Shown here: positions 1-64,000 of the stretch, in pieces
Position numbering within the stretch: position 1 is the first letter of the stretch
Layout of the letters: every line of letters begins with the position of its first letter
Virus record (IMG/VR): IMGVR_UViG_3300025009_000050
Span: 124,001-188,000 of that record
DNA length: 64,000 nucleotides
Strand: one strand, 5' to 3'
DNA from: a virus
Program-made: the position numbers and the translations under genes
The notes under the pieces: model-generated
Databases searched by the model: none
Told to the model about the DNA's origin: nothing
What the model saw: the letters and a program-made list of their open reading frames with translations, nothing else

Positions 1-1730
1 TGTGTACTTCTAATAAATCTTCCCCACATGCAATTAGCTTGGCCTGGTACTCCCCATGTAAAATAGTTATCTACATATGGTTCTGCAGTTCCATTATTTA
101 TGGTAGAATTCTTCCAACCAATAATACTAGCCATACGAAATACTATTGTGCCTTGAGAATAACTAAGAATATTGGAGGGAAGATCTAATGAGCTTGAGTA
201 GCGTATAGATTTAGTGAATGATGTTGTGTATGGCTTCTGCTCTAACTGTACATCAGTTAGATAGTACTTTGCTCTATTTGCGTCAGCATAGAAATAAAAA
301 TACTCACTTCCACCAGTGGCACCAGTCGTAAATGTATAACTATGTTTAACCCACTTTCCAATCTCTGGAGTTAAATTATAATTTGTATCCCAAGGTCCAT
401 TAGGATCAAAAATAACAACCCCAGATACCCTATATATTAAGAATGATATAGTGTATGTTGTATTGGCTATAAGAGTAAGAGTATAATATCTATAATCAGT
501 TTGAATCCAAATTCCAACGTCTTGGTATAAACACGTTTTACCATCATTTAGAGTAGTTGTATAGATTGTTGCATTACCCTTTCCTCCAGAAAGATCCCAT
601 CCAGTTAATCCACTAGAAAAGTCTCCGTTATTAATTAGATTCGTAGTTGGCTCTTCTATTGAAATGCCGTCATTATTAATTGTCGTATTAATATTAGTAC
701 ATACATTAACATCTGCGATAGAATTCTGTAACCCATAACAATGCATAGATGTGTCTACATAGACTGGAAATGTTGCGAATACTAAACTTGTATAGAATAA
801 GATATCGTTTCTATAATATCTTACGGTTGTATTTTTAATCTCAATTTTGAATGTATCGGTATCGGCATTACATGTTCCAAAGCTTCCAATGTTTGTACCA
901 TTTTCAAATACGTAAAAAGAACCATTAGTATCTATCGCATAATCTATATCTGTATAAGAGAATGTAGTATGATTACTATTGAACCCAAGCATTTCTGCTC
1001 CAGTGACTCCGTCAACGTATTTAACTTTCCATTGTAATGAAACGTCACCACTGAACTTTTCAGATGAGATAGCCCCTGAATCCCAAGCACCTGTTCCTGC
1101 TGTTTTAGTTAAGCTGTTATCTGTTCCAACCGTAACACCAGTAGCGTTTTGCCATGTTACAGGATGCCATCCAGGATTTGCTGTAATACCTAAACTATTC
1201 ATATAGTGTGTCTTACCACGTGATGTTTCCTGATATTCTCCTTCTACGCTACTATCAAATATTGTATACCAAGTAACTCCATCCCCTGAGACCTCTGTCT
1301 TAGTATTATGGTATGTTCTACCATCATTATAATAATGCCATACTTTAATTAGATCAATATTAAATAGATCACCAAGATCAACCTGCACCCAGAATGGAGT
1401 TGTTGTGGTACCCCAGTATGGAGAGGTAGTAGTTACACCGTCTGTTAGTACTGTATTCCAAGTTGCATCAATTGACGTACCACCTTTACTTAATGCTACA
1501 TTTACTCCGTCATAGTCTATAGCCTGTATTTCTACCCAATGATTAGATGCATTAGAAGTACTTCCATTTAACCAGTCTCTGATGTATCTAATTTTGCTAG
1601 GTATGTACTTCTGTACTGTTCCATCTAGGGGATAATGAGCGACTAACCCGTTAATTATAACAGGCAATCTCTCATTAACCTCACCAGTTATCATTAGATT
1701 ACCATTCTTAAGTCTCCCCAATACTGTCAT
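1..1730 (-). CDS. Fibre/adhesin with discoidin-, CBM- and LamG-like domains (3' end beyond window)
   Basis: The reading frame is open from an ATG at 1730, behind a GGAGAGG ribosome binding site, to the window edge, giving about 576 codons with no stop in any line I checked. Residues 1-45 include RLPVI..GLVAHYP, closely matching the N-terminus of the 975-residue protein at 12136-15063, so the two are paralogues. Residues ~60-165 look like an F5/8 type C (discoidin) galactose-binding fold, with WVQVDLGD, KVWHYYNDGRTYH and TEVSGDGVTWY. A beta-sandwich segment follows. At ~365-500 comes a CBM_4_9-like module (NNGDFSSGLTGWDLSGG ... LTDVQLEQK), then the start of a LamG-like domain. The role inferred is glycan binding at the cell surface by a tail fibre. 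The C-terminus is not visible. Confidence 0.75.
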   Translation of the reverse strand, partial: MTVLGRLKNGNLMITGEVNERLPVIINGLVAHYPLDGTVQKYIPSKIRYIRDWLNGSTSNASNHWVEIQAIDYDGVNVALSKGGTSIDATWNTVLTDGVTTTSPYWGTTTTPFWVQVDLGDLFNIDLIKVWHYYNDGRTYHNTKTEVSGDGVTWYTIFDSSVEGEYQETSRGKTHYMNSLGITANPGWHPVTWQNATGVTVGTDNSLTKTAGTGAWDSGAISSEKFSGDVSLQWKVKYVDGVTGAEMLGFNSNHTTFSYTDIDYAIDTNGSFYVFENGTNIGSFGTCNADTDTFKIEIKNTTVRYYRNDILFYTSLVFATFPVYVDTSMHCYGLQNSIADVNVCTNINTTINNDGISIEEPTTNLINNGDFSSGLTGWDLSGGKGNATIYTTTLNDGKTCLYQDVGIWIQTDYRYYTLTLIANTTYTISFLIYRVSGVVIFDPNGPWDTNYNLTPEIGKWVKHSYTFTTGATGGSEYFYFYADANRAKYYLTDVQLEQKPYTTSFTKSIRYSSSLDLPSNILSYSQGTIVFRMASIIGWKNSTINNGTAEPYVDNYFTWGVPGQANCMWGRFIRST

Positions 1731-1741
1731 ATTATCCTCTC

Positions 1742-4700
1742 CTAAGCTGTATAAATGAAATCAAGACTATCTTCTGTCTCATTAAATTCTATTGAGAACT
1801 TTTGAGTTGACGAATCAGATGCTACTAAGCTTAGCTTATTTTTAATTTTAACTTCTCCATCATTTTCTAATGACATTAACTTATCCCCTATAGCATCGCC
1901 TCCATACATCCATACAAATGCAGAAGCACCTACACCAGTAGAATATTCTGTAGTTCCGTCAGTTCTAAATACCATTTGTCTTGAATTACCATATATCTTG
2001 AATGTAGCGTTGTCTCCATTTTCCCTCAGCCAAGAGTCATTAACTTTATAATTACCTTGTGCAAATACCTGAGACGAAAAGTTAGCTAGAGAGTAGTATC
2101 TTAAAAATGCATCATCAGATGCATATACTCTTGTTATAGTTGTTGTCCCTCTATCACCAGATATAATATTTATCCATCCAGCATTTATATAACCATTAGC
2201 GTCAGTTCTCACAATCTGGTTAGCTACGTTATTTGTCCCTGTAGCTATATGTAACCCGTCAACCATATCCGCATTTAAATTAGTACACATAGTTGTAGAT
2301 GTGATTGTAAGCGGAGCAGTTCCCGATGCTATATTTAGCGTTAGTCTAGAAAATGTAGGAGTTCCCGTAGTAGTAACACTTTGGTCTATATAACTATGGC
2401 TAGCTCCCGTATCAGAAACATGAGACAATGGTGCTGCATCTGTGATGCCATATCCTGATAGTGTAGTAGGATTTGTTCCTGCAGTAACCCTTCCTTTTTC
2501 ATCAACAGTAACAGACCTGTATGTAGAAGCTGCGACTCCTGAGGATGGTAAATCGGACGATTGGATAGCTCCGAATGCGTATGTTGTCGCTGCTGTAGCA
2601 CGAATAACGTGGCCTGCTGTCAAACCTGCTACAGGGTGATTAGTCATGTTAATGAGGCCATGTATTGTTGGAGCAATGCCAGCCTCACTAAGAGTATTGT
2701 TAATCCACGCTGTACCACTCCATTTTAATATCTCTCCTGTAGAGTTTGAAGTGATTGTTGTATTTGAAAGAGCATCTAATGTAGGCATCACATGAACATG
2801 GTCTGAGCGAGAAACTGTTGTAGCTGTGCCAGGTACTGAGGTACCAAGTGCTGTGGCTGAGGTACCAAAGCCTGTAATATCAGCCCAAGCATAATCACCA
2901 CCAGTGGCTGCTGAAGTATGAGTGTGTGCAGGAAGGTTGGCTGCTGTAATACCAGAAACACCACCTGTAGCAGTAAGTATTCCAGGTAAAGATAGGTTAC
3001 CACTTGAATCATATACCATTTCTTTTCTTGCTGCATACCCAGTTTGGATATTAGACATAAATCTAATTACGTAATCAGAAGTAAGCCATAATTCCTCCGT
3101 AGAATAAGGTAAGTTAGAACAAATAGTTGAAGCAGATTCACCAGAACCAATAATTAAGGCTGCTCCTGAGTCAATATAAGCACCTAAGCCATTTGAATCT
3201 GAACCATAAGCTGTTATTAAAGGTCTTGAATAAGAACCATATTTCAGATTAAAACTACCGCTTAAAGTCATTGAACCAGCTATAGTTGTATTACCAGTAG
3301 TTCCATCAACAAAGAGTTTTTGAGTTGTTTCTGCATCTGAGTAGATATAAAAACCTGCTCCATTCTTAAGCTTAACATTTCCTGATCCATCTATTGTAAA
3401 CATATCTAAAGACGTGTCTAAATCATGAATTGTTAATGCACTCGATGAACCTTTATTCTTAATAAATAGTCCGTTACCAGGACCTCTTGAGATTAAAGTC
3501 TGAGCCCATGAACCAGTATCATTATAAATGTCATATGTCCATTTCCCTCTATCTACTGTTATGATGTCTCTAGTATCAGTTATATTGCCTGCTGGAATTA
3601 CACCAGATGCTGGAACAGTTACAGTAGCGAGATCAGCATAGTCGCCTGTAGGTGCTGTCGTTGAGTTAACAACCGCTCCTGATGAGTTTACATAAATGTA
3701 TTGTGTGGTACTAGCAGTAAGTATTCTATTTGTTAGTAAAATGGCGTAACGAACGCCAGCTACATAAGCTGTCCCTGCAGCTATATCTACTGTAAGTGAG
3801 CTAAGACTTGGAGTGACAGCTAATCCTATATATATATAATTATCAAGAAATTCATTCCGTACTGTATTGATTTCAGTTTTAGTATAATATGAGGAATCAT
3901 GGTTATGGGTACACAACTGGGTCGTTCCATGTGCATGTACGTGATCAGAACGAGAAATTGTTGTAGCTGTGCCAGCAGCCGAAGTTCCTAACGCGGCTGC
4001 TGATGCACCGAATCCAGTTATTGAATTGGCTGCATGAGTAGTTAGCATTAATCCTGTCGTTGGATGTACATGATTAGCCAATGCAACAGCACTGCCAGAA
4101 CCATTAGACGCTGTTCCTAGAGCTTGGGAAGTTCCGCCTAAGGCTGTAATGTCTGCCCAAACATAGTCGCCACCAGTGGCTGCTGAAGTGTGGGTGTGTG
4201 CAGGTAAATTCGCTGCTGTTATTCCTAAGAAAGATGTAGCTGTTATTGTTCCTACAGTTGTAATATTACCCGCACTAGTGATTGTAACTTTATCTGCTGT
4301 AGAGTAAAACTTTAAATCAGTAGAACTAGGAGGATTGTATATTTTCCATTGATCTACACTAGCTGATTGAAATTTAATTCCTGATTCATTAGCTGCTGGT
4401 GCGTCAGCTAAAAAATATGAATTAGTAGCTGTTACACTTATCGTCTTGATATCAAGATCTGCATTTATAGACCCTTTAGTTTTTATGTTTCCTCTGGAAA
4501 AAATACCATTAGTCTGTTTATTAGTATCCCCATCAGCCCAAGCATCTGTAACACACAATTCCTTAACGTATAGGGCTTGTGCTGAACTTCCATTAGCTAT
4601 CTTTACAGTAACAGTACTCTGAAGCTGTCCTGCACCTGTGAATGTGGCTGGCAAGGATATGTAGTCAGCCATGGTTAATGGTTCACTTATATATGCAGTA

Positions 4701-5377
4701 CCATCAACGTACAGATTATGTGACACGGCATTCGTCATGTCACCTATCTTAAGCGATTGAGCAACGTAACAGTTATCATATATCTTTACCTTGCGTAGGT
4801 ATGCATCGGCACTTGGATTATGACCATATAAAATTAACCCTTGAACTCCTTCTGCGCCAGTAGTAGTTTCTATTGTCCCAGCATCTATATCTGAGAGTGT
4901 TGTTATAATCTTTACTGGTTTTATAGTCTCAGTACTATGATTATGACCTACATATGAAGCTTCAGTGCCATCAGACTTCTTAAATGAAGCTGCCCTAACT
5001 TCAGCCCAAGTAGGAGTAGTAAATGATCTATATATTTCCCATCTAAAATCAGTATTGTTCCATCTTATATATGGATTAGTTGTACTACCACCAATAAGCA
5101 TGCCGCCTGTAGCTGTACCACTATTTGATAGTATAAAAGTACTATTAGTAGTTCCAGTGTCTGTATTCTGAGCATGAGTGCTATGACCAATGGTATAGTT
5201 GCCACTCACTGTGAGTGTATAAGCACTACTAGCAGTTAGAGTAACATTACCAAGCTTAGTAGTCCCGCTGATTCCCCCTGTCCCTATAGTAACACCATTG
5301 TAAGTACCGCCTAACTTTACATCATTGTTATTTAAGTTTAAGTCACCAAACATTACGGTATATCCAAGATTGGCCAC
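1742..5377 (-). CDS. Tail fibre protein with HxH motifs, 1211 aa
   Basis: This is a repetitive tail fibre protein. The start is a GTG at 5377 that overlaps the stop of the preceding gene (TAGTG), with GAGGTGA just upstream. The sequence is rich in Gly, Ser, Thr and Ala and has many fibre motifs: HTHTSAATGGDYAWADITG (twice), SRSDHVHAHG, CTHNHDSSYYTKTEI, LNADMVDGLH and HSYIDQSVTTTGTPTF. Residues ~305-370 repeat a module also found in the 539-residue protein (TNSYFLADAPA, then WKIYNP.SS.DL.FYST). The C-terminus ends in a short motif (SLDFIYTA) shared with the 685- and 1315-residue fibres. I infer a trimeric beta-structured shaft with receptor-binding or assembly function. No enzymatic domain is seen. 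Confidence 0.8.
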   Translation of the reverse strand: MANLGYTVMFGDLNLNNNDVKLGGTYNGVTIGTGGISGTTKLGNVTLTASSAYTLTVSGNYTIGHSTHAQNTDTGTTNSTFILSNSGTATGGMLIGGSTTNPYIRWNNTDFRWEIYRSFTTPTWAEVRAASFKKSDGTEASYVGHNHSTETIKPVKIITTLSDIDAGTIETTTGAEGVQGLILYGHNPSADAYLRKVKIYDNCYVAQSLKIGDMTNAVSHNLYVDGTAYISEPLTMADYISLPATFTGAGQLQSTVTVKIANGSSAQALYVKELCVTDAWADGDTNKQTNGIFSRGNIKTKGSINADLDIKTISVTATNSYFLADAPAANESGIKFQSASVDQWKIYNPPSSTDLKFYSTADKVTITSAGNITTVGTITATSFLGITAANLPAHTHTSAATGGDYVWADITALGGTSQALGTASNGSGSAVALANHVHPTTGLMLTTHAANSITGFGASAAALGTSAAGTATTISRSDHVHAHGTTQLCTHNHDSSYYTKTEINTVRNEFLDNYIYIGLAVTPSLSSLTVDIAAGTAYVAGVRYAILLTNRILTASTTQYIYVNSSGAVVNSTTAPTGDYADLATVTVPASGVIPAGNITDTRDIITVDRGKWTYDIYNDTGSWAQTLISRGPGNGLFIKNKGSSSALTIHDLDTSLDMFTIDGSGNVKLKNGAGFYIYSDAETTQKLFVDGTTGNTTIAGSMTLSGSFNLKYGSYSRPLITAYGSDSNGLGAYIDSGAALIIGSGESASTICSNLPYSTEELWLTSDYVIRFMSNIQTGYAARKEMVYDSSGNLSLPGILTATGGVSGITAANLPAHTHTSAATGGDYAWADITGFGTSATALGTSVPGTATTVSRSDHVHVMPTLDALSNTTITSNSTGEILKWSGTAWINNTLSEAGIAPTIHGLINMTNHPVAGLTAGHVIRATAATTYAFGAIQSSDLPSSGVAASTYRSVTVDEKGRVTAGTNPTTLSGYGITDAAPLSHVSDTGASHSYIDQSVTTTGTPTFSRLTLNIASGTAPLTITSTTMCTNLNADMVDGLHIATGTNNVANQIVRTDANGYINAGWINIISGDRGTTTITRVYASDDAFLRYYSLANFSSQVFAQGNYKVNDSWLRENGDNATFKIYGNSRQMVFRTDGTTEYSTGVGASAFVWMYGGDAIGDKLMSLENDGEVKIKNKLSLVASDSSTQKFSIEFNETEDSLDFIYTA

Positions 5378-8300
5378 TATATCACCTCACTAATTTGACC
5401 CTTGATTAAAACCCTACCATCACTAGTAAATTTCATTCGGTTAGTTGACCCACTAGTTAACTCATACATCGTGTTGATTTCTTCTGGTATCAGCTCTCTA
5501 TTATATAATCTAAAATCATACATCTTACCTTTAAAGAAATCAGTCGGCGTGCTTCCATCCCAGTCTTGTCCAATGGCTAATGGGTTAGGATATATTCTAT
5601 CATTAATCTTGACTGTTAAATCCTGTTGCTTGTCGAGCTGTCCATTAATATACATTGCACAATTCAATTGTGTAGCATTGATATTCTTAATAACAAAACA
5701 AACATAATACCACTGTCCCACTGTTAAAACAGTATTGCCATCGAGTGATGCTCCATCACAGTAAAAGCGTAACTTTTTTATATCCATCAGTATTTGTGGA
5801 TTAAAATCATTGTCTCCAATCGTGCAAATATGAAATGATCCACTTAATGCGTCATCCAGGTTAATCCATACACAAAATGATATTGTATCAAATTGTGGTT
5901 TATACCCTGTGTTTATCCATCCATTGGCACCATTAAATATAGAGCATTGCCCTTCCGGGCCAGATGTATATGTTATGTTATTTTCTGTCCCATGATTTAG
6001 ATTACCTGACCTATCCTTAGCATCCCCATTTAAAGGCCACCATCCGACTAGGCCATCTATAATGCCAACCTCACTGATATCAAGCATATTCATTGTTCCT
6101 GTTTCTTTTAAATTAATAGGCTCACCATCTGTGATATCCTGTATCTTAAAGTTAGTAACATATAGATCTGTGCCCAAACTTCCAGTGCTAGTATACTGGA
6201 ATCCCCAGCACAAATCCCTATAGCAGTTATAAGACGTTCCAGCTACAAAAACACTATAGGTGGTAGTGCATACCTTCCAGATGTCATCAGTTATATTAAA
6301 AGTAGCATATATCTCTTTCCTGCCTTGGAAGTTTGATGGCAGAGTACTGTATTTAGATGCAGATACACTAGTTAGTCCGCCACCACCCCAACCCATTTGA
6401 TTAGAAAAATACATTGCGCCAATACCATTAGAACTTTGCCCTTCTATTATGAATGATATTCTATATTTGCAGCCTTTCTGTAGTATATTAGGATCTATAT
6501 TAAACAAGTTTACCTTTAATCCACCCCATACGGTATTACCACAATCTGGATAGATTAAATTAGGTGGTCTATATATTCTATAACCTCTTGTAGTCAGACT
6601 AACTTGACAATTGGATTGTGTATATGAAGATAATCCATTAGTAAATAAACGATTGATAATTGCGTTATTTGTTTCTTGAGCTATGTTTTCTAATTCATGT
6701 ATCTTCCGAACAAATAGATTCCCCTTATCATCTAGGCTAGCACGTTGTTGATAAAGCTCTTTGATATCATCTGCTGAGAGAGCAGTAGCATATATACGGA
6801 CATCATCAACAATGCCGTTGAACTGATAATTCATGCCATTTGAAGAAGACCCGAATCTCATCGGTGCTACTGAACCGCTGTATGATGTTAAAGAATATTG
6901 CTTAATATACTCACCATTTATATAAACTTTAACAACTGCACCATCCCAACTTGCTGCTAAGTGGTACCAAGTACCTAGAGTCGCTGTAACTGGAGTTTGT
7001 CCTGCTGACCAACCTACTCCAGTTACAGCTCCTATAGTAGCGGTTAAATAATCATTCAGATCGACACCCAACCAGTATTCAGTACTTCCTATAGAATTGT
7101 CGGGGCCTTTGTGTAAGACACATTCGTAATTACTTCCTTCACCTATCTTATTGAACCAAGACGATATTGTTAGTGACGTAGTGCCAGGTACGAAGTTTTC
7201 TATGCCCATGTAGTTATTAGTTCCATTGAACTTATAACATCCGCTACCTATCTTGCTATCGGGTATCCATTGAGGACAGTTAGCATCTAGCATTGTGTGA
7301 TTATTATATCCACTAGAATCATATGCCTTACCGTCTCTTGTCCCTTCTGTGAAAGGAGTTGCATGATCTTTAATCTCTATCTGCAAGTTGACAAGTTTAA
7401 TTGTATCCCCGATTAGAGCGCTACATAGGTCGCTATGTATTATCCATCCTGATGTACTAAATGTTTGAGTATACTCAAAGTAACCGTCATCTCTAGTTAT
7501 CTTATTTAAAGTATTCGTATGGTATGTTGATATACAAGGTACAGTTGTTTTGAAAGGCACATCATTTAAATACAGATATCCGCTAATGGTGTATATAGTA
7601 CCTGTAGTAACTGCTGATGTGAATGTACTACACTGTAGTGCTACTGTTTGTGACGTTGATCCAGATTGTCTATAGCAGGTATGTGTATTCCCATCTCTAC
7701 TATAGGTATAATAGGGAGTATAAGCTGTGATAGTATATTGAGCGTAGTTAATGGTATACTCTTGAAAATCATCAAATGTCCAATGCCCTACTAGTGCTTT
7801 ACTTAGTTCTTTAATCTCTTTGTCTGATAATGCATGGTTGTATACCCGAACATCATCTAGTTTACATAGAGGTCTATAACTAGAGCTGTCTAGATACCCA
7901 GTCGACCATGCAAATAAAGCTATCTTGTCAGGAGCACATTTCATAGTATACGTAACTGTATGTTCTTTGATGCCATCCACCCACAAAGTTATCTGCTTAA
8001 TGTTATCATCGTATCTCATAACTAGATGAGACCATTTATTATATATGTTAGAAGTTCCATAATACTCATTGTATGTTCTACCTGTCCCACTTCCAGTATT
8101 ACATGAAATTCTAAAATCAGTTGATGATATCTGTCTAACTGTTATACCAGCACCATAGTTAGTATTGTGATTATGGTTGGTAACTAAACCATTTGCAGAA
8201 GCTTCAGTCACAGTTACGAACGCCCATGTAGCCATAGTGAAGCTACCAGTCAAGTCAATATTCTCCGTTGTTGCTAAGTACTCAGATGTCTTAACTGTTC

Positions 8301-8436
8301 TCTCATAACACTGTCCAATCTTGCCACTACTACTTTGTACTATACTACTAGCCTGATTATAAGGATACAGATGCCTATTATTGCCACTACTATCTAATGT
8401 ATCCCCATTCAATTTATACCAAGCTACAAGACTCAC
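5377..8436 (-). CDS. Tail adhesin with three LamG-like domains, 1019 aa
   Basis: The protein contains three concanavalin/LamG-like units: residues ~1-215 (VAWYKLNGDTLDSSGNNRH ... LDDVRVYNHALSDKEIKEL), ~370-560 (YDSSGYNNH ... VDDVRIYATALSADDIKEL) and ~797-990 (LVGWWPLNGDAKDRSGNLNH ... FRLYNRELIPEEI). Segments between them look like CBM-type beta-sandwiches. The family usually binds carbohydrate, so a glycan-binding tail adhesin is likely. The GTG start at 8436 is chosen because AGGAGGTG lies at the right distance and the first residues begin the LamG fold directly. It starts 11 bases after the 685-residue gene and overlaps the next gene by one base. The tail end (DGRVLIKGQISEVI) resembles the end of the 975-residue protein (LQVQGSIMTGQVIT), suggesting a shared assembly tip. 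Confidence 0.8.
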   Translation of the reverse strand: MSLVAWYKLNGDTLDSSGNNRHLYPYNQASSIVQSSSGKIGQCYERTVKTSEYLATTENIDLTGSFTMATWAFVTVTEASANGLVTNHNHNTNYGAGITVRQISSTDFRISCNTGSGTGRTYNEYYGTSNIYNKWSHLVMRYDDNIKQITLWVDGIKEHTVTYTMKCAPDKIALFAWSTGYLDSSSYRPLCKLDDVRVYNHALSDKEIKELSKALVGHWTFDDFQEYTINYAQYTITAYTPYYTYSRDGNTHTCYRQSGSTSQTVALQCSTFTSAVTTGTIYTISGYLYLNDVPFKTTVPCISTYHTNTLNKITRDDGYFEYTQTFSTSGWIIHSDLCSALIGDTIKLVNLQIEIKDHATPFTEGTRDGKAYDSSGYNNHTMLDANCPQWIPDSKIGSGCYKFNGTNNYMGIENFVPGTTSLTISSWFNKIGEGSNYECVLHKGPDNSIGSTEYWLGVDLNDYLTATIGAVTGVGWSAGQTPVTATLGTWYHLAASWDGAVVKVYINGEYIKQYSLTSYSGSVAPMRFGSSSNGMNYQFNGIVDDVRIYATALSADDIKELYQQRASLDDKGNLFVRKIHELENIAQETNNAIINRLFTNGLSSYTQSNCQVSLTTRGYRIYRPPNLIYPDCGNTVWGGLKVNLFNIDPNILQKGCKYRISFIIEGQSSNGIGAMYFSNQMGWGGGGLTSVSASKYSTLPSNFQGRKEIYATFNITDDIWKVCTTTYSVFVAGTSYNCYRDLCWGFQYTSTGSLGTDLYVTNFKIQDITDGEPINLKETGTMNMLDISEVGIIDGLVGWWPLNGDAKDRSGNLNHGTENNITYTSGPEGQCSIFNGANGWINTGYKPQFDTISFCVWINLDDALSGSFHICTIGDNDFNPQILMDIKKLRFYCDGASLDGNTVLTVGQWYYVCFVIKNINATQLNCAMYINGQLDKQQDLTVKINDRIYPNPLAIGQDWDGSTPTDFFKGKMYDFRLYNRELIPEEINTMYELTSGSTNRMKFTSDGRVLIKGQISEVI

Positions 8437-8447
8437 CTAGGCACCTC

Positions 8448-10505
8448 CTATCCAACGAAATTAAAATCTAAGCTGTTAGTTGTAGGGTTATACATCATCT
8501 CAAATTTATTACTTGCATTATACCCACCTTGTGAATATATCTTACCAGTACTATCTACCTGAGCTACTGGAGTGGTATTGTTTAGAAATACAAAGCCTCT
8601 ATTAGTTCCTGAAGCCATTCTTAAGTACATGTTATAATCTGAGGTAGAATCTAATCTACCACCCCATGTAGCATTACCTGATGACGACATATATATTTTG
8701 TAGATATCGTTATCCCAAAACCTTAATCCACGACCATCAGATGGACCAACTTTTACGTCCCCATTGTGAAGAACACTTGCAAATGTTGGACTTGATGTAG
8801 TAGTAACGCTCTGGTCTATATAACTGTGGTCTGCACCAGTACTAGATTTGTGAGTATACGCGGCATTAGCATTATCTGAATTACCACTCAACCAAGTAAT
8901 CTTACCATTAAGATCTATGTTCGCTTTCTCAGTAACGTTATTCATGAAGCTAACGATCTTAGGTGATGTGCCCGATGCAATCTTAGCAGCAATCTCTACC
9001 CATCCACCACGAATCCTAACTCTATCACTAGCTGCGTCATTCTCAGTTGCTATGAGCATAAGACCAGATTCTCCAGTAGTAGCTACTTCATTAACATCTG
9101 CACTATCATAATATCTAATTACACCCTTATCATCTGCTTTGTTTATCCCAGATGAGAATATGATTGAAGATGAAGCTCCAGATACGTTCTGTATATTAAG
9201 TGAAACATCTGTGTCTCCAGCTCCACCACTGACTGTACCATGACCTGTTATAGTAAGCCATCCTGGCATTATCGGAGCACCTGTAAATGGTACGTATGAG
9301 GAATCATGGTTATGAGTACAGAGTAATGCAGAGCCATGTGCATGCACGTGATCAGATCTAACTATAGTAGTTGCAGTACCAGCAGCATTCGCACTCCCTA
9401 TAGCACTTGGAGTAGTGAATGCTTCACGTGAGTGCTTATGGTCTGATCTAGCAAATGATGTTGCAGTGCCTTCAGCTGCACTATCCCCTACAGCAGATGC
9501 ACCAGCTACAGCAGTAGTTATAGCATGTTTATGATCAGATCTAGAGAGTGATGATGCTGTACCGACTGCCGCAGCATCATCAGGAGATATGCTACCAGCT
9601 GCTGCTGTAGAGACATTATGTTTATGGTCACTTCTAGCAAGTGATGTAGCCGTACCTTCTGCAGCAGTCTGTACTAAAATATCACTAGGTGTTCCTGTAG
9701 ATACACTATGAACATGATCTGATCTAGCAAATGATGTAGCAGTACCTACAGCTGCTGTAGTAACTGTAATCTGATTAGCTGCCGCTGTAGTTAAAGCATC
9801 AGAACCACCAGGTAAATGAGCAGATGCATGAGTTGCAGCTGCATAACCACTAAGACTAGTAATAGTAGCATACCTAGCATCACCACGAGTTTGGTTATAA
9901 TAATGGGTGTGATCATCATCATTAAGACCAGACATAGCCCCATGATCGTGCTTATGGATTGTGCAATCAGCAGTAGTTGTAGTGAGTGAAGTCTTCTGCG
10001 TAGAACTTAATATAGTATCAGTACTTATAGTAGCTGAGTTAACTGTTCCAGCTACGAATAAATCTCCCTTACCGGAAACAGATAATCTCCTCACCCATAC
10101 TGGCGTAGCTATGGAAGTGTCTGCGCAAACTTCCAGTAACATAATCATAGAATCGCTAGTAGCATCTGAGTCTCCAATCACTAAACGCTGCTCAGTATTA
10201 CCCTGTGTATTCGCGAATGAGACGTTAGTACTATGCTGTGATGCAAATGAAACGGTCCCAGTACCAGAATTAGGAACTGTTGCTATCCTTCCAACATACC
10301 CATTATCAATGTAACTGAAGTCAAGATAAGAAGTTAGTGAGACCCCACTAGTAACTCCAAGTGTTCCAGTTATGCTTATATTGGTATCTAACTTATCACT
10401 AGTGATATTACCATTAGCAATTTTTGCTGTGGTTACTGCACCGTCATCAATATTAGCAGTCTTGACTTGTTTACTGCGTATATCACTAGAAGCTATTGTA
10501 GTCAT
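8448..10505 (-). CDS. Tail fibre with tandem RSDHxH repeats, 685 aa
   Basis: This tail fibre has five ~30-residue tandem units at residues ~247-392, each carrying GTAT.ARSDH(V/K)H. The last runs into HVHAHG and CTHNHDSSY, also present in the 1211-residue fibre. The N-terminus has NIDDGAVTTAKIANGNIT, a pentapeptide-like fibre motif. Residues ~560-590 carry HSYIDQSVTTTSSPTF, again shared with the 1211-residue protein. The C-terminus (NSLDFNFVG) belongs to the motif shared by three fibres here. HxH motifs in phage fibre tips, such as T4 gp37, coordinate iron along the trimer axis; the same use is possible here. Start ATG at 10505 follows AGGTGGTG. No catalytic domain is visible. Confidence 0.8.
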   Translation of the reverse strand: MTTIASSDIRSKQVKTANIDDGAVTTAKIANGNITSDKLDTNISITGTLGVTSGVSLTSYLDFSYIDNGYVGRIATVPNSGTGTVSFASQHSTNVSFANTQGNTEQRLVIGDSDATSDSMIMLLEVCADTSIATPVWVRRLSVSGKGDLFVAGTVNSATISTDTILSSTQKTSLTTTTADCTIHKHDHGAMSGLNDDDHTHYYNQTRGDARYATITSLSGYAAATHASAHLPGGSDALTTAAANQITVTTAAVGTATSFARSDHVHSVSTGTPSDILVQTAAEGTATSLARSDHKHNVSTAAAGSISPDDAAAVGTASSLSRSDHKHAITTAVAGASAVGDSAAEGTATSFARSDHKHSREAFTTPSAIGSANAAGTATTIVRSDHVHAHGSALLCTHNHDSSYVPFTGAPIMPGWLTITGHGTVSGGAGDTDVSLNIQNVSGASSSIIFSSGINKADDKGVIRYYDSADVNEVATTGESGLMLIATENDAASDRVRIRGGWVEIAAKIASGTSPKIVSFMNNVTEKANIDLNGKITWLSGNSDNANAAYTHKSSTGADHSYIDQSVTTTSSPTFASVLHNGDVKVGPSDGRGLRFWDNDIYKIYMSSSGNATWGGRLDSTSDYNMYLRMASGTNRGFVFLNNTTPVAQVDSTGKIYSQGGYNASNKFEMMYNPTTNSLDFNFVG
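9330..9765 (-). repeat. Coding tandem repeat, ~90 bp unit (RSDHxH)
   Basis: About five direct repeats of roughly 90-93 bases lie within the 685-residue fibre. Each encodes an Ala/Gly/Thr-rich stretch ending in RSDHxH. The copies are diverged at the nucleotide level but keep frame and spacing, as expected for a structural protein repeat. Confidence 0.75.
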
Positions 10506-10516
10506 TTATACACCAC

Positions 10517-12136
10517 CTAACCTAAGTCGTAGTCTAATGCAATAGTGTCTGTAGCAATTGGTGCGGCAACAAATGTTATCGTCGCACTACTCACAGTATA
10601 ATCAGTAGTTAATTTTTGTCTTAGTCCATTCTTATATACTCTAACACTACTTGAATTGAGTGAGTGACCAGATGCTAACGTAAAGGCAACTCTTGCCCCA
10701 TCAGGAGTGTGTCCAACTGCAAATGCGGCATCATAATAGTGTGTGTGTTTCTTAGTTCCTGCTTCATCCCAAGTCTCAACCTTACTATAAGTTATATCCT
10801 GAATAGTAAGTGTTTCAGTTGAATCATAAAAGCTAATCTTATCAGTGTCTATAGTCATACTCTTAGTGCTTCCGTTAGCAGCAGGTACGTCGTTCATTAC
10901 GATCTTAGTTTTATCCCCGTCTTTATAGATCTCCATTCTATTAAATGGATTATGAGATGTTGATGCGATGGTAGCATTAGACTTATCAGACTTGAATATG
11001 ATTACTTTCTTATTAACATTATCAGTGATTATAGGAACAAACTCACGAGCTTCTTTAATATATGCATCTAATATTACCGATACACCAGCAGGGATTGTAA
11101 CTTTAGCTAGCAATATAGCACCCTGACTAGCTACAGGAGACCACTTATTTAAGATTAACGCGTCTTCACTAGGATCGCTTATGACCGCAAGTCCACCAAT
11201 TGTATAGATACCTGCCTCATAATGTCCAGAGATAAATACATAATGTATATATCCAGCAGTAAATGGACTCTCTGGAGTTGTCTCTTGTGTGAAGTTCTTA
11301 TACCCATAATTCTTGATATATAATTTACCATTTGCTACAGTAACTGTTTTACTAGTTAACCCAGCAGTAACCTCGCATCCAGATATTACTCCATACCCGC
11401 CAGCATTAATACTACAATTAAATATATCTGATGCATGATAGCCATCAAGTAGATCTGCATTCAAGTAATCGACTACAGTAGTAGCACAACCAGAGTTTAT
11501 GTCTAATGGTTTGCCAGAAGTTGCGCTACATTTAAACTGTGTAGCCGTGATATATCTTCCGGCAAAGTCACCATTACCATCTCGAACTACTACCTTGCTA
11601 ACCGTATTAGCAGATGTTGCATCAACTGCCCAGGTAGTTGCCGCACTTCCATTAAAGTTATTACCAGTTAGATAACTACCACGAGTTAATGTGTTAGTTG
11701 TATTAGCAGTAATGGTTATGTTGGCAGAACCATCAAAGTTAGTACCGTTGATAGTTACAGTAGATGCTAACTTAGTGGCTGTTGATGCATTGCCTGTTAG
11801 CGGGCCAGTGAACCCTACTGCAGTTATATTGCCAGCAGTTGTGATAGTCACTCTATCAACTGTGCTATAGAACCTTAAGTCATCAGAACTAGCTGGATTG
11901 TATATTTTCCATTTATCAACACCAGCAGCTTGTAACCTAATTCCAGCTTCTTGTATAGCTGGAGCGTCAGCTAAGAAGTACGAATTAGTAGATGTTAAAC
12001 TTAATGTTTTAATATCCTTAGATACATTAAGTACTCCACCTATACTGAAGTCACCAGCTAATGAAGCACTAGTTAAACCTGAATGGAGAGCTAAATACCC
12101 TCCGATAGTGCAACCGCCTCTGAGCTGATCTCCCAT
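10517..12136 (-). CDS. Tail fibre protein, 539 aa
   Basis: This is a fibre-type protein that starts with ATG at 12136, overlapping the previous stop (TAATG) behind AGGTGATC. The N-terminal ~80 residues (TNSYFLADAPA, WKIYNPASSDDLRFYST, RVTITTAGNIT) match an internal module of the 1211-residue fibre. Residues ~80-230 have fibre motifs (TFTGPL-type beta strands, YLNADLLDGYHASDIFN). Residues ~240-360 form a beta-rich domain with a predicted-looking strand pattern, and the C-terminal ~70 residues (GHTPDGARVAFTLASGHSL ... VRVYKNGLRQKLTTDYTV) resemble the small beta domain common at the tips of tail fibres. I infer a receptor-binding or fibre-shaft role. Confidence 0.75.
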   Translation of the reverse strand: MGDQLRGGCTIGGYLALHSGLTSASLAGDFSIGGVLNVSKDIKTLSLTSTNSYFLADAPAIQEAGIRLQAAGVDKWKIYNPASSDDLRFYSTVDRVTITTAGNITAVGFTGPLTGNASTATKLASTVTINGTNFDGSANITITANTTNTLTRGSYLTGNNFNGSAATTWAVDATSANTVSKVVVRDGNGDFAGRYITATQFKCSATSGKPLDINSGCATTVVDYLNADLLDGYHASDIFNCSINAGGYGVISGCEVTAGLTSKTVTVANGKLYIKNYGYKNFTQETTPESPFTAGYIHYVFISGHYEAGIYTIGGLAVISDPSEDALILNKWSPVASQGAILLAKVTIPAGVSVILDAYIKEAREFVPIITDNVNKKVIIFKSDKSNATIASTSHNPFNRMEIYKDGDKTKIVMNDVPAANGSTKSMTIDTDKISFYDSTETLTIQDITYSKVETWDEAGTKKHTHYYDAAFAVGHTPDGARVAFTLASGHSLNSSSVRVYKNGLRQKLTTDYTVSSATITFVAAPIATDTIALDYDLG

Positions 12137-15063
12137 TAAGTGATCACCTGCCCTGTCATAATAGAACCTTGAACTTGCAGTTTAGACTTCTCATCCATTT
12201 TAGTTTGGTAAATAGCTTTTATCTCATCATCCGTTAACGCTCTAGGAACATAAATTAGATCTTTATAATATGAGTTTGGATACATTCCGCCAAAAGAGCC
12301 CATACCAAAAAAGCTACCATTCCATGATGTTATCCCACCATTGATAGTTATAACATTGCTTTTGGTTTCATCTTTGAAAACATGGAAGGAATTTATAGTT
12401 CCACTAGATCCGCTAAGAACAATAGCATGCATGTGCCATTTCATGCGATCAGCCTCACCTGTATATGGTGTCATTGCACCACCGCCATAAGTCCAACCAC
12501 TGTCTACGTTGTTCTTTACATATGCACAAATATTAGTACCAGAATTAGATGGTCCAAAATTCCATAAGGTGAAAGAAGCATTTGAATAGTAGTTGCCTAT
12601 CTCAAACATATTTGGGTAGGTGGTTTGAGTTGCATCATATGCACTATTTGGCTGAAGGCTTTTCCTCCAAAATAGAAATGTTGCATTATCAGATAAGGTC
12701 AATGGCCACTTAATACTTCCAGCACTTCTAGTCCCGTTGGCAAATGGAGTAGGAAATGAACGTTGTTCTAGTTGCATTTCTGTCACCAAACACTCTAATG
12801 CTCCATCACCAATAAAGCCAACCCCAGCACATAAAGTTGTACCAACAATTTGTCCTACAGTATAGCATAAATACCAACCATCAGATAATACTTGATATAC
12901 TAATGAACCGCCAGTTCCACCACCAAAATGAGCACGTATTCTTTCAGAAACTGTCCCGCCACTAAGCATTTTAATTTTAAAACTTAATGTATAGTAAGTA
13001 TTAGCTAGACAGGTTCTGCAGTCTCTAAATGAAGCATGAGTAGAAGGAGTTCCAGCTATCTTCGTTACCTTAGCTATCTTACTCCTGTTATATCTAGTAG
13101 TATACTCGGCCCAGGATAATGTTCCGTTAGCGTCAACAACATTAATATTAGTTAACTCACTTTGAGGAGAAGCATAAATATTGGTTGTCGCGTTTCCAAC
13201 CCATACTGATCCATCCTCATACACCGTATTAGCTTCAGTAGACGGACTTATTAACTTATACTTATCTTTACTATCGCAACCAAGTGAGAAGTATTTAGCA
13301 TCACTAGGGATCTCATTAGGTTCAGTAACTACTTGAGATGCAATCAGGTTACCAGTAGGAGTAAATTGGAAAGAAGGATTGACAAGTTCTTTTGCTTCTG
13401 ATTCAGATAGTGCTCTATTATAGATTGATAGATTTTTAAATATCGCGTTACTTCTGTTCCAACCCCATCCTAAATATATAATAGGGACATTCGAACTGTT
13501 AGCGGAACCTACTGTAGCAAGAGTTCCAAGCAGAACTCCATCTGCATAGAAAAATTGAGTAGTATTGTCCCAGCTAATTGCTATGTTAATCCACTTATTC
13601 TTTTGTGGAATATAAGCTGGAGACGATGTTACCGATAAACCTCCACTACCTTCATGCATGTAAAATTGACCATTACTATTCAAATATATGCCCCACCATT
13701 TACTGTTATATTGCGCATTAGATATTACGGTTTCACTAATGCCATCTCCTTCTAAATAGTAATCAAAGGCTATCGTAGAATTACTGGATAGTTGAGTCGA
13801 AATACCGAATGTCCCATCTCCTCTACTTCCATTAACATAAGAAGTTGAGAAAGCCTTGTTTTCTATCTGGACAGCCATAATATCAGCCTTTGTTACTCCA
13901 CTAGCGTACAAGTGTCTACCACCACTAGTACCAGTTGACGCTTTCGTTATATATACCCATTTGCCTAATGGAGTGTTTGATGAATTCATAGTTATCTTGT
14001 AAGATGGGTTATTGAGATCCCCCCATTCTATTTGTCCGTAGTGAAGTTTAATCCATATAGAATAAGATATACTTCCTGAAGTGTTTCCTATGTTGCCAGC
14101 AACCCAGCCACCCCAGCCACCACCATAGGTCTCGATTCCTTGCGCTTTTGTTAAGCCTGGGACTGGAGAATCATATACAGGGACAATTTCTACCTTATAG
14201 TTACCTATCCCAAAACGTTCACTCCAATTATTGCCAAAACCACAAACATTGCCAGTGTATCCAATGGCGTAAGACTCCATATTAGAAATTACAATTTGAT
14301 TTATAGTAGCCTCTTCTACTGCTATACCATCATATGTTAGAGTAGTATTGGAGTTAGTTATATTACCCTTACTCTTGCCGAGTGTATATAATATAGCTTC
14401 CTTATGAAATGAGAGTACATTGGAATCGCCCTCTTGGTCGAAGAACAACACTGCTCCACTAAATGACTCATAGATATAGCCGGTTATTTGATTAGTATCA
14501 GATCTACGATAAAATGGAATAGCCCCATTCTGTAATTGATCGATCCCACCATATAGATCAGCGATACCAGCAGATGGATACATTAGACTGTCTGTATATA
14601 TTGGAATATTGGGTTCTATCAATATATCATGGGTAGCATGGGCTGTTGCAGTATATGTTTTAACAAACACATTAGTCCTTGTATCATTACCCTGGGCTAT
14701 CACAGAAACACCAGCATCAACGAACTGTTTTAACTTGTCCATTATATTACTAGAGAAACCCCAGACATAATAGTCACAGATTATCAAATCATACTGAAGT
14801 GCTGTCGCGACATCAACAGTTGTTAAGTCAGTAGAATTAGTGATAGTTGCTCCTTGTGATATAAGCCAATTATACCAATAGTGTGTGCTCTGATAATGGC
14901 CCAACACTTTAATCCCAGCCAGCGATCTAATTTTGTTGAGGGTTTCATCCATAGGATAGTGTGCAACTAGCCCGTCTGTTATAACGGGCAGTCGTGTGTT
15001 TATATCCCCAGATATGCGAAGGTCGCCATCTTTAGTAAGTTCCCCAGCTATGAATTCAGACAT
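12136..15063 (-). CDS. Adhesin with GATase-like and LamG-like domains, 975 aa
   Basis: The N-terminal ~40 residues (RLPVITDGLVAHYPMD) are shared with the partial adhesin at 1-1730. Residues ~50-235 read as a Rossmann-like glutamine amidotransferase-like fold: IKVLGHYQS, then YDLIICDYYVWGF, FVDAGVSVIAQGND and SGAVLFFDQEGD. No nucleophilic cysteine is seen at the usual elbow, so it is probably a binding rather than a catalytic module. LamG-like domains lie at ~425-570 (ends LSIYNRALSESEAKELV) and ~785-955 (ends LIYVPRALTDDEIKAIY). A CBM-like segment at ~640-780 has the TEMQLEQRSFPTPF ending typical of such modules. The start follows AGGAGG. Probable cell-surface glycan adhesin on the tail. Confidence 0.75.
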   Translation of the reverse strand: MSEFIAGELTKDGDLRISGDINTRLPVITDGLVAHYPMDETLNKIRSLAGIKVLGHYQSTHYWYNWLISQGATITNSTDLTTVDVATALQYDLIICDYYVWGFSSNIMDKLKQFVDAGVSVIAQGNDTRTNVFVKTYTATAHATHDILIEPNIPIYTDSLMYPSAGIADLYGGIDQLQNGAIPFYRRSDTNQITGYIYESFSGAVLFFDQEGDSNVLSFHKEAILYTLGKSKGNITNSNTTLTYDGIAVEEATINQIVISNMESYAIGYTGNVCGFGNNWSERFGIGNYKVEIVPVYDSPVPGLTKAQGIETYGGGWGGWVAGNIGNTSGSISYSIWIKLHYGQIEWGDLNNPSYKITMNSSNTPLGKWVYITKASTGTSGGRHLYASGVTKADIMAVQIENKAFSTSYVNGSRGDGTFGISTQLSSNSTIAFDYYLEGDGISETVISNAQYNSKWWGIYLNSNGQFYMHEGSGGLSVTSSPAYIPQKNKWINIAISWDNTTQFFYADGVLLGTLATVGSANSSNVPIIYLGWGWNRSNAIFKNLSIYNRALSESEAKELVNPSFQFTPTGNLIASQVVTEPNEIPSDAKYFSLGCDSKDKYKLISPSTEANTVYEDGSVWVGNATTNIYASPQSELTNINVVDANGTLSWAEYTTRYNRSKIAKVTKIAGTPSTHASFRDCRTCLANTYYTLSFKIKMLSGGTVSERIRAHFGGGTGGSLVYQVLSDGWYLCYTVGQIVGTTLCAGVGFIGDGALECLVTEMQLEQRSFPTPFANGTRSAGSIKWPLTLSDNATFLFWRKSLQPNSAYDATQTTYPNMFEIGNYYSNASFTLWNFGPSNSGTNICAYVKNNVDSGWTYGGGAMTPYTGEADRMKWHMHAIVLSGSSGTINSFHVFKDETKSNVITINGGITSWNGSFFGMGSFGGMYPNSYYKDLIYVPRALTDDEIKAIYQTKMDEKSKLQVQGSIMTGQVIT

Positions 15064-15073
15064 ATGAATCCTC

Positions 15074-18000
15074 CTATGTTACGAATACAAACTTAAGTGA
15101 CTGAGTAGTTGCATCCTGTTTAATATCCCAGTTACCAGCCTTATGAACTGTTGCAGTTACTGTGCCAGTTGCTGTTACGCTAGCAGCCGATACTCCATTA
15201 GTAATGGCTGCTGATGAAGCAGTTACAGATGTGGTAGAAGTCACAGCATTAAATGTTACACCGTCAGTTGTCTTAACATTCTGGTCCATCAAGTATACTT
15301 CTGTTGCACCTTGACCAGTGTTAATCGTTTCTATATTCACTAAGTTCCTTGAAGCGTCGATAACAACAGTTGCATTAACTTGGTATCCGTATGGCGCATC
15401 AACACCAGCGTCATCATAAATTCTGAAATGAATTCTGTCATTATCTTCTGGTTCATAAAAATCCAATCCTTCTGGAGTAGCCTTTATAGACATGTCAATG
15501 CCAGTATCAGAGGAACCATTAAAATGAATTACAGGTGTAGTTGAAGCTAATGTTAGTGGCCCGGTTAGTGTTTGACCAGCAAAGGTTGGGGAGCTAGTTG
15601 TCTTAACGTTCTGGTCCATTAAATATAATTCTGTAGCGCCTTGTCCTGTGTCAATAGTTCCACCAACTTTAAGGTTACCTTTGAAGTAACCATGACCACC
15701 AGATAGATTTATATAAGAAGCTAGCGAGTTACCACCAATGAAAGCGATTGAATTAGAAAGTAATGTTTCGTTTCCAGCAACGACTAAGTTACTATCAATC
15801 TGTCTGTGATATATTCCATACTGACCATTTACGCCATCACAGAATATCCAGCCATCCTCTGCGCCCCCTCTAGACACTATAGAAGCGTCGTTCCATGCAC
15901 TAGGAGTATGGCTATACCATGTAGTCTGAGCTACAGGAATATAATTATTGTGATTAGTCGGTAGATCAGAAGCAGTTAGGTCCGCACCAGCAGTTACTAA
16001 GCCTTTAGAATCATAAGTAATCTTACACTTGGTTGCGCCTGTAATAGCAGTGTTTGCAGCCACCTTGGTGGCCAGTCCATCATATACAGCATCACATGAT
16101 GGAGAAGAATTTTGTTCTCCATCAGTTATTGTGCTAGAGATATATGCTAACTGTTTCGGAGTTCCCCAAGTGGTATCTGCTTGCGCTGCCTGGTAATGTC
16201 TAATTTTCATTTCAGACTTATCAAATATTAGAGCGTTAACATTGCCTCCTGATGCATCTATATAGCTATTAAGCACCAACATGTCTTGATAATCTTGGTT
16301 CTCAGTGCCTGTCATACCGCCTAGAGAAGTAAAAACTAATTCTAAGTACCCTTTGGAGGTATTAACTGGTTTTCTATCTCTGTCATCTATATTCTGTAGA
16401 TTGCTATGATAGTGAGTAGATGGAGTAAATGAGCTGGGCTTGCTAGTTAGCTCTCCCCAATCAACATTCCCCCATGCCATAACACCAGCAGTTGAACCTG
16501 CTTTTAAAACCTTTAGATTATTGGTCGTACTAGTTGCTGGGACATGTAAATTACCATCATTTGTTGGGTGAGTATAATTATTTGCACTAGTAGCAATACC
16601 AGACAGCTTCGTACGTTCTGTATCTGTAAAGAATCTATGAGTAGCATCCTCTGTAATAATGCTTGCTGGGTGATTTGCTGGGTGTGTGTATACAGTATCA
16701 GTGAACACAGCACCAGTAGGCACAGCAGTTAATACAGTCAGACTATTTACTGTATCAGCATTGGTAGCTGCGTTAACTTTAATACCTTGAATAGTTGTTG
16801 CACTGTATGTCCATTTACCATTAGCTAAATCATAAGCTGACTTAACAGCAACAGCTGTTGCAGCCAATGTTGTAGAATCACTATCAATTGCACTACTTAA
16901 TTGAACTATACCAGATGCAGTAGTACTAGCAGAAGGAATACTACTAAGTCTAGCCCAAGGAATTATACCAGCAGTAACTGTGCCAGTAGTGTCTACGGTA
17001 AATTTAGCAGATGTATTATCCCATATATTAAAACTACCTTTAACTATAATGTTATCTGTAGTAGCATCGTCACCTAATGTAGTATTACCATTAACTATCA
17101 TGTTACCTTGAACTGTGAAATCACCCTGAACATCACTTTCTTGACTATTCTGTGAAGATGAGAGAAGTACTGACATTGACTTCCCATACATGTTCCCACG
17201 ATTATCAATACTGAAATAAGTGTATGAATCGTCATTCTTATTGATTCTTAATAGAATAACTGTTTGATAAAAACTTACATATACAGTAGCTCCATTTGAT
17301 ATAGAGCTATCAGTATGTCTCTTAATCTTACCAGCATAATAATCTATATCATAATCTATACCTCTAGTATATTGTGTCCCTGTTTTCCCGGATGCTGACC
17401 ATACTTCTTCAGTCATTGCGTCAATCGGATTGTACCCAATGTTACTGAATACATCTCCAATAACAACCGCTATACTATTACGTGCAGTATAAGTGTCTGT
17501 GGTAGGCTTGATCTTGATTGATTCACTGTTTGCAGTAAAGACATTACTACTAGATAGGGTAGGAAATGTATTATGGTCTGAATCATTGTGGGTGTAGGTC
17601 ACTGTCTTGCCTGATATAGATGCTTGAATATCACCACTAGCTGCGAAAGTTAATGTATCATCATTAATATTTGCAGAAGAAGTAGTTCCTCCTACGGTAA
17701 CATTTTTAAAGATATACTGACTAGAACCCTTATCCGAGTTGACTAAACCATTAGCATCGGCAGTAAGACCAGGACTAGTTCCAAGTTTAACACTAAACTC
17801 GGTTGTTAATAATTGTAATCCATTGCTAGCAGTATATGTAGTATTAGTAGAAGATATGGTTATCGTACTACTAGATCTGGATATGGTAGTCGCTCCGCTA
17901 CTCTTAATATCTACGATAGCTCCAGATGTAATACTCACTCCAGTATCAGTATTTGCCTTCAATAGCCAACTTTGATAGTTATCGTATGGGTGGGTATGTG

Positions 18001-19021
18001 TAGGTGCTTTACTATCTAATGCAGTTTGGAGCCCATCTACGTTACTAATAATATGGTTATGACTATCATCTACTACAGTCACAATACCAGTAGCGTCTAT
18101 AGTTATATCTCCACCAGTTTTGATATGACCAAGCGAAACATTAGCAATAACGGTTGGGTGGGTATCTGGAGTATATGGATGTGTATGTGCATCAGACTTT
18201 GCATTCCAAGTACTTATCAAGGTATCCGTTACAAATCTATTACTAGCATCTTGCGTAATAATACTTGGCGAATGGTTAGCTGGATGAGTATAACTGTAAG
18301 TATTAGCTATAGTTATTGCACTAGCAGATCGTGTTATACTGATATTGGAACCATTCTTAAAATCAACTATTGATCCAGTAGTAACATTCTGTCCAGTGCC
18401 TTCTGTGTTTTGCTTTAATATCCAGTTTTGATAATTATCATAAGGGTGGGTGTGCGCATCTGCTTTCGCATTCCATGTAACCTTCTCCGTGTCTGCAACA
18501 AATCTATGAGTAGTATCTTCAGTAATCATAGTAGCTGCGTGAGAAGATGGATGTGTATAAGTATTGGCAATAGTCATAGCTGTTCCGGTTCTTGTAATGC
18601 TAATATTAGAACCATTTTTAAAATCAACTATCGTTCCGGTAATAACATCAGCACCAGTTTCTTCTGTGTTTTGTTTGAGAATCCACTTGACGTAGTTATC
18701 ATACGTTGGTTTGTCAGTAATATTATTCCAGTGGACAGAGGCTTGACCATTAGTTTGAAGATTCGTCTTAGTGTAGTATTGACTTAAATCAACTCCAGTG
18801 ATAGTACCACTAACAGTAAGGTCACCGCTGATAGTAACGTTACCGCTTACTGTTCCACCGGCAGATGCAAACTTATCGTTAATAGCTGATACAATGTCGG
18901 AGACGTTACCAGCCGCTAACGTGCCAGATACAGTTAAGTTACTTGCAAAGGTGGAAGCCTGACTCACGGTCAGACCCCCATTAATCCTTGTGTTATAATC
19001 TATATCTCTATATACAGCCAT
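15074..19021 (-). CDS. Tail fibre with internal ~90-aa repeats, 1315 aa
   Basis: This is a long tail fibre. Residues ~100-390 contain two full copies and one partial copy of a ~90-residue unit (DNY..WILKQNTE.TG ... VDFKNGSNISITR ... THP..H ... WNAK.DAHTHPY). A fourth partial copy (THPANHPASIITEDATHRF) lies near residue ~770. Around residues 697-737 is a Phage_fiber_2-type repeat (TASGIVQLSSAIDSDSTT, AVAVKSAYDLANGKW). Two copies of TGQGATE(L/V)YLMDQNVKTT lie near the C-terminus. The protein ends in SLKFVFVT, the terminal motif shared with two other fibres here. The start follows AGGAGG and lies 12 bases after the 4122-residue gene. No catalytic domain is seen. Confidence 0.8.
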   Translation of the reverse strand: MAVYRDIDYNTRINGGLTVSQASTFASNLTVSGTLAAGNVSDIVSAINDKFASAGGTVSGNVTISGDLTVSGTITGVDLSQYYTKTNLQTNGQASVHWNNITDKPTYDNYVKWILKQNTEETGADVITGTIVDFKNGSNISITRTGTAMTIANTYTHPSSHAATMITEDTTHRFVADTEKVTWNAKADAHTHPYDNYQNWILKQNTEGTGQNVTTGSIVDFKNGSNISITRSASAITIANTYSYTHPANHSPSIITQDASNRFVTDTLISTWNAKSDAHTHPYTPDTHPTVIANVSLGHIKTGGDITIDATGIVTVVDDSHNHIISNVDGLQTALDSKAPTHTHPYDNYQSWLLKANTDTGVSITSGAIVDIKSSGATTISRSSSTITISSTNTTYTASNGLQLLTTEFSVKLGTSPGLTADANGLVNSDKGSSQYIFKNVTVGGTTSSANINDDTLTFAASGDIQASISGKTVTYTHNDSDHNTFPTLSSSNVFTANSESIKIKPTTDTYTARNSIAVVIGDVFSNIGYNPIDAMTEEVWSASGKTGTQYTRGIDYDIDYYAGKIKRHTDSSISNGATVYVSFYQTVILLRINKNDDSYTYFSIDNRGNMYGKSMSVLLSSSQNSQESDVQGDFTVQGNMIVNGNTTLGDDATTDNIIVKGSFNIWDNTSAKFTVDTTGTVTAGIIPWARLSSIPSASTTASGIVQLSSAIDSDSTTLAATAVAVKSAYDLANGKWTYSATTIQGIKVNAATNADTVNSLTVLTAVPTGAVFTDTVYTHPANHPASIITEDATHRFFTDTERTKLSGIATSANNYTHPTNDGNLHVPATSTTNNLKVLKAGSTAGVMAWGNVDWGELTSKPSSFTPSTHYHSNLQNIDDRDRKPVNTSKGYLELVFTSLGGMTGTENQDYQDMLVLNSYIDASGGNVNALIFDKSEMKIRHYQAAQADTTWGTPKQLAYISSTITDGEQNSSPSCDAVYDGLATKVAANTAITGATKCKITYDSKGLVTAGADLTASDLPTNHNNYIPVAQTTWYSHTPSAWNDASIVSRGGAEDGWIFCDGVNGQYGIYHRQIDSNLVVAGNETLLSNSIAFIGGNSLASYINLSGGHGYFKGNLKVGGTIDTGQGATELYLMDQNVKTTSSPTFAGQTLTGPLTLASTTPVIHFNGSSDTGIDMSIKATPEGLDFYEPEDNDRIHFRIYDDAGVDAPYGYQVNATVVIDASRNLVNIETINTGQGATEVYLMDQNVKTTDGVTFNAVTSTTSVTASSAAITNGVSAASVTATGTVTATVHKAGNWDIKQDATTQSLKFVFVT
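17830..18720 (-). repeat. Coding tandem repeat, ~265-270 bp unit
   Basis: Two long copies and one shorter, more diverged copy lie in the 1315-residue fibre. At the DNA level, near-identical stretches such as those around 18358-18450 and 18620-18705 are spaced by about 262 bases. Each encodes the NTE.TG/VDFKNGSNISITR unit. Confidence 0.75.
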
Positions 19022-19033
19022 AGGTTATTCCTC

Positions 19034-22000
19034 CTAGAATACATCGTAAGCTATTAACTCTAAATATTTAATACCAACTGATTTTCCACCAGCAGCATAG
19101 TTACAAGCATCATTTTGTATTCTTACTTTAACATTACAATGATCCCCGCTAGTAAGGCCAGACACTTGGAAGTAAGAACTATATGCATCTCTCTGATCGT
19201 TCACAGCACCATAGGTGTGCGGCATTTTCCACTCGTATACTAATATAGTATCGCTCGCAAGCTCTACCCTCACTCTAGGAGCTATGGTCGCGCTAGCGTC
19301 AGTGTTGGTTATATCATCGCTATAAATAGCATATAGCCTATAGTATCTATTAGCACTGGTTTGCACAGATGGCAATGCGTACCCAAATGGTCCATACGCA
19401 AAAACCATGGTTTCCCATGTTGTACTATCTGTCTGGAACTGTAAGTCACCAGCTATCCCATACAGAGGTCTACGATGAACTATTTCATATTGACCTTGCT
19501 GCTTAACTTTACCGTCTACTAATATACCTCCATCAGATAACATTATCTTATCCAAGGCAGCCAAGTCTTCGTGTGGATGGGTTGCATAATTCAATGATAA
19601 CTTAGATTCCTGAATCTTGGCGTTACTAGCTATGTGTTCATCTATGATGGAGAATGCCTTAATCTTATCAGCTGTTATAGCTCCATTAGCTATATGGCTA
19701 GTCTGTATACCAGTGTGTTTAGGCTCTTGTGAATCCCAAGATTCAATTGCAAAACCAGTATACTTGTCAGCAGCAGGAGCCATGCGCCAATAAGTTGGGT
19801 TAACACCCTTCTCCATAGTAACGTTAGTAACCATAGCAGCACCTTGCTCAAATCTCCATTTCCTATCTCCAATCTCTCCACCTGTACCACCTTCACCATC
19901 AACAGCGTCTGCTCGTCCTTCAAGTGTAGTTTGAAATCTTAATCTATACCTGACAGGAACTTGGTTGTTCGGAATACCTAAATCCTTATCTACTCGGAGT
20001 GAATCATAAGCTCCAGATAGGACCTGTGTACCACGACCAAGATATTTGCGAGCCTTATATGGTGAAATCTTAGCAGTGTACCAAGTAAATAACTCTACTG
20101 GATTCAATGAAGGAGACGCAACAATTTGACTATTCATCTGTAATAACTGCAAGTCTTCAAGCTTAATGACGTCGAAGTTTACACGACCTTGCTGTTGTAC
20201 AAGCTTGATAGTATGTTCTCCTGGTAATAGATCTTGAGAGATCTGTGAGAAGCGCTCTACCTTAGTAGACATTTGTGAGATAGAATGGGTAAGGTTGTTA
20301 TCCAAATAGATATTTACATTACCTAATCCAATGTCAGCAATCCAACCTATATACCAATCGCAACGATAATCGTTAGTAAATGTCCATTGAATCCAAGCAC
20401 CAGTTACATCGCTTTCTGCAACAGATGCATCCATATCGGCAATACCAGTATTGGGATTCCTGTGAGCTATACAAAGTGGTAAACTTGAAAGATCCTCTTG
20501 AACGAACTTATAAACAATGCGTACTTCTTCGCCATCAGCAATTGTAGAATCGGCAGTTCTCCATAAGATGTTGGCCATATAGTCATACACATAGTCGTAA
20601 CCAGTTGTGTCTAATACGGCATAAGGCAGATGGGTTGTTACATTCCTATAACCTACGCCTTTATACAATGTATTTTCATAAGCATTGTACACCGAAACTT
20701 CTCCACGGAGATCGTGACTACCATCTGTACCTGAGTAATATAATCTGTATCTTACTCTTTCTGATGGTCTTGTAGTTGGATTGAGTGGATCTATATTAGT
20801 GATTGAAGGATCGTCAAAACGTTTAGCTGTAGTGCCACCTAGAGTTACGAAAGTTTCACGTTTACTTTCTGAATCCCATATTGTATTTGATGCAAACGTA
20901 TAGCTTCCAACTTTCCAGTCTCCCATTACTTTGATCTGTTTCCACTGGTTAGTTGTATTGTCAAGAGTACTACGTATATATCTAACTCTTTTCGGCCCTT
21001 CGTAGTCACTATTATAGGTCTTCTGGAATGTTATTTGATAACTTGGACCAACAGCCAGAAGTCCATTGAATACTTCTACCCATGCCACATTATCCTCAGA
21101 GATCTCAACCTTTGCGTTATTTACTAATATACCATGATCTATGGTTATATTATTGGCATAGTATACAGCTCCTAAATCGATAGTGAGATTTTGAGAACCC
21201 ACTGGCAATACTACTGTAGAACCATCTGTCTTCTTGACGTTATCAGTTTCACCACTAATCGGTATAGCACTTGGAGTTATTGACGCTACTGGAACCCTAT
21301 CTGAATAAGCAGAATATACTAATCCCTTGACCTCTGGAACTTGATACAGTTTAGTATTATCTTGTTTAAGCCAATAAGGAGTAGCATCTTCGTACAAAGG
21401 TTTACCATAGTCGTGTATTGGTCTCCAAGGATCTATGTTATCATTGTCAACATAAATAAACTTAGGAACTAATTCATCTAATTGCATACGAACCCACTGG
21501 TTCTCTGGACGTGGCCACTTCCAGAAGAAGTCTGCAGACACTACAGAGTCACTGTAGTTACGCTTATTAGGGTGATAATAATATCTCACTTTCAAACAAT
21601 GACGGTATTTAACAGTAACACTATTGCCGCTTGGGATAGCGCTATTGACAGTTCTTGCAATGGTATTATTGACACGATCAATAATATAGTCTGTGTTTTC
21701 AATATATTCTCCAGCTGTCTGCCCAAGAGGATATACGGTAATAGTGTTATAGTTCTTACCATTGGCTATCATAGTAACAGCAGTGGTATCAACTAATACG
21801 GTATTCTCTATCTTCCCAGATGCGGGGATCGTGTCACCCAATCTACTGACCTCGTTTACATCATAGTTGACTACATAATGAACGCCTTCTATATAGATGA
21901 TGCTAACATCAGTAGCCGATATAAGCTGGATACGTCTTTTCTCTTGTCCGGTTATGTCTTTAAAATCAGCTACGTCCTCAGTAAGCTTTAGTGGGATACC

Positions 22001-25000
22001 TTGTTGCAATTCAATCAGTTCTGTATAATACTCACATGCTCCATCAGAATTATTAACAAATTGATATATATCCTGCTCTATCCTAGCGTAAGCATTATAC
22101 ATGCCCATTACAGTTAACTGTGCGTATCCTTGTTTTCCTTGTAATTTACTAGAAGGCCAGAATTCAACACTTGAGAAACTAGTGAGTGTTTTATCAGCAC
22201 CACGAGTCCAATTAGATCTGGTTGGCATCCAATATTCAGCGCCGTACTTATGTGTTATTCCGCTATTATCAAGATATGCATCACCAGTAAATGGGTTTCC
22301 TTCTCCATAAGCATAAATGCCTTCTGGTCCATGTGCAGACGTATACCATTTTTCACCATCAGCAGATACCGCGATGTGGTATGGATTGTGACCAGTCATA
22401 GCCCAGTCTACTACGGTATCTGTAGTAGAATTAATAATAGCTACTGTTCCTTCTCCAGAGCATCCTACGTATATGAAACCATACACAGGATTATAAGCTA
22501 TCGGTCTTGGGCCAGAGCCCACATCAATTCGTTTTTCAATTGTATTAGTAGCTATATTAACAATGAGTACTGTATCGGAGCTATAGTTAGTCACATACAA
22601 TTTACTACCTACGTTTACCATTTGTAACGGGCCTTCATCACAAGAAATAATTTGTATTATATCTAACGTATTAGCGTCAATTACATACAGCTCGTCTGTA
22701 TCAGAGCATGTAGCATACAATGTACTTCCAACTAGCTTTAGATATTTCGGCTTACCGTTAAGATAAGCTGAATTAACCACTATATGATCAGCTACACTAG
22801 CCTTCTGTACCATCTTACCATCATAACAAGCCGCATATACATATTTATCATCGCTAGATATCTCTATACCCATTGGTCTATCAGCAACATGTATATGGCC
22901 TTCAACTAATTTAGTGCCAACATCTATAATAGTAATAAAGTCTGGAGTGTTCTGATCATCCTCATCATCGTTAGACACAAAAACTTTAGTCTTAGCGTTA
23001 TTGATTTTGATATCGAATGGTTTATTCCCTACGTCCTCTATCTTTTCCCACACCAATTCATTAGACCAATTATTTGTATCCCTGATTGTGATATCATTAG
23101 TAGCTCTATTCACAATCCAAACATATCTGTTATCAGTTATAATTATGCCAGATGGATTATAATGATAGAACTTTTGTGTAGTATCAAATGTATCATCCGT
23201 AGCATAAAAGTTATCAGATGAGTTATAGCCCCAGATTCTATTAGCACCTAATGGGTATGTGTGGTAGTGGTGATTGGGTACATATAGTTTAGTGCCATCA
23301 GTACTTATAGACACACCAGATGGGTTAGAGCCAGCTTCTATTCTTTGAATCTCTATGAGTTCACCAGTTTGATAACTAAGGACGGATACCACGCAACGAG
23401 CTGTGCATGTTACATATATGATTGGTTGAGTTGGGTGAGGACACAATGTAGTTGATCCATAGAAGTTTTGTCTTCCTACCTCCATTGCTAACGTCTGAGC
23501 GGAAAGCTTATCTGTCATTGTCTTATCAATGTATGTCATCATGACACCAGTGTCTTTATTCAGAATAGCAATATAACCATCAGTTTCAGAAGCAGAAGAG
23601 AAGCAAATATTCCCATCGGGCAGAGTTCTTAAATCGTGAATAATACCCCTATTGCCATCGTATGGTAGAATACTGAACTTTCTACATGAAGCAAATGGAG
23701 TAGCAAAATCAGCTGGAATCTCGTAGACATAATCAGATACTACGCCACCTACATAGATTTTACTGTAGTCTTGAGAAATCCAAATTGGTTGAGGAATGAC
23801 AGGAATACCACGAACATCAGTTAACATCATAATAGCTACTACTCTCATATTAACTATATCTATCTTATAAACATTATCATCAAGAGAGATAGTTACGTAT
23901 GCATAACCTTTATCGTCACATATTACCTTAGATGGGAATTCACCTACATCAATGACACCAATTCTAGTCCAGTTTGCTGGATCTGAATCTGATGTATCAA
24001 ATACAACCATATCCCATGGAGCACGTTTACGGTCAATGTCATCACCGCATACTACAAGCCTAGCTCCCATAGGAGCATTAGGTAGTAACGAGGTAGCCGA
24101 TTGAGCAGGAGTAAATGCAGCTCCAAATAGGCCACCTTTCCATGATTTCAAATTACGTACTAGATTCCCATCCTTATTAATCACAGTCACAAAGTTATCG
24201 GCATCATTAGGGATTACGCAATGTCCAGTTATGGGATGTACTGCACTCCATTGTGGGTTAAACGATACACGAGTTATATTAGGCCAATTAGGATCACTTA
24301 GATTCTCTGGGTCATACAAATTTAAAGTCCCATCAGGATTAACGTTATACGTATATACAGTATGAGGATTTCTAGTAGGATAGTCAGGCCATCCAGCATA
24401 GTGATATGTGGGGTTAGATACTGCACCACCAGATGATTGAGCACGTCCAAGAAATACTTCGTCCTGATTTAACTGCTTAAGTCCATATCTATCAGATGCC
24501 ATATTAAAGTTACCATTACCAACATAGTTATTAGATGTAACAACACCCATATCTAAGCCTTTAACGCGAAGATACCCTCCGCCTATTAACACTTCACCAG
24601 TCTTATCACTGTGTACGGTGATAGCACCATTATATACATCAATGCCACCTGGGTTAATTGAAACGTTATCAACATAACCATTAAGAGTCTCGTTCCATTG
24701 TTTGATTACGATACCAGATGCTCCACCGCCATGGTCTGCAATAGTTAATTGTCCATCATTGATCACGTTAGCGTTAAGACCTGTACCTGTTAATGCAGGA
24801 TCATATGTCACACCACTATCTGTAGATATATATAGACCAAGGTTGTTAAGGCGGACTACTCTATCGTTATATTCATCGGTATTGTCATATAAGTAAATAG
24901 CATTCGATGTACCGTCAAGGTACACATTACTTGATGCACCTACTGACAAGTTACCAAGTATAGTACCACTAGTAGCTGTAATATCACCATATAGCTTAGC

Positions 25001-28000
25001 CCCAGTTCTATCTACCTTGAAAAACTCTGTTAATACGCTGTATGAATCATAACCCCAGCAAGATATATACCCGCCTGCTGCTTCGTTGTATGTCATTTCA
25101 ACACGAGCAGAATTTCTTGAACCAGCAATAACACTACCTTCACTAATGACAAGGTCTGATCCACTACTAATAAATGAATCAGCCTCTACGACAATACTAC
25201 CCTTAAAATAAGCATCACCAGGATTGATTGTAGTCCCATCGGCACCAATAAACTGTGGTTTGGAACTGATCCAAAACACACTACCAGAAACCCCAACCCC
25301 AGGACCAGCCCAGATACCATCGTTACTAGCATTAATTCTTCCAGATCCAACACCAAATTCTCCACTAGTAGCCTTCACACTTCCTGTTAAGTTAACATTT
25401 CCTGCTTCTAATAAACCATTATCTGAAATCTTGAACCCTGTTCCACCGGATATAAATCCATTTGTTTGTATATGGTGGTCGCCAATTGTCAAGCCACCTA
25501 TGGTTCCTTGATTAGCAGCAATACCTGAGCTATTCAAAATAGTATTACCAGCTTTAAGACCATAGCTAAGTCCGTCATATTTACCAAAGATAACTTCTGC
25601 AGTATCCACATTATATACCGAAATTGTTTCTGCTGTTGGATTAAGTCTTATAACATTATTGACACTATGAAGATCTGTATTCACAACCCAGCTACCAACA
25701 CTACCACTAGTAGCTGTAATCTTTCCAGTCAAATCAACATTAGTAGCAGTTATAGTTCCAGTAGTTGTGGTACCATCAAGTGTAATGTTAGTGCCAATCC
25801 TAATTTTCCCAGTATTATCAAGTACAAGATTAGAAGCTTTTAAGTCAGTTGAACTAATAATCCATCCACCAATATCACCTGCTACTGCCTTAATACCATA
25901 ATTAGTAGTATCATATTTACCTAGTATAGCTTGGGCAGTTGTTCCATTCTTAACCTCTATTCTATCGCTATAGGTTGTTACGTATCCAGCAACAATTGTT
26001 CCTGTGCCAGTCACAGCTATCCCGCTTGTTCCAGCTACTCCTATACCAGAGCTGTTCAATGTTACATTACCGAAAGTAACACTAGTTGATTCAACGGTTA
26101 GTCCTCCAATAGTACCACTAGTAGCTGAGATAGAACCAGAAATAGTAGCACTGCTAGCAGTCAATGTTCCATCAGTACTAACAGAAAACTTCGTACCAAG
26201 GGTAATAGACCCTTGAGTCATGTTAAGTCCAGTACTATCTAATTTAGTAGTACCGGCGAATATACCGTAGCTAGTTCCATTATATCCTAGTGTCACTTGG
26301 AGTATATCTGATGCATTATTCACAACTATTCTATCGTTCTTAACAATTACTTTTCCAGATACGATAGTCCCAGTACCACTTACAGTAAGGCCAGTAGAGT
26401 TGACTGTTATTCCGTTTGTTGAGCTTCCAAAGTATCCAGACGTTGCATTGATTGCACCAGTCACGGTAGCAGAAGTGGCTGTCAAAGCTCCAGCAGAAGT
26501 TACTGCGAATACACCTGAGTTTATACTTATTGAACCCTGATTCATTGTTATTCCACTGCTATTAAGAATAGTGTTCCCAGCTTTAATTCCAAAGTTACCA
26601 GTTGTATATTGGCCAACTATGACTTCTGGGGTAGTACCGTTCAGCACCTTAAGTGTTCCAGTACTGATTGTAATACCATCTATTCCAGTAACGGTAATAC
26701 CAGATGATCCACTGACTGTAATCCCTGTACTACCTAACACTACATTACCACCTGACACAGACATCCCAGTACCTACTGTAAGTGTTCCAGTAGTAATAGT
26801 TGAAGCGTTAATTCCATTACCATCTATTGCAGTTGATCCATCAGTTGTCTGAACAGATATGGCTCCACCTGTAATGGTTAATCCAGTGCTGTCTAACTGG
26901 ACAACTTTAGTTGGAGATATCAGCGCATTGGCAGTTCTTATGTAATTACTAGTAGATGATGATTTAATAGTAACGAGTCCATTATCGCTTGTGAGAGTAT
27001 CAGTACTTAGAGTCCAACCACCTACTGTACCAGCAGTAGCTGTTAGTGTGCCATCACTTGCTACGATGAACTTACCAGAATTAAGATTAATGCTGGCTCC
27101 TGAACCTGTGATTGTTAAGCCTGAACTACTTAATACTGCTGTACCTGAAGTTATTGTTCCGCTTCCAACTACATCTAAACCAGTAGATCCAACACTAATA
27201 CCATCAACACTACCGCCGAAATAACCACTAGTTGCATTGACTGCACCTGTGATGGTTGCACTTGTAGCAGTAAGAATACCTGTATTTGTTACTGTAAATA
27301 CACCACTACCTATGTCTATAGAACCTTGCCCTATTGTAATACCACTTGAATCTAATGTGGTGCTACCAGCTTTTATTCCATACTGGCCTGTGGTATACTG
27401 ACCTATAGTTACTTGGGTTATATTTTCGTTATTATCTACCTTGAGAGTGCCCTCTTTAATCCTAATACCGCCAGCACCTGATACGTAGATACCAGAATCT
27501 CCACTAATAGTTACCCCTGAACTACTTAACACTACATTTCCACCTGATACAGACATAGATCCTGTAACACTTAGCGTACCAGTAGTAATCTTCCCAGCAT
27601 CCAATGAAGCTATCTCAGCACTAGTAACTGATAATCCAAGGCCAGTAATCTTGTTAGTCCAGATACTTCCACCATCACTTGAAATAGAAAGTCCACTACT
27701 GTCAATTCTCACCATGTTAGTGGTGCCATCTATAGTATCTTTATCTTGTACGCTTAATCCATTTGTATCAATAAAGAATCTATTCCCAGTGCCTCCAGCT
27801 TTCGTAGCAATGCTAACTGAGTTAGCATCTATTGTGCCAGCACTTATTACTGAAGCATTAAGACCGTCTGTCGAAATCATAGAAGTTGTGATCGTCTCTG
27901 CTGCTATATTACCATTATTAATTGTCACAGTACCAGTAGGGTCCACTACTGTTAATTTACCGCCAGTGATAATAATCCCCTCAGAAGTAATGAGTACATT

Positions 28001-31000
28001 ATTCTGAGCACCATTCATTTCTTCTGGGTTTCTAGTCCATGCTGTAGCTATATCACCTTCTTCTAATTGGACGCATGTAGCTGAAAATTCTCCAGCACAT
28101 TCATTAAGGTAAACTCTAACCTTAATAAAATTTACAGTCCAGTTAGGAGCTAGTGGAGTAAGAGACATGATTTTCTGTACACGCTCAAATTCACTCTCTA
28201 CAGTGCAACTTCCGACTAATGATATCCTTTCAAACTGGTCTACATCACTAACACCATTATTGTACTGATAATGCAGTTCAACCAATAGTTTGTTAGATGA
28301 GGTTGTTCCCATCACTACGTTTTTCCATTTTACCCAGGCGCTTAGTGCAAGAGTTTTTCCAGCATAATCGTTACTTATTGTCTGCTCGTAACCTCTAGTA
28401 ACTGCTGTAACATCATTAACATAAAAGCATTTTCTGCTCCAACGGAACCCATAAGTACTTGGTCTAGTTGGTTCTGTCCCAATTGCTGTCCAGTTAAGAC
28501 ATGATCCCTCTACATCATTAAAGAAGAAGTCACTATTTTTTAAGACGTTATACCCACCAAAACCTACATTAAGTTTATCAGCACTGATAGAAGTAATCTT
28601 AGAGCTGTTAATAAATAGAGTATCTGCTGTCGCATTAATAGCTTGTATCACTGTGGACTTAAGTATATCTGTACTTATAGAACCTGCAGTAATGACAGCT
28701 GCATCTAAATTTGTTATGACAGCTCCATCAATATATGCTTCTCCAAATCGTGCGTTGATTGCATCAATAACTCCTGCTTTCATTCTGTCGGCATTAATGT
28801 ATCCAGCATTAATCTTTTCAGCACTTAGATCACTTATCTTAGCATTTGTTATTGAAGCATCAGCAATGAGAGCAGTACTAATTTGAGCTGTACCAATCTT
28901 AGCTGTGGTGATTGCTGCGTCCTTAATGTTAGCTGTATCGATCTGAGCTGTGCCTACTTTAGCAGTAGTTATGGCCGCATCAGCTATCTGTGCTGTTCCG
29001 ATAGTAGCATCTGCTATATTAGCATTAGTTATTGTTGCTAATGCAATTTTTGCACTAGTGATAGTAGCATCGGCTATGTTAGCAGAAGTGATTGTTGAGA
29101 AAGCTATATTTGCATTGGTAATTGTGGCATCAGCTATTTGAGCATTAGTGATTGTAGCGAGCTGTATATTAGCGGCTGTTATGGTAGCATTAGCGATATT
29201 GGCGCTAGTAATAGTGGCAAGCGCTATGTTAGCACTTGTTATGGTAGCATTGGCGATATTAGCATTTGTGATTGTAGCATCCGCTATGTGTGCACTAGTA
29301 ATAGCCGCATCAGCAATATTAGCAGACGTAATAGCAGCAATTCCTATAATAGCTGAATCCGCAGTTATCGTGCCAGCAGCCAACATATTGGCAGTAATAC
29401 TTCCTGCCTCAATTCTACCTGCACCCAAATATCCAGTTGTAATCTTTCCGGCATCTAAGCTAACAACATGAGCATTTGTTATTGAAGCATCAGCAATTAA
29501 TGCTGATGTTATAGATGCATTTTGTATGTTGGATGTCATTATAGTTGCTGTTGCTATTTGCGCATTGGTTATAGCTCCATTAGCAATGTTCGCTGTATTT
29601 ATTGCTGCATTTGATATGTGGGCATTAATTATTGCAGCATCCTGAATATTGGCAGTACCAATAGCTGCTGTTGCTATTTGTGCGGAAGTAATAGTAGCCA
29701 GTGCTATATTGGCCGAAGTTATGGTAGCACTAGCAATTTGTGCGGAAGTAATAGTCGCATTCCTGATTACAGCCCCATCTATGGTTGCTGTACCGAGATT
29801 AGCGTTAATTGCATCTACAACATTAGTCTGAATCCTATCAGCTGATATATCTCCAGCTGTAATATGACTAGCATTTAGATCACCTATATGAGCCTGATCT
29901 ATTACTGCACTACCTATATTCGCGTTAATAGCATCAACTACGCTTGCACTGATTGCGTTAGCATTAATAACACCAGCATTTATCTGCTCAACAGTCAAAC
30001 TTTGTACGTATGCATTAATAGCTTGTATTATATTAGCCTGAATCCTACCGGCTGCTATATCGCCAGCAACTATATGACTAGCATTCAAGTCTCCAATTCT
30101 AGCATCATTGATCGTTAACCCAGAGTTACATGAATCATTTATAGCTTGGATAACGATATCCTTAATATTGCTCACCAAAAGTGGTGCTATCTTTTCAGGA
30201 TCTATTATAGAATCTGGATTAGCGTTAATGGCATCTATCACAGAATCAACAATTGTAGCGTAATTAATAGTACCAGTAATGTTTTCCCCAGGTATTGATA
30301 TACCCTCAAGAGTATAAGAATGATTAACTGTGTTTACTGTTATTTTGCCGAAGCTTCCAACTCTAGTATACGTACCAGCAACTTCGGATATTTGCGGATT
30401 CTTGTCATAGTAATTACCCACTAAAGACAAGTTACGATACAGTTTGAGTGCATTACTATTAATACCGTAATCCTCTGTCACAGCATAAAAAGCATCATAG
30501 CTACAAAGTATAGCTACTGATTGTGCATAATCGAAATATGACTGAGCCACTTCTTGTGTCTGATTATGGTCTATAGTCGCTACACCAAATATCTTGGTGC
30601 CTAAGTTATTACGATATGTGATTAAGCTCTTTGCGTATTCAATTGAATTGATATACGCATTCACTGATGTAGTATCAACTGCTATATTTTCATGAAGATA
30701 TATATCTCTTTTATCAATCAGTGAATTAGTATAGTCAGGATTGTATTGTGCATTGTAGGCACTTCCGAATGTATCTACAGCATGAGTAGATTGTACAAAT
30801 GCTGACAGTTCACGACTATGCAAGAAATTGATAATATCATTTTGACGAGCTCTTGACACTCCAAAATCATATCCAAAGTTGTATAAGAATACGCCATCAA
30901 CACCAAGAACATCCCATGCAGATATCTTAGTTTCTATTTGAGTTAGGTTAAAGTTAGATGTAATAACGCCTACATCAATATATCCATATAATTTAATATC

Positions 31001-31402
31001 GCGGCTCGCTCTAATGTAGGCAATCAACTCTTTAAAATTATTGTAATCTGGATTAGCTGAGTTCTCCAAGTTGGGTCCGAATACTACATGGTCATAGTAT
31101 AAGAATTCGTTAGCCGCTTGTGCCTTTGAAACAGCTCCATTGAATATGATAGGATTACCAAGAAATATACATACGGAGGGAGTTTTCAGTGCCTTAGAGC
31201 TTTCAAGACTAGCTATCCTATCCCTTACTGTCAAGCTGCTTCCTTGTGGTGTCTTGCCTAATGTTTGTTCTATAGAAATAACTACGTCCTGGAGATCATT
31301 TATGTGCTCAGCATCTACCCAATCTCCAGTAGTATCTTCCATACCGGGAATAGCATTCTGTTTCCTAGTAAAATTGTCTAGGTCATCTGGATAATTAGCC
31401 AT
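19034..31402 (-). CDS. Giant multidomain tail fibre, 4122 aa
   Basis: This is the longest gene in the window. Residues ~25-66 are an adaptor motif (AEHINDLQ ... EQTLGKTPQG) shared with the 361-residue protein. Residues ~75-345 resemble a spherulin-4/GH114-like TIM barrel (YGYIDVGVIT, DGVFLYNFGYDFGVSRARQN). Residues ~543-857 are A(T/N)I-type five-residue repeats, probably a quadrilateral beta-helix. A CBM-like module follows at ~945-1127 (CVQLEEGDIATAW). Residues ~1150-2300 are long beta-helix repeats. Residues ~2375-3040 look like a YVTN/NHL beta-propeller (GSNPSGVSISTDGTKLYV, SSDTVLIVNIATN). Galactose-binding-like domains lie near 3400-3500, and the C-terminal ~200 residues form a beta domain. 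It probably acts as a central or long tail fibre that binds and may process surface glycan. Start follows AGAGGTGA. Confidence 0.8.
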   Translation of the reverse strand: MANYPDDLDNFTRKQNAIPGMEDTTGDWVDAEHINDLQDVVISIEQTLGKTPQGSSLTVRDRIASLESSKALKTPSVCIFLGNPIIFNGAVSKAQAANEFLYYDHVVFGPNLENSANPDYNNFKELIAYIRASRDIKLYGYIDVGVITSNFNLTQIETKISAWDVLGVDGVFLYNFGYDFGVSRARQNDIINFLHSRELSAFVQSTHAVDTFGSAYNAQYNPDYTNSLIDKRDIYLHENIAVDTTSVNAYINSIEYAKSLITYRNNLGTKIFGVATIDHNQTQEVAQSYFDYAQSVAILCSYDAFYAVTEDYGINSNALKLYRNLSLVGNYYDKNPQISEVAGTYTRVGSFGKITVNTVNHSYTLEGISIPGENITGTINYATIVDSVIDAINANPDSIIDPEKIAPLLVSNIKDIVIQAINDSCNSGLTINDARIGDLNASHIVAGDIAAGRIQANIIQAINAYVQSLTVEQINAGVINANAISASVVDAINANIGSAVIDQAHIGDLNASHITAGDISADRIQTNVVDAINANLGTATIDGAVIRNATITSAQIASATITSANIALATITSAQIATAAIGTANIQDAAIINAHISNAAINTANIANGAITNAQIATATIMTSNIQNASITSALIADASITNAHVVSLDAGKITTGYLGAGRIEAGSITANMLAAGTITADSAIIGIAAITSANIADAAITSAHIADATITNANIANATITSANIALATITSANIANATITAANIQLATITNAQIADATITNANIAFSTITSANIADATITSAKIALATITNANIADATIGTAQIADAAITTAKVGTAQIDTANIKDAAITTAKIGTAQISTALIADASITNAKISDLSAEKINAGYINADRMKAGVIDAINARFGEAYIDGAVITNLDAAVITAGSISTDILKSTVIQAINATADTLFINSSKITSISADKLNVGFGGYNVLKNSDFFFNDVEGSCLNWTAIGTEPTRPSTYGFRWSRKCFYVNDVTAVTRGYEQTISNDYAGKTLALSAWVKWKNVVMGTTSSNKLLVELHYQYNNGVSDVDQFERISLVGSCTVESEFERVQKIMSLTPLAPNWTVNFIKVRVYLNECAGEFSATCVQLEEGDIATAWTRNPEEMNGAQNNVLITSEGIIITGGKLTVVDPTGTVTINNGNIAAETITTSMISTDGLNASVISAGTIDANSVSIATKAGGTGNRFFIDTNGLSVQDKDTIDGTTNMVRIDSSGLSISSDGGSIWTNKITGLGLSVTSAEIASLDAGKITTGTLSVTGSMSVSGGNVVLSSSGVTISGDSGIYVSGAGGIRIKEGTLKVDNNENITQVTIGQYTTGQYGIKAGSTTLDSSGITIGQGSIDIGSGVFTVTNTGILTATSATITGAVNATSGYFGGSVDGISVGSTGLDVVGSGTITSGTAVLSSSGLTITGSGASINLNSGKFIVASDGTLTATAGTVGGWTLSTDTLTSDNGLVTIKSSSTSNYIRTANALISPTKVVQLDSTGLTITGGAISVQTTDGSTAIDGNGINASTITTGTLTVGTGMSVSGGNVVLGSTGITVSGSSGITVTGIDGITISTGTLKVLNGTTPEVIVGQYTTGNFGIKAGNTILNSSGITMNQGSISINSGVFAVTSAGALTATSATVTGAINATSGYFGSSTNGITVNSTGLTVSGTGTIVSGKVIVKNDRIVVNNASDILQVTLGYNGTSYGIFAGTTKLDSTGLNMTQGSITLGTKFSVSTDGTLTASSATISGSISATSGTIGGLTVESTSVTFGNVTLNSSGIGVAGTSGIAVTGTGTIVAGYVTTYSDRIEVKNGTTAQAILGKYDTTNYGIKAVAGDIGGWIISSTDLKASNLVLDNTGKIRIGTNITLDGTTTTGTITATNVDLTGKITATSGSVGSWVVNTDLHSVNNVIRLNPTAETISVYNVDTAEVIFGKYDGLSYGLKAGNTILNSSGIAANQGTIGGLTIGDHHIQTNGFISGGTGFKISDNGLLEAGNVNLTGSVKATSGEFGVGSGRINASNDGIWAGPGVGVSGSVFWISSKPQFIGADGTTINPGDAYFKGSIVVEADSFISSGSDLVISEGSVIAGSRNSARVEMTYNEAAGGYISCWGYDSYSVLTEFFKVDRTGAKLYGDITATSGTILGNLSVGASSNVYLDGTSNAIYLYDNTDEYNDRVVRLNNLGLYISTDSGVTYDPALTGTGLNANVINDGQLTIADHGGGASGIVIKQWNETLNGYVDNVSINPGGIDVYNGAITVHSDKTGEVLIGGGYLRVKGLDMGVVTSNNYVGNGNFNMASDRYGLKQLNQDEVFLGRAQSSGGAVSNPTYHYAGWPDYPTRNPHTVYTYNVNPDGTLNLYDPENLSDPNWPNITRVSFNPQWSAVHPITGHCVIPNDADNFVTVINKDGNLVRNLKSWKGGLFGAAFTPAQSATSLLPNAPMGARLVVCGDDIDRKRAPWDMVVFDTSDSDPANWTRIGVIDVGEFPSKVICDDKGYAYVTISLDDNVYKIDIVNMRVVAIMMLTDVRGIPVIPQPIWISQDYSKIYVGGVVSDYVYEIPADFATPFASCRKFSILPYDGNRGIIHDLRTLPDGNICFSSASETDGYIAILNKDTGVMMTYIDKTMTDKLSAQTLAMEVGRQNFYGSTTLCPHPTQPIIYVTCTARCVVSVLSYQTGELIEIQRIEAGSNPSGVSISTDGTKLYVPNHHYHTYPLGANRIWGYNSSDNFYATDDTFDTTQKFYHYNPSGIIITDNRYVWIVNRATNDITIRDTNNWSNELVWEKIEDVGNKPFDIKINNAKTKVFVSNDDEDDQNTPDFITIIDVGTKLVEGHIHVADRPMGIEISSDDKYVYAACYDGKMVQKASVADHIVVNSAYLNGKPKYLKLVGSTLYATCSDTDELYVIDANTLDIIQIISCDEGPLQMVNVGSKLYVTNYSSDTVLIVNIATNTIEKRIDVGSGPRPIAYNPVYGFIYVGCSGEGTVAIINSTTDTVVDWAMTGHNPYHIAVSADGEKWYTSAHGPEGIYAYGEGNPFTGDAYLDNSGITHKYGAEYWMPTRSNWTRGADKTLTSFSSVEFWPSSKLQGKQGYAQLTVMGMYNAYARIEQDIYQFVNNSDGACEYYTELIELQQGIPLKLTEDVADFKDITGQEKRRIQLISATDVSIIYIEGVHYVVNYDVNEVSRLGDTIPASGKIENTVLVDTTAVTMIANGKNYNTITVYPLGQTAGEYIENTDYIIDRVNNTIARTVNSAIPSGNSVTVKYRHCLKVRYYYHPNKRNYSDSVVSADFFWKWPRPENQWVRMQLDELVPKFIYVDNDNIDPWRPIHDYGKPLYEDATPYWLKQDNTKLYQVPEVKGLVYSAYSDRVPVASITPSAIPISGETDNVKKTDGSTVVLPVGSQNLTIDLGAVYYANNITIDHGILVNNAKVEISEDNVAWVEVFNGLLAVGPSYQITFQKTYNSDYEGPKRVRYIRSTLDNTTNQWKQIKVMGDWKVGSYTFASNTIWDSESKRETFVTLGGTTAKRFDDPSITNIDPLNPTTRPSERVRYRLYYSGTDGSHDLRGEVSVYNAYENTLYKGVGYRNVTTHLPYAVLDTTGYDYVYDYMANILWRTADSTIADGEEVRIVYKFVQEDLSSLPLCIAHRNPNTGIADMDASVAESDVTGAWIQWTFTNDYRCDWYIGWIADIGLGNVNIYLDNNLTHSISQMSTKVERFSQISQDLLPGEHTIKLVQQQGRVNFDVIKLEDLQLLQMNSQIVASPSLNPVELFTWYTAKISPYKARKYLGRGTQVLSGAYDSLRVDKDLGIPNNQVPVRYRLRFQTTLEGRADAVDGEGGTGGEIGDRKWRFEQGAAMVTNVTMEKGVNPTYWRMAPAADKYTGFAIESWDSQEPKHTGIQTSHIANGAITADKIKAFSIIDEHIASNAKIQESKLSLNYATHPHEDLAALDKIMLSDGGILVDGKVKQQGQYEIVHRRPLYGIAGDLQFQTDSTTWETMVFAYGPFGYALPSVQTSANRYYRLYAIYSDDITNTDASATIAPRVRVELASDTILVYEWKMPHTYGAVNDQRDAYSSYFQVSGLTSGDHCNVKVRIQNDACNYAAGGKSVGIKYLELIAYDVF
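24900..27700 (-). repeat. Long degenerate coding repeats of the fibre beta-helix
   Basis: Several related blocks within the 4122-residue fibre each encode a series such as TATSAT(I/V)TGA(V/I)NATSGYFG, followed by STGL.V.G.GTI.SG, an IGQYTTG..GIKAG motif and SSGIT(I/M).QGSI. Clear copies lie around 27130-27270 and 26370-26500. They are coding repeats predicted to build a beta-helical shaft. Confidence 0.7.
28830..29780 (-). repeat. 30-bp coding repeats (five-residue A(T/N)Ixx pattern)
   Basis: About 30 tandem ten-residue units are encoded, each made of two five-residue steps such as ATITS-ANIAL. Alanine sits at i-2 and isoleucine at the centre, matching the pentapeptide-repeat layout A(D/N)Lxx with Ile in place of Leu. 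The copies are imperfect at the DNA level. Confidence 0.8.
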
Positions 31403-31415
31403 TGAATCTCACCTC

Positions 31416-31607
31416 TTATATTTTACTCCTAGGTATTATACCATATCTACCGTCATATGCTTTAAATTTGCGTTCATCATCATTCCAGTATTCTAGAATA
31501 AAATGAGTCGTATCCGAATCCTGTAGGTATGACCAACATATTTCTGTCTTATTGGTTTCTGCATTGTATTTATATGTTAAGCCAAGAGGTGTATTGACTG
31601 GAATCAT
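31416..31607 (-). CDS. Small FN3-like protein, 63 aa
   Basis: This short gene lies between the 1243- and 4122-residue genes, 14 bases from the former and 13 from the latter, with GGAGAGAG upstream of the ATG at 31607. The sequence resembles one truncated fibronectin type III unit: PLGLTYKYNAETNKTEICW, then FILEYWNDDERKF. FN3 modules in phage tails usually mediate weak surface contacts or act as spacers. A free-standing single unit could be an adaptor that caps or joins a fibre. No signal peptide or membrane segment is seen. The frame is supported by position, ribosome binding site and tight packing. Confidence 0.6.
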   Translation of the reverse strand: MIPVNTPLGLTYKYNAETNKTEICWSYLQDSDTTHFILEYWNDDERKFKAYDGRYGIIPRSKI

Positions 31608-31621
31608 ATTGTCTCTCTCCT

Positions 31622-34600
31622 CTATACATACTCAATTATTGGGAAGGTTCCGTACGGTAAGTACTTACCAACCATTTCCTTAATCTGCGAGTCGGTCATC
31701 GGTGCTCTTCCGTTATCGCCATCTAACAATCTTTTTGGTATTTTAATTATTATTACTCCATTACTTTGGTATGCTAATCCATCCCACGATCCTATATCCC
31801 AATAGTGTTGCGCAAGTGGTTGAGTTTGATATATTTTACTATTAGTAATAGTACTCTTTATTCCTCCGCCTCTAGTTCTTGTATCCATGACCATGACATC
31901 ATCTACGGTTGCATTCTCACGTATTTGTATGATAGCTAGTAACAATACCCTAGGTTCGACAGAGCATATAGAACTAAATAGTTCACTAGAGAAGGTATGT
32001 CTTACTGTCCATTTGCTTATCTCTCTTCCGTCAACTTCGTATGGTAAAAGATATATATAGATTGATTTGTTTATTATTTCTGATGTGGGGATGAGTGAAT
32101 TAATTACTAAGTTATCTTTGACAAGCGGATACCTAGTTACGTGGCCTTCTGAAGGATTAAGGTCTAGATACCAAAACTCATTACCATCCCAGTAGCCTTT
32201 GTACGTATAAAAGTTTTCCTCATAAAAATAATCAGCATATATCTCATCAGTATAGTCTATTTCTTCTGCTACTATTATGATACCGTTACAAGTATCTATA
32301 TCCAATATAGTTAGCTCATCTTCCTCGCAATATCTATATGTAGCATATATGTTATTGCCATGTTGTCTTATCATAGTAACTGAACCATTTTCGTAATCAA
32401 TTGAATACTCATTGGAACTCAAAGGTGTGTATCCACTATTAGGTGTATACTCTAGTATTATTGGAAGTGGAATACTCAACCAGTTAGTATGATCACTAGT
32501 AAAATGAGTATTATCACTAGTGATTAACTTCTCTCTGAACATAGGATTGTTAGAATACTTTCTACGAATTAGCTTTATAGGAGTTAGATCGTCAACCTTT
32601 AAACCACCATTATTAATTTTAACTTTATGATTATCGATATATACTGTCTTATCGTCGTTCACACTTATAAATGGAATAGCAGGATTAAAATGTTGTCTTT
32701 CATATTCTGGAATCTTGTATACACATTTCTCAGGAGTAGTTGTGCGATTACCGTCAGAATAGAAATCACGATTAAACTTGCTAAACCTACCATTAACTCT
32801 GAGAAACCAGCAATCTCTCTCATCTTCTGTACTAGGATAATCCACATATATGTTACCGTTATTATTTTGCTTAACAGAGAATGTTCTCTTAGACGCCCTC
32901 AAGGTATAGTAATCTGTCCAAGCATGTATGAATATATTCTCTAACTCGTCCATTGTGAATAAGTAATTATACGCTATCTTGTTTTCTCCGCTTAAATCAT
33001 AGATATATTCACCAGTATTCCTATTGTAGAAAGCAATGTTAACTGGAGATACAGACTCTTCTTGAACTCCATTAACTACTTTACCCAACCATAGTTTATA
33101 AAATATCCTATTAGGATTATTCCATATCGTTCCACTTGGCGTTCCAGGCAGAACAGATCTGAGACTGCTAAGAACAACCTTACCGTCTACTTTGCTGATA
33201 GAGTCTATTTTAGTATATGAGGTGTTACCCCATACATAACGATAGTTTCCTACGTTGTCCCACTCATATGTGTATGGTGTTATAGACCACGTAAACTCAA
33301 CGTTAGGATGAAAAATAGTTATATCCGTATCTACCATGTCACTACTGGTAAAGTCTAAATCATTGTTTCCAGGTACTAAGGAGTAAGCCCATAATTTTAC
33401 TGAGCCATTATTAGACTCGGTCATTCGTATATTATCTTGGATAGTAGTGAAAACATTATTACTATATATGCTTGGCGTTACAATAAATGTTCCAACACCA
33501 TTATGATATTTGTGTGGCATATATGGAAGCATAGCTTCTCTACATGTAGTTGATATTATCTTACGGGCAACTATGGTGGTAGATGATTGATCAATAGCTC
33601 CGACTTCATATATTGTTCTTCCATTTTGTATATATTCTTGTGAAAATAGGTTGTCTATATGAATAGCCTGATCTATTAATTGAGGAGTCTTAATCCAAAT
33701 GTCCTCAGATAAGGCAAGTAAAGTATTAATACAGAACTTGGTCGATACTTCATTGCTCACACTAATAGATCTCATTATTCCGCAATTAGATATTAATAAT
33801 GTTCCATTCCCTATCTTCCTATAAGCAATACCAATATCGTTAACATCATCGCTCCAAATAACAATAGGTGTCCAAGTTTCATTGCTGGGTATGTTTATAT
33901 ATGCACCTACGTATCCATTGTTAGAATAGCCGATATCAATTCTATTATTATCGCCAATTGGTATATTGTGATATCTATTAAAATATTTTGAGTTAGGAGT
34001 AACGGCTTTCAAATATCCAGTAGATGTTGATGTAGTGTCAAATGTTACGGACGTGTCATTTCCTTGTGGCCAGTTCCTTAAATTAAGAGCTCCTGGACCG
34101 CTAGAACAACTATCTATCCATACCTTACCGCCGTTCTTAATGTAATACATTAGCTCATGACCATAATAAGTTAAGTCTAATGGACCGTAGCCTGTTATGA
34201 TAATAATATCATATAGCTTTAATACGTCTGCTGGCTGACTTATGTCTACATACCAGTACCTATAGTCTGCTGTATTAGTTGGGGAATAAGGATTGTTGAA
34301 GGTAACGTAACTAGGAACTAACTGGGAGTTAGCTATATTTTGAAGGCATTGTCCAACTGATTCATAGGATGAATCATGGTAGGCGTTATTATAATACACA
34401 CCTATATTCATTCCTGTAGGATTTTCTGTATTATAATTTACGTTGAGATTAGCTTCGACTTGATACCTAAAGGTTTGTATTGGTCTATCTGCAGAATCTT
34501 TAACTATGACTTGACTAGGAGCATACACTCTATATTTATCAGCGTTACCTACTTGTTCAACATAATATACTTTGTTATTTAGTTCTGGTAACCATTCTCC

Positions 34601-35353
34601 ATCTCCGTCTGTAGGGTTTAAAGCTAATTCCTTTAAATCTTCAAATTCACCTTTATCTAACTTACCAAAGAACAATGAAGCATTAAGAATTTCTGTTGTA
34701 GATGCAATATCATCATTATACTTTTGATATGTTATTGTATAGGTCTCATTATCTGTATTCCTAAAATTAGTGTATATCTCAATTTGGAATTCATTCTCCA
34801 TACCATCTTGAACTGGTATTAGTATAACCTTGTATTTATGAGTAATTGATAACTCGACCCCATCTGATCTACCTATAGATATCTTATTGCCTATATACAC
34901 TAGCTTCTTAGTTTTGTCTATTGTTCCATTGCTAAGCTCATATGTAGGGATTGTAACATAGCCTCCATTGTATGGCAATAGCTCACTAATCCCGTCTATA
35001 TTAAAATTTTGAGTAGTTACAGACTTATAATATAGTGGTTGAGGCTCATAATTATAATTCTCAATTAATGAGAATTCATCAGTGATTTCTATATTGTCAG
35101 ATGTGAATTCAGTTTCTCCATTACAGTATAGAAGGAAGCTAGCATCAGGACGAGCTAAAAAGTTTATAGTTTCTCCATTACTAACATTCTCAGGGATTTG
35201 TCCCGAATAGTCCTCTATTATGATATTAGCTTGTGGTGATATAGAGGGCGAATGAACGTAGGCAAGATTAACAGCACTTGGAGGTACCTTCTTGCCTACG
35301 CGTAATGAATATACTCCAGGAGATAATTCTTCTTTATAGGGTATTGTCTTCAT
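31622..35353 (-). CDS. Large tail protein with GATase-like domain, 1243 aa
   Basis: I do not recognise a complete family match. The N-terminal ~300 residues are beta-rich. Residues ~312-535 read as a class I glutamine amidotransferase-like alpha/beta fold: MNIGVYYNNAYHDSSYESVG, YDIIIITGYGPLDL, YYIKNGGKVWIDSCSSGPGA and GNGTLLISNCGIM. The strand-Cys segment WIDSCSSGPG could be a nucleophile elbow. The remaining ~700 residues are beta-rich with FN3-like segments (YEWDNVGNYRYVWG) and a terminal domain with DDVMVMDTRTRGGG. It sits directly upstream of the 63-residue protein and the giant fibre, so it is probably a structural or adsorption protein. Start ATG at 35353 follows GAGGGTAA. Function is inferred from position only. 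Confidence 0.65.
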   Translation of the reverse strand: MKTIPYKEELSPGVYSLRVGKKVPPSAVNLAYVHSPSISPQANIIIEDYSGQIPENVSNGETINFLARPDASFLLYCNGETEFTSDNIEITDEFSLIENYNYEPQPLYYKSVTTQNFNIDGISELLPYNGGYVTIPTYELSNGTIDKTKKLVYIGNKISIGRSDGVELSITHKYKVILIPVQDGMENEFQIEIYTNFRNTDNETYTITYQKYNDDIASTTEILNASLFFGKLDKGEFEDLKELALNPTDGDGEWLPELNNKVYYVEQVGNADKYRVYAPSQVIVKDSADRPIQTFRYQVEANLNVNYNTENPTGMNIGVYYNNAYHDSSYESVGQCLQNIANSQLVPSYVTFNNPYSPTNTADYRYWYVDISQPADVLKLYDIIIITGYGPLDLTYYGHELMYYIKNGGKVWIDSCSSGPGALNLRNWPQGNDTSVTFDTTSTSTGYLKAVTPNSKYFNRYHNIPIGDNNRIDIGYSNNGYVGAYINIPSNETWTPIVIWSDDVNDIGIAYRKIGNGTLLISNCGIMRSISVSNEVSTKFCINTLLALSEDIWIKTPQLIDQAIHIDNLFSQEYIQNGRTIYEVGAIDQSSTTIVARKIISTTCREAMLPYMPHKYHNGVGTFIVTPSIYSNNVFTTIQDNIRMTESNNGSVKLWAYSLVPGNNDLDFTSSDMVDTDITIFHPNVEFTWSITPYTYEWDNVGNYRYVWGNTSYTKIDSISKVDGKVVLSSLRSVLPGTPSGTIWNNPNRIFYKLWLGKVVNGVQEESVSPVNIAFYNRNTGEYIYDLSGENKIAYNYLFTMDELENIFIHAWTDYYTLRASKRTFSVKQNNNGNIYVDYPSTEDERDCWFLRVNGRFSKFNRDFYSDGNRTTTPEKCVYKIPEYERQHFNPAIPFISVNDDKTVYIDNHKVKINNGGLKVDDLTPIKLIRRKYSNNPMFREKLITSDNTHFTSDHTNWLSIPLPIILEYTPNSGYTPLSSNEYSIDYENGSVTMIRQHGNNIYATYRYCEEDELTILDIDTCNGIIIVAEEIDYTDEIYADYFYEENFYTYKGYWDGNEFWYLDLNPSEGHVTRYPLVKDNLVINSLIPTSEIINKSIYIYLLPYEVDGREISKWTVRHTFSSELFSSICSVEPRVLLLAIIQIRENATVDDVMVMDTRTRGGGIKSTITNSKIYQTQPLAQHYWDIGSWDGLAYQSNGVIIIKIPKRLLDGDNGRAPMTDSQIKEMVGKYLPYGTFPIIEYV

Positions 35354-35362
35354 GTATTACCC

Positions 35363-38300
35363 TCACATTCCATATTCATTAATAGTCATTAACCTTATTT
35401 TGATTTCTGTTCCAAGACCACTAATAGAATCGTATATTGTTATCTTGTTATACGTTGCGTCTGGAAGTTCTTCATGACTTATCTTAGGCGCTGTATACAT
35501 GTAGATATGCCTACCAGCTACACTATTGGTTGAATAAGATGAGCCTGTGTTCTTTAGCTCAACGGTATCTCCAACAATGTATTTAATAAGTCCTCCAGTG
35601 ATCCGATTACCAGATACAAGTGCTATCTTATTCATAGACAGCTCTAAGTCTACATTATTAGTAGGATTACCGTGTTTATCAACTGTTTCTATTATGATAG
35701 TAGACATATCTACTCCATTACACAATAGATTACTTGGGCTTAGATTTACTCTGAAATGACTTAATTCGCTTAAGTCATTTGTTATATACATGAATCCATT
35801 ATGATTAGGATTATAGAGTGGGTTTAGCTCTGCTGTGTTCGCTAGAGAGTAATTGAGAGAGTTTTTCTCGTAAGTTATAGTGAGTGGTTCGCCTGTATTC
35901 TGACCTAGGCGAATATATGCGGCTCCATATTTTCCGTTAGAATCCCATATATAACAGTCTCTCAACTGGTATATAACCTTTAACCTCTTTCCTTTTAATG
36001 CTTCAGCCTCATCGGAAGTTAATGTCATTGTTACTTCACTACCATTTATGGACAAGGGATCTCCTATTATACTGTTCTTATCATTATACACTACTGTTCT
36101 AAACTTGTCAACCTCTAGATCAGAAAAAGTTAAAATAATCTTATTGGTTCCATCACTGATGAATTCCTCTGTATTATATGTTGTATATTCACCAGTTGTT
36201 TCATCAGAAAAAGATACCTTGCGTAGTGGAGTACCATCTTGTTTCTGTATCACTAAGGGTGCTCTTTGTTGAGGAGCTGGATTAATAGCTACGAATGACC
36301 CATCGAAGGTTTCATTTATGTTCCCCTCAAATCCACATTTCATAGTCATAAGATTGGAATCAAAGTCTAATGTAGTAGAGGTGTATATACTACTGATGGT
36401 CTCTGTGGAGGGAGCGTACTTAAACATTACTAAGTCATCTAGGATACAGTTACAGTTATCTCCGAGTGAGTTTCTAGAATTTCCAATACATAATGATTTC
36501 GTCTTATGTGTGCCATCGCTGTTCCTACCATCAAATAACGATATAGACATGGGGCTACTGCTATGAATATCGTTAACATACATGTTGACATTACCAGTTA
36601 AATTATTCCATGTCACAGCTAAATGGTTCCACGCACTCAGTGAATCTGAGAAAGTATAGGAGATATCCTGTAATAATGAGTCATTCATAGAAACAAACTT
36701 TATTGATCCATTCTCATATTTAAGAACAATATAATTACTCGCGTCTTCCCATACTTCAAAGAATACAGGACTGGATGTCATAGCCCCATCCATTGTTGTA
36801 TTAGACTTAAACCATAATGATATTCCACCAGGATTAGAATAATTGTAATGCATGGGATAAGTTATGATAGCATTTTCATGGTCGGTATTAGCACCCTTCT
36901 CATATCTTCCATCCACATAACTAATATCGCTAGACAAAGGCATATGTTCATCACCAATAATAATTATTTCTGGTTCTGCATACATAAAGTATCTTTGCTT
37001 GTTAATATAATAGAACCCATTATGTACCTGAGGTAACCAATTGTCCTTAGGGTTTAGGTTGTTGAGCGTACCAACTACATTGCCATCTTTAATGTATGTC
37101 TTAACCCAAATGTTGTTACTGTCTACTATATATACTAAGGTGTCTGTATTTATATTGTCTGGAATTTCAATATCAGGTATAGCTTCTATCATGTCGTTGC
37201 CAGAAGATACCTTCTTACCGCTACAAGTTACTACATTACTAACCCATATATCGTTCTGTATTATAGGTTCTGTGTAATCGCAAGAGAATACTACGTTAGC
37301 ATACCTATAATCTGTATACTTATATGAGATATAATACTTTGCTTCGGCTGCTGGTTTCCTTTCATTTAACGACCAATCGATGTAATTTCCGTTCTGAGTA
37401 TAATCGATATCCTTTATATAGTCTACGAATAACGGATCTGATACATAGGGCGAATCATATACTCCGTCTATACTGGTAATAAAGTTATTCGGAAGAACAT
37501 CGGTGTCTCCAGAACCTCTAGTCATAAGATGCATTATCTCTAATGTGTTATCAAATTTTACAATTGTCAGAGTATGTGGTAGTCTTGGTGAGTCACCATT
37601 GACTATGTCATCAGAAATGGTAAAGTTATTGCACCTGACACTACCTTCTACTATTTCCAACACATATGGTTGATTTGATAATATAGCTTCTGGGTCTAGT
37701 TCAGGTAGAATTATACCATTCAAGACATAGTTGTTCTTTATAGAATTGGCATTGACAAATGCTCCTTGTATTATTTTAGACTCAGATACCCATGGGGTAG
37801 GAGCAGCTGCTGTTGGAGCGTATATCTTCGCACAGATATTGTCTCCTTCAAGACTTGAAACCATATTCCACGTAGATGGATTACCGCTTGGTGTGTCAGT
37901 ACTTAAACTATTCCAAAATATATCTATTACTCTATCATCTTCATTCACATTTCCTTCTATAGGATAGCCTGGACTGTCCCATCCCATTTCTAAAAAGTAC
38001 TTATACAACTTATTTCCATTCATTATCACATTAGAGTTACCTGGGCAGATAAAGTAAGTATACATTGGTATCTCACTGGTAAGTGGATATACTACTGACG
38101 CTGCTCCGTATTGATAAAATCTCTTATTCTGCGAGTTGCTTGTTTCAGAACAGTATATCCTCAAGGAATCCGTTTGACTTAGTGTAGTTGATTCGCCAGA
38201 TCCATATCCTTTGCTATTCCAATAAAGGGTTACATAAGGTAATCCTGTCCTATTTATGTGCGTGTACGCAGGATACAAACTTCTTCCAGCCACACACTCT

Positions 38301-39742
38301 TGTTCTAACCCTTGAGGTATTGTGAGTTTACCATCGTGATGTGGCTGGTTGTCTGAACTAGCAAGTACCAATATATCAACCAAATTAACTAATTCTTTAT
38401 CGCCAGTATTATTTGAATCCACAGAAGATGTATCACCAGGTATTATCACATTCTCTTCATAAGTTGACTTACAGCGTAATTCAAATTCACTTACGTATGG
38501 TGTTGGATATGAGGATGAGCTTCTAGACAATATAGCCTTAATCTTAATCGGTACTGTTATAGGATTGCTAGCCATTTGAGTAATATCAGCCCAATTACTT
38601 GCTCCTTGATATGGAAGTCCACTGTAATAATCAACCCACTGCCCATCGATACTAGCTAGTATTTGATATCTGACTTTCATATTCTCTGTAATATTACCGT
38701 GAATATCATTATTGACAGTTCCGCTCCAATCTATAGTCCGATACTTTTCCCATACTGTGAGATTTTCAGGAGTGATAGCATTAGATACTACTTCTCCATA
38801 CGAGCTTCCTTCCTTTAATCTTATCTGATTAGTGTCATCTTGCGTATATGGTGCACTTAGGATTGTCCAAACACTACCATTATTTGAAGATTGAGTTTGA
38901 ACATATATCCTAGTACTACTAGGAGTAGTAGTAGTGTAAATTATATCTGTATATTCTTTAAATGATGGACCGAATCTAAACGTAGCAAAGTACTTACCAG
39001 TATTCGTATGATTAGCAACGTTGCCCGAATTAAGTTCGAACCTAGATACTTCAGGAGTAAGAAGATTATCAGAACTAGCTAAATGTATCTTAGCCTTTAT
39101 TCTATTCTTACTTGAATATGATGACGATGTAGCAGATACTGTCCATTGGTTGCCGGTAACATGTGTGTATACTGGCGTACATAGTTCCCAATTTGACCAT
39201 ACGGATTCATCTATATATAGAGTGCTTTCGTCATCGTAAGCTGCACTAGTTTCGACAGATATATCTGTAACAACACAAACGAAGTTACTTATGTTTATAG
39301 AGTTCGTATCCGTGTTCGTTATTTCAACTTCGTATTGAGCATAAGAACTTGTATATGATGATAAATCATACGAGGCTCCAGTTGTCATAGGCACAGTTAC
39401 AACATCAGTATTAACAACAGAACCATTAACTAGCTTCTTGACAGTAACTTGAGCGGTGCCAGATGCAGTATTATAATTTAAAATTATATTTCTAGCTGCA
39501 ACACTTAGAGTGGCTTTTGCGTTAAGGACGCTGGTCGAACCACCAACCCAATTGTCACTATATATTATGTTGCTACTATTGTAGAGATAAGTAGCAGTTG
39601 GTAATATAGTATTTAGAACTATATTAACAGACCCATTTAATACATTACCAGTATTGAATATATTAGTTATGTATTGACCAGAGTAAGCAGAGGTGACTCC
39701 GAAATATGAAGTTCCGTATATATTCTTGCCATATTGTGCCAT
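35363..39742 (-). CDS. Large tail adsorption protein with LamG-like domain, 1459 aa
   Basis: The N-terminus (YGTSYFGVTSAYSGQY) shares a YFGV motif with the start of the 701-residue protein on the other side of the radical SAM gene. Residues ~1-450 are beta-sandwich segments of the type seen in baseplate-proximal phage proteins, with a TPYVSEFELRC pattern like that in the 701-residue protein. Residues ~965-1115 are LamG-like (GGISLWFKSNTT, WNHLAVTWNNLTGNVNMYV, CILDDLVMFKYAPS). Around 1335-1372 is an invasin-type Ig-like strand pattern (TIIIETVDKHGNPTNNVDL). The ATG at 39742 uses the last codons of the radical SAM gene (AGAAGGAGA) as its ribosome binding site, so the two are translationally linked. 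Probable host-recognition protein; it could be an alternative substrate of the maturase. Confidence 0.7.
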   Translation of the reverse strand: MAQYGKNIYGTSYFGVTSAYSGQYITNIFNTGNVLNGSVNIVLNTILPTATYLYNSSNIIYSDNWVGGSTSVLNAKATLSVAARNIILNYNTASGTAQVTVKKLVNGSVVNTDVVTVPMTTGASYDLSSYTSSYAQYEVEITNTDTNSINISNFVCVVTDISVETSAAYDDESTLYIDESVWSNWELCTPVYTHVTGNQWTVSATSSSYSSKNRIKAKIHLASSDNLLTPEVSRFELNSGNVANHTNTGKYFATFRFGPSFKEYTDIIYTTTTPSSTRIYVQTQSSNNGSVWTILSAPYTQDDTNQIRLKEGSSYGEVVSNAITPENLTVWEKYRTIDWSGTVNNDIHGNITENMKVRYQILASIDGQWVDYYSGLPYQGASNWADITQMASNPITVPIKIKAILSRSSSSYPTPYVSEFELRCKSTYEENVIIPGDTSSVDSNNTGDKELVNLVDILVLASSDNQPHHDGKLTIPQGLEQECVAGRSLYPAYTHINRTGLPYVTLYWNSKGYGSGESTTLSQTDSLRIYCSETSNSQNKRFYQYGAASVVYPLTSEIPMYTYFICPGNSNVIMNGNKLYKYFLEMGWDSPGYPIEGNVNEDDRVIDIFWNSLSTDTPSGNPSTWNMVSSLEGDNICAKIYAPTAAAPTPWVSESKIIQGAFVNANSIKNNYVLNGIILPELDPEAILSNQPYVLEIVEGSVRCNNFTISDDIVNGDSPRLPHTLTIVKFDNTLEIMHLMTRGSGDTDVLPNNFITSIDGVYDSPYVSDPLFVDYIKDIDYTQNGNYIDWSLNERKPAAEAKYYISYKYTDYRYANVVFSCDYTEPIIQNDIWVSNVVTCSGKKVSSGNDMIEAIPDIEIPDNINTDTLVYIVDSNNIWVKTYIKDGNVVGTLNNLNPKDNWLPQVHNGFYYINKQRYFMYAEPEIIIIGDEHMPLSSDISYVDGRYEKGANTDHENAIITYPMHYNYSNPGGISLWFKSNTTMDGAMTSSPVFFEVWEDASNYIVLKYENGSIKFVSMNDSLLQDISYTFSDSLSAWNHLAVTWNNLTGNVNMYVNDIHSSSPMSISLFDGRNSDGTHKTKSLCIGNSRNSLGDNCNCILDDLVMFKYAPSTETISSIYTSTTLDFDSNLMTMKCGFEGNINETFDGSFVAINPAPQQRAPLVIQKQDGTPLRKVSFSDETTGEYTTYNTEEFISDGTNKIILTFSDLEVDKFRTVVYNDKNSIIGDPLSINGSEVTMTLTSDEAEALKGKRLKVIYQLRDCYIWDSNGKYGAAYIRLGQNTGEPLTITYEKNSLNYSLANTAELNPLYNPNHNGFMYITNDLSELSHFRVNLSPSNLLCNGVDMSTIIIETVDKHGNPTNNVDLELSMNKIALVSGNRITGGLIKYIVGDTVELKNTGSSYSTNSVAGRHIYMYTAPKISHEELPDATYNKITIYDSISGLGTEIKIRLMTINEYGM

Positions 39743-39747
39743 CTAAC

Positions 39748-41031
39748 TTATCTCCTTCTTAGTTCTAATTTTAAATCAGCGACTTCAAGACGTAGGTTGT
39801 TATTAGTATTTTCTAAGTTTATTAACCTTTCCATCAAACTATCTACCGATGGGGTTATGCTATTAAATAAATCCTCTGTATTCTTTTGTCTGCTTATTAT
39901 ACTGGAGAGCTTATTATTCATTCCATCAATTAAAGTTGAAAGCTTCTCTTGTTGTAAATTGTCTATGTTCAGTCTATCTCGAAGTTGTTTACCAATTATA
40001 CTATCAACCTTTACGGTTTTACAATGTTCTGAAGGACTTACAAACATGTCTCCGCACACCTCAAGATTACAGGCTAAACACCTATCACAATATGAATCGT
40101 GTTCACACTCATAACACTTCTCTAAACTACTTCTATTATAACTACGGAATATACTAGATTTGTCTAAGTTAATACCCGTATGAATGCTACCCATTTTATA
40201 GTCTTCTGTTCCTCTGTTTCTGTCGTAAGTATAGAACCTAAGGCATGGATATATGTCTCCATTAGGAGTTATCCCAATTGATTTATGTCCAGCTCCACAT
40301 GTCTTATCTGGGTTGATGTAAGGTGGTAAACCAAGATAATGACTAAGTGGATCGAAAGTAAAAGACTTCCCAGACCTATGAAGCCCATACATATAGTCAC
40401 TTATCATCCTCAACTGTCTTTGATATTCCTTAACTTCCTTCTCTGACCAGGTAGTTTCTTGTACGCATTGTGTCTTAATGTTATTAATACCATACTTATT
40501 ATGATAAAATATGACACTTTCAGCTAAGTACTTAACGTTATCTGGTTGTATCGTTATGCGAACAGAATAGTTAATTGATGGTCGAGCAACCTTTGGTAGG
40601 TTGACATCGACCATATCAAATGAATCTTTACCGTTAGCCATTGGTCTGTTCTTATTCTGCACCTTAGCAATACCGTCGATACTAAATTGGATATCGTCTA
40701 TTTCTTCTATTACATCTATCATATCGTCTGTTAATAATGTTAGGTTAGTAGACATACCAATTTTACATTGCTTCCCAGTTTCTTCTTCCTTAGATCTTAT
40801 ATATGGGATAATATGTTTGATAACATCAAAGTTTAGTAGTGGTTCCCCACCAAATAGTTCCACTAGCAGTTTATTGCTACCAGAAGTAAATAGCATATCT
40901 ACAGAAGACTTAGCTAAGTTTAAGGTCATAACACTGCTAGCCTTACTCTGCTCATAGCAATAAACACAACGCAGATTGCAATTCTCTGTAAGCATTAAAT
41001 ATATACAATCTATCTTTGTATTAGATAACAC
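39748..41031 (-). CDS. Radical SAM/SPASM maturase-like enzyme with C-terminal coiled coil, 427 aa
   Basis: The [4Fe-4S] motif C18-x3-C22-x2-C25 (CNLRCVYCYE) binds SAM, and GGEP at 61-64 is the usual SAM-binding loop. A SPASM region follows: C245-x12-G-x4-C263 (GITPNGDIYPC), then C306-x2-C309-x5-C315-x2-C318-x2-C321-x4-C326 and C337, enough for two auxiliary clusters. SPASM enzymes modify peptides or proteins by radical chemistry, for example thioether or C-C crosslinks, epimerisation or formylglycine. Residues ~343-427 form a heptad-like coiled coil unusual for the family. The start is a GTG at 41031 behind GGGAGGAATC. It lies 12 bases after the 701-residue tail protein, whose C-terminus is Cys-rich, and 5 bases before the 1459-residue tail protein. 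The target is inferred, not shown. Confidence 0.9.
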   Translation of the reverse strand: MLSNTKIDCIYLMLTENCNLRCVYCYEQSKASSVMTLNLAKSSVDMLFTSGSNKLLVELFGGEPLLNFDVIKHIIPYIRSKEEETGKQCKIGMSTNLTLLTDDMIDVIEEIDDIQFSIDGIAKVQNKNRPMANGKDSFDMVDVNLPKVARPSINYSVRITIQPDNVKYLAESVIFYHNKYGINNIKTQCVQETTWSEKEVKEYQRQLRMISDYMYGLHRSGKSFTFDPLSHYLGLPPYINPDKTCGAGHKSIGITPNGDIYPCLRFYTYDRNRGTEDYKMGSIHTGINLDKSSIFRSYNRSSLEKCYECEHDSYCDRCLACNLEVCGDMFVSPSEHCKTVKVDSIIGKQLRDRLNIDNLQQEKLSTLIDGMNNKLSSIISRQKNTEDLFNSITPSVDSLMERLINLENTNNNLRLEVADLKLELRRR

Positions 41032-41043
41032 AATGATTCCTCC

Positions 41044-43149
41044 CTATTCGCTATAAGAGTGATTTCCACAATGTCCATAGCATCCACAATAATATGTGTT
41101 GGCTGAAGTTTGCACCCAATCACTAGCTACTTCATTTCCATCTACTGAGCGAATACGATACTGATAGTAACCTAGCTCGTTAATAGTATGAGTATAAGAC
41201 GTTGCTTTACTCATACTACCATTATTATATTCTCTAGTGATAGACAAATTATTTATAGCCATACCCCAAGTTCCACTACTTTGCCAGTATCTTGGTACGA
41301 CAATAAATTTGGCTACCACACTACTAGTTATTGTGGTATTAAAAGAATAAGTAGTATCGTATTGGGATGCAGTTATATAAGTACTAGTTGGTAACCAATT
41401 ATTTGTCTCTTCGTTATAATACACTATCATCCATTCGAGACCAAGAGTTCCAGAAGACACGTAGAATCCACATGATATATTGGTGACTCCAGAAAGCATA
41501 TCGAATGTTACAGGGTTTTCATAGAACCAACGATTGCTATCATAATAGTAGTAACATTGAGAGCCCAAATACCATGTAATAGCTTTAGTTTCGATAACAG
41601 GAGATCCACCGAGTCCATTCCATACTACTTTATTATTAAGTTTATAATTTAACTCGTAGTGGTCAAGAAGATTACTGGCTTGTGGAGATAAAGGATACAT
41701 AGAGTCCGTCTTATTTCCGAACTTATCTATAGTACATATATTGACATATCCATTCCATGTTACATCCCACTCATGAGATATCTCATAATAGGCTTTTCCT
41801 GTATTGCTAATAATAGTATACAACCAGTAGTCAGTTCCATTTGAATACCATACCTCATAAGCAGCAACATCTTTTGAATAGCTTGGATACCAGCTATATT
41901 CAAGATTAGGATTAGTAGATGTTGCTGCTATCCAGCTAACATCTATTGTATTGTCTGATTGAGAAGAGGAGCTAGAACTAATAGAGCCTGGAGGGTTAAG
42001 AGATAGATAAGTAAAGTACGGTAGTTGCCTCATCGATGGAGCTACAGGAGCTATATCAACGATACTAACAAGTTTCTCTTGTAATTCAATAAGATGATCA
42101 ACGTTTATAACAGTAGTTCCACCTTGTTTAATGTAAGAGGAATTCCAGGTTGTGTTGTCTTCATTTATAGAAATACTTTTAATAGCTGATGCTATCTCTA
42201 TAAAATCAGTATCCCTGATGTTATTAACTTGATTACCTGTTATAGATGTTGTTATAACAGGTAATCCGTATTTAGGAAGCATGTTGTTTATTGCATCACG
42301 AAGTTCAGTTATTTCTGAAGACCTAATTGTACCACGTCGTCTTGTAGGGGTAGTTATCACAGGTTCGTCATGAGTTATAATATTTATTGATGATAGTATT
42401 GGAGTTATACTATCATCAATAGTTGTTAAAGTAGCTCTTACCTGAATACGATCAAAATTGTTATCTGGACTATGGATATATCCTGTGTAAGGTATACTGA
42501 CCCAGTCACTCCAAGAATTATTTCTACTCGTTCTAGCTTCTATTGTACAAGTAGTGCCTGTTGGAATATATGCTAACCAGCTAATTCTTACATTACTAGA
42601 ATTCATAGAGGTATACGTATTCGATGTATATGTTCCATTAGTGTAATATCCTTCTCTATAAAATGGACCCCACCTGATATGATCTATCCATGCGTAATCA
42701 GTTTTTCCATAATTGTTATATTTAAAGTAGCCTATAAATATATAATCATTAGTTATACCGTCATTTAATGTTACAGTCTCTTCTTTCCAATCAGATGAAG
42801 AACCAGTGTATAAAATATTGTTTCCTGCGCCTTTGACATACATATATCCATCTAGTGTTTGGCGTTGAGTTTTATATTTGAATATAAGTTTGCCACCTGC
42901 TGGTATATTTAAAGTTCTATAGACAAAGTTATCGGTAGAATAGTATGGCGCAGAATTAATAAGGAATGAATCATTACTTATATCCCAATTATAGTAGCCT
43001 CCATGTGTAAGCCACTCACCAAACGAACTGCAATCCCATTGTTCGTACCATTCTGTAGAATGCCTACTCAGCTTGGCTGAAACAGCATCAACTGTTAAGT
43101 TCGTGATGTCAGCATTTATTCTGAAATCAGAAACTCCGAAATAAGCCAT
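41044..43149 (-). CDS. Tail protein with Cys-rich C-terminal tail, candidate maturase substrate, 701 aa
   Basis: This is a beta-rich adsorption or baseplate protein. Residues ~1-165 resemble a galactose-binding module (GGKLIFKYKTQ ... WIDHIRWGPF). FN3-like domains include RISWLAYIPTGTTC, AAYEVWYSNGTDYW and the terminal YQYRIRSVDGNEVASDW. A serine-rich linker (SISSSSSSQSD) sits mid-protein. Directly after the last FN3-like domain comes a short tail with C688, C690, H693, C694 and H697 and three glycines (YCGCYGHCGNHSYSE). Such a tail after a folded domain resembles a RiPP core appended to a carrier. The next gene downstream is the radical SAM/SPASM enzyme. I infer post-translational modification of this tail; a plain metal-binding tail is the alternative. 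Start ATG at 43149 follows AGGAGGG. Confidence 0.75.
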   Translation of the reverse strand: MAYFGVSDFRINADITNLTVDAVSAKLSRHSTEWYEQWDCSSFGEWLTHGGYYNWDISNDSFLINSAPYYSTDNFVYRTLNIPAGGKLIFKYKTQRQTLDGYMYVKGAGNNILYTGSSSDWKEETVTLNDGITNDYIFIGYFKYNNYGKTDYAWIDHIRWGPFYREGYYTNGTYTSNTYTSMNSSNVRISWLAYIPTGTTCTIEARTSRNNSWSDWVSIPYTGYIHSPDNNFDRIQVRATLTTIDDSITPILSSINIITHDEPVITTPTRRRGTIRSSEITELRDAINNMLPKYGLPVITTSITGNQVNNIRDTDFIEIASAIKSISINEDNTTWNSSYIKQGGTTVINVDHLIELQEKLVSIVDIAPVAPSMRQLPYFTYLSLNPPGSISSSSSSQSDNTIDVSWIAATSTNPNLEYSWYPSYSKDVAAYEVWYSNGTDYWLYTIISNTGKAYYEISHEWDVTWNGYVNICTIDKFGNKTDSMYPLSPQASNLLDHYELNYKLNNKVVWNGLGGSPVIETKAITWYLGSQCYYYYDSNRWFYENPVTFDMLSGVTNISCGFYVSSGTLGLEWMIVYYNEETNNWLPTSTYITASQYDTTYSFNTTITSSVVAKFIVVPRYWQSSGTWGMAINNLSITREYNNGSMSKATSYTHTINELGYYQYRIRSVDGNEVASDWVQTSANTYYCGCYGHCGNHSYSE

Positions 43150-43161
43150 TATTTAACCCTC

Positions 43162-44247
43162 CTAGTCATCATATACTGAAGTATGAGAAGGCATTATAAT
43201 TATACTATCTATATATAGATAACCCACTGCTGCGTTATGACGCCATACACCGAAATAGAATCTATTAAGGTTATCTGATGTTGGTGTGTGATCAAATGTT
43301 ATATATAACATTTCATAATTACCAGGGTTCTCAAAGTCTTTAGCATATATATTTCTAACGTTTTGTTCTAAAACGTTTCCAACTGATAACTGGCATACCA
43401 TTGCTTCTGCATCTGGAGGATCAGTTATTTTTATTCTAAATCCTACTACAAATTTACCATATCGTAATTTCTGATATCCACCAGTAGGTCCAATTATCAT
43501 AAATTCATTTGTAGTACCACTCTTAACAGAGTATCCAGAGTATGCTTTATCATCACTAACTTTGGTAGAACTTATCCCTTCGATATGGTCTTGTGCATCC
43601 CATTCTCCATATAACCCACCAAAGAACTTATTATCAAGATATAAGTCACCAGTTATCGGATAACTTGTTCCTGCTGTACGTGGGAATTGTGCATCAATAG
43701 AATCTTTAATCGTTCTATTGTCTGTACTAGACATTTTTATGTCAGTAGCCATTAAAGAACTATTGGTAACGCCAAGTTCTATAGCTGTTTTTGGTAATAG
43801 TCCCTGTACTTCACTTGCTAAATCAACTTTAGATGGTGAAGCAGTTCCACCAAGATGCTTATGGGCATACAATGTATCTCTAGCAGAATCATACGTCCAT
43901 CCCACACTATTAGCTGTAATATACCTAATGTCATAGTCCTTATCCTCTAAGTTTTCTATACGAGCCTTTACTGTTTTAAAGTCACCTTGCGGCATTATAC
44001 CTAACGTTCTTTCAACACATAACATAGCTTCCTGTAAAACATTTATATGTGCAGCCATTATATAGGTGGTATAATCTGTTTCAGGATTCATATCTGTATT
44101 TTCATGTTGTTCTCCAATAGTATATACTAAGTTAGCATTGTCAGCAGAAGGAAAACGCAAGTCTGTAACAGCAGCGACAGGGTATCTTGAATCTATTTGT
44201 GCTGGATATTGTGTCTTAGTTAAGTCAGAATATAAAGTATTTGCCAT
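43162..44247 (-). CDS. Tail fibre adaptor / carbohydrate-binding protein, 361 aa
   Basis: Residues ~65-107 carry AAHINVLQEAMLCVERTLGI followed by MPQGDFKTVKARIENLE. This matches the N-terminal module of the 4122-residue fibre, suggesting both dock onto the same baseplate site. Residues ~130-200 have fibre-type motifs (LYAHKHLGGTASPSKVDLAS). The C-terminal ~150 residues look like a galactose-binding/CBM-like beta-sandwich (GGLYGEWDAQDHI, GYSVKSGTTNEFMII, YLYIDSIIIMPS). It follows the tail protein I-like gene by one base and precedes the 701-residue protein by 12. The start ATG at 44247 has AGGAGTGA upstream. Likely the first fibre-network component attached to the wedge. Confidence 0.7.
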   Translation of the reverse strand: MANTLYSDLTKTQYPAQIDSRYPVAAVTDLRFPSADNANLVYTIGEQHENTDMNPETDYTTYIMAAHINVLQEAMLCVERTLGIMPQGDFKTVKARIENLEDKDYDIRYITANSVGWTYDSARDTLYAHKHLGGTASPSKVDLASEVQGLLPKTAIELGVTNSSLMATDIKMSSTDNRTIKDSIDAQFPRTAGTSYPITGDLYLDNKFFGGLYGEWDAQDHIEGISSTKVSDDKAYSGYSVKSGTTNEFMIIGPTGGYQKLRYGKFVVGFRIKITDPPDAEAMVCQLSVGNVLEQNVRNIYAKDFENPGNYEMLYITFDHTPTSDNLNRFYFGVWRHNAAVGYLYIDSIIIMPSHTSVYDD

Positions 44248-44248
44248 C

Positions 44249-45892
44249 TTATATCACTCCTACGTTGAGTTTTAAACTATTACCGCTCACTACACAGTTG
44301 TTCATTTCGCCATTTCTCCAGTCACTATCATTGTCAATGATTTGTTGAAAGTCTCCATAACTAAGCTCTACATGATTGTTAACAACTTCAGTGTTTTCTT
44401 TAGTGATATGTATCAATGGAAAAGGACCAGAGTCATTTGAAAGGTCATCTGTTCTCTCGAATAATAATCCTGAATTAAGAGTAGTAGTGTGTTCAATATC
44501 AGATGTGTCTTTCCAGCCAACAGTAATAGAATTCAGTAATGGAGTGTCGTTAGTATCATTTTCCATTGTTACTATAACTTTAAGATATGGTCTAGGAGTT
44601 ATTCCATCAACACTTGGACTCATTATTTTATTACTATTAACTACCTCAAGGGTTGTAGACATACTTTCTACTGTGTCCCAGGATATGATGGGCCATTGAT
44701 TATACTCACGTTTCCCATTGATAACTATGTTATCCTGTAGATCTATGTTCTCTGCGGCCACTATGGTGTACTTGAACTCCTCGACATTGGGGGTGTTCTC
44801 TATCTTGGTTCCCTTTGCCAATATCCTATAGCTGAAAGTGTGCTCTGGATACCTCACTTCACTGCTATCAATAGCAGCTTGTGCTTGAACGTAGTATTCA
44901 AATTCTTGTTCACTACTTTCATTCTTAGGCGAATTGACGTATAAGTCAAGGCCACAACCTACTCCACTCTGGAAGTCTTCATCCACCCATCCTTCAGTAG
45001 AAGCATTCCAAACATGTGGTAAGTAATCAAATCCTAACTTTGTATGCTCAAGAGACCTCCAATATGCTTTATCCCAACTCATGTTATCCCATGTATTAGC
45101 AATCTGATCATTTATTATTCTTGCATATTTCTTAAGCTTGTCACTAGCACTACCGTCCTCGTTAAGTAGTGAGTCACGAAATGCTATATCACATAATTCC
45201 TTTATCTCAACATCGCTAGTACCCAAGAGTCCAGTAATACCATTCTTTAGTCCTACTAAAGTAGGACCACCACGTAATAAGAATACGTTCTTTAACCTGT
45301 CTCTATATCTTTGATTATCTTCTTTAAATAATCTTGGAGTACCTAATAATAATCCAATTTCATCAAAAGAGTTCCAGATATGATGGATTGCAAATTCGCT
45401 AATGTATAATCCTCCATCATCATCTTCTCCATCATATGCATCAACGTGTAAATATTCAAATTCTATTGAACAATCACTTGGTCTACGGATGTAACATATG
45501 CCTGTATCATAATCAACCATACAGAAATCAGTATTACCAAGATAGAAGTCTTCATAGCTCGTCACTTCTTTTACATCAAATGGTTCGTATATGTTAGTGT
45601 CATTATCTTTATATTTAGCTCTGAAAGATAACTTCTTCCAACCATCAAGCAAGATAGGATATAGATCTGTTTTCCATACATAGTCTATCTTGCTTATATC
45701 AGCAGTATCTAGATATTGACTATTAATCATATCGAGTATATATTCTTCTACTTGCTCAAACTCTAATCCAGGTGAGTTAATGAATTGTGTACCTAATGAA
45801 TTCTCATTGGTTCTCATTGTCATCCAGCTAGGAAGATATCTGAGCATCTTCTTCGTTACATTACTTAAAGGAAAACTATCGTTATATGACAT
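44249..45892 (-). CDS. Baseplate/tail protein I-like wedge protein, 547 aa
   Basis: It follows the J-like gene by 11 bases, the usual position of tail protein I or a gp53-like wedge protein. The N-terminal ~250 residues fit the family pattern: LRYLPSWMTMRTNE, EQVEEYILDMINSQYLDTAD, and RYRDRLKNVFLLRGGPTLVG at the point where wedge proteins carry the conserved RDRL/GGT segment. The C-terminal half (residues ~280-547) is extra beta-rich sequence with a TPLLNSITVGWKD strand pattern, also seen in the downstream adsorption proteins. It probably links the baseplate wedge to the fibre network. Start ATG follows AGGAGGG. Assignment rests on gene order plus the weak family pattern. Confidence 0.7.
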   Translation of the reverse strand: MSYNDSFPLSNVTKKMLRYLPSWMTMRTNENSLGTQFINSPGLEFEQVEEYILDMINSQYLDTADISKIDYVWKTDLYPILLDGWKKLSFRAKYKDNDTNIYEPFDVKEVTSYEDFYLGNTDFCMVDYDTGICYIRRPSDCSIEFEYLHVDAYDGEDDDGGLYISEFAIHHIWNSFDEIGLLLGTPRLFKEDNQRYRDRLKNVFLLRGGPTLVGLKNGITGLLGTSDVEIKELCDIAFRDSLLNEDGSASDKLKKYARIINDQIANTWDNMSWDKAYWRSLEHTKLGFDYLPHVWNASTEGWVDEDFQSGVGCGLDLYVNSPKNESSEQEFEYYVQAQAAIDSSEVRYPEHTFSYRILAKGTKIENTPNVEEFKYTIVAAENIDLQDNIVINGKREYNQWPIISWDTVESMSTTLEVVNSNKIMSPSVDGITPRPYLKVIVTMENDTNDTPLLNSITVGWKDTSDIEHTTTLNSGLLFERTDDLSNDSGPFPLIHITKENTEVVNNHVELSYGDFQQIIDNDSDWRNGEMNNCVVSGNSLKLNVGVI

Positions 45893-45903
45893 CAGAAACC
45901 CTC

Positions 45904-46710
45904 CTACTTGATAATAACATTTCCTGGAGTTATCTTTTCATCCCACATTGAATAGTAAGTTGCAAGATATGTTTTCTTATTATTTATCTTAAATTCTAAA
46001 ACTTCTCCATTTATGATTTTGTCACTCACACTAAGTGCCTTACTCATAATTACATTGATAGATAATGCTTCTCCCATGGATATATTATCTATATAATACT
46101 TGATTGCTGAACGTGCAGAATAAGATAGACTACTTGCCTCCACGGAGCTTACACTTGGATGCATAACTAATTTCACACTAACATCAACAGTCGTGATATT
46201 CGGTTTCATAGCAACTGCTTTTATACCGTATGCTTTCTCTCTGTCTAACACTGCTTGTACTGAGTTTATAATAGTATCAGAGGTATTAGGATCGTCTACC
46301 ATTACATATACAGAAAAACTTCCTATCCCATATGTGTAAGGAACTAATACTACGTCTTTGACATCTGCTACTGATAGACTTTTTAGTCTAATAGTAGTCT
46401 CGTTAGCTCCTGCTGAAGAATACACTTGTTGACTAATCAAGTATCTATAATTGTCATCTGTATCTCCACTCTTGCGTGGACAGTTTAACATAGCCCCCAT
46501 CAAGTCTAAAAACTTACCAGATGCCGTGCTTATGTATGCCATAGATATGTATCTGTCAAGAGTGGTATAACATTCTTCTAGCTCTTCATTTATTATGTCA
46601 AGAAAGGTTCTTGCTATTGTTCCAGGAGAAAAGTCTGTTATATCAGTATTGTTAGCTAAAGCATCCATCATTCTTTGCATTCTTACTTTCTTATTAGAGT
46701 ACACTATCAT
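45904..46710 (-). CDS. Baseplate assembly protein J-like, 268 aa
   Basis: The N-terminus matches the Baseplate_J family: MMDALANNTDITDFSPGTIA followed by RTFLDIINEELEE, then LDRYISMAYISTASGKFLDL near residues 50-70 and a gene-typical VDVSVKLVMHPSVS segment in the C-terminal part. J-like proteins form the baseplate wedge of contractile tails around the hub. Its ATG overlaps the stop of the gp25-like gene (ATGA), so the two are translationally coupled, an arrangement conserved for gp25/W and J in many myophages. The length is somewhat short for the family but covers both usual segments. Confidence 0.85.
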   Translation of the reverse strand: MIVYSNKKVRMQRMMDALANNTDITDFSPGTIARTFLDIINEELEECYTTLDRYISMAYISTASGKFLDLMGAMLNCPRKSGDTDDNYRYLISQQVYSSAGANETTIRLKSLSVADVKDVVLVPYTYGIGSFSVYVMVDDPNTSDTIINSVQAVLDREKAYGIKAVAMKPNITTVDVSVKLVMHPSVSSVEASSLSYSARSAIKYYIDNISMGEALSINVIMSKALSVSDKIINGEVLEFKINNKKTYLATYYSMWDEKITPGNVIIK

Positions 46711-47285
46711 ACTACACCAAACTCCTTAATCCCATCTTCATATCCAAACGAAGCATATAACGTAATAGTATATGGATTAGATATGCGTATGAAATATATT
46801 ATGTTATTAGAATCAACTGGTACAGACCTTATATTCGCATCTTTAGGATTAATAAAACCATCATATGTTAGTGACTTTAATATATTGTATGAACCAATGT
46901 CAGCATTAGCCCTTGTATTCTGTTCGCCAATCAAATCTTCAAGATTAGCTCCGATAGTAGGATGGTGATACCAATCTGGATTTTGTGTCTTTATCCTGTT
47001 GTACACGACTTGTTTAAACCAGCTTATGTCTGATATTAATGCTATATCCTTCATTTCCTTCAACACTTGATTACCATTATCGTCAATACCACAATCTACA
47101 TAAATCTTATTCCCCTCATCATCAACTCGGCAAGGCGTAGTAATGATATCTCCTTCAACTGAGACAAATGTGCCGATACATCCATTTATCAAACAAGCTT
47201 GCCCTTCTTTGGCGTCAATAGGAACGTAATGAGTATCATCTTCAGAGCAGATAACTTTCCCAGCGCGTATATCAAAGTCTCTCAT
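46707..47285 (-). CDS. Baseplate wedge protein, gp25/W-like, 192 aa
   Basis: Residues ~90-130 carry the gp25 pattern: VVYNRIKTQNPDWYHHPTIG, then ANLEDLIGEQNTRANADIG. This family (T4 gp25, P2 W) sits in the inner baseplate next to the sheath initiation site. The N-terminal ~85 residues add a small beta-rich segment with several cysteines. Its ATG overlaps the stop of the preceding gene by one base (TAATG), and its own end overlaps the J-like gene by four bases. The order spike, gp25-like, J-like, I-like is the classic contractile tail order and is the main support for a myovirus-type virion. Confidence 0.8.
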   Translation of the reverse strand: MRDFDIRAGKVICSEDDTHYVPIDAKEGQACLINGCIGTFVSVEGDIITTPCRVDDEGNKIYVDCGIDDNGNQVLKEMKDIALISDISWFKQVVYNRIKTQNPDWYHHPTIGANLEDLIGEQNTRANADIGSYNILKSLTYDGFINPKDANIRSVPVDSNNIIYFIRISNPYTITLYASFGYEDGIKEFGVV

Positions 47286-47827
47286 TATTCATCACCATCC
47301 GGTAGTGGTAATCCTAATCCACTGATTATATTCTTTATGTCTGTACTATACTTAACAGGATTATTGTCCTTAAGATATGGAGGCAATAGGATTTGAACAT
47401 GTTCCCATCCCTTTGCAGTTTTTACTTCATAATCACACATTAACTTAAAATTACGTGGACTTGTACTAACTCCAAGAGGAGCAATACCGCACCATTCATA
47501 TATTGAGGGATTGAATTTCCATGAGTTCCATATAAGTCCATCTGGATTAGTCAGTAGATTAACTCGATTGCCAAATACATTTACCTTAGGGGAGAAGATG
47601 TTAGCAGACTGTGCAGTAGGGTCTAGTCTTATTCCAATGGTTTCGCCAACGAAAGAGTCTATGCAGCCGTCATCACATATCCTAACTACTGAATTGTTAT
47701 CCCAGTGATGAATTCCTACTTCTTCTTTCTGGAAATATTCAATCGTATCTCTATCACTAACATCTATATGCCCATTATCAATGTTGTCTAACTTCCTCTT
47801 ATATAAGCTTTTGCTAGGTCCTTGCAT
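47285..47827 (-). CDS. Probable baseplate/spike-associated protein, 180 aa
   Basis: I do not recognise the family with certainty. Residues ~45-100 show a repeated strand pattern (VVRICDDGCIDSFVGETIGI, then ANIFSPKVNVFGNRVNLL) typical of the narrow beta-helix tips of spike proteins. The protein lies between the OB-fold spike protein and the gp25-like protein. Its C-terminal third (KGWEHVQILLPPYLKDNNPV) looks globular. No PAAR metal-binding signature is seen. The start ATG at 47827 has GGAGG upstream and lies 2 bases after the preceding gene. A spike tip or its attachment protein is the most likely role, from location. Confidence 0.55.
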   Translation of the reverse strand: MQGPSKSLYKRKLDNIDNGHIDVSDRDTIEYFQKEEVGIHHWDNNSVVRICDDGCIDSFVGETIGIRLDPTAQSANIFSPKVNVFGNRVNLLTNPDGLIWNSWKFNPSIYEWCGIAPLGVSTSPRNFKLMCDYEVKTAKGWEHVQILLPPYLKDNNPVKYSTDIKNIISGLGLPLPDGDE

Positions 47828-47829
47828 AA

Positions 47830-48201
47830 TTATCCTCCAATACGTCCTAGATATTTAGGTACTTGTGGTCCATGGTGCACCTTAAGATCTTCTTTTTCTT
47901 TCTTCTCTGTGAATATTGTTGTGATGATTGGTGTTGTAGGGCTATTAAAAGTTACCCATACTTCAGTGCCAACGTTAAGAGCTACTAATTTAGTTCCACG
48001 TCCATGATCCTCAACTGGAACATCATAAAACATTACCGGAACACCAGAGTTTGGTTCCATCATATTTATTGCAGCCAGTTTCTTTATATAATCATAATGA
48101 AGTACTACACCTGGTCCTCCATTATTATTATGTTTCATAGAAGGATCTACCAATTTGTCATATATAGCTCTTCCAAGCGGATTCATGTGTTGCTTAAGCA
48201 T
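47830..48201 (-). CDS. OB-fold baseplate spike protein (gp5/V-like), 123 aa
   Basis: The segment VALNVGTEVWVTFNSPTTPI followed by ITTIF matches the OB-fold strand pattern of baseplate assembly protein V, gp5 and VgrG N-terminal domains (V/L.VGDEVWV.F ... PVI.G). These proteins form the base of the membrane-piercing spike under the hub. The N-terminal ~35 residues (MNPLGRAIYDKLVDP) and a short charged C-terminus flank the OB segment. The length fits a stand-alone OB-fold component without the needle, which may be the next gene. Start ATG follows AGGAGGG. The gene lies 12 bases downstream of the M15 peptidase. Confidence 0.65.
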   Translation of the reverse strand: MLKQHMNPLGRAIYDKLVDPSMKHNNNGGPGVVLHYDYIKKLAAINMMEPNSGVPVMFYDVPVEDHGRGTKLVALNVGTEVWVTFNSPTTPIITTIFTEKKEKEDLKVHHGPQVPKYLGRIGG

Positions 48202-48213
48202 ATTAGATCCCTC

Positions 48214-48885
48214 CTAATAATTCCACGTTCTGCCCGGTCCAAAATCAATGTGAACGAATCCAGAGCCAACCTCTATCCCACCAAATCCATATGCTCTAGC
48301 AGCATTAGCTAAGTCTTCAGCTACCTTTCCACTATATGAAGCATCCACAGCTCCACCAGCTAGATGCATACTCCATGGAGCTGCATTCTTTATCGAGTCA
48401 TTATACGCTCTTGACCTAAAGCCAGAGCTTATCTTAAAAGTATTCCATCCGAGGTACGCAACAAAACTAGTTAGATATTGTGCGTATGCAGGGTGGAAAT
48501 TGTTCCACCCTGCAAAAACATTATCGCTACTCTTAAATATACTAGTGTCTAGGCTGACGTAACCAGAGAAGTTTGAGGACATACACTTCTTAATAAATGC
48601 CACTTGACTTCCTGTAACTATCTGTACCTTCCCTATACCACGTGGATTAGTAAAGCCAGATATAGTACTAGCAGCAGCCGCTTCAGAAGTAGGAAGATTA
48701 GAGTTATCACTATCTTCAGAGCTTCCACTATTCTCTTGAACATTTCCATTTACGTTTTGGATATACTTCCAGTAGTTTAATAAAGACAATGAGTACTTAG
48801 AGTCAGCAAGTTCTTGATTACGATTAAGGGTTTCTTGAGGAGTTGAGTCCCCAGTTAAATAAGCTAATATGTCTAAATAGGACAT
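48214..48885 (-). CDS. M15-type peptidoglycan endopeptidase, 223 aa
   Basis: The C-terminal ~55 residues match Peptidase_M15_3: SMHLAGGAVDAS gives the SxHxxGxAxD zinc motif (His and Asp ligands), and GFVHIDFGPGRTWNY gives the second HxD motif and the family's terminal Trp. Such enzymes cleave stem-peptide bonds of peptidoglycan. Upstream, around residues 40-80, lies a Ser/Ala-rich linker, and the first ~45 residues may anchor the protein to the hub. Lying between the hub/transglycosylase gene and the spike gene, it probably helps local cell-wall penetration during injection rather than lysis. There is no holin beside it and no signal peptide. Start ATG follows AGGAGGAG. Confidence 0.8.
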   Translation of the reverse strand: MSYLDILAYLTGDSTPQETLNRNQELADSKYSLSLLNYWKYIQNVNGNVQENSGSSEDSDNSNLPTSEAAAASTISGFTNPRGIGKVQIVTGSQVAFIKKCMSSNFSGYVSLDTSIFKSSDNVFAGWNNFHPAYAQYLTSFVAYLGWNTFKISSGFRSRAYNDSIKNAAPWSMHLAGGAVDASYSGKVAEDLANAARAYGFGGIEVGSGFVHIDFGPGRTWNY

Positions 48886-48896
48886 GCAATCTCCTC

Positions 48897-51800
48897 CTAC
48901 ATATGATCTTCAGTATTGTGAGAAAACTTGTAGTCATCTCCGGTTAGTTCATTAAACAACCGTGGTATTCCAGAACCAGCACCCTTACCTTTGCCTTCCC
49001 AGAATAAATCCATTTTGCTTGGCTTATCTCCAATTACACACCCTTGATGGCCATTAAGTCCTGCAACAAGATTCTTGCCATGCGATCTGAGTGGTACAAC
49101 AATAATGGCTTGTCTATTCCTCTTCTGTCTTTTATAGGCTTCGAATATGCTATCAGCAAGAATCGTCAATCCAACTTCAGCTATTGTAGCGATGCCAAAT
49201 GGTGACAATGCCAGCCTAGCCACCATTGCTATGGATCTTCCAGAAAAAGCTAAAGCCCTACCCGTCTTTGCTGTTTGTAAGAATGTTTTCATCTTATCAT
49301 AGCCTTCAACTACATTTCCATACTTGCCGCTATAAGCAGCACTTCTTAATGATCTATTTATTTTAACATTCTTAAAGTACTCATATACTTTAGACCAATT
49401 CTTCTCCATCTTATATATATCTGCTCCCTCAGCCATAATATCATTAAGAACCCAATTATTCCCTGTAGCTTTCACAAGCATTTCAAGTCCTAACTCACCG
49501 AAGCTACTAGTTGTTCTTCTAGCAAATGCACCAAGTGAACTACCAGTTAGTTTCCTCCAAGCTCCTATTGCTGCCCAGTGTCCAGCAATATTAGCTGTAC
49601 TACCAGCTACGATTGTAGATGCCCAGTTAACATAATTTAAGAACATCTTATCATCTACTATTACGATAGCATCTGGACATATATTAGTAACAAATCCTGT
49701 ATCGTGACTTAGATGGTGAACGACTTGCTTCACGCCACACATGCCATGCATTTCATTTACTTCATCAGCAATATAACACATATCATGCGGCTTTATGGAT
49801 GGGTCTCCAATTACAGTAAGCTCTCCCTTATACATGTCCTTAACGAAGTCACGTAGTGTTTGTGCTGCAGCTGTATTGGCAAATCTCTTAGCATTTGTAT
49901 CCCCAAAATTGAAATAAGAATGTTCAAGGAAGTCTACATTAATTACGGCTGTTTTCTGCTTTTCTGGGTATATATCCTCGTCTGCATGTACGACCATAGA
50001 TGATTTAGGCACTCCACTCTTTGTCTTATACGAGGCTATAACGTTAGTGTAGACTCCTTCTTCTGAAGCTTTAATATTATTAGCTATAATATCACACCAA
50101 CTAAAGTATGTATGTATTTGGCAGAGTGGTTTACTAATCATCTCAGTAGCTGTTCGATCATATTTCTTATTGACCGGGTCCCATTTGTAGTTCCAAGCAT
50201 ATCTATCACATATTGGCCAGTGTGGTCTACCATAGAATAGCGTACTTCTAAACTCCATCGGTACCACGGTGGCTATATAGTCAGGGAATGCTACCGCTAA
50301 TGTTTGTGCTACGTCCCATACAGTTTTACCGAATAAAGGTACTACTATATTATCCTCATCACCTTTAGGGAATGGTACTCCCCAATGAAGATACCATCCC
50401 TGGTATAAATCATTCTTTGCATCTTCAGTTAAACTATCCTGTGCTACCAACGAATAAGGGTCCCAGATCCATTGACTATGGACACCAGTACCAGTTGAAG
50501 TATATATATTAGCAGCTATCTCACCTAGTTTTTCATCCCTTTTCCATGGCAATAGCGAATCTAATTTACCTTCTGGAAATGGAAAATCACGGGGATTACC
50601 AAAGTGAGTTATGCCAAGTGGGTTTTCTGGCCTATCAAATAAATTCCATAACCATTGCTTATCAGGTTCTTTCTGGTTTATCACCTGTTCTATCCAATTC
50701 CATACCGGATTGTTGTGTCTTGCCATAAGATAACATAGAGTACTTCTAGCCTCACTGTTCATATGAGAGCCGTCATTCAGTTTGTCTGGTTCTCCACCAA
50801 TCTGGTTGCATAACTCAAGACCGTCACCTTGAGCTACTATTTCAATAATATCTCCACCAGAATCAAGTTCTGTTATAGAGCCATTAAACATTATAGGTAG
50901 AGCTTGAGCATTAGATCCATATCCCATTCTTAAATGTATCCTAGCTCCTGTTTGTAGGTATAACGCAGACACATATTCCTTCCTGGCGTCAATCAATGAT
51001 TGATGATTGAATTGACCAAAGAATAGCTCATTCCATTCATACTTCTGATCGTACTTAGGATATTCAAGATTCATATCATATCTAGTCAAGTTATCATATA
51101 CATTAGTCATCCTAATGACACAAGTATCAGCGGCTATCTTCCTAGACTTGATTATGTCTATAGATTGAATAGAGTTAAATCCGTAGAAGTTATCCCACAG
51201 TTTAATCCAACTAACCCAACGACCTTCATCTATGAGTAGCATTTGGAATGATGGGAACGCTCTGAGTAGTCTTCCTCTGTGATCAGTTTCTAGCATGTCA
51301 GTAAATGAATCTCTAACTATCTTATTGTTATCAATCTGCGGTTCATGTGGACTAAAATTAATTTTAGTTGGTGAATTAGCTGCAGACATCTTTCCTTCTG
51401 TTTGATCTTCAACTTCAGATGGATAATCTGCATGGACTCCAGTTGTAGGAGGAGTATATTTCGTACCAAGCATTTCAGATCTAGTAGAACTAGAACCAGC
51501 CGATTTAAACTTCTCATACCATTTCTTAACCTTTGTGTAATAATCCCATGAACTTGGAGCGGTCAAATCATCTACATTTCCTTTGTTGTAAGCAACTACA
51601 GCCCAACCATATATATCTTCAGAATACTTAGGATTCTTTAATTTAGTTACTGCTATTATCTTTTCTATATAATATTTAGTACATACGTGAATATTATATT
51701 TCCAATCCCATGCTATTCTTCTAGCAGTTTCCAAGGTTAAACCATGTTGATCTAGCATATATTGTCCAAGTCCTACAGCAGATGAACCCTCTTCGTTCCA

Positions 51801-54800
51801 ATATGGCTTTTTATTTATAAATTGTAACCAAGATCTACTTTCTTGTGTTATGATAGCTTTCATCCATAATACAGCTGGCTCTTTAAGCATATCAGTACCT
51901 GTTAGCAAATGATCTACTTCTGATTCAATTGCTCTAGCAACAGCTTCCTCGTCTGGATTAACACCAATATGACTAGCAAAGTACTCTCCTTCTTCCTCGT
52001 GTCCTTTAAACCATCTATTTATTTCATTTTCAGTTGGTGAATAATTTATCATTGATTTATTACTTACATTCGGTTCGCTAACAGCCCTGTATTGCATAAT
52101 ATCAACATTAATCGCACTTTCACTTGAATCCCCATTTATCTTAACTGGAGGCTTTTCATCGGCATCAATATTAGATATATCATTCTTATATTGCTCTTGC
52201 TTTGCCTTCCCATATTTCTTATTAAGCTCTAGGTCTTCTTTAATCTTAGCCTCTGAGTACTTCTTTAGTTCATCACTCACTTTATATAATGGTTGATATG
52301 TTTCATTCTCATTAAGAGTAAGACTTGTAGGTACTCTGAGAGATGCTGTTCCTATCCTACATTTTATATCCATACCAGCTTTCTTCTCATCCTTCTCCTG
52401 TTCTTCCTTGTTTATCATATCACGCAAGTCTTTTCTGAGTGTATGCGGAGTATATATGAAGAAATCAGGATCAACAAACTTACCTGCTGACCAACCAGCC
52501 TCCTGAGGAAAGATATAGTTTATATTCGCTTTAGTAGTAAAGGTCTTAAGCTCGTCCCATGTAGGAAGTTCTAAGTCTGGATATACTTCAATATTTTTAA
52601 GTCTTTCTTCAACTATAACTTCTTCCATGCCGTAGAAAGATTTTACATTATTGAGATTGACTCCTTCTCCAGTGTTTAATGACTTCAGTCTTTCAGACCT
52701 ACGCTGAGTTTTATCAAAGCCAATCAGAGTAAGCACTATTTCATATCTATCTGGGAAACCACGTACGGTATTCACTGTTACATTTTCTACTAGTGTATAT
52801 CGAACTCCGAATAAATTTACTATTGGGTTATTAATCCCAAGATATCCACACACCATACCGAACTTGTAATCCCTAGTATATCTCTCAGCATCCCTGATCA
52901 TTTTAACAAGGTTCTTAACTGGCTCCTTACCTACCGAAGTCATGCTTATTTGTATGTAGGCATCCTGAGAGCCTAAATATTGATGAGTAGAGGCTTCACA
53001 TTGTTGTATCTGCATTGAACTAATTATATTTTCTAGACCAACATGGATGGATTCCACAACGAGACCCTTTATTCGTAACTCATCCATTAAAATGTTTTCT
53101 TCTGCGTTCTCAATCCTTTGTTGTCGTTGTTTCAAGTCATCTAATTTCTCAGCAAAATCATCTTGCTGAGTTTCATATCTATCTGCAATTGTATCTAATA
53201 GATGTTTGTCTTCTACATCAATCACATACCAACCATTTGATGGTTCGCCATAACCGTTAGCCTTCAGTAACTCAATATTTTGGTATGCGGTAATATTTAC
53301 ACGATACCTGCGTTTAGTATAATACATGGGATCACGTTTTACATATACTCCTGGAGCTTGGAATCTAATATCTTCCATCTTAGAATCTTGTATTCCAGTC
53401 AATTCATCTACTGAGACATCTTTGATTACTCCACTTGGCCAAGTCTCAGCTATCTTCTCGTATGCTTCTTGTTGCATAAATGCTTCTTCGCATCCTTCTC
53501 CATCACTATTAATCTTACTCCAAAGAGTATTAGAATCTGGGTATGTCATATCAAGCTTGCTCTTAGACTTTAGTAGCTCAGCTACCTCTTGTTTAATCTG
53601 CATCAAGTTAGATTCATTAGCTAATCTAAAAACTAAATCAGTACTACTGCCGTCTAATGGCTTAAGGTATATTCTATCTGCAGATCGCTCATTCATTGGC
53701 CCTTGGCAATACCACCTGAATAGTGGCCAACAGAAGGAGTCATAGAAGTCGTCCGTATAAGGCATATATGCTTGATGGTCAAACTTTAACATAGTTATAT
53801 TAACAACTATACAATCAGGGAATCCTGGTACAGTTTGAGCAGTCATATTGACTAATGTTACAGATTCTACCCCATGTACTTCTTCAAGGTAATCATTTTG
53901 GATAGGAACGAATGGGCTCTTCTTGAATTGAGATACTAGAGGTCTTAAGCCATTTACGTAGAATGTTGAACCATCGTTACCCTTAACTGGATAACCATTA
54001 ATATAGTCTTTATTATGGAAGAACAGTTCAACTTGTACTGCTATATCAGAGAACCCTGTCTTAGTTTGGATACTGCTCTTACTGCGTAATACAGGTACTT
54101 TATTGATCTTAGACTGTCTTGTTACTGTTATAGCCTGTGGAGGTATAGCTAATTCTACATCTCCTATTAGCATATAGCCAGGAGGTCTATTATCGCGCGG
54201 CATACGCTCATTCTCCATAGGTTCAACGAGATTTAGATTAGAGTTATAACCGACTTGTGGTCTATAATTTATGCTTGTTACGGTGGGATCTACTACTTCA
54301 GGTTTCCTCTTTTTATGAGTAGTCCATGATGATACGGAGACATGCCCGCTATTCATATTCATTACATCGCCAAGATTACTCTCGATCAAGCTTCTATTCA
54401 CATTCACAGAATTATACTCATCTGTGTATACTACGGCAAGTCTACGATTATAAATGTCTGTAGCAAATACTATTTCACCATCAGTCTTACTTAATACAGA
54501 TAAATCTAAGACTACAATACTACCCTCTTCTAGTATGCTTTTTGTAAACTCTTTAGCTTTTTCACCAATAGCACGTGCCTCATCTAAACTAAGGCCCTCA
54601 GTTATTGAGTAAGCGCTGGAATGAGTCTCTTGATACTGGTTACCAGATGTTTCAGGACAATTCACTCCTATGAAGCGCACATTAAAAGATGTATCTTCTG
54701 GTTCTAAGCCACATGCTTCGATAGTATCTCCGTCAATAACCCTAATTACCGAAGCTCTCATTATGTGATTCTGTAGCGTATCTATTGTAGGTTTATCCTC

Positions 54801-54815
54801 ATAATAAAGAGCCAT
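48897..54815 (-). CDS. Tail hub protein with SNase and GH23 transglycosylase domains, 1972 aa
   Basis: The start is set at ATG 54815 (MALYYED), overlapping the previous stop, because GGGAGGG precedes it; an upstream TTG would place the ribosome binding site inside the gene. Residues ~20-150 are a staphylococcal nuclease-like domain: VIDGDT (D28, D30), R47, NCPE (E55) and YNRR (R124), matching the catalytic Arg/Glu/Arg set. Residues ~160-400 and ~600-760 are two related beta domains (T.PGFPD.I/TV.GFPD.YEIVLTLIGFD). Residues ~960-1130 are a GH23 lysozyme-like domain: E in ITQESRSW, SAVGLGQYM and AYNKG. The rest is gp27-like hub sequence, ending in a hydrophobic helix near 1860-1900. It probably forms the tail tip, opens the wall and may degrade nucleic acid. 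Confidence 0.8.
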   Translation of the reverse strand: MALYYEDKPTIDTLQNHIMRASVIRVIDGDTIEACGLEPEDTSFNVRFIGVNCPETSGNQYQETHSSAYSITEGLSLDEARAIGEKAKEFTKSILEEGSIVVLDLSVLSKTDGEIVFATDIYNRRLAVVYTDEYNSVNVNRSLIESNLGDVMNMNSGHVSVSSWTTHKKRKPEVVDPTVTSINYRPQVGYNSNLNLVEPMENERMPRDNRPPGYMLIGDVELAIPPQAITVTRQSKINKVPVLRSKSSIQTKTGFSDIAVQVELFFHNKDYINGYPVKGNDGSTFYVNGLRPLVSQFKKSPFVPIQNDYLEEVHGVESVTLVNMTAQTVPGFPDCIVVNITMLKFDHQAYMPYTDDFYDSFCWPLFRWYCQGPMNERSADRIYLKPLDGSSTDLVFRLANESNLMQIKQEVAELLKSKSKLDMTYPDSNTLWSKINSDGEGCEEAFMQQEAYEKIAETWPSGVIKDVSVDELTGIQDSKMEDIRFQAPGVYVKRDPMYYTKRRYRVNITAYQNIELLKANGYGEPSNGWYVIDVEDKHLLDTIADRYETQQDDFAEKLDDLKQRQQRIENAEENILMDELRIKGLVVESIHVGLENIISSMQIQQCEASTHQYLGSQDAYIQISMTSVGKEPVKNLVKMIRDAERYTRDYKFGMVCGYLGINNPIVNLFGVRYTLVENVTVNTVRGFPDRYEIVLTLIGFDKTQRRSERLKSLNTGEGVNLNNVKSFYGMEEVIVEERLKNIEVYPDLELPTWDELKTFTTKANINYIFPQEAGWSAGKFVDPDFFIYTPHTLRKDLRDMINKEEQEKDEKKAGMDIKCRIGTASLRVPTSLTLNENETYQPLYKVSDELKKYSEAKIKEDLELNKKYGKAKQEQYKNDISNIDADEKPPVKINGDSSESAINVDIMQYRAVSEPNVSNKSMINYSPTENEINRWFKGHEEEGEYFASHIGVNPDEEAVARAIESEVDHLLTGTDMLKEPAVLWMKAIITQESRSWLQFINKKPYWNEEGSSAVGLGQYMLDQHGLTLETARRIAWDWKYNIHVCTKYYIEKIIAVTKLKNPKYSEDIYGWAVVAYNKGNVDDLTAPSSWDYYTKVKKWYEKFKSAGSSSTRSEMLGTKYTPPTTGVHADYPSEVEDQTEGKMSAANSPTKINFSPHEPQIDNNKIVRDSFTDMLETDHRGRLLRAFPSFQMLLIDEGRWVSWIKLWDNFYGFNSIQSIDIIKSRKIAADTCVIRMTNVYDNLTRYDMNLEYPKYDQKYEWNELFFGQFNHQSLIDARKEYVSALYLQTGARIHLRMGYGSNAQALPIMFNGSITELDSGGDIIEIVAQGDGLELCNQIGGEPDKLNDGSHMNSEARSTLCYLMARHNNPVWNWIEQVINQKEPDKQWLWNLFDRPENPLGITHFGNPRDFPFPEGKLDSLLPWKRDEKLGEIAANIYTSTGTGVHSQWIWDPYSLVAQDSLTEDAKNDLYQGWYLHWGVPFPKGDEDNIVVPLFGKTVWDVAQTLAVAFPDYIATVVPMEFRSTLFYGRPHWPICDRYAWNYKWDPVNKKYDRTATEMISKPLCQIHTYFSWCDIIANNIKASEEGVYTNVIASYKTKSGVPKSSMVVHADEDIYPEKQKTAVINVDFLEHSYFNFGDTNAKRFANTAAAQTLRDFVKDMYKGELTVIGDPSIKPHDMCYIADEVNEMHGMCGVKQVVHHLSHDTGFVTNICPDAIVIVDDKMFLNYVNWASTIVAGSTANIAGHWAAIGAWRKLTGSSLGAFARRTTSSFGELGLEMLVKATGNNWVLNDIMAEGADIYKMEKNWSKVYEYFKNVKINRSLRSAAYSGKYGNVVEGYDKMKTFLQTAKTGRALAFSGRSIAMVARLALSPFGIATIAEVGLTILADSIFEAYKRQKRNRQAIIVVPLRSHGKNLVAGLNGHQGCVIGDKPSKMDLFWEGKGKGAGSGIPRLFNELTGDDYKFSHNTEDHM

Positions 54816-55099
54816 TATCTTCCCTCCCAATTAGCTAACTCTATATACATAATCGATTCATCAATATATTCAACATAAACATCGGCCCTAAATAGTTTCT
54901 TAGGAGTATTGTCTATAGGTTTGAATGGACCTAGCGTACTCATTAAGTTGTATAATTTAGGACCGATAGTATTGCTATCTGCTGGTTGTGGATTAGAATA
55001 TGTGTGAACATATTTCCCATCTACCCTTGCAGCTATATCCCACCTATCATAATCAGAATAGGATACACCTATTAACTTTCCACTAGATCTTATGATCAT
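54815..55099 (-). CDS. Small tail protein, 94 aa
   Basis: I do not recognise this family. The protein is short, without signal peptide or membrane segment, and mixed alpha/beta in pattern (SGKLIGVSYSDYDRW, then ADVYVEYIDESIMYIEL). It lies 12 bases after the 2452-residue virion protein and overlaps the hub gene by one base (TAATG). Its position between the putative ejected protein and the hub suggests a connector or chaperone, comparable to the small LysM-like or tail-hub adaptor proteins found there in other myophages, but no LysM signature is visible. The ATG at 55099 lies 8 bases after AGGAGG. Confidence 0.65.
   Translation of the reverse strand: MIIRSSGKLIGVSYSDYDRWDIAARVDGKYVHTYSNPQPADSNTIGPKLYNLMSTLGPFKPIDNTPKKLFRADVYVEYIDESIMYIELANWEGR
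54822..54828 (-). promoter_or_regulatory. Ribosome binding site of the hub gene
   Basis: GGGAGGG lies 6 bases upstream of the ATG at 54815, inside the last codons of the 94-residue gene. It decides the start of the hub protein: the alternative TTG at 54830 overlaps this site and has no Shine-Dalgarno sequence of its own. Confidence 0.7.
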
Positions 55100-55111
55100 T
55101 CACGTATCCTC

Positions 55112-58100
55112 CTAGAATGCTTGGCCCTTGGTCAAGGCATTAGTTACAACGCTTTGCACCCACATATTATCTATCCTCTGAGTGTTATCATTAGACGTAA
55201 TATTCATATTCATATTAACTGGCATTGCAGATGATATCTGTCCTTGTACTAATTGTCCGATCTGCTCATTAGACAAGCCATTAGCATCCCTAGCTCTAAT
55301 CATAACCTGTAGGTTTTCGTAACCTTCTCCACTCTGTGTTATCCTAGCTACTGGTCCTCCAGGAGAAGCATCAGGAGTAGGTATATAACCACCGCCATCT
55401 ATGGGTGGAGCTTGGTCCGGCTGAGGCATCATGTCTTTAGGTAGAGGGTCTGCAAACATATTACCTACCATCATTAGTCCTGCAAATGCTCCAGCTCCCC
55501 ATCCTGCACCAGCTAATTTAGAGCCACCAGCGACATGTTCAACATCCCTGAATATATTTCGCATTGTTTGTTCGCCAACAGTAACCATGTCCGGCCTAGT
55601 TCTCTGGTCAGCATAGGCACTATTTAGAACCATATTAGATGAAGCCCTCTCATCTAATGCCCACTTGGTTCGTTGTTCAGCACGTTCAAATGCCTTTCTC
55701 TCTAGTTCCTCAGCCTTCTGCTCACCGTGCAATATCCTCCATACGTTTGTTACTGAGGAGGTTGGTGCTTCTCCAGAAAGGTTTCCATTTAACACATCGA
55801 CCAGGGTGTTAAGATTTTTAATCCCTGAACTTACGCCCATTCTATTTGTTGCGCTGTGTATTACCCCTTCTAGATCTCCACCCATAACAGTCTTTAGATC
55901 ATTGACAGCGCCAAACCCTTCATACACAGTAGCGATCTGACGAACTGCAAATTTAGAACTACCCTTTATTCCTCCACTATAGGCTTGTCTGCGGTACTCT
56001 TCCATGTCTGTAGCGTCTACATCCATAGCTCCTACTATCTTCGCATGTTCAATGAAGGTTTCTCTATCTCCACGAATCATTGCATTGACCATTTCGGATG
56101 AAGAACTTATTCTCTTATCAAGTAGCTTATTCCTCTCTGCTTCTTGTCCTGCAGAATCTATTCCAGCCCATTCATCAATTGTTTTTGCTAGATGATCATC
56201 AAGTGCAGATTTCGAGAAGTGTTTAGACGAGATAGAAGACTGTGTTACCAATTCACCGAGGGCTGTTACAGCTTGTGCTTTCTTCAAGTCAAACGACTGA
56301 GGATTTATTCTCATAGCAATCTCTGCCATCTTACGCATTGAAGTAGCTACGTTCGAAGAGTAACCAATATATGAGCGGCCAAGTCTTGCTTCTAATTCGG
56401 CTCTTGCGACGCTTCCTACGGTTTGTAGCTCTGCCTTTGGTAGATCTATATTTTCACCCGTATAAGCCTTCACCCAATCTCCGTATGATGCACTGCTACT
56501 CTTTCTATTGTCTGCTTCATATAGCTTAGATACTAATTCATCATAGAACTGTCTTCTAGGTTCTATCTCTCTTATATGCGCTGCTATTTCACCTATTGCA
56601 CCTGTGCCAGACCGTAGTTGAGATTCAATCTGCCATCTGGTTTTGCCTTTGAAGTGTGCAAGCAGAGTGGACATAAAATCACCATCGTTGTCTGCTGCAT
56701 AAGCTACGGCATCACCAACAGTTACTTGAATTGCATGAGGAGCTAGCCTATCTAATGCCTCGTTAACTCTGAGCCAGGTAGGTTCTATAGACCTTAAGCC
56801 TTCTGTAGGATAACGACCTACTATACCAGGCAGACCTTTAACTCCATACTTCTCCTGAAGTTCTCTAGTGTCTCCGAGTGCTAATTCTTCTAATAGCTCA
56901 GGAACACCTTTCTTCATACCCTTAGTCATTTCTCTTAATCTACCAAGGGATATTTCAGCAGTAGCTGCTGCTTTCTTTTGTCCAGGAGAGAATGTTTGAA
57001 CTAAGAATTGTCCGCTATGTTGGAGTCTAGCAGATTCTATACTGTTATAAACAAGACCTTTAGAATCGCTGACACCTCTGATGTTTACGTTGGTGAAATG
57101 ATCCATTGCCTTTTGTAGGCTTGTGCTTGCTTCTTTCCCTGTTAGGTCAAGCGTAGCTATGTCTTGGAGCGTTCTAATCACTCTACCACTTGCTGCTAAT
57201 AATTCATTAGCCTGTGGCATTTGAGCAACCCCTAGTTTCCTAGGCTGTCCTATAGGTAGAAAGACTTTATTGATTATATTATCACCAGCAGTTACATAGA
57301 ACGGTAACTCAAATACCGCTCCACCACGGGACAATATTTTCTCTGCCTTCTTTGGAGTAAGAGCTCCAGGTTCTCCAGAATGTACTTGGTTATTAGCTAT
57401 CTTCTCTATGTCGTCATACCACGTACCGGTATAGTCGATATCACTCTTGACATCTCCAGAACGTAGGAATCTTTTAAATGATGATAATGATACTCTGCCT
57501 TCTCCAGTTTCTCCTATAGGAGTCTGAGAATGTATTACTGTGTCTCTACTGTCTATCATTCCAGTTAGACTATTAATTGACCTTTCATACTTTCTTAACT
57601 GTGACTTTACTTCCTTCTTCCCAGCTTCTATGCGTCCATTTTCGCTAAGCTTGTCTGCAACTGCGCCATCTAATAGATCTACTCCAGCTTGTTCTCTAAC
57701 CATCTTCTCGTATTCTTTAGCTGTTGCAGTTAACCCATTAAGTCGAAACATGCCTATTTCCTTGGGTCCTATCTTGTATATACCACCCTCACTACCTACT
57801 GCTTTGAACCATGGTTCAATAGGTTGTGCTCCTACATTCTCATAACCAGTCATTATATTACCAACACCAGCAACATTAATTAATAACTTGTCCGTTAAGT
57901 TGCTTCCTATAATGTCACTTACTTTATCAAGCACTTGCGTCTTGAATAGCTTGTGATCTATTACTTGGTTCTTAGGATTATTGATCATCACAAGCATTTT
58001 ATTCTTGCTTCCTGGTACGTCTTCAAACTTGAACCCGCTATTGCCGAAGAAGTTATTGAGAACTTTGATTACATCATCTTCTACTTTGTTTCTTACTAGA

Positions 58101-61100
58101 TTCTTTGTAGTAATCTGATTCTGTACTTCATTAACCATAGCCCTTACTTGGCTACTTATGATGTCTCCATGTCCGCCGTGCTTGAGTGCTTGCGAGCCCA
58201 TTACAAGATGAAGCTTATCGGCCTCTGCTCCGAACAAACTGTTCCATCTATCGTTCTCAACCAGAGTCAAAGTCATCTTATCACCGCTAGAGGTTATAAG
58301 TTTAAGACCATTTGCTGCTGGTAGTGTTCTTTCTACTGAAACTTTATATTTGTTTTCTCCAAGTTTCGTTATAGCATTTACTACACCAGGCTGTTTCTTA
58401 TTATACCTTGCATCTCCCTGAAGTACGCCGAAAGTATTACCTTCGCCATCTACTATCTTAGACTCTACCAATTGACCAATGGTGAATGGCTTTTCAGAGG
58501 GAGCGATAGTATAAGGGTCGCCCTTCTCTATCGAAGCTAGTATCTCCTTATTAATGTCACTAACTACATACTCGTTAACCATCTTCATCTTGAGAAGATC
58601 ATTAGCTATATCGCCACGCATAAATGCTCTGGCGTCATACGTCGATTCTACTAATCCGGTTAAAGGAGCTCCAGTCCTCTCAGCCTCAGCAATCATCTTC
58701 TGTACTTGGTTATCATCCATGTAAGCTGTCTTAACAGTAACCCATGGTGCTAAGTTATTACCTGTGACTCCATATCTAGCTTTCCCTGCTTCAGTCATGA
58801 GTAGGGGGTTAGCTAGTTCACTATACTTCGTTCTAAGTGCTTCTGCTGATTTAGGGTGGAATGGATGGATATTCTCTGCCTGTGTCATCCTCATTGTTGC
58901 TGCAGATGAATGGTATCCAAATGGAATGAACTGACGTATGTCATTGACACTACGACTGATTCTTCCATTCTTACCAGTAAACTGAGCTTCCTTGAGTGTG
59001 TGAGGATTTAATACGTCATTTATAACATCGATAGGAGTACCAAGTTTTACACTTAATCTCTCTGCAATGGTTCTATTCAGGTTTACAGAGTCAGTTAAGT
59101 TCAAACCTGAGATGTCCTTCCCAGCTAGGAATTCTTTTATTCCTTCAAAGTAGATTACTTCACTACGCTGTCTTATACTAGCATGACTTAGGTTGCGTAT
59201 CTTCCTAGTATCCATTACTTCATCGGAGTCAAGGAAATTGGCACCAGATAAGTCTTTAAGTACTTTGTTCTGAGCCCAGTTGACAAGTGCCTGTGCTTGT
59301 GCATAGTCTCCTTTCAACATTGCTTCTTTAACTCGTTTAGATATACCAACCTGAGATTGTAGAATCTTATCGAAGCTTGTTTCAACACCAATGTTCTTAC
59401 CATCAAGTGTGAAGTCCATCTGGTTAATTCTCATAACCCTACCAACAGTAAGAATCCTTCTTTCATCCACCAATGGGATGTTAACCTTAACTACATCGCT
59501 ATTATTCATTATCTGTTCTACTGTCTGCTTACCTACTGTTGCTGCTTTCTTCTCATCATATAGAGCAAAGATAAAACCCTTATTGTCAGGTGATGACAAT
59601 ATAGTCCCATCTATATTTGCATCTGTAAGATACCTTGATAGTAGCTTCTTTATTGGTTCTTCTGCTTTCCTATTAAGCCCGAATAAAGGCCCTAGTCTTT
59701 TTAGTGGAGAAAGCTGTTCATGAATAATAGCATTATGCGCTTCTAACATCTTAGCAAACTCTTGGTTTGCCGCTAGGTTAGGAACAAAAGCTTTATCTAT
59801 CTTCTGCCATGCACTACTACCACGTCTTTGTCCTTCATCTAGCGCATGATTAGCTACCAACCGCATTTGATCAGGGGTAAGCTTTTCCCATATGCCTCCA
59901 TTATTGGCATCAACATGGGCAACCTTATATGACAAGAACTCATTAGCTAAGTTCTTAGCTTGTATGTCGTCTATCTTCATACCAGAAACAATATCATTAG
60001 CTATCCTAGTCCTATCAAAAAGCTTTGCTGCTATTTGCTTAAGTACAAAGTTACTTTCTCTCGGACCTTGCTTCTGGATCTCTGATAGTCTTAGAAAGTT
60101 AGTAACTTCAGTACGATCTAATATATGCTTACCACCTAACTTATTTATTAGCACTGGTAGTTCGATTTTGTCGATGGGTCTTTTGGTGATTTGCCTTAGC
60201 TGTGACACTATACCTTTATAACTACCAAGATTAAGAACTATATTATCTGATAGTTGTAACATTCTATTGTTAGTTGTAGTCTTAATAACTTTCTTAGCTG
60301 GACTAATCCCACCAGTAGCTTTACGTAAGTCAGGTATTTGGACCCTACCTTCCATTATGTCTTGTAGGGCAGTAAGGGCAAAGTCCTTCTGTACTCCTTT
60401 AAGACTTTGGAATGTTCCGCTACTAATGACAGCATTAATCATTCCTCTCTCAGCTCTTAGCCTATCTTGCATATAGTAGAAGTTTCTAGCTTGTTGCTCA
60501 GAATTGAATAGATCTTTAAATTGTCCCTTAGTTAAATCATCCATAGAAGCTCTATTGACTCCAGCTTTATCAATTGCATCAAGAGCTCTCATGTATCTCT
60601 CCGCTCTTACATGGCCTCCATCGGTATCAAAGATTCTATAATATGCACGTAGAGCTCTGTCCTTCATTCTCTCTGTCCTAGTTTCTTCACCACTGACACC
60701 AGTAATATGTTCAGCATTATATGGTACTAAATGAGAGAATATACTACGTATACTATCGAACCCAGTACCACTAATATTCTCAGGTCTAACAAAGGTATGG
60801 TATAATCCTTCATCTACATTACGTAGGGTTAATGCCCATCCACCATGTTCAAAACCTTCAAGAGCGCCCTTCTCTATCTGCTTAAAGCTATGAATTCTGT
60901 ACTCGGTATTCTTATATAGGTTCCCACTAGATATAGGCTTATCGGGGTTGTCTGAGTAAGCATCTATGAATTTGCCTGTATCATCAAGTTTATATATCCC
61001 ATCGTACTTATTCTTTTCATAAGGACTTAATCCGGAAATTGAGAATAGACTACTATCAGACTTTATTGTCTTGTTGTCTATAGCAAGTACTCCACCACTT

Positions 61101-62470
61101 ATAGCATTCCAGTCTAATGATATGCTAGCCCCAGCTGCTATTCTTCTAGCACTAGCTATCTTACTATTAATATTACCTCCAATGGAGTTGAGTAACATAG
61201 GTACTGCTTCAGCATCTCCACCAGCAAAGTGTTCAATTCTATTATTGAAGGCATTAGACAATACCTCTAATGTAGTTAGACCTTGTTTCCCTCTTATCCC
61301 ACCACTTAATGTCTTGTAGTGTTCCCTCATTTTCTTGTCACCAATTAGCGGTGCTATCTGTCCGATAGGGTCATGATATGCAAGGTCAATAAGTCTATTA
61401 ACATCCAACGCTCTATGAGTACTATTAATGATATGTAGGTTCTTCATTAGGGTTTCAATGCTACTACTAATAGGACTCTGTGGTCCAAGAGCAGTCCTAG
61501 TCTGATTAAAGTATTCCATCATGGCAGGGATATCGTGTTCTAAGAAGTTATACCCCATGAGGTTACCGCCATTCTTAGCTATGTTCTCTACATGATGATT
61601 TATAGCTTTAATCATGCCATCAAGATAGCTACCTGAGTTTCCATTGCCATATAAATTTTTTAAGCCATTTCTCATCTGTGAAGTGTATGCTTTCAAATTA
61701 GTAAATGTAGATCTGTCTGGTAACTCAGATGGTGACTTAAGCTTATCTTTATTGACAAGTCTTACATCTCCTATGCCTGGGATTGTCTCTGTCTTAAATA
61801 CCTCAGAATCTTGATACCTCATTAACCACCACAGTGTACGTCTATGATCATCTGTTAATCCAGCCATTCCTGTGCTCTCTACTTGTTTGATTAAATTTTT
61901 TAGTTCTACCTTCTGCTTTTCATCTACGAAGCCAGCTAATGTCATAGTATTCATTTTATCTAGCATTGGAGAGCCACTCTTGAGGCCATTGAACTGCCAA
62001 CTAGACAAACCTACCTCAGTCATAGCAAATAGATTCATGCTCTGATTCTTTGCAAGTGGACTGACACCGAGGTTTTCAATATCTAAGCTTAAGTGAGTCA
62101 TGCCTACATTTTTAACCATGTTCTCCCATGCGGTTATTGTTCTTTGCGCTCTAGTAGCTCCCCTGGTATTTATGTAATTAAACACACTAGTGCTTGGGTT
62201 ACTAAGTACCCCATTTATTTCAGCGTTTAGTGCCCTACTAACTTTAGATCTCTCTACTACGCCACCAATGTTTCTAGGTGCACCAATGAAGTCTGGGATA
62301 TTCTTAGAACGTATTATCTGTTCTTTAGTCGGTTCTGAATTAGGGTCGTAGTAATTCCTACCTGAACCACCAAAGTTCATAAGAACTTTTGGAGTACCTA
62401 TACTATTAATAATACCTTTCTGTTCCAATACACTAGGTATACTAAAGAGTTCGCTATCATTAAACTTCAT
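55112..62470 (-). CDS. Giant virion protein: DEDDh exonuclease domain plus RNA polymerase-like core, 2452 aa
   Basis: Residues ~125-430 show DEDDh exonuclease motifs: SLDIE (D130, E132), GYNFLEHD (N308, D313, as in E. coli ExoI) and EHFAGGDAE (H414-x4-D419). In the C-terminal half, AADNDGDFM (D1927, D1929, D1931) matches the catalytic ADxDGDxM of RNA polymerase largest subunits. RYPT at 1886 lies 41 residues upstream, where beta-prime has RAPT. SGGIKGSSKFAVRQI at 2165-2179 lies ~238 residues downstream, like the SGARGS...Q motif near the bridge helix. A weak beta-barrel candidate is LKHGGHG (K1430). Residues ~2310-2330 are hydrophobic, followed by a proline-rich linker. The location next to tail genes suggests an ejected virion polymerase, comparable to the crAss-like phage virion enzyme. 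The polymerase call is inference; a tape-measure-like role is the alternative. Confidence 0.65.
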   Translation of the reverse strand: MKFNDSELFSIPSVLEQKGIINSIGTPKVLMNFGGSGRNYYDPNSEPTKEQIIRSKNIPDFIGAPRNIGGVVERSKVSRALNAEINGVLSNPSTSVFNYINTRGATRAQRTITAWENMVKNVGMTHLSLDIENLGVSPLAKNQSMNLFAMTEVGLSSWQFNGLKSGSPMLDKMNTMTLAGFVDEKQKVELKNLIKQVESTGMAGLTDDHRRTLWWLMRYQDSEVFKTETIPGIGDVRLVNKDKLKSPSELPDRSTFTNLKAYTSQMRNGLKNLYGNGNSGSYLDGMIKAINHHVENIAKNGGNLMGYNFLEHDIPAMMEYFNQTRTALGPQSPISSSIETLMKNLHIINSTHRALDVNRLIDLAYHDPIGQIAPLIGDKKMREHYKTLSGGIRGKQGLTTLEVLSNAFNNRIEHFAGGDAEAVPMLLNSIGGNINSKIASARRIAAGASISLDWNAISGGVLAIDNKTIKSDSSLFSISGLSPYEKNKYDGIYKLDDTGKFIDAYSDNPDKPISSGNLYKNTEYRIHSFKQIEKGALEGFEHGGWALTLRNVDEGLYHTFVRPENISGTGFDSIRSIFSHLVPYNAEHITGVSGEETRTERMKDRALRAYYRIFDTDGGHVRAERYMRALDAIDKAGVNRASMDDLTKGQFKDLFNSEQQARNFYYMQDRLRAERGMINAVISSGTFQSLKGVQKDFALTALQDIMEGRVQIPDLRKATGGISPAKKVIKTTTNNRMLQLSDNIVLNLGSYKGIVSQLRQITKRPIDKIELPVLINKLGGKHILDRTEVTNFLRLSEIQKQGPRESNFVLKQIAAKLFDRTRIANDIVSGMKIDDIQAKNLANEFLSYKVAHVDANNGGIWEKLTPDQMRLVANHALDEGQRRGSSAWQKIDKAFVPNLAANQEFAKMLEAHNAIIHEQLSPLKRLGPLFGLNRKAEEPIKKLLSRYLTDANIDGTILSSPDNKGFIFALYDEKKAATVGKQTVEQIMNNSDVVKVNIPLVDERRILTVGRVMRINQMDFTLDGKNIGVETSFDKILQSQVGISKRVKEAMLKGDYAQAQALVNWAQNKVLKDLSGANFLDSDEVMDTRKIRNLSHASIRQRSEVIYFEGIKEFLAGKDISGLNLTDSVNLNRTIAERLSVKLGTPIDVINDVLNPHTLKEAQFTGKNGRISRSVNDIRQFIPFGYHSSAATMRMTQAENIHPFHPKSAEALRTKYSELANPLLMTEAGKARYGVTGNNLAPWVTVKTAYMDDNQVQKMIAEAERTGAPLTGLVESTYDARAFMRGDIANDLLKMKMVNEYVVSDINKEILASIEKGDPYTIAPSEKPFTIGQLVESKIVDGEGNTFGVLQGDARYNKKQPGVVNAITKLGENKYKVSVERTLPAANGLKLITSSGDKMTLTLVENDRWNSLFGAEADKLHLVMGSQALKHGGHGDIISSQVRAMVNEVQNQITTKNLVRNKVEDDVIKVLNNFFGNSGFKFEDVPGSKNKMLVMINNPKNQVIDHKLFKTQVLDKVSDIIGSNLTDKLLINVAGVGNIMTGYENVGAQPIEPWFKAVGSEGGIYKIGPKEIGMFRLNGLTATAKEYEKMVREQAGVDLLDGAVADKLSENGRIEAGKKEVKSQLRKYERSINSLTGMIDSRDTVIHSQTPIGETGEGRVSLSSFKRFLRSGDVKSDIDYTGTWYDDIEKIANNQVHSGEPGALTPKKAEKILSRGGAVFELPFYVTAGDNIINKVFLPIGQPRKLGVAQMPQANELLAASGRVIRTLQDIATLDLTGKEASTSLQKAMDHFTNVNIRGVSDSKGLVYNSIESARLQHSGQFLVQTFSPGQKKAAATAEISLGRLREMTKGMKKGVPELLEELALGDTRELQEKYGVKGLPGIVGRYPTEGLRSIEPTWLRVNEALDRLAPHAIQVTVGDAVAYAADNDGDFMSTLLAHFKGKTRWQIESQLRSGTGAIGEIAAHIREIEPRRQFYDELVSKLYEADNRKSSSASYGDWVKAYTGENIDLPKAELQTVGSVARAELEARLGRSYIGYSSNVATSMRKMAEIAMRINPQSFDLKKAQAVTALGELVTQSSISSKHFSKSALDDHLAKTIDEWAGIDSAGQEAERNKLLDKRISSSSEMVNAMIRGDRETFIEHAKIVGAMDVDATDMEEYRRQAYSGGIKGSSKFAVRQIATVYEGFGAVNDLKTVMGGDLEGVIHSATNRMGVSSGIKNLNTLVDVLNGNLSGEAPTSSVTNVWRILHGEQKAEELERKAFERAEQRTKWALDERASSNMVLNSAYADQRTRPDMVTVGEQTMRNIFRDVEHVAGGSKLAGAGWGAGAFAGLMMVGNMFADPLPKDMMPQPDQAPPIDGGGYIPTPDASPGGPVARITQSGEGYENLQVMIRARDANGLSNEQIGQLVQGQISSAMPVNMNMNITSNDNTQRIDNMWVQSVVTNALTKGQAF

Positions 62471-62482
62471 TGGTGTCCCACC

Positions 62483-64000
62483 TTAAACATTGATTATATT
62501 TCCAGGATCTCTATTCATAACATTGATTATCTCATTGGTTCTATCCTTGTCTATTGATACATTAACATTCATTGAATGGGCTTCCGCAGCTGGACCATGA
62601 GATATTTGCACATCTATATCAGACAGTCCCGCTCCACGTAGTACTTGACTTAGCCTAGTTTGTATACTTCCTATGTAACTACTAGGCTTGAAGGGATCTA
62701 CATCAGGAGCAGCTTCAGCATATGCCTCATCATCGGGCCAGTATCCGAATTCAGACATATCTAGTGCTTCGTTCTTTATTACCTTGAGTTTAATGTCCTC
62801 CAAACTTACGTTAGCTTTCCAGCCTTCCCAGTTAGCAGTTGGGAGATAATGACCACGGAAGTAATCAGTGATACCGACCTTCTCATTTTGTTCCATTCCC
62901 CATCTTGCCTGGTATAGTCTACGTTGGTTCTTAGGAACTAGACTGAGAATTTCCTTCCTCTCACTTTGGTCTGCGCTCATGAAGTACTGATAAAATTCTC
63001 TATCCTTCTTAGGTAAGGCACGATATATGTTTACCATATCTCCAAGTGGATCAACGCCATATAATGTTGACTTCGCTTGTAGATTGTAGTATAGAGCTTG
63101 GATTGCATCAGGACCTAGTTGAGTGAGTCTTCTATCCTCGTCTATAGCAGTTAGCTCTCTATTGATATCTTTAAGCTTAGACTTGTTCAGGTCTGTATCA
63201 AGTTGTCCATCAACATCTTGTAACTTAAGCCATCTCTTAAGTGACTTAAGGGTGTTTCTCCTAGCCTTATTAATTCTTCCGCGCTTAGTCTCATCAGCAA
63301 TTATATCCTCTACATCTACGCCTTCTGTAGCTATAGCTTGCTTTCTAGCTTTCTCGTAGAGTCCCTTATATTTAACGTACTTGAGCATATCGAAGTATTC
63401 GTTGATCTCACGTTCTTTACGACGACGCTTGGGTATCCATACTTCACCTGATGAGTCTGTAGTCTCCCCAAGTACACGAGCTGTTGATAAGCCACCAGCA
63501 GTTACAGCACCGGTAAATGTGCCAAGCTTTCTACCGAGTACATTAGAGCCGAATAGCCTACCTAGTACTGCACCATATAAAGCAGCAATTGGTGGTGACT
63601 TGGCAGCGAATGCCTCTAGTGTTGGCTTCATAATTCCGCTCCAGGGATCGTACCATGGTTGCCATGCTTTACCGTGTACTTCCGTACGCTTATACATTTC
63701 AAGCGGAGATCTCACTTGTAAGAACTTTGTATGGAAAGCTGTATCAAGGTGAGCAAACCATTCCCACCACTTACCTACTGTTATCTCCTCAGGATAGAAT
63801 CTAGCGTTAACTCCAACAGCGCTGAAATCAGTCTCCTTCTCAGTAACCTGATCTCCAACTGTTCTGAGTAATTTAGCTTGTAGTGGACCACCTTCTGGAG
63901 TATATACTACGGCATGCATGGTGCTCAGTACGTCCTTCCGGACTCTATTAAGCGGGTCCTTGTCTATACCTATCTGTACTTTAGCTCCAGGGTATATTAT
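62483..64000 (-). CDS. Virion protein, C-terminal part (5' end beyond window)
   Basis: The frame is open to the window edge (27 codons upstream of the ATG at 63919, no stop), so that ATG is probably internal; 505 residues are visible. I do not recognise the family. Residues ~110-160 are a Gly/Ala-rich hydrophobic stretch (PPIAALYGAVLGRLFGS ... TFTGAVTAGG) that could cross a membrane. Residues ~180-330 are charged and helical (RRRKEREINEYFDML, LKSLKRWLKLQ). Later come PKKDREFYQYFMSA, NQRRLYQARWGMEQN and YLPTANWEGW. The C-terminus (SMNVNVSIDKDRTNEIINVM) resembles the end of the next protein. It lies 12 bases upstream of the 2452-residue gene. A tape-measure or co-ejected protein is likely. Confidence 0.6.
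   Translation of the reverse strand: MIYPGAKVQIGIDKDPLNRVRKDVLSTMHAVVYTPEGGPLQAKLLRTVGDQVTEKETDFSAVGVNARFYPEEITVGKWWEWFAHLDTAFHTKFLQVRSPLEMYKRTEVHGKAWQPWYDPWSGIMKPTLEAFAAKSPPIAALYGAVLGRLFGSNVLGRKLGTFTGAVTAGGLSTARVLGETTDSSGEVWIPKRRRKEREINEYFDMLKYVKYKGLYEKARKQAIATEGVDVEDIIADETKRGRINKARRNTLKSLKRWLKLQDVDGQLDTDLNKSKLKDINRELTAIDEDRRLTQLGPDAIQALYYNLQAKSTLYGVDPLGDMVNIYRALPKKDREFYQYFMSADQSERKEILSLVPKNQRRLYQARWGMEQNEKVGITDYFRGHYLPTANWEGWKANVSLEDIKLKVIKNEALDMSEFGYWPDDEAYAEAAPDVDPFKPSSYIGSIQTRLSQVLRGAGLSDIDVQISHGPAAEAHSMNVNVSIDKDRTNEIINVMNRDPGNIINV

Follow-up and report, generated by a model that had tools for sequence, protein, structure and literature searches.

A radical SAM/SPASM enzyme encoded behind a Cys-tailed baseplate/fibre-region protein of a phage: a putative maturase of a virion protein

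The window analysed here, a stretch of 64,000 bases (124001-188000 in a virus record of 244,052 bases), encodes a 427-residue radical SAM/SPASM enzyme directly behind a 701-aa baseplate/fibre-region protein that ends in a short tail rich in Cys, Gly and His. The enzyme is of the peptide-maturase type and probably acts on a virion protein, and we think it fairly likely that it serves as a virion-protein maturase which installs thioether crosslinks in the C-terminal tail of its neighbour. A wider proposal, to which we give an even chance, is that the radical SAM maturases of many unrelated tailed phages thioether-crosslink the Cys-rich tails of their own tail-fibre or baseplate proteins into protease-resistant tips, the window, whose tail counts 15 residues, being a minimal case. 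The usual view of phage adsorption proteins is one of unmodified fibres that fold by themselves. If the proposal is true, crosslinking by enzymes would add a new level to virion maturation, would account for phage proteins that are rich in Cys and have no assigned role, and would carry RiPP-type chemistry beyond small peptides to structural proteins of large size.

The two genes belong to a baseplate/fibre module on the minus strand, in which a 268-aa baseplate wedge protein is followed by the 547-aa, 361-aa and 701-aa proteins, the enzyme and the 1459-aa protein (Table 1). An earlier note on this DNA had placed the enzyme 12 bases behind the 701-aa gene; the ORF coordinates bear this out, and the ribosome-binding site of the enzyme gene (TAGGGAGGAATCATTGTG) shares bases with the stop codon of the gene in front of it. 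The tail that the note had described is likewise present residue by residue: between Y687 and E701 it holds C688, C690, C694, H693 and H697, the other positions being Gly, Tyr, Asn or Ser, and among the complete proteins of the window this ending is unique. Of proteins 150 aa or longer, 4 of 145 in the 244 kb record as a whole, and 0 of 298 in phage loci lacking a radical SAM gene, carry at least three Cys in their last 15 residues. A search of 50,697 phage records gave no match to the 701-aa protein. When the tail motif CGCYGHC was sought by exact matching in DNA, 33 matches were obtained, all of them chance reads in short or unrelated frames.

Table 1. Features of the locus, in window coordinates.
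Feature	Position	Strand	Basis
1459-aa fibre-type protein, MAQYGxNxYGTSYYG-type start	35363..39742	-	
Radical SAM/SPASM enzyme, 427 aa, GTG start	39748..41031	-	ORF, Pfam, motifs, AlphaFold model
12-base gap, ribosome-binding site GGGAGG overlapping stop of upstream gene	41032..41043	-	
701-aa baseplate/fibre-region protein, FN3-like end, proposed substrate	41044..43149	-	synteny with KLEB27-3 gp044
C-terminal tail YCGCYGHCGNHSYSE, residues 687-701, CxCxxxC spacing, proposed crosslinked region	41047..41091	-	
361-aa protein	43162..44247	-	syntenic with KLEB27-3 gp043
547-aa baseplate-type structural protein, query for finding syntenic relatives	44249..45892	-	

Other Cys-rich proteins occur in the same record. 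A 158-aa protein (L014:13596-14072), a possible second substrate and considered below as a substrate in trans, has a hydrophobic start and a His/Ser-rich stretch and ends in CGGDYGGCGCD. Small Cys-rich proteins near the right end of the record (L020:3028-3234, 6148-6420, 11508-11753 and 12069-12254) share similar patterns, for example CCxNC then CxC; one of them was sought in eight relatives and gave no match. The genome also encodes, at 76551-77630 (L014:16551-17630), a 359-aa SPASM-domain protein of phrog_7293 whose N-terminal Cys-rich stretch lacks the standard CxxxCxxC, and four proteins share a start like MKIRTDFVTNSSSSS (L013:15413-15868, L014:19653-19946, L015:406-894 and L015:897-1301).

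The assignment of the enzyme to the radical SAM superfamily with a SPASM domain follows from its motifs and Pfam scores. The CxxxCxxC core, GGEP loop and SPASM cysteines that had been read from the sequence are all there: C18-C22-C25, F60-G61-G62-E63-P64 and seven cysteines (C245, C263, C306, C309, C315, C318 and C337), and the scores exceed the cut-offs for both Radical_SAM (46.8 bits, cut-off 29.5) and SPASM (21.9 bits, cut-off 21.5). The best NCBIfam models are those of thioether-forming peptide maturases, and the enzyme scores below the cut-off of each, with 215.8 bits against 340 for PapB (NF047865), 160 against 425 for the SCIFF maturase (TIGR03974) and 154.9 against 350 for the CXXX-repeat maturase (TIGR04115). 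In place of the Cys-X3-Asp/Glu repeats of PapB substrates the 701-aa tail has a single C-x6-E, no SCIFF peptide was found among the adjoining ORFs, and the locus lacks the small leader-bearing precursor and the leader-binding domain of a RiPP pathway, its partner protein being 701 aa long. Because the enzyme stands outside these cut-offs and its partner is unlike a RiPP precursor, we class it as a variant of a known enzyme type.

The enzyme has an AdoMet barrel, and its CxxxCxxC begins at residue 18, compared with a median offset near 112 in bacterial relatives, which leaves no room for an N-terminal RRE, and no leader-binding (RRE-like) domain is found at its N-terminus. The AlphaFold model (mean pLDDT 86) predicts a long, coiled-coil-like helical pair at the C-terminus (334-381 and 386-426) and is closest to CteB (5why/5wgg; E 2e-25, TM 0.71). 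The SPASM region has a short CX2C, as do 34 of 52 classifiable phage enzymes, versus 3 of 74 bacterial ones.

We propose that the enzyme, translated from the same operon, would act during assembly, probably in an anaerobic host, and that its target would be the Cys-rich C-terminal tail of the 701-aa protein. AdoMet would yield a 5'-deoxyadenosyl radical that takes hydrogen from an acceptor residue, and the SPASM clusters would hold a Cys thiolate so that sulfur-to-carbon (thioether) bonds form, a chemistry predicted from family and fold. One candidate bond would span C694-x6-E701, a spacing that fits the Cys-Xn-Asp range accepted by PapB, and other acceptors are possible. The adsorption or baseplate protein would thereby end in a small and rigid knot, resistant to reduction, and the crosslinked tail may contribute to stability or receptor binding. 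Since the enzyme has no leader-binding domain, it would probably recognise its partner protein in the folded state, with the C-terminal helices of the enzyme perhaps taking part. The phage encodes the anaerobic ribonucleotide reductase NrdD, a protein resembling the activating enzyme NrdG and a second small radical SAM protein (L013:131-2224, L013:5832-6446; L015:6920-7534), a set that suggests an anaerobic host.

The pairing of enzyme and tail can be examined in phages that have kept the surrounding genes. The order of 547-aa homologue, 361-aa homologue, FN3-type protein and MAQYGxNxYGTSYYG-type protein is conserved in Bacillus phage KLEB27-3, in the IMG/VR contigs L056 and L057-L060, and in G006/G007. 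In these four syntenic lineages no radical SAM gene lies between the FN3-type and MAQYGxNxYGTSYYG-type genes, and the FN3-type protein has no Cys tail. The counterpart of the 1459-aa protein stands directly 3' of the FN3-type protein in most relatives lacking the radical SAM gene, and in L056 a TPR protein occupies the position of the enzyme. Sequence and profile searches of the relatives' records found no equivalent of the enzyme elsewhere, bar a distant, different radical SAM protein in the L056 genome, and among TerL relatives 1 of 18 records matched the enzyme profile, weakly. Judged from these sequences, the one locus with the enzyme gene also has the Cys tail, and four lineages have neither; the FN3-type proteins are matched with the 701-aa protein by their position and by weak similarity (BLASTP E 0.001 over part), which limits this test of paired absence, and the presence side at the exact locus is a single phage. 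The earlier note had asked whether tail and enzyme are always gained and lost together; relatives keeping the tail without a radical SAM gene, which would have spoken against its reading, were not encountered among those available. Scans of viral contigs with a single sequence, be it that of the enzyme or that of the 547-aa protein, returned no relatives. Another relative phage (G001, IMGVR_UViG_3300042922_000643) encodes at L062:928-2694 a different radical SAM protein, nearest to AmcB (72.5 bits, with a cut-off of 425). Its gene comes immediately after that of a 176-aa protein and is followed by a third gene with a PECC motif; the C-terminal half of the 176-aa protein has 14 aromatic-x-Asp/Asn triplets where 4.75 are expected, a motif class used by cyclophane-forming enzymes.

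A survey of related enzymes shows how often such a neighbourhood recurs. An alignment-based scan gave 329 viral loci with enzyme relatives, of which the best 79, from the best 80 matches, were analysed; the enzymes were picked by one sequence pattern and reduced to 60 distinct ones, and a Cys-rich partner was defined as a protein encoded on the same strand, no more than three genes away, that reaches 20% Cys or more over 30 residues. Such a partner lies beside the enzyme in 43 of the 60 distinct phage loci drawn from the best 79 of 329, while at this threshold the other 17 have none in that range; a few of the surveyed loci, such as L072, are probably bacterial. Among near ORFs 51 of 341 are Cys-rich, versus 2 of 454 in other viral loci (p = 9e-18) and 11 of 434 farther away in the same loci (p = 2e-10). 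The Cys-rich stretch is the C-terminal tail of an otherwise ordinary protein in L134, L102, L137, L082, L132 and L147 and an insert inside a larger tail-region protein in L103, and neighbours of the surveyed enzymes match tail fibre, tail, baseplate and collagen-like minor tail families. The window shares this arrangement of a radical SAM gene within a tail/baseplate operon, adjoining a same-strand Cys-rich or Cys-tailed protein; its tail has three Cys, as against roughly 8-170 in most survey partners, is shorter than most of them and would fall below the survey's Cys-rich threshold. Matches labelled Bacteriophage sp. MT83xxxx were discarded as phage evidence, since those first read were bacterial loci, two of them with SCIFF peptides. 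In L074, L116 and L121, one phage locus each, several different radical SAM-like genes lie within a few genes of each other.

Enzyme and partner also vary together. Across 41 loci, enzyme distance correlates with the difference in Cys spacing (r = 0.42, p = 0.0002) and in inter-Cys residue composition (r = 0.65, p = 0.0002; Mantel permutation for both), as is expected if enzyme and partner evolve together, with whole-locus inheritance contributing. Enzymes of the TIGR04115-like clade pair with CXXX repeats, and the CxCxxxC spacing of the window tail occurs in L116, L084, L120, L117, L100, L103 and L074 and never in the CXXX-repeat clade. The closest relatives of the window enzyme, among the best 79 of 329, are about 30% identical to it. 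By tree distance it is nearest to L100, then L082 (a CXXX locus), L074, L091 and L084, with all bacterial enzymes farther away; its branch is long and its placement weakly supported (0.50-0.86), and the tree was used for distances only.

Cultured phages provide further examples. Two adjacent radical SAM genes occur in Salmonella phages SPN3US, STsAS and SPAsTU and in the Erwinia phages phiEaH2 and Asesino, and the enzyme of these phages was found in 61 phage records. In SPN3US, STsAS, phiEaH2 and Asesino the twin genes lie behind small proteins with Cys-rich C-terminal regions, and one small Cys protein of SPN3US/phiEaH2-type phages ends in a short four-Cys tail (SHYNCNGGCSWSCSGSCSRGAGNR). SPN3US (L344:6692-7721), and likewise the SPN3US-like jumbo phages of L341 and L345, has three small Cys-rich ORFs between gene 167, an annotated virion structural protein, and genes 163/164, annotated just as radical SAM; this stretch of SPN3US is partly without a gene in the deposited annotation. 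Gene 168, which also precedes the cluster, encodes a virion tail protein assigned to the baseplate/fibre (PMC5105663). The SPN3US Cys protein, when sought across phages, is found in roughly the same phages as the enzyme, several of the matches being weak and partial. One proteomics study of SPN3US set Cys carbamidomethylation as a fixed modification (PMC10052503), and thioether-linked peptides would therefore have escaped detection there. With its published genetics and proteomics, SPN3US allows direct testing. The idea of a maturase-substrate pair on a virion protein, put forward in the earlier note, has thus gained comparative backing from the paired absence, the 43 of 60 loci, the tail modules, the spacing code and the cultured examples.

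The enzyme might instead be a peptide maturase that acts in trans on another protein, one of the small right-end Cys proteins or the 158-aa protein, with the 701-aa tail incidental. Such proteins do exist in the record, and several survey loci have Cys-rich partner genes three or more genes away; however, the candidates lie tens of kilobases off in non-structural regions, and the 701-aa gene is favoured both by its overlap with the ribosome-binding site of the enzyme gene and by the joint lack of enzyme and tail in relatives, and we consider a substrate in trans unlikely. A reading that we hold to be more unlikely still dispenses with the enzyme altogether: the tail, with its CxCxxxC and two His, could hold zinc or an Fe-S cluster and serve as a metal-binding or disulfide cap, and the radical SAM gene would be unrelated cargo between structural genes, at a site that accepts other genes, as the TPR protein of L056 shows. 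Against this stands the recurrence, in many phage loci, of this enzyme group together with tail-module proteins rich in Cys, which would then be coincidental in the window.

The tail might also be modified by C-C or ether crosslinks, by epimerisation or by oxidation of Cys, Tyr or His to a new group, and several of these reactions lie within the repertoire of radical SAM/SPASM enzymes. The tail also contains Y, H, N, G and S, and a relative phage pairs a different radical SAM protein, nearest to the cyclophane type AmcB, with a protein in which aromatic-x-Asp/Asn triplets abound. The families and the fold nearest to the window enzyme are those of thioether formers, however, and Cys is the feature common to the partners; of the readings considered, other chemistry seems to us the least likely.

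The proposed thioether crosslinking of the 701-aa tail can be set beside known systems. A phage radical SAM enzyme that modifies a virion protein has not been reported in the literature covered, in which subscription journals and preprints are thinly represented. PapB, the best curated model for the window enzyme, makes Cys-Xn-Asp thioether bonds with n = 0-6, also uses Glu and is tolerant of spacing (PMC9413430), which compares with the one Cys-x6-Glu of the tail; it acts on a peptide with a leader, whereas the window partner is a large structural protein. CteB, the SCIFF maturase, is the closest solved structure and also has a Cys-rich substrate, but the phage enzyme lacks the N-terminal leader-binding domain, has the short SPASM CX2C and adds C-terminal helices. 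TIGR04115 includes some of the surveyed phage enzymes beside CXXX-repeat proteins, for example that of L086 (429 bits, cut-off 350), whereas the window tail is CxCxxxC rather than CXXX and its enzyme is a non-member. SPN3US and phiEaH2 differ from the window in having two enzymes, separate small Cys proteins, GxC-type repeats and enterobacterial hosts, and are like it in that their radical SAM genes adjoin Cys-tailed proteins near baseplate/fibre genes.
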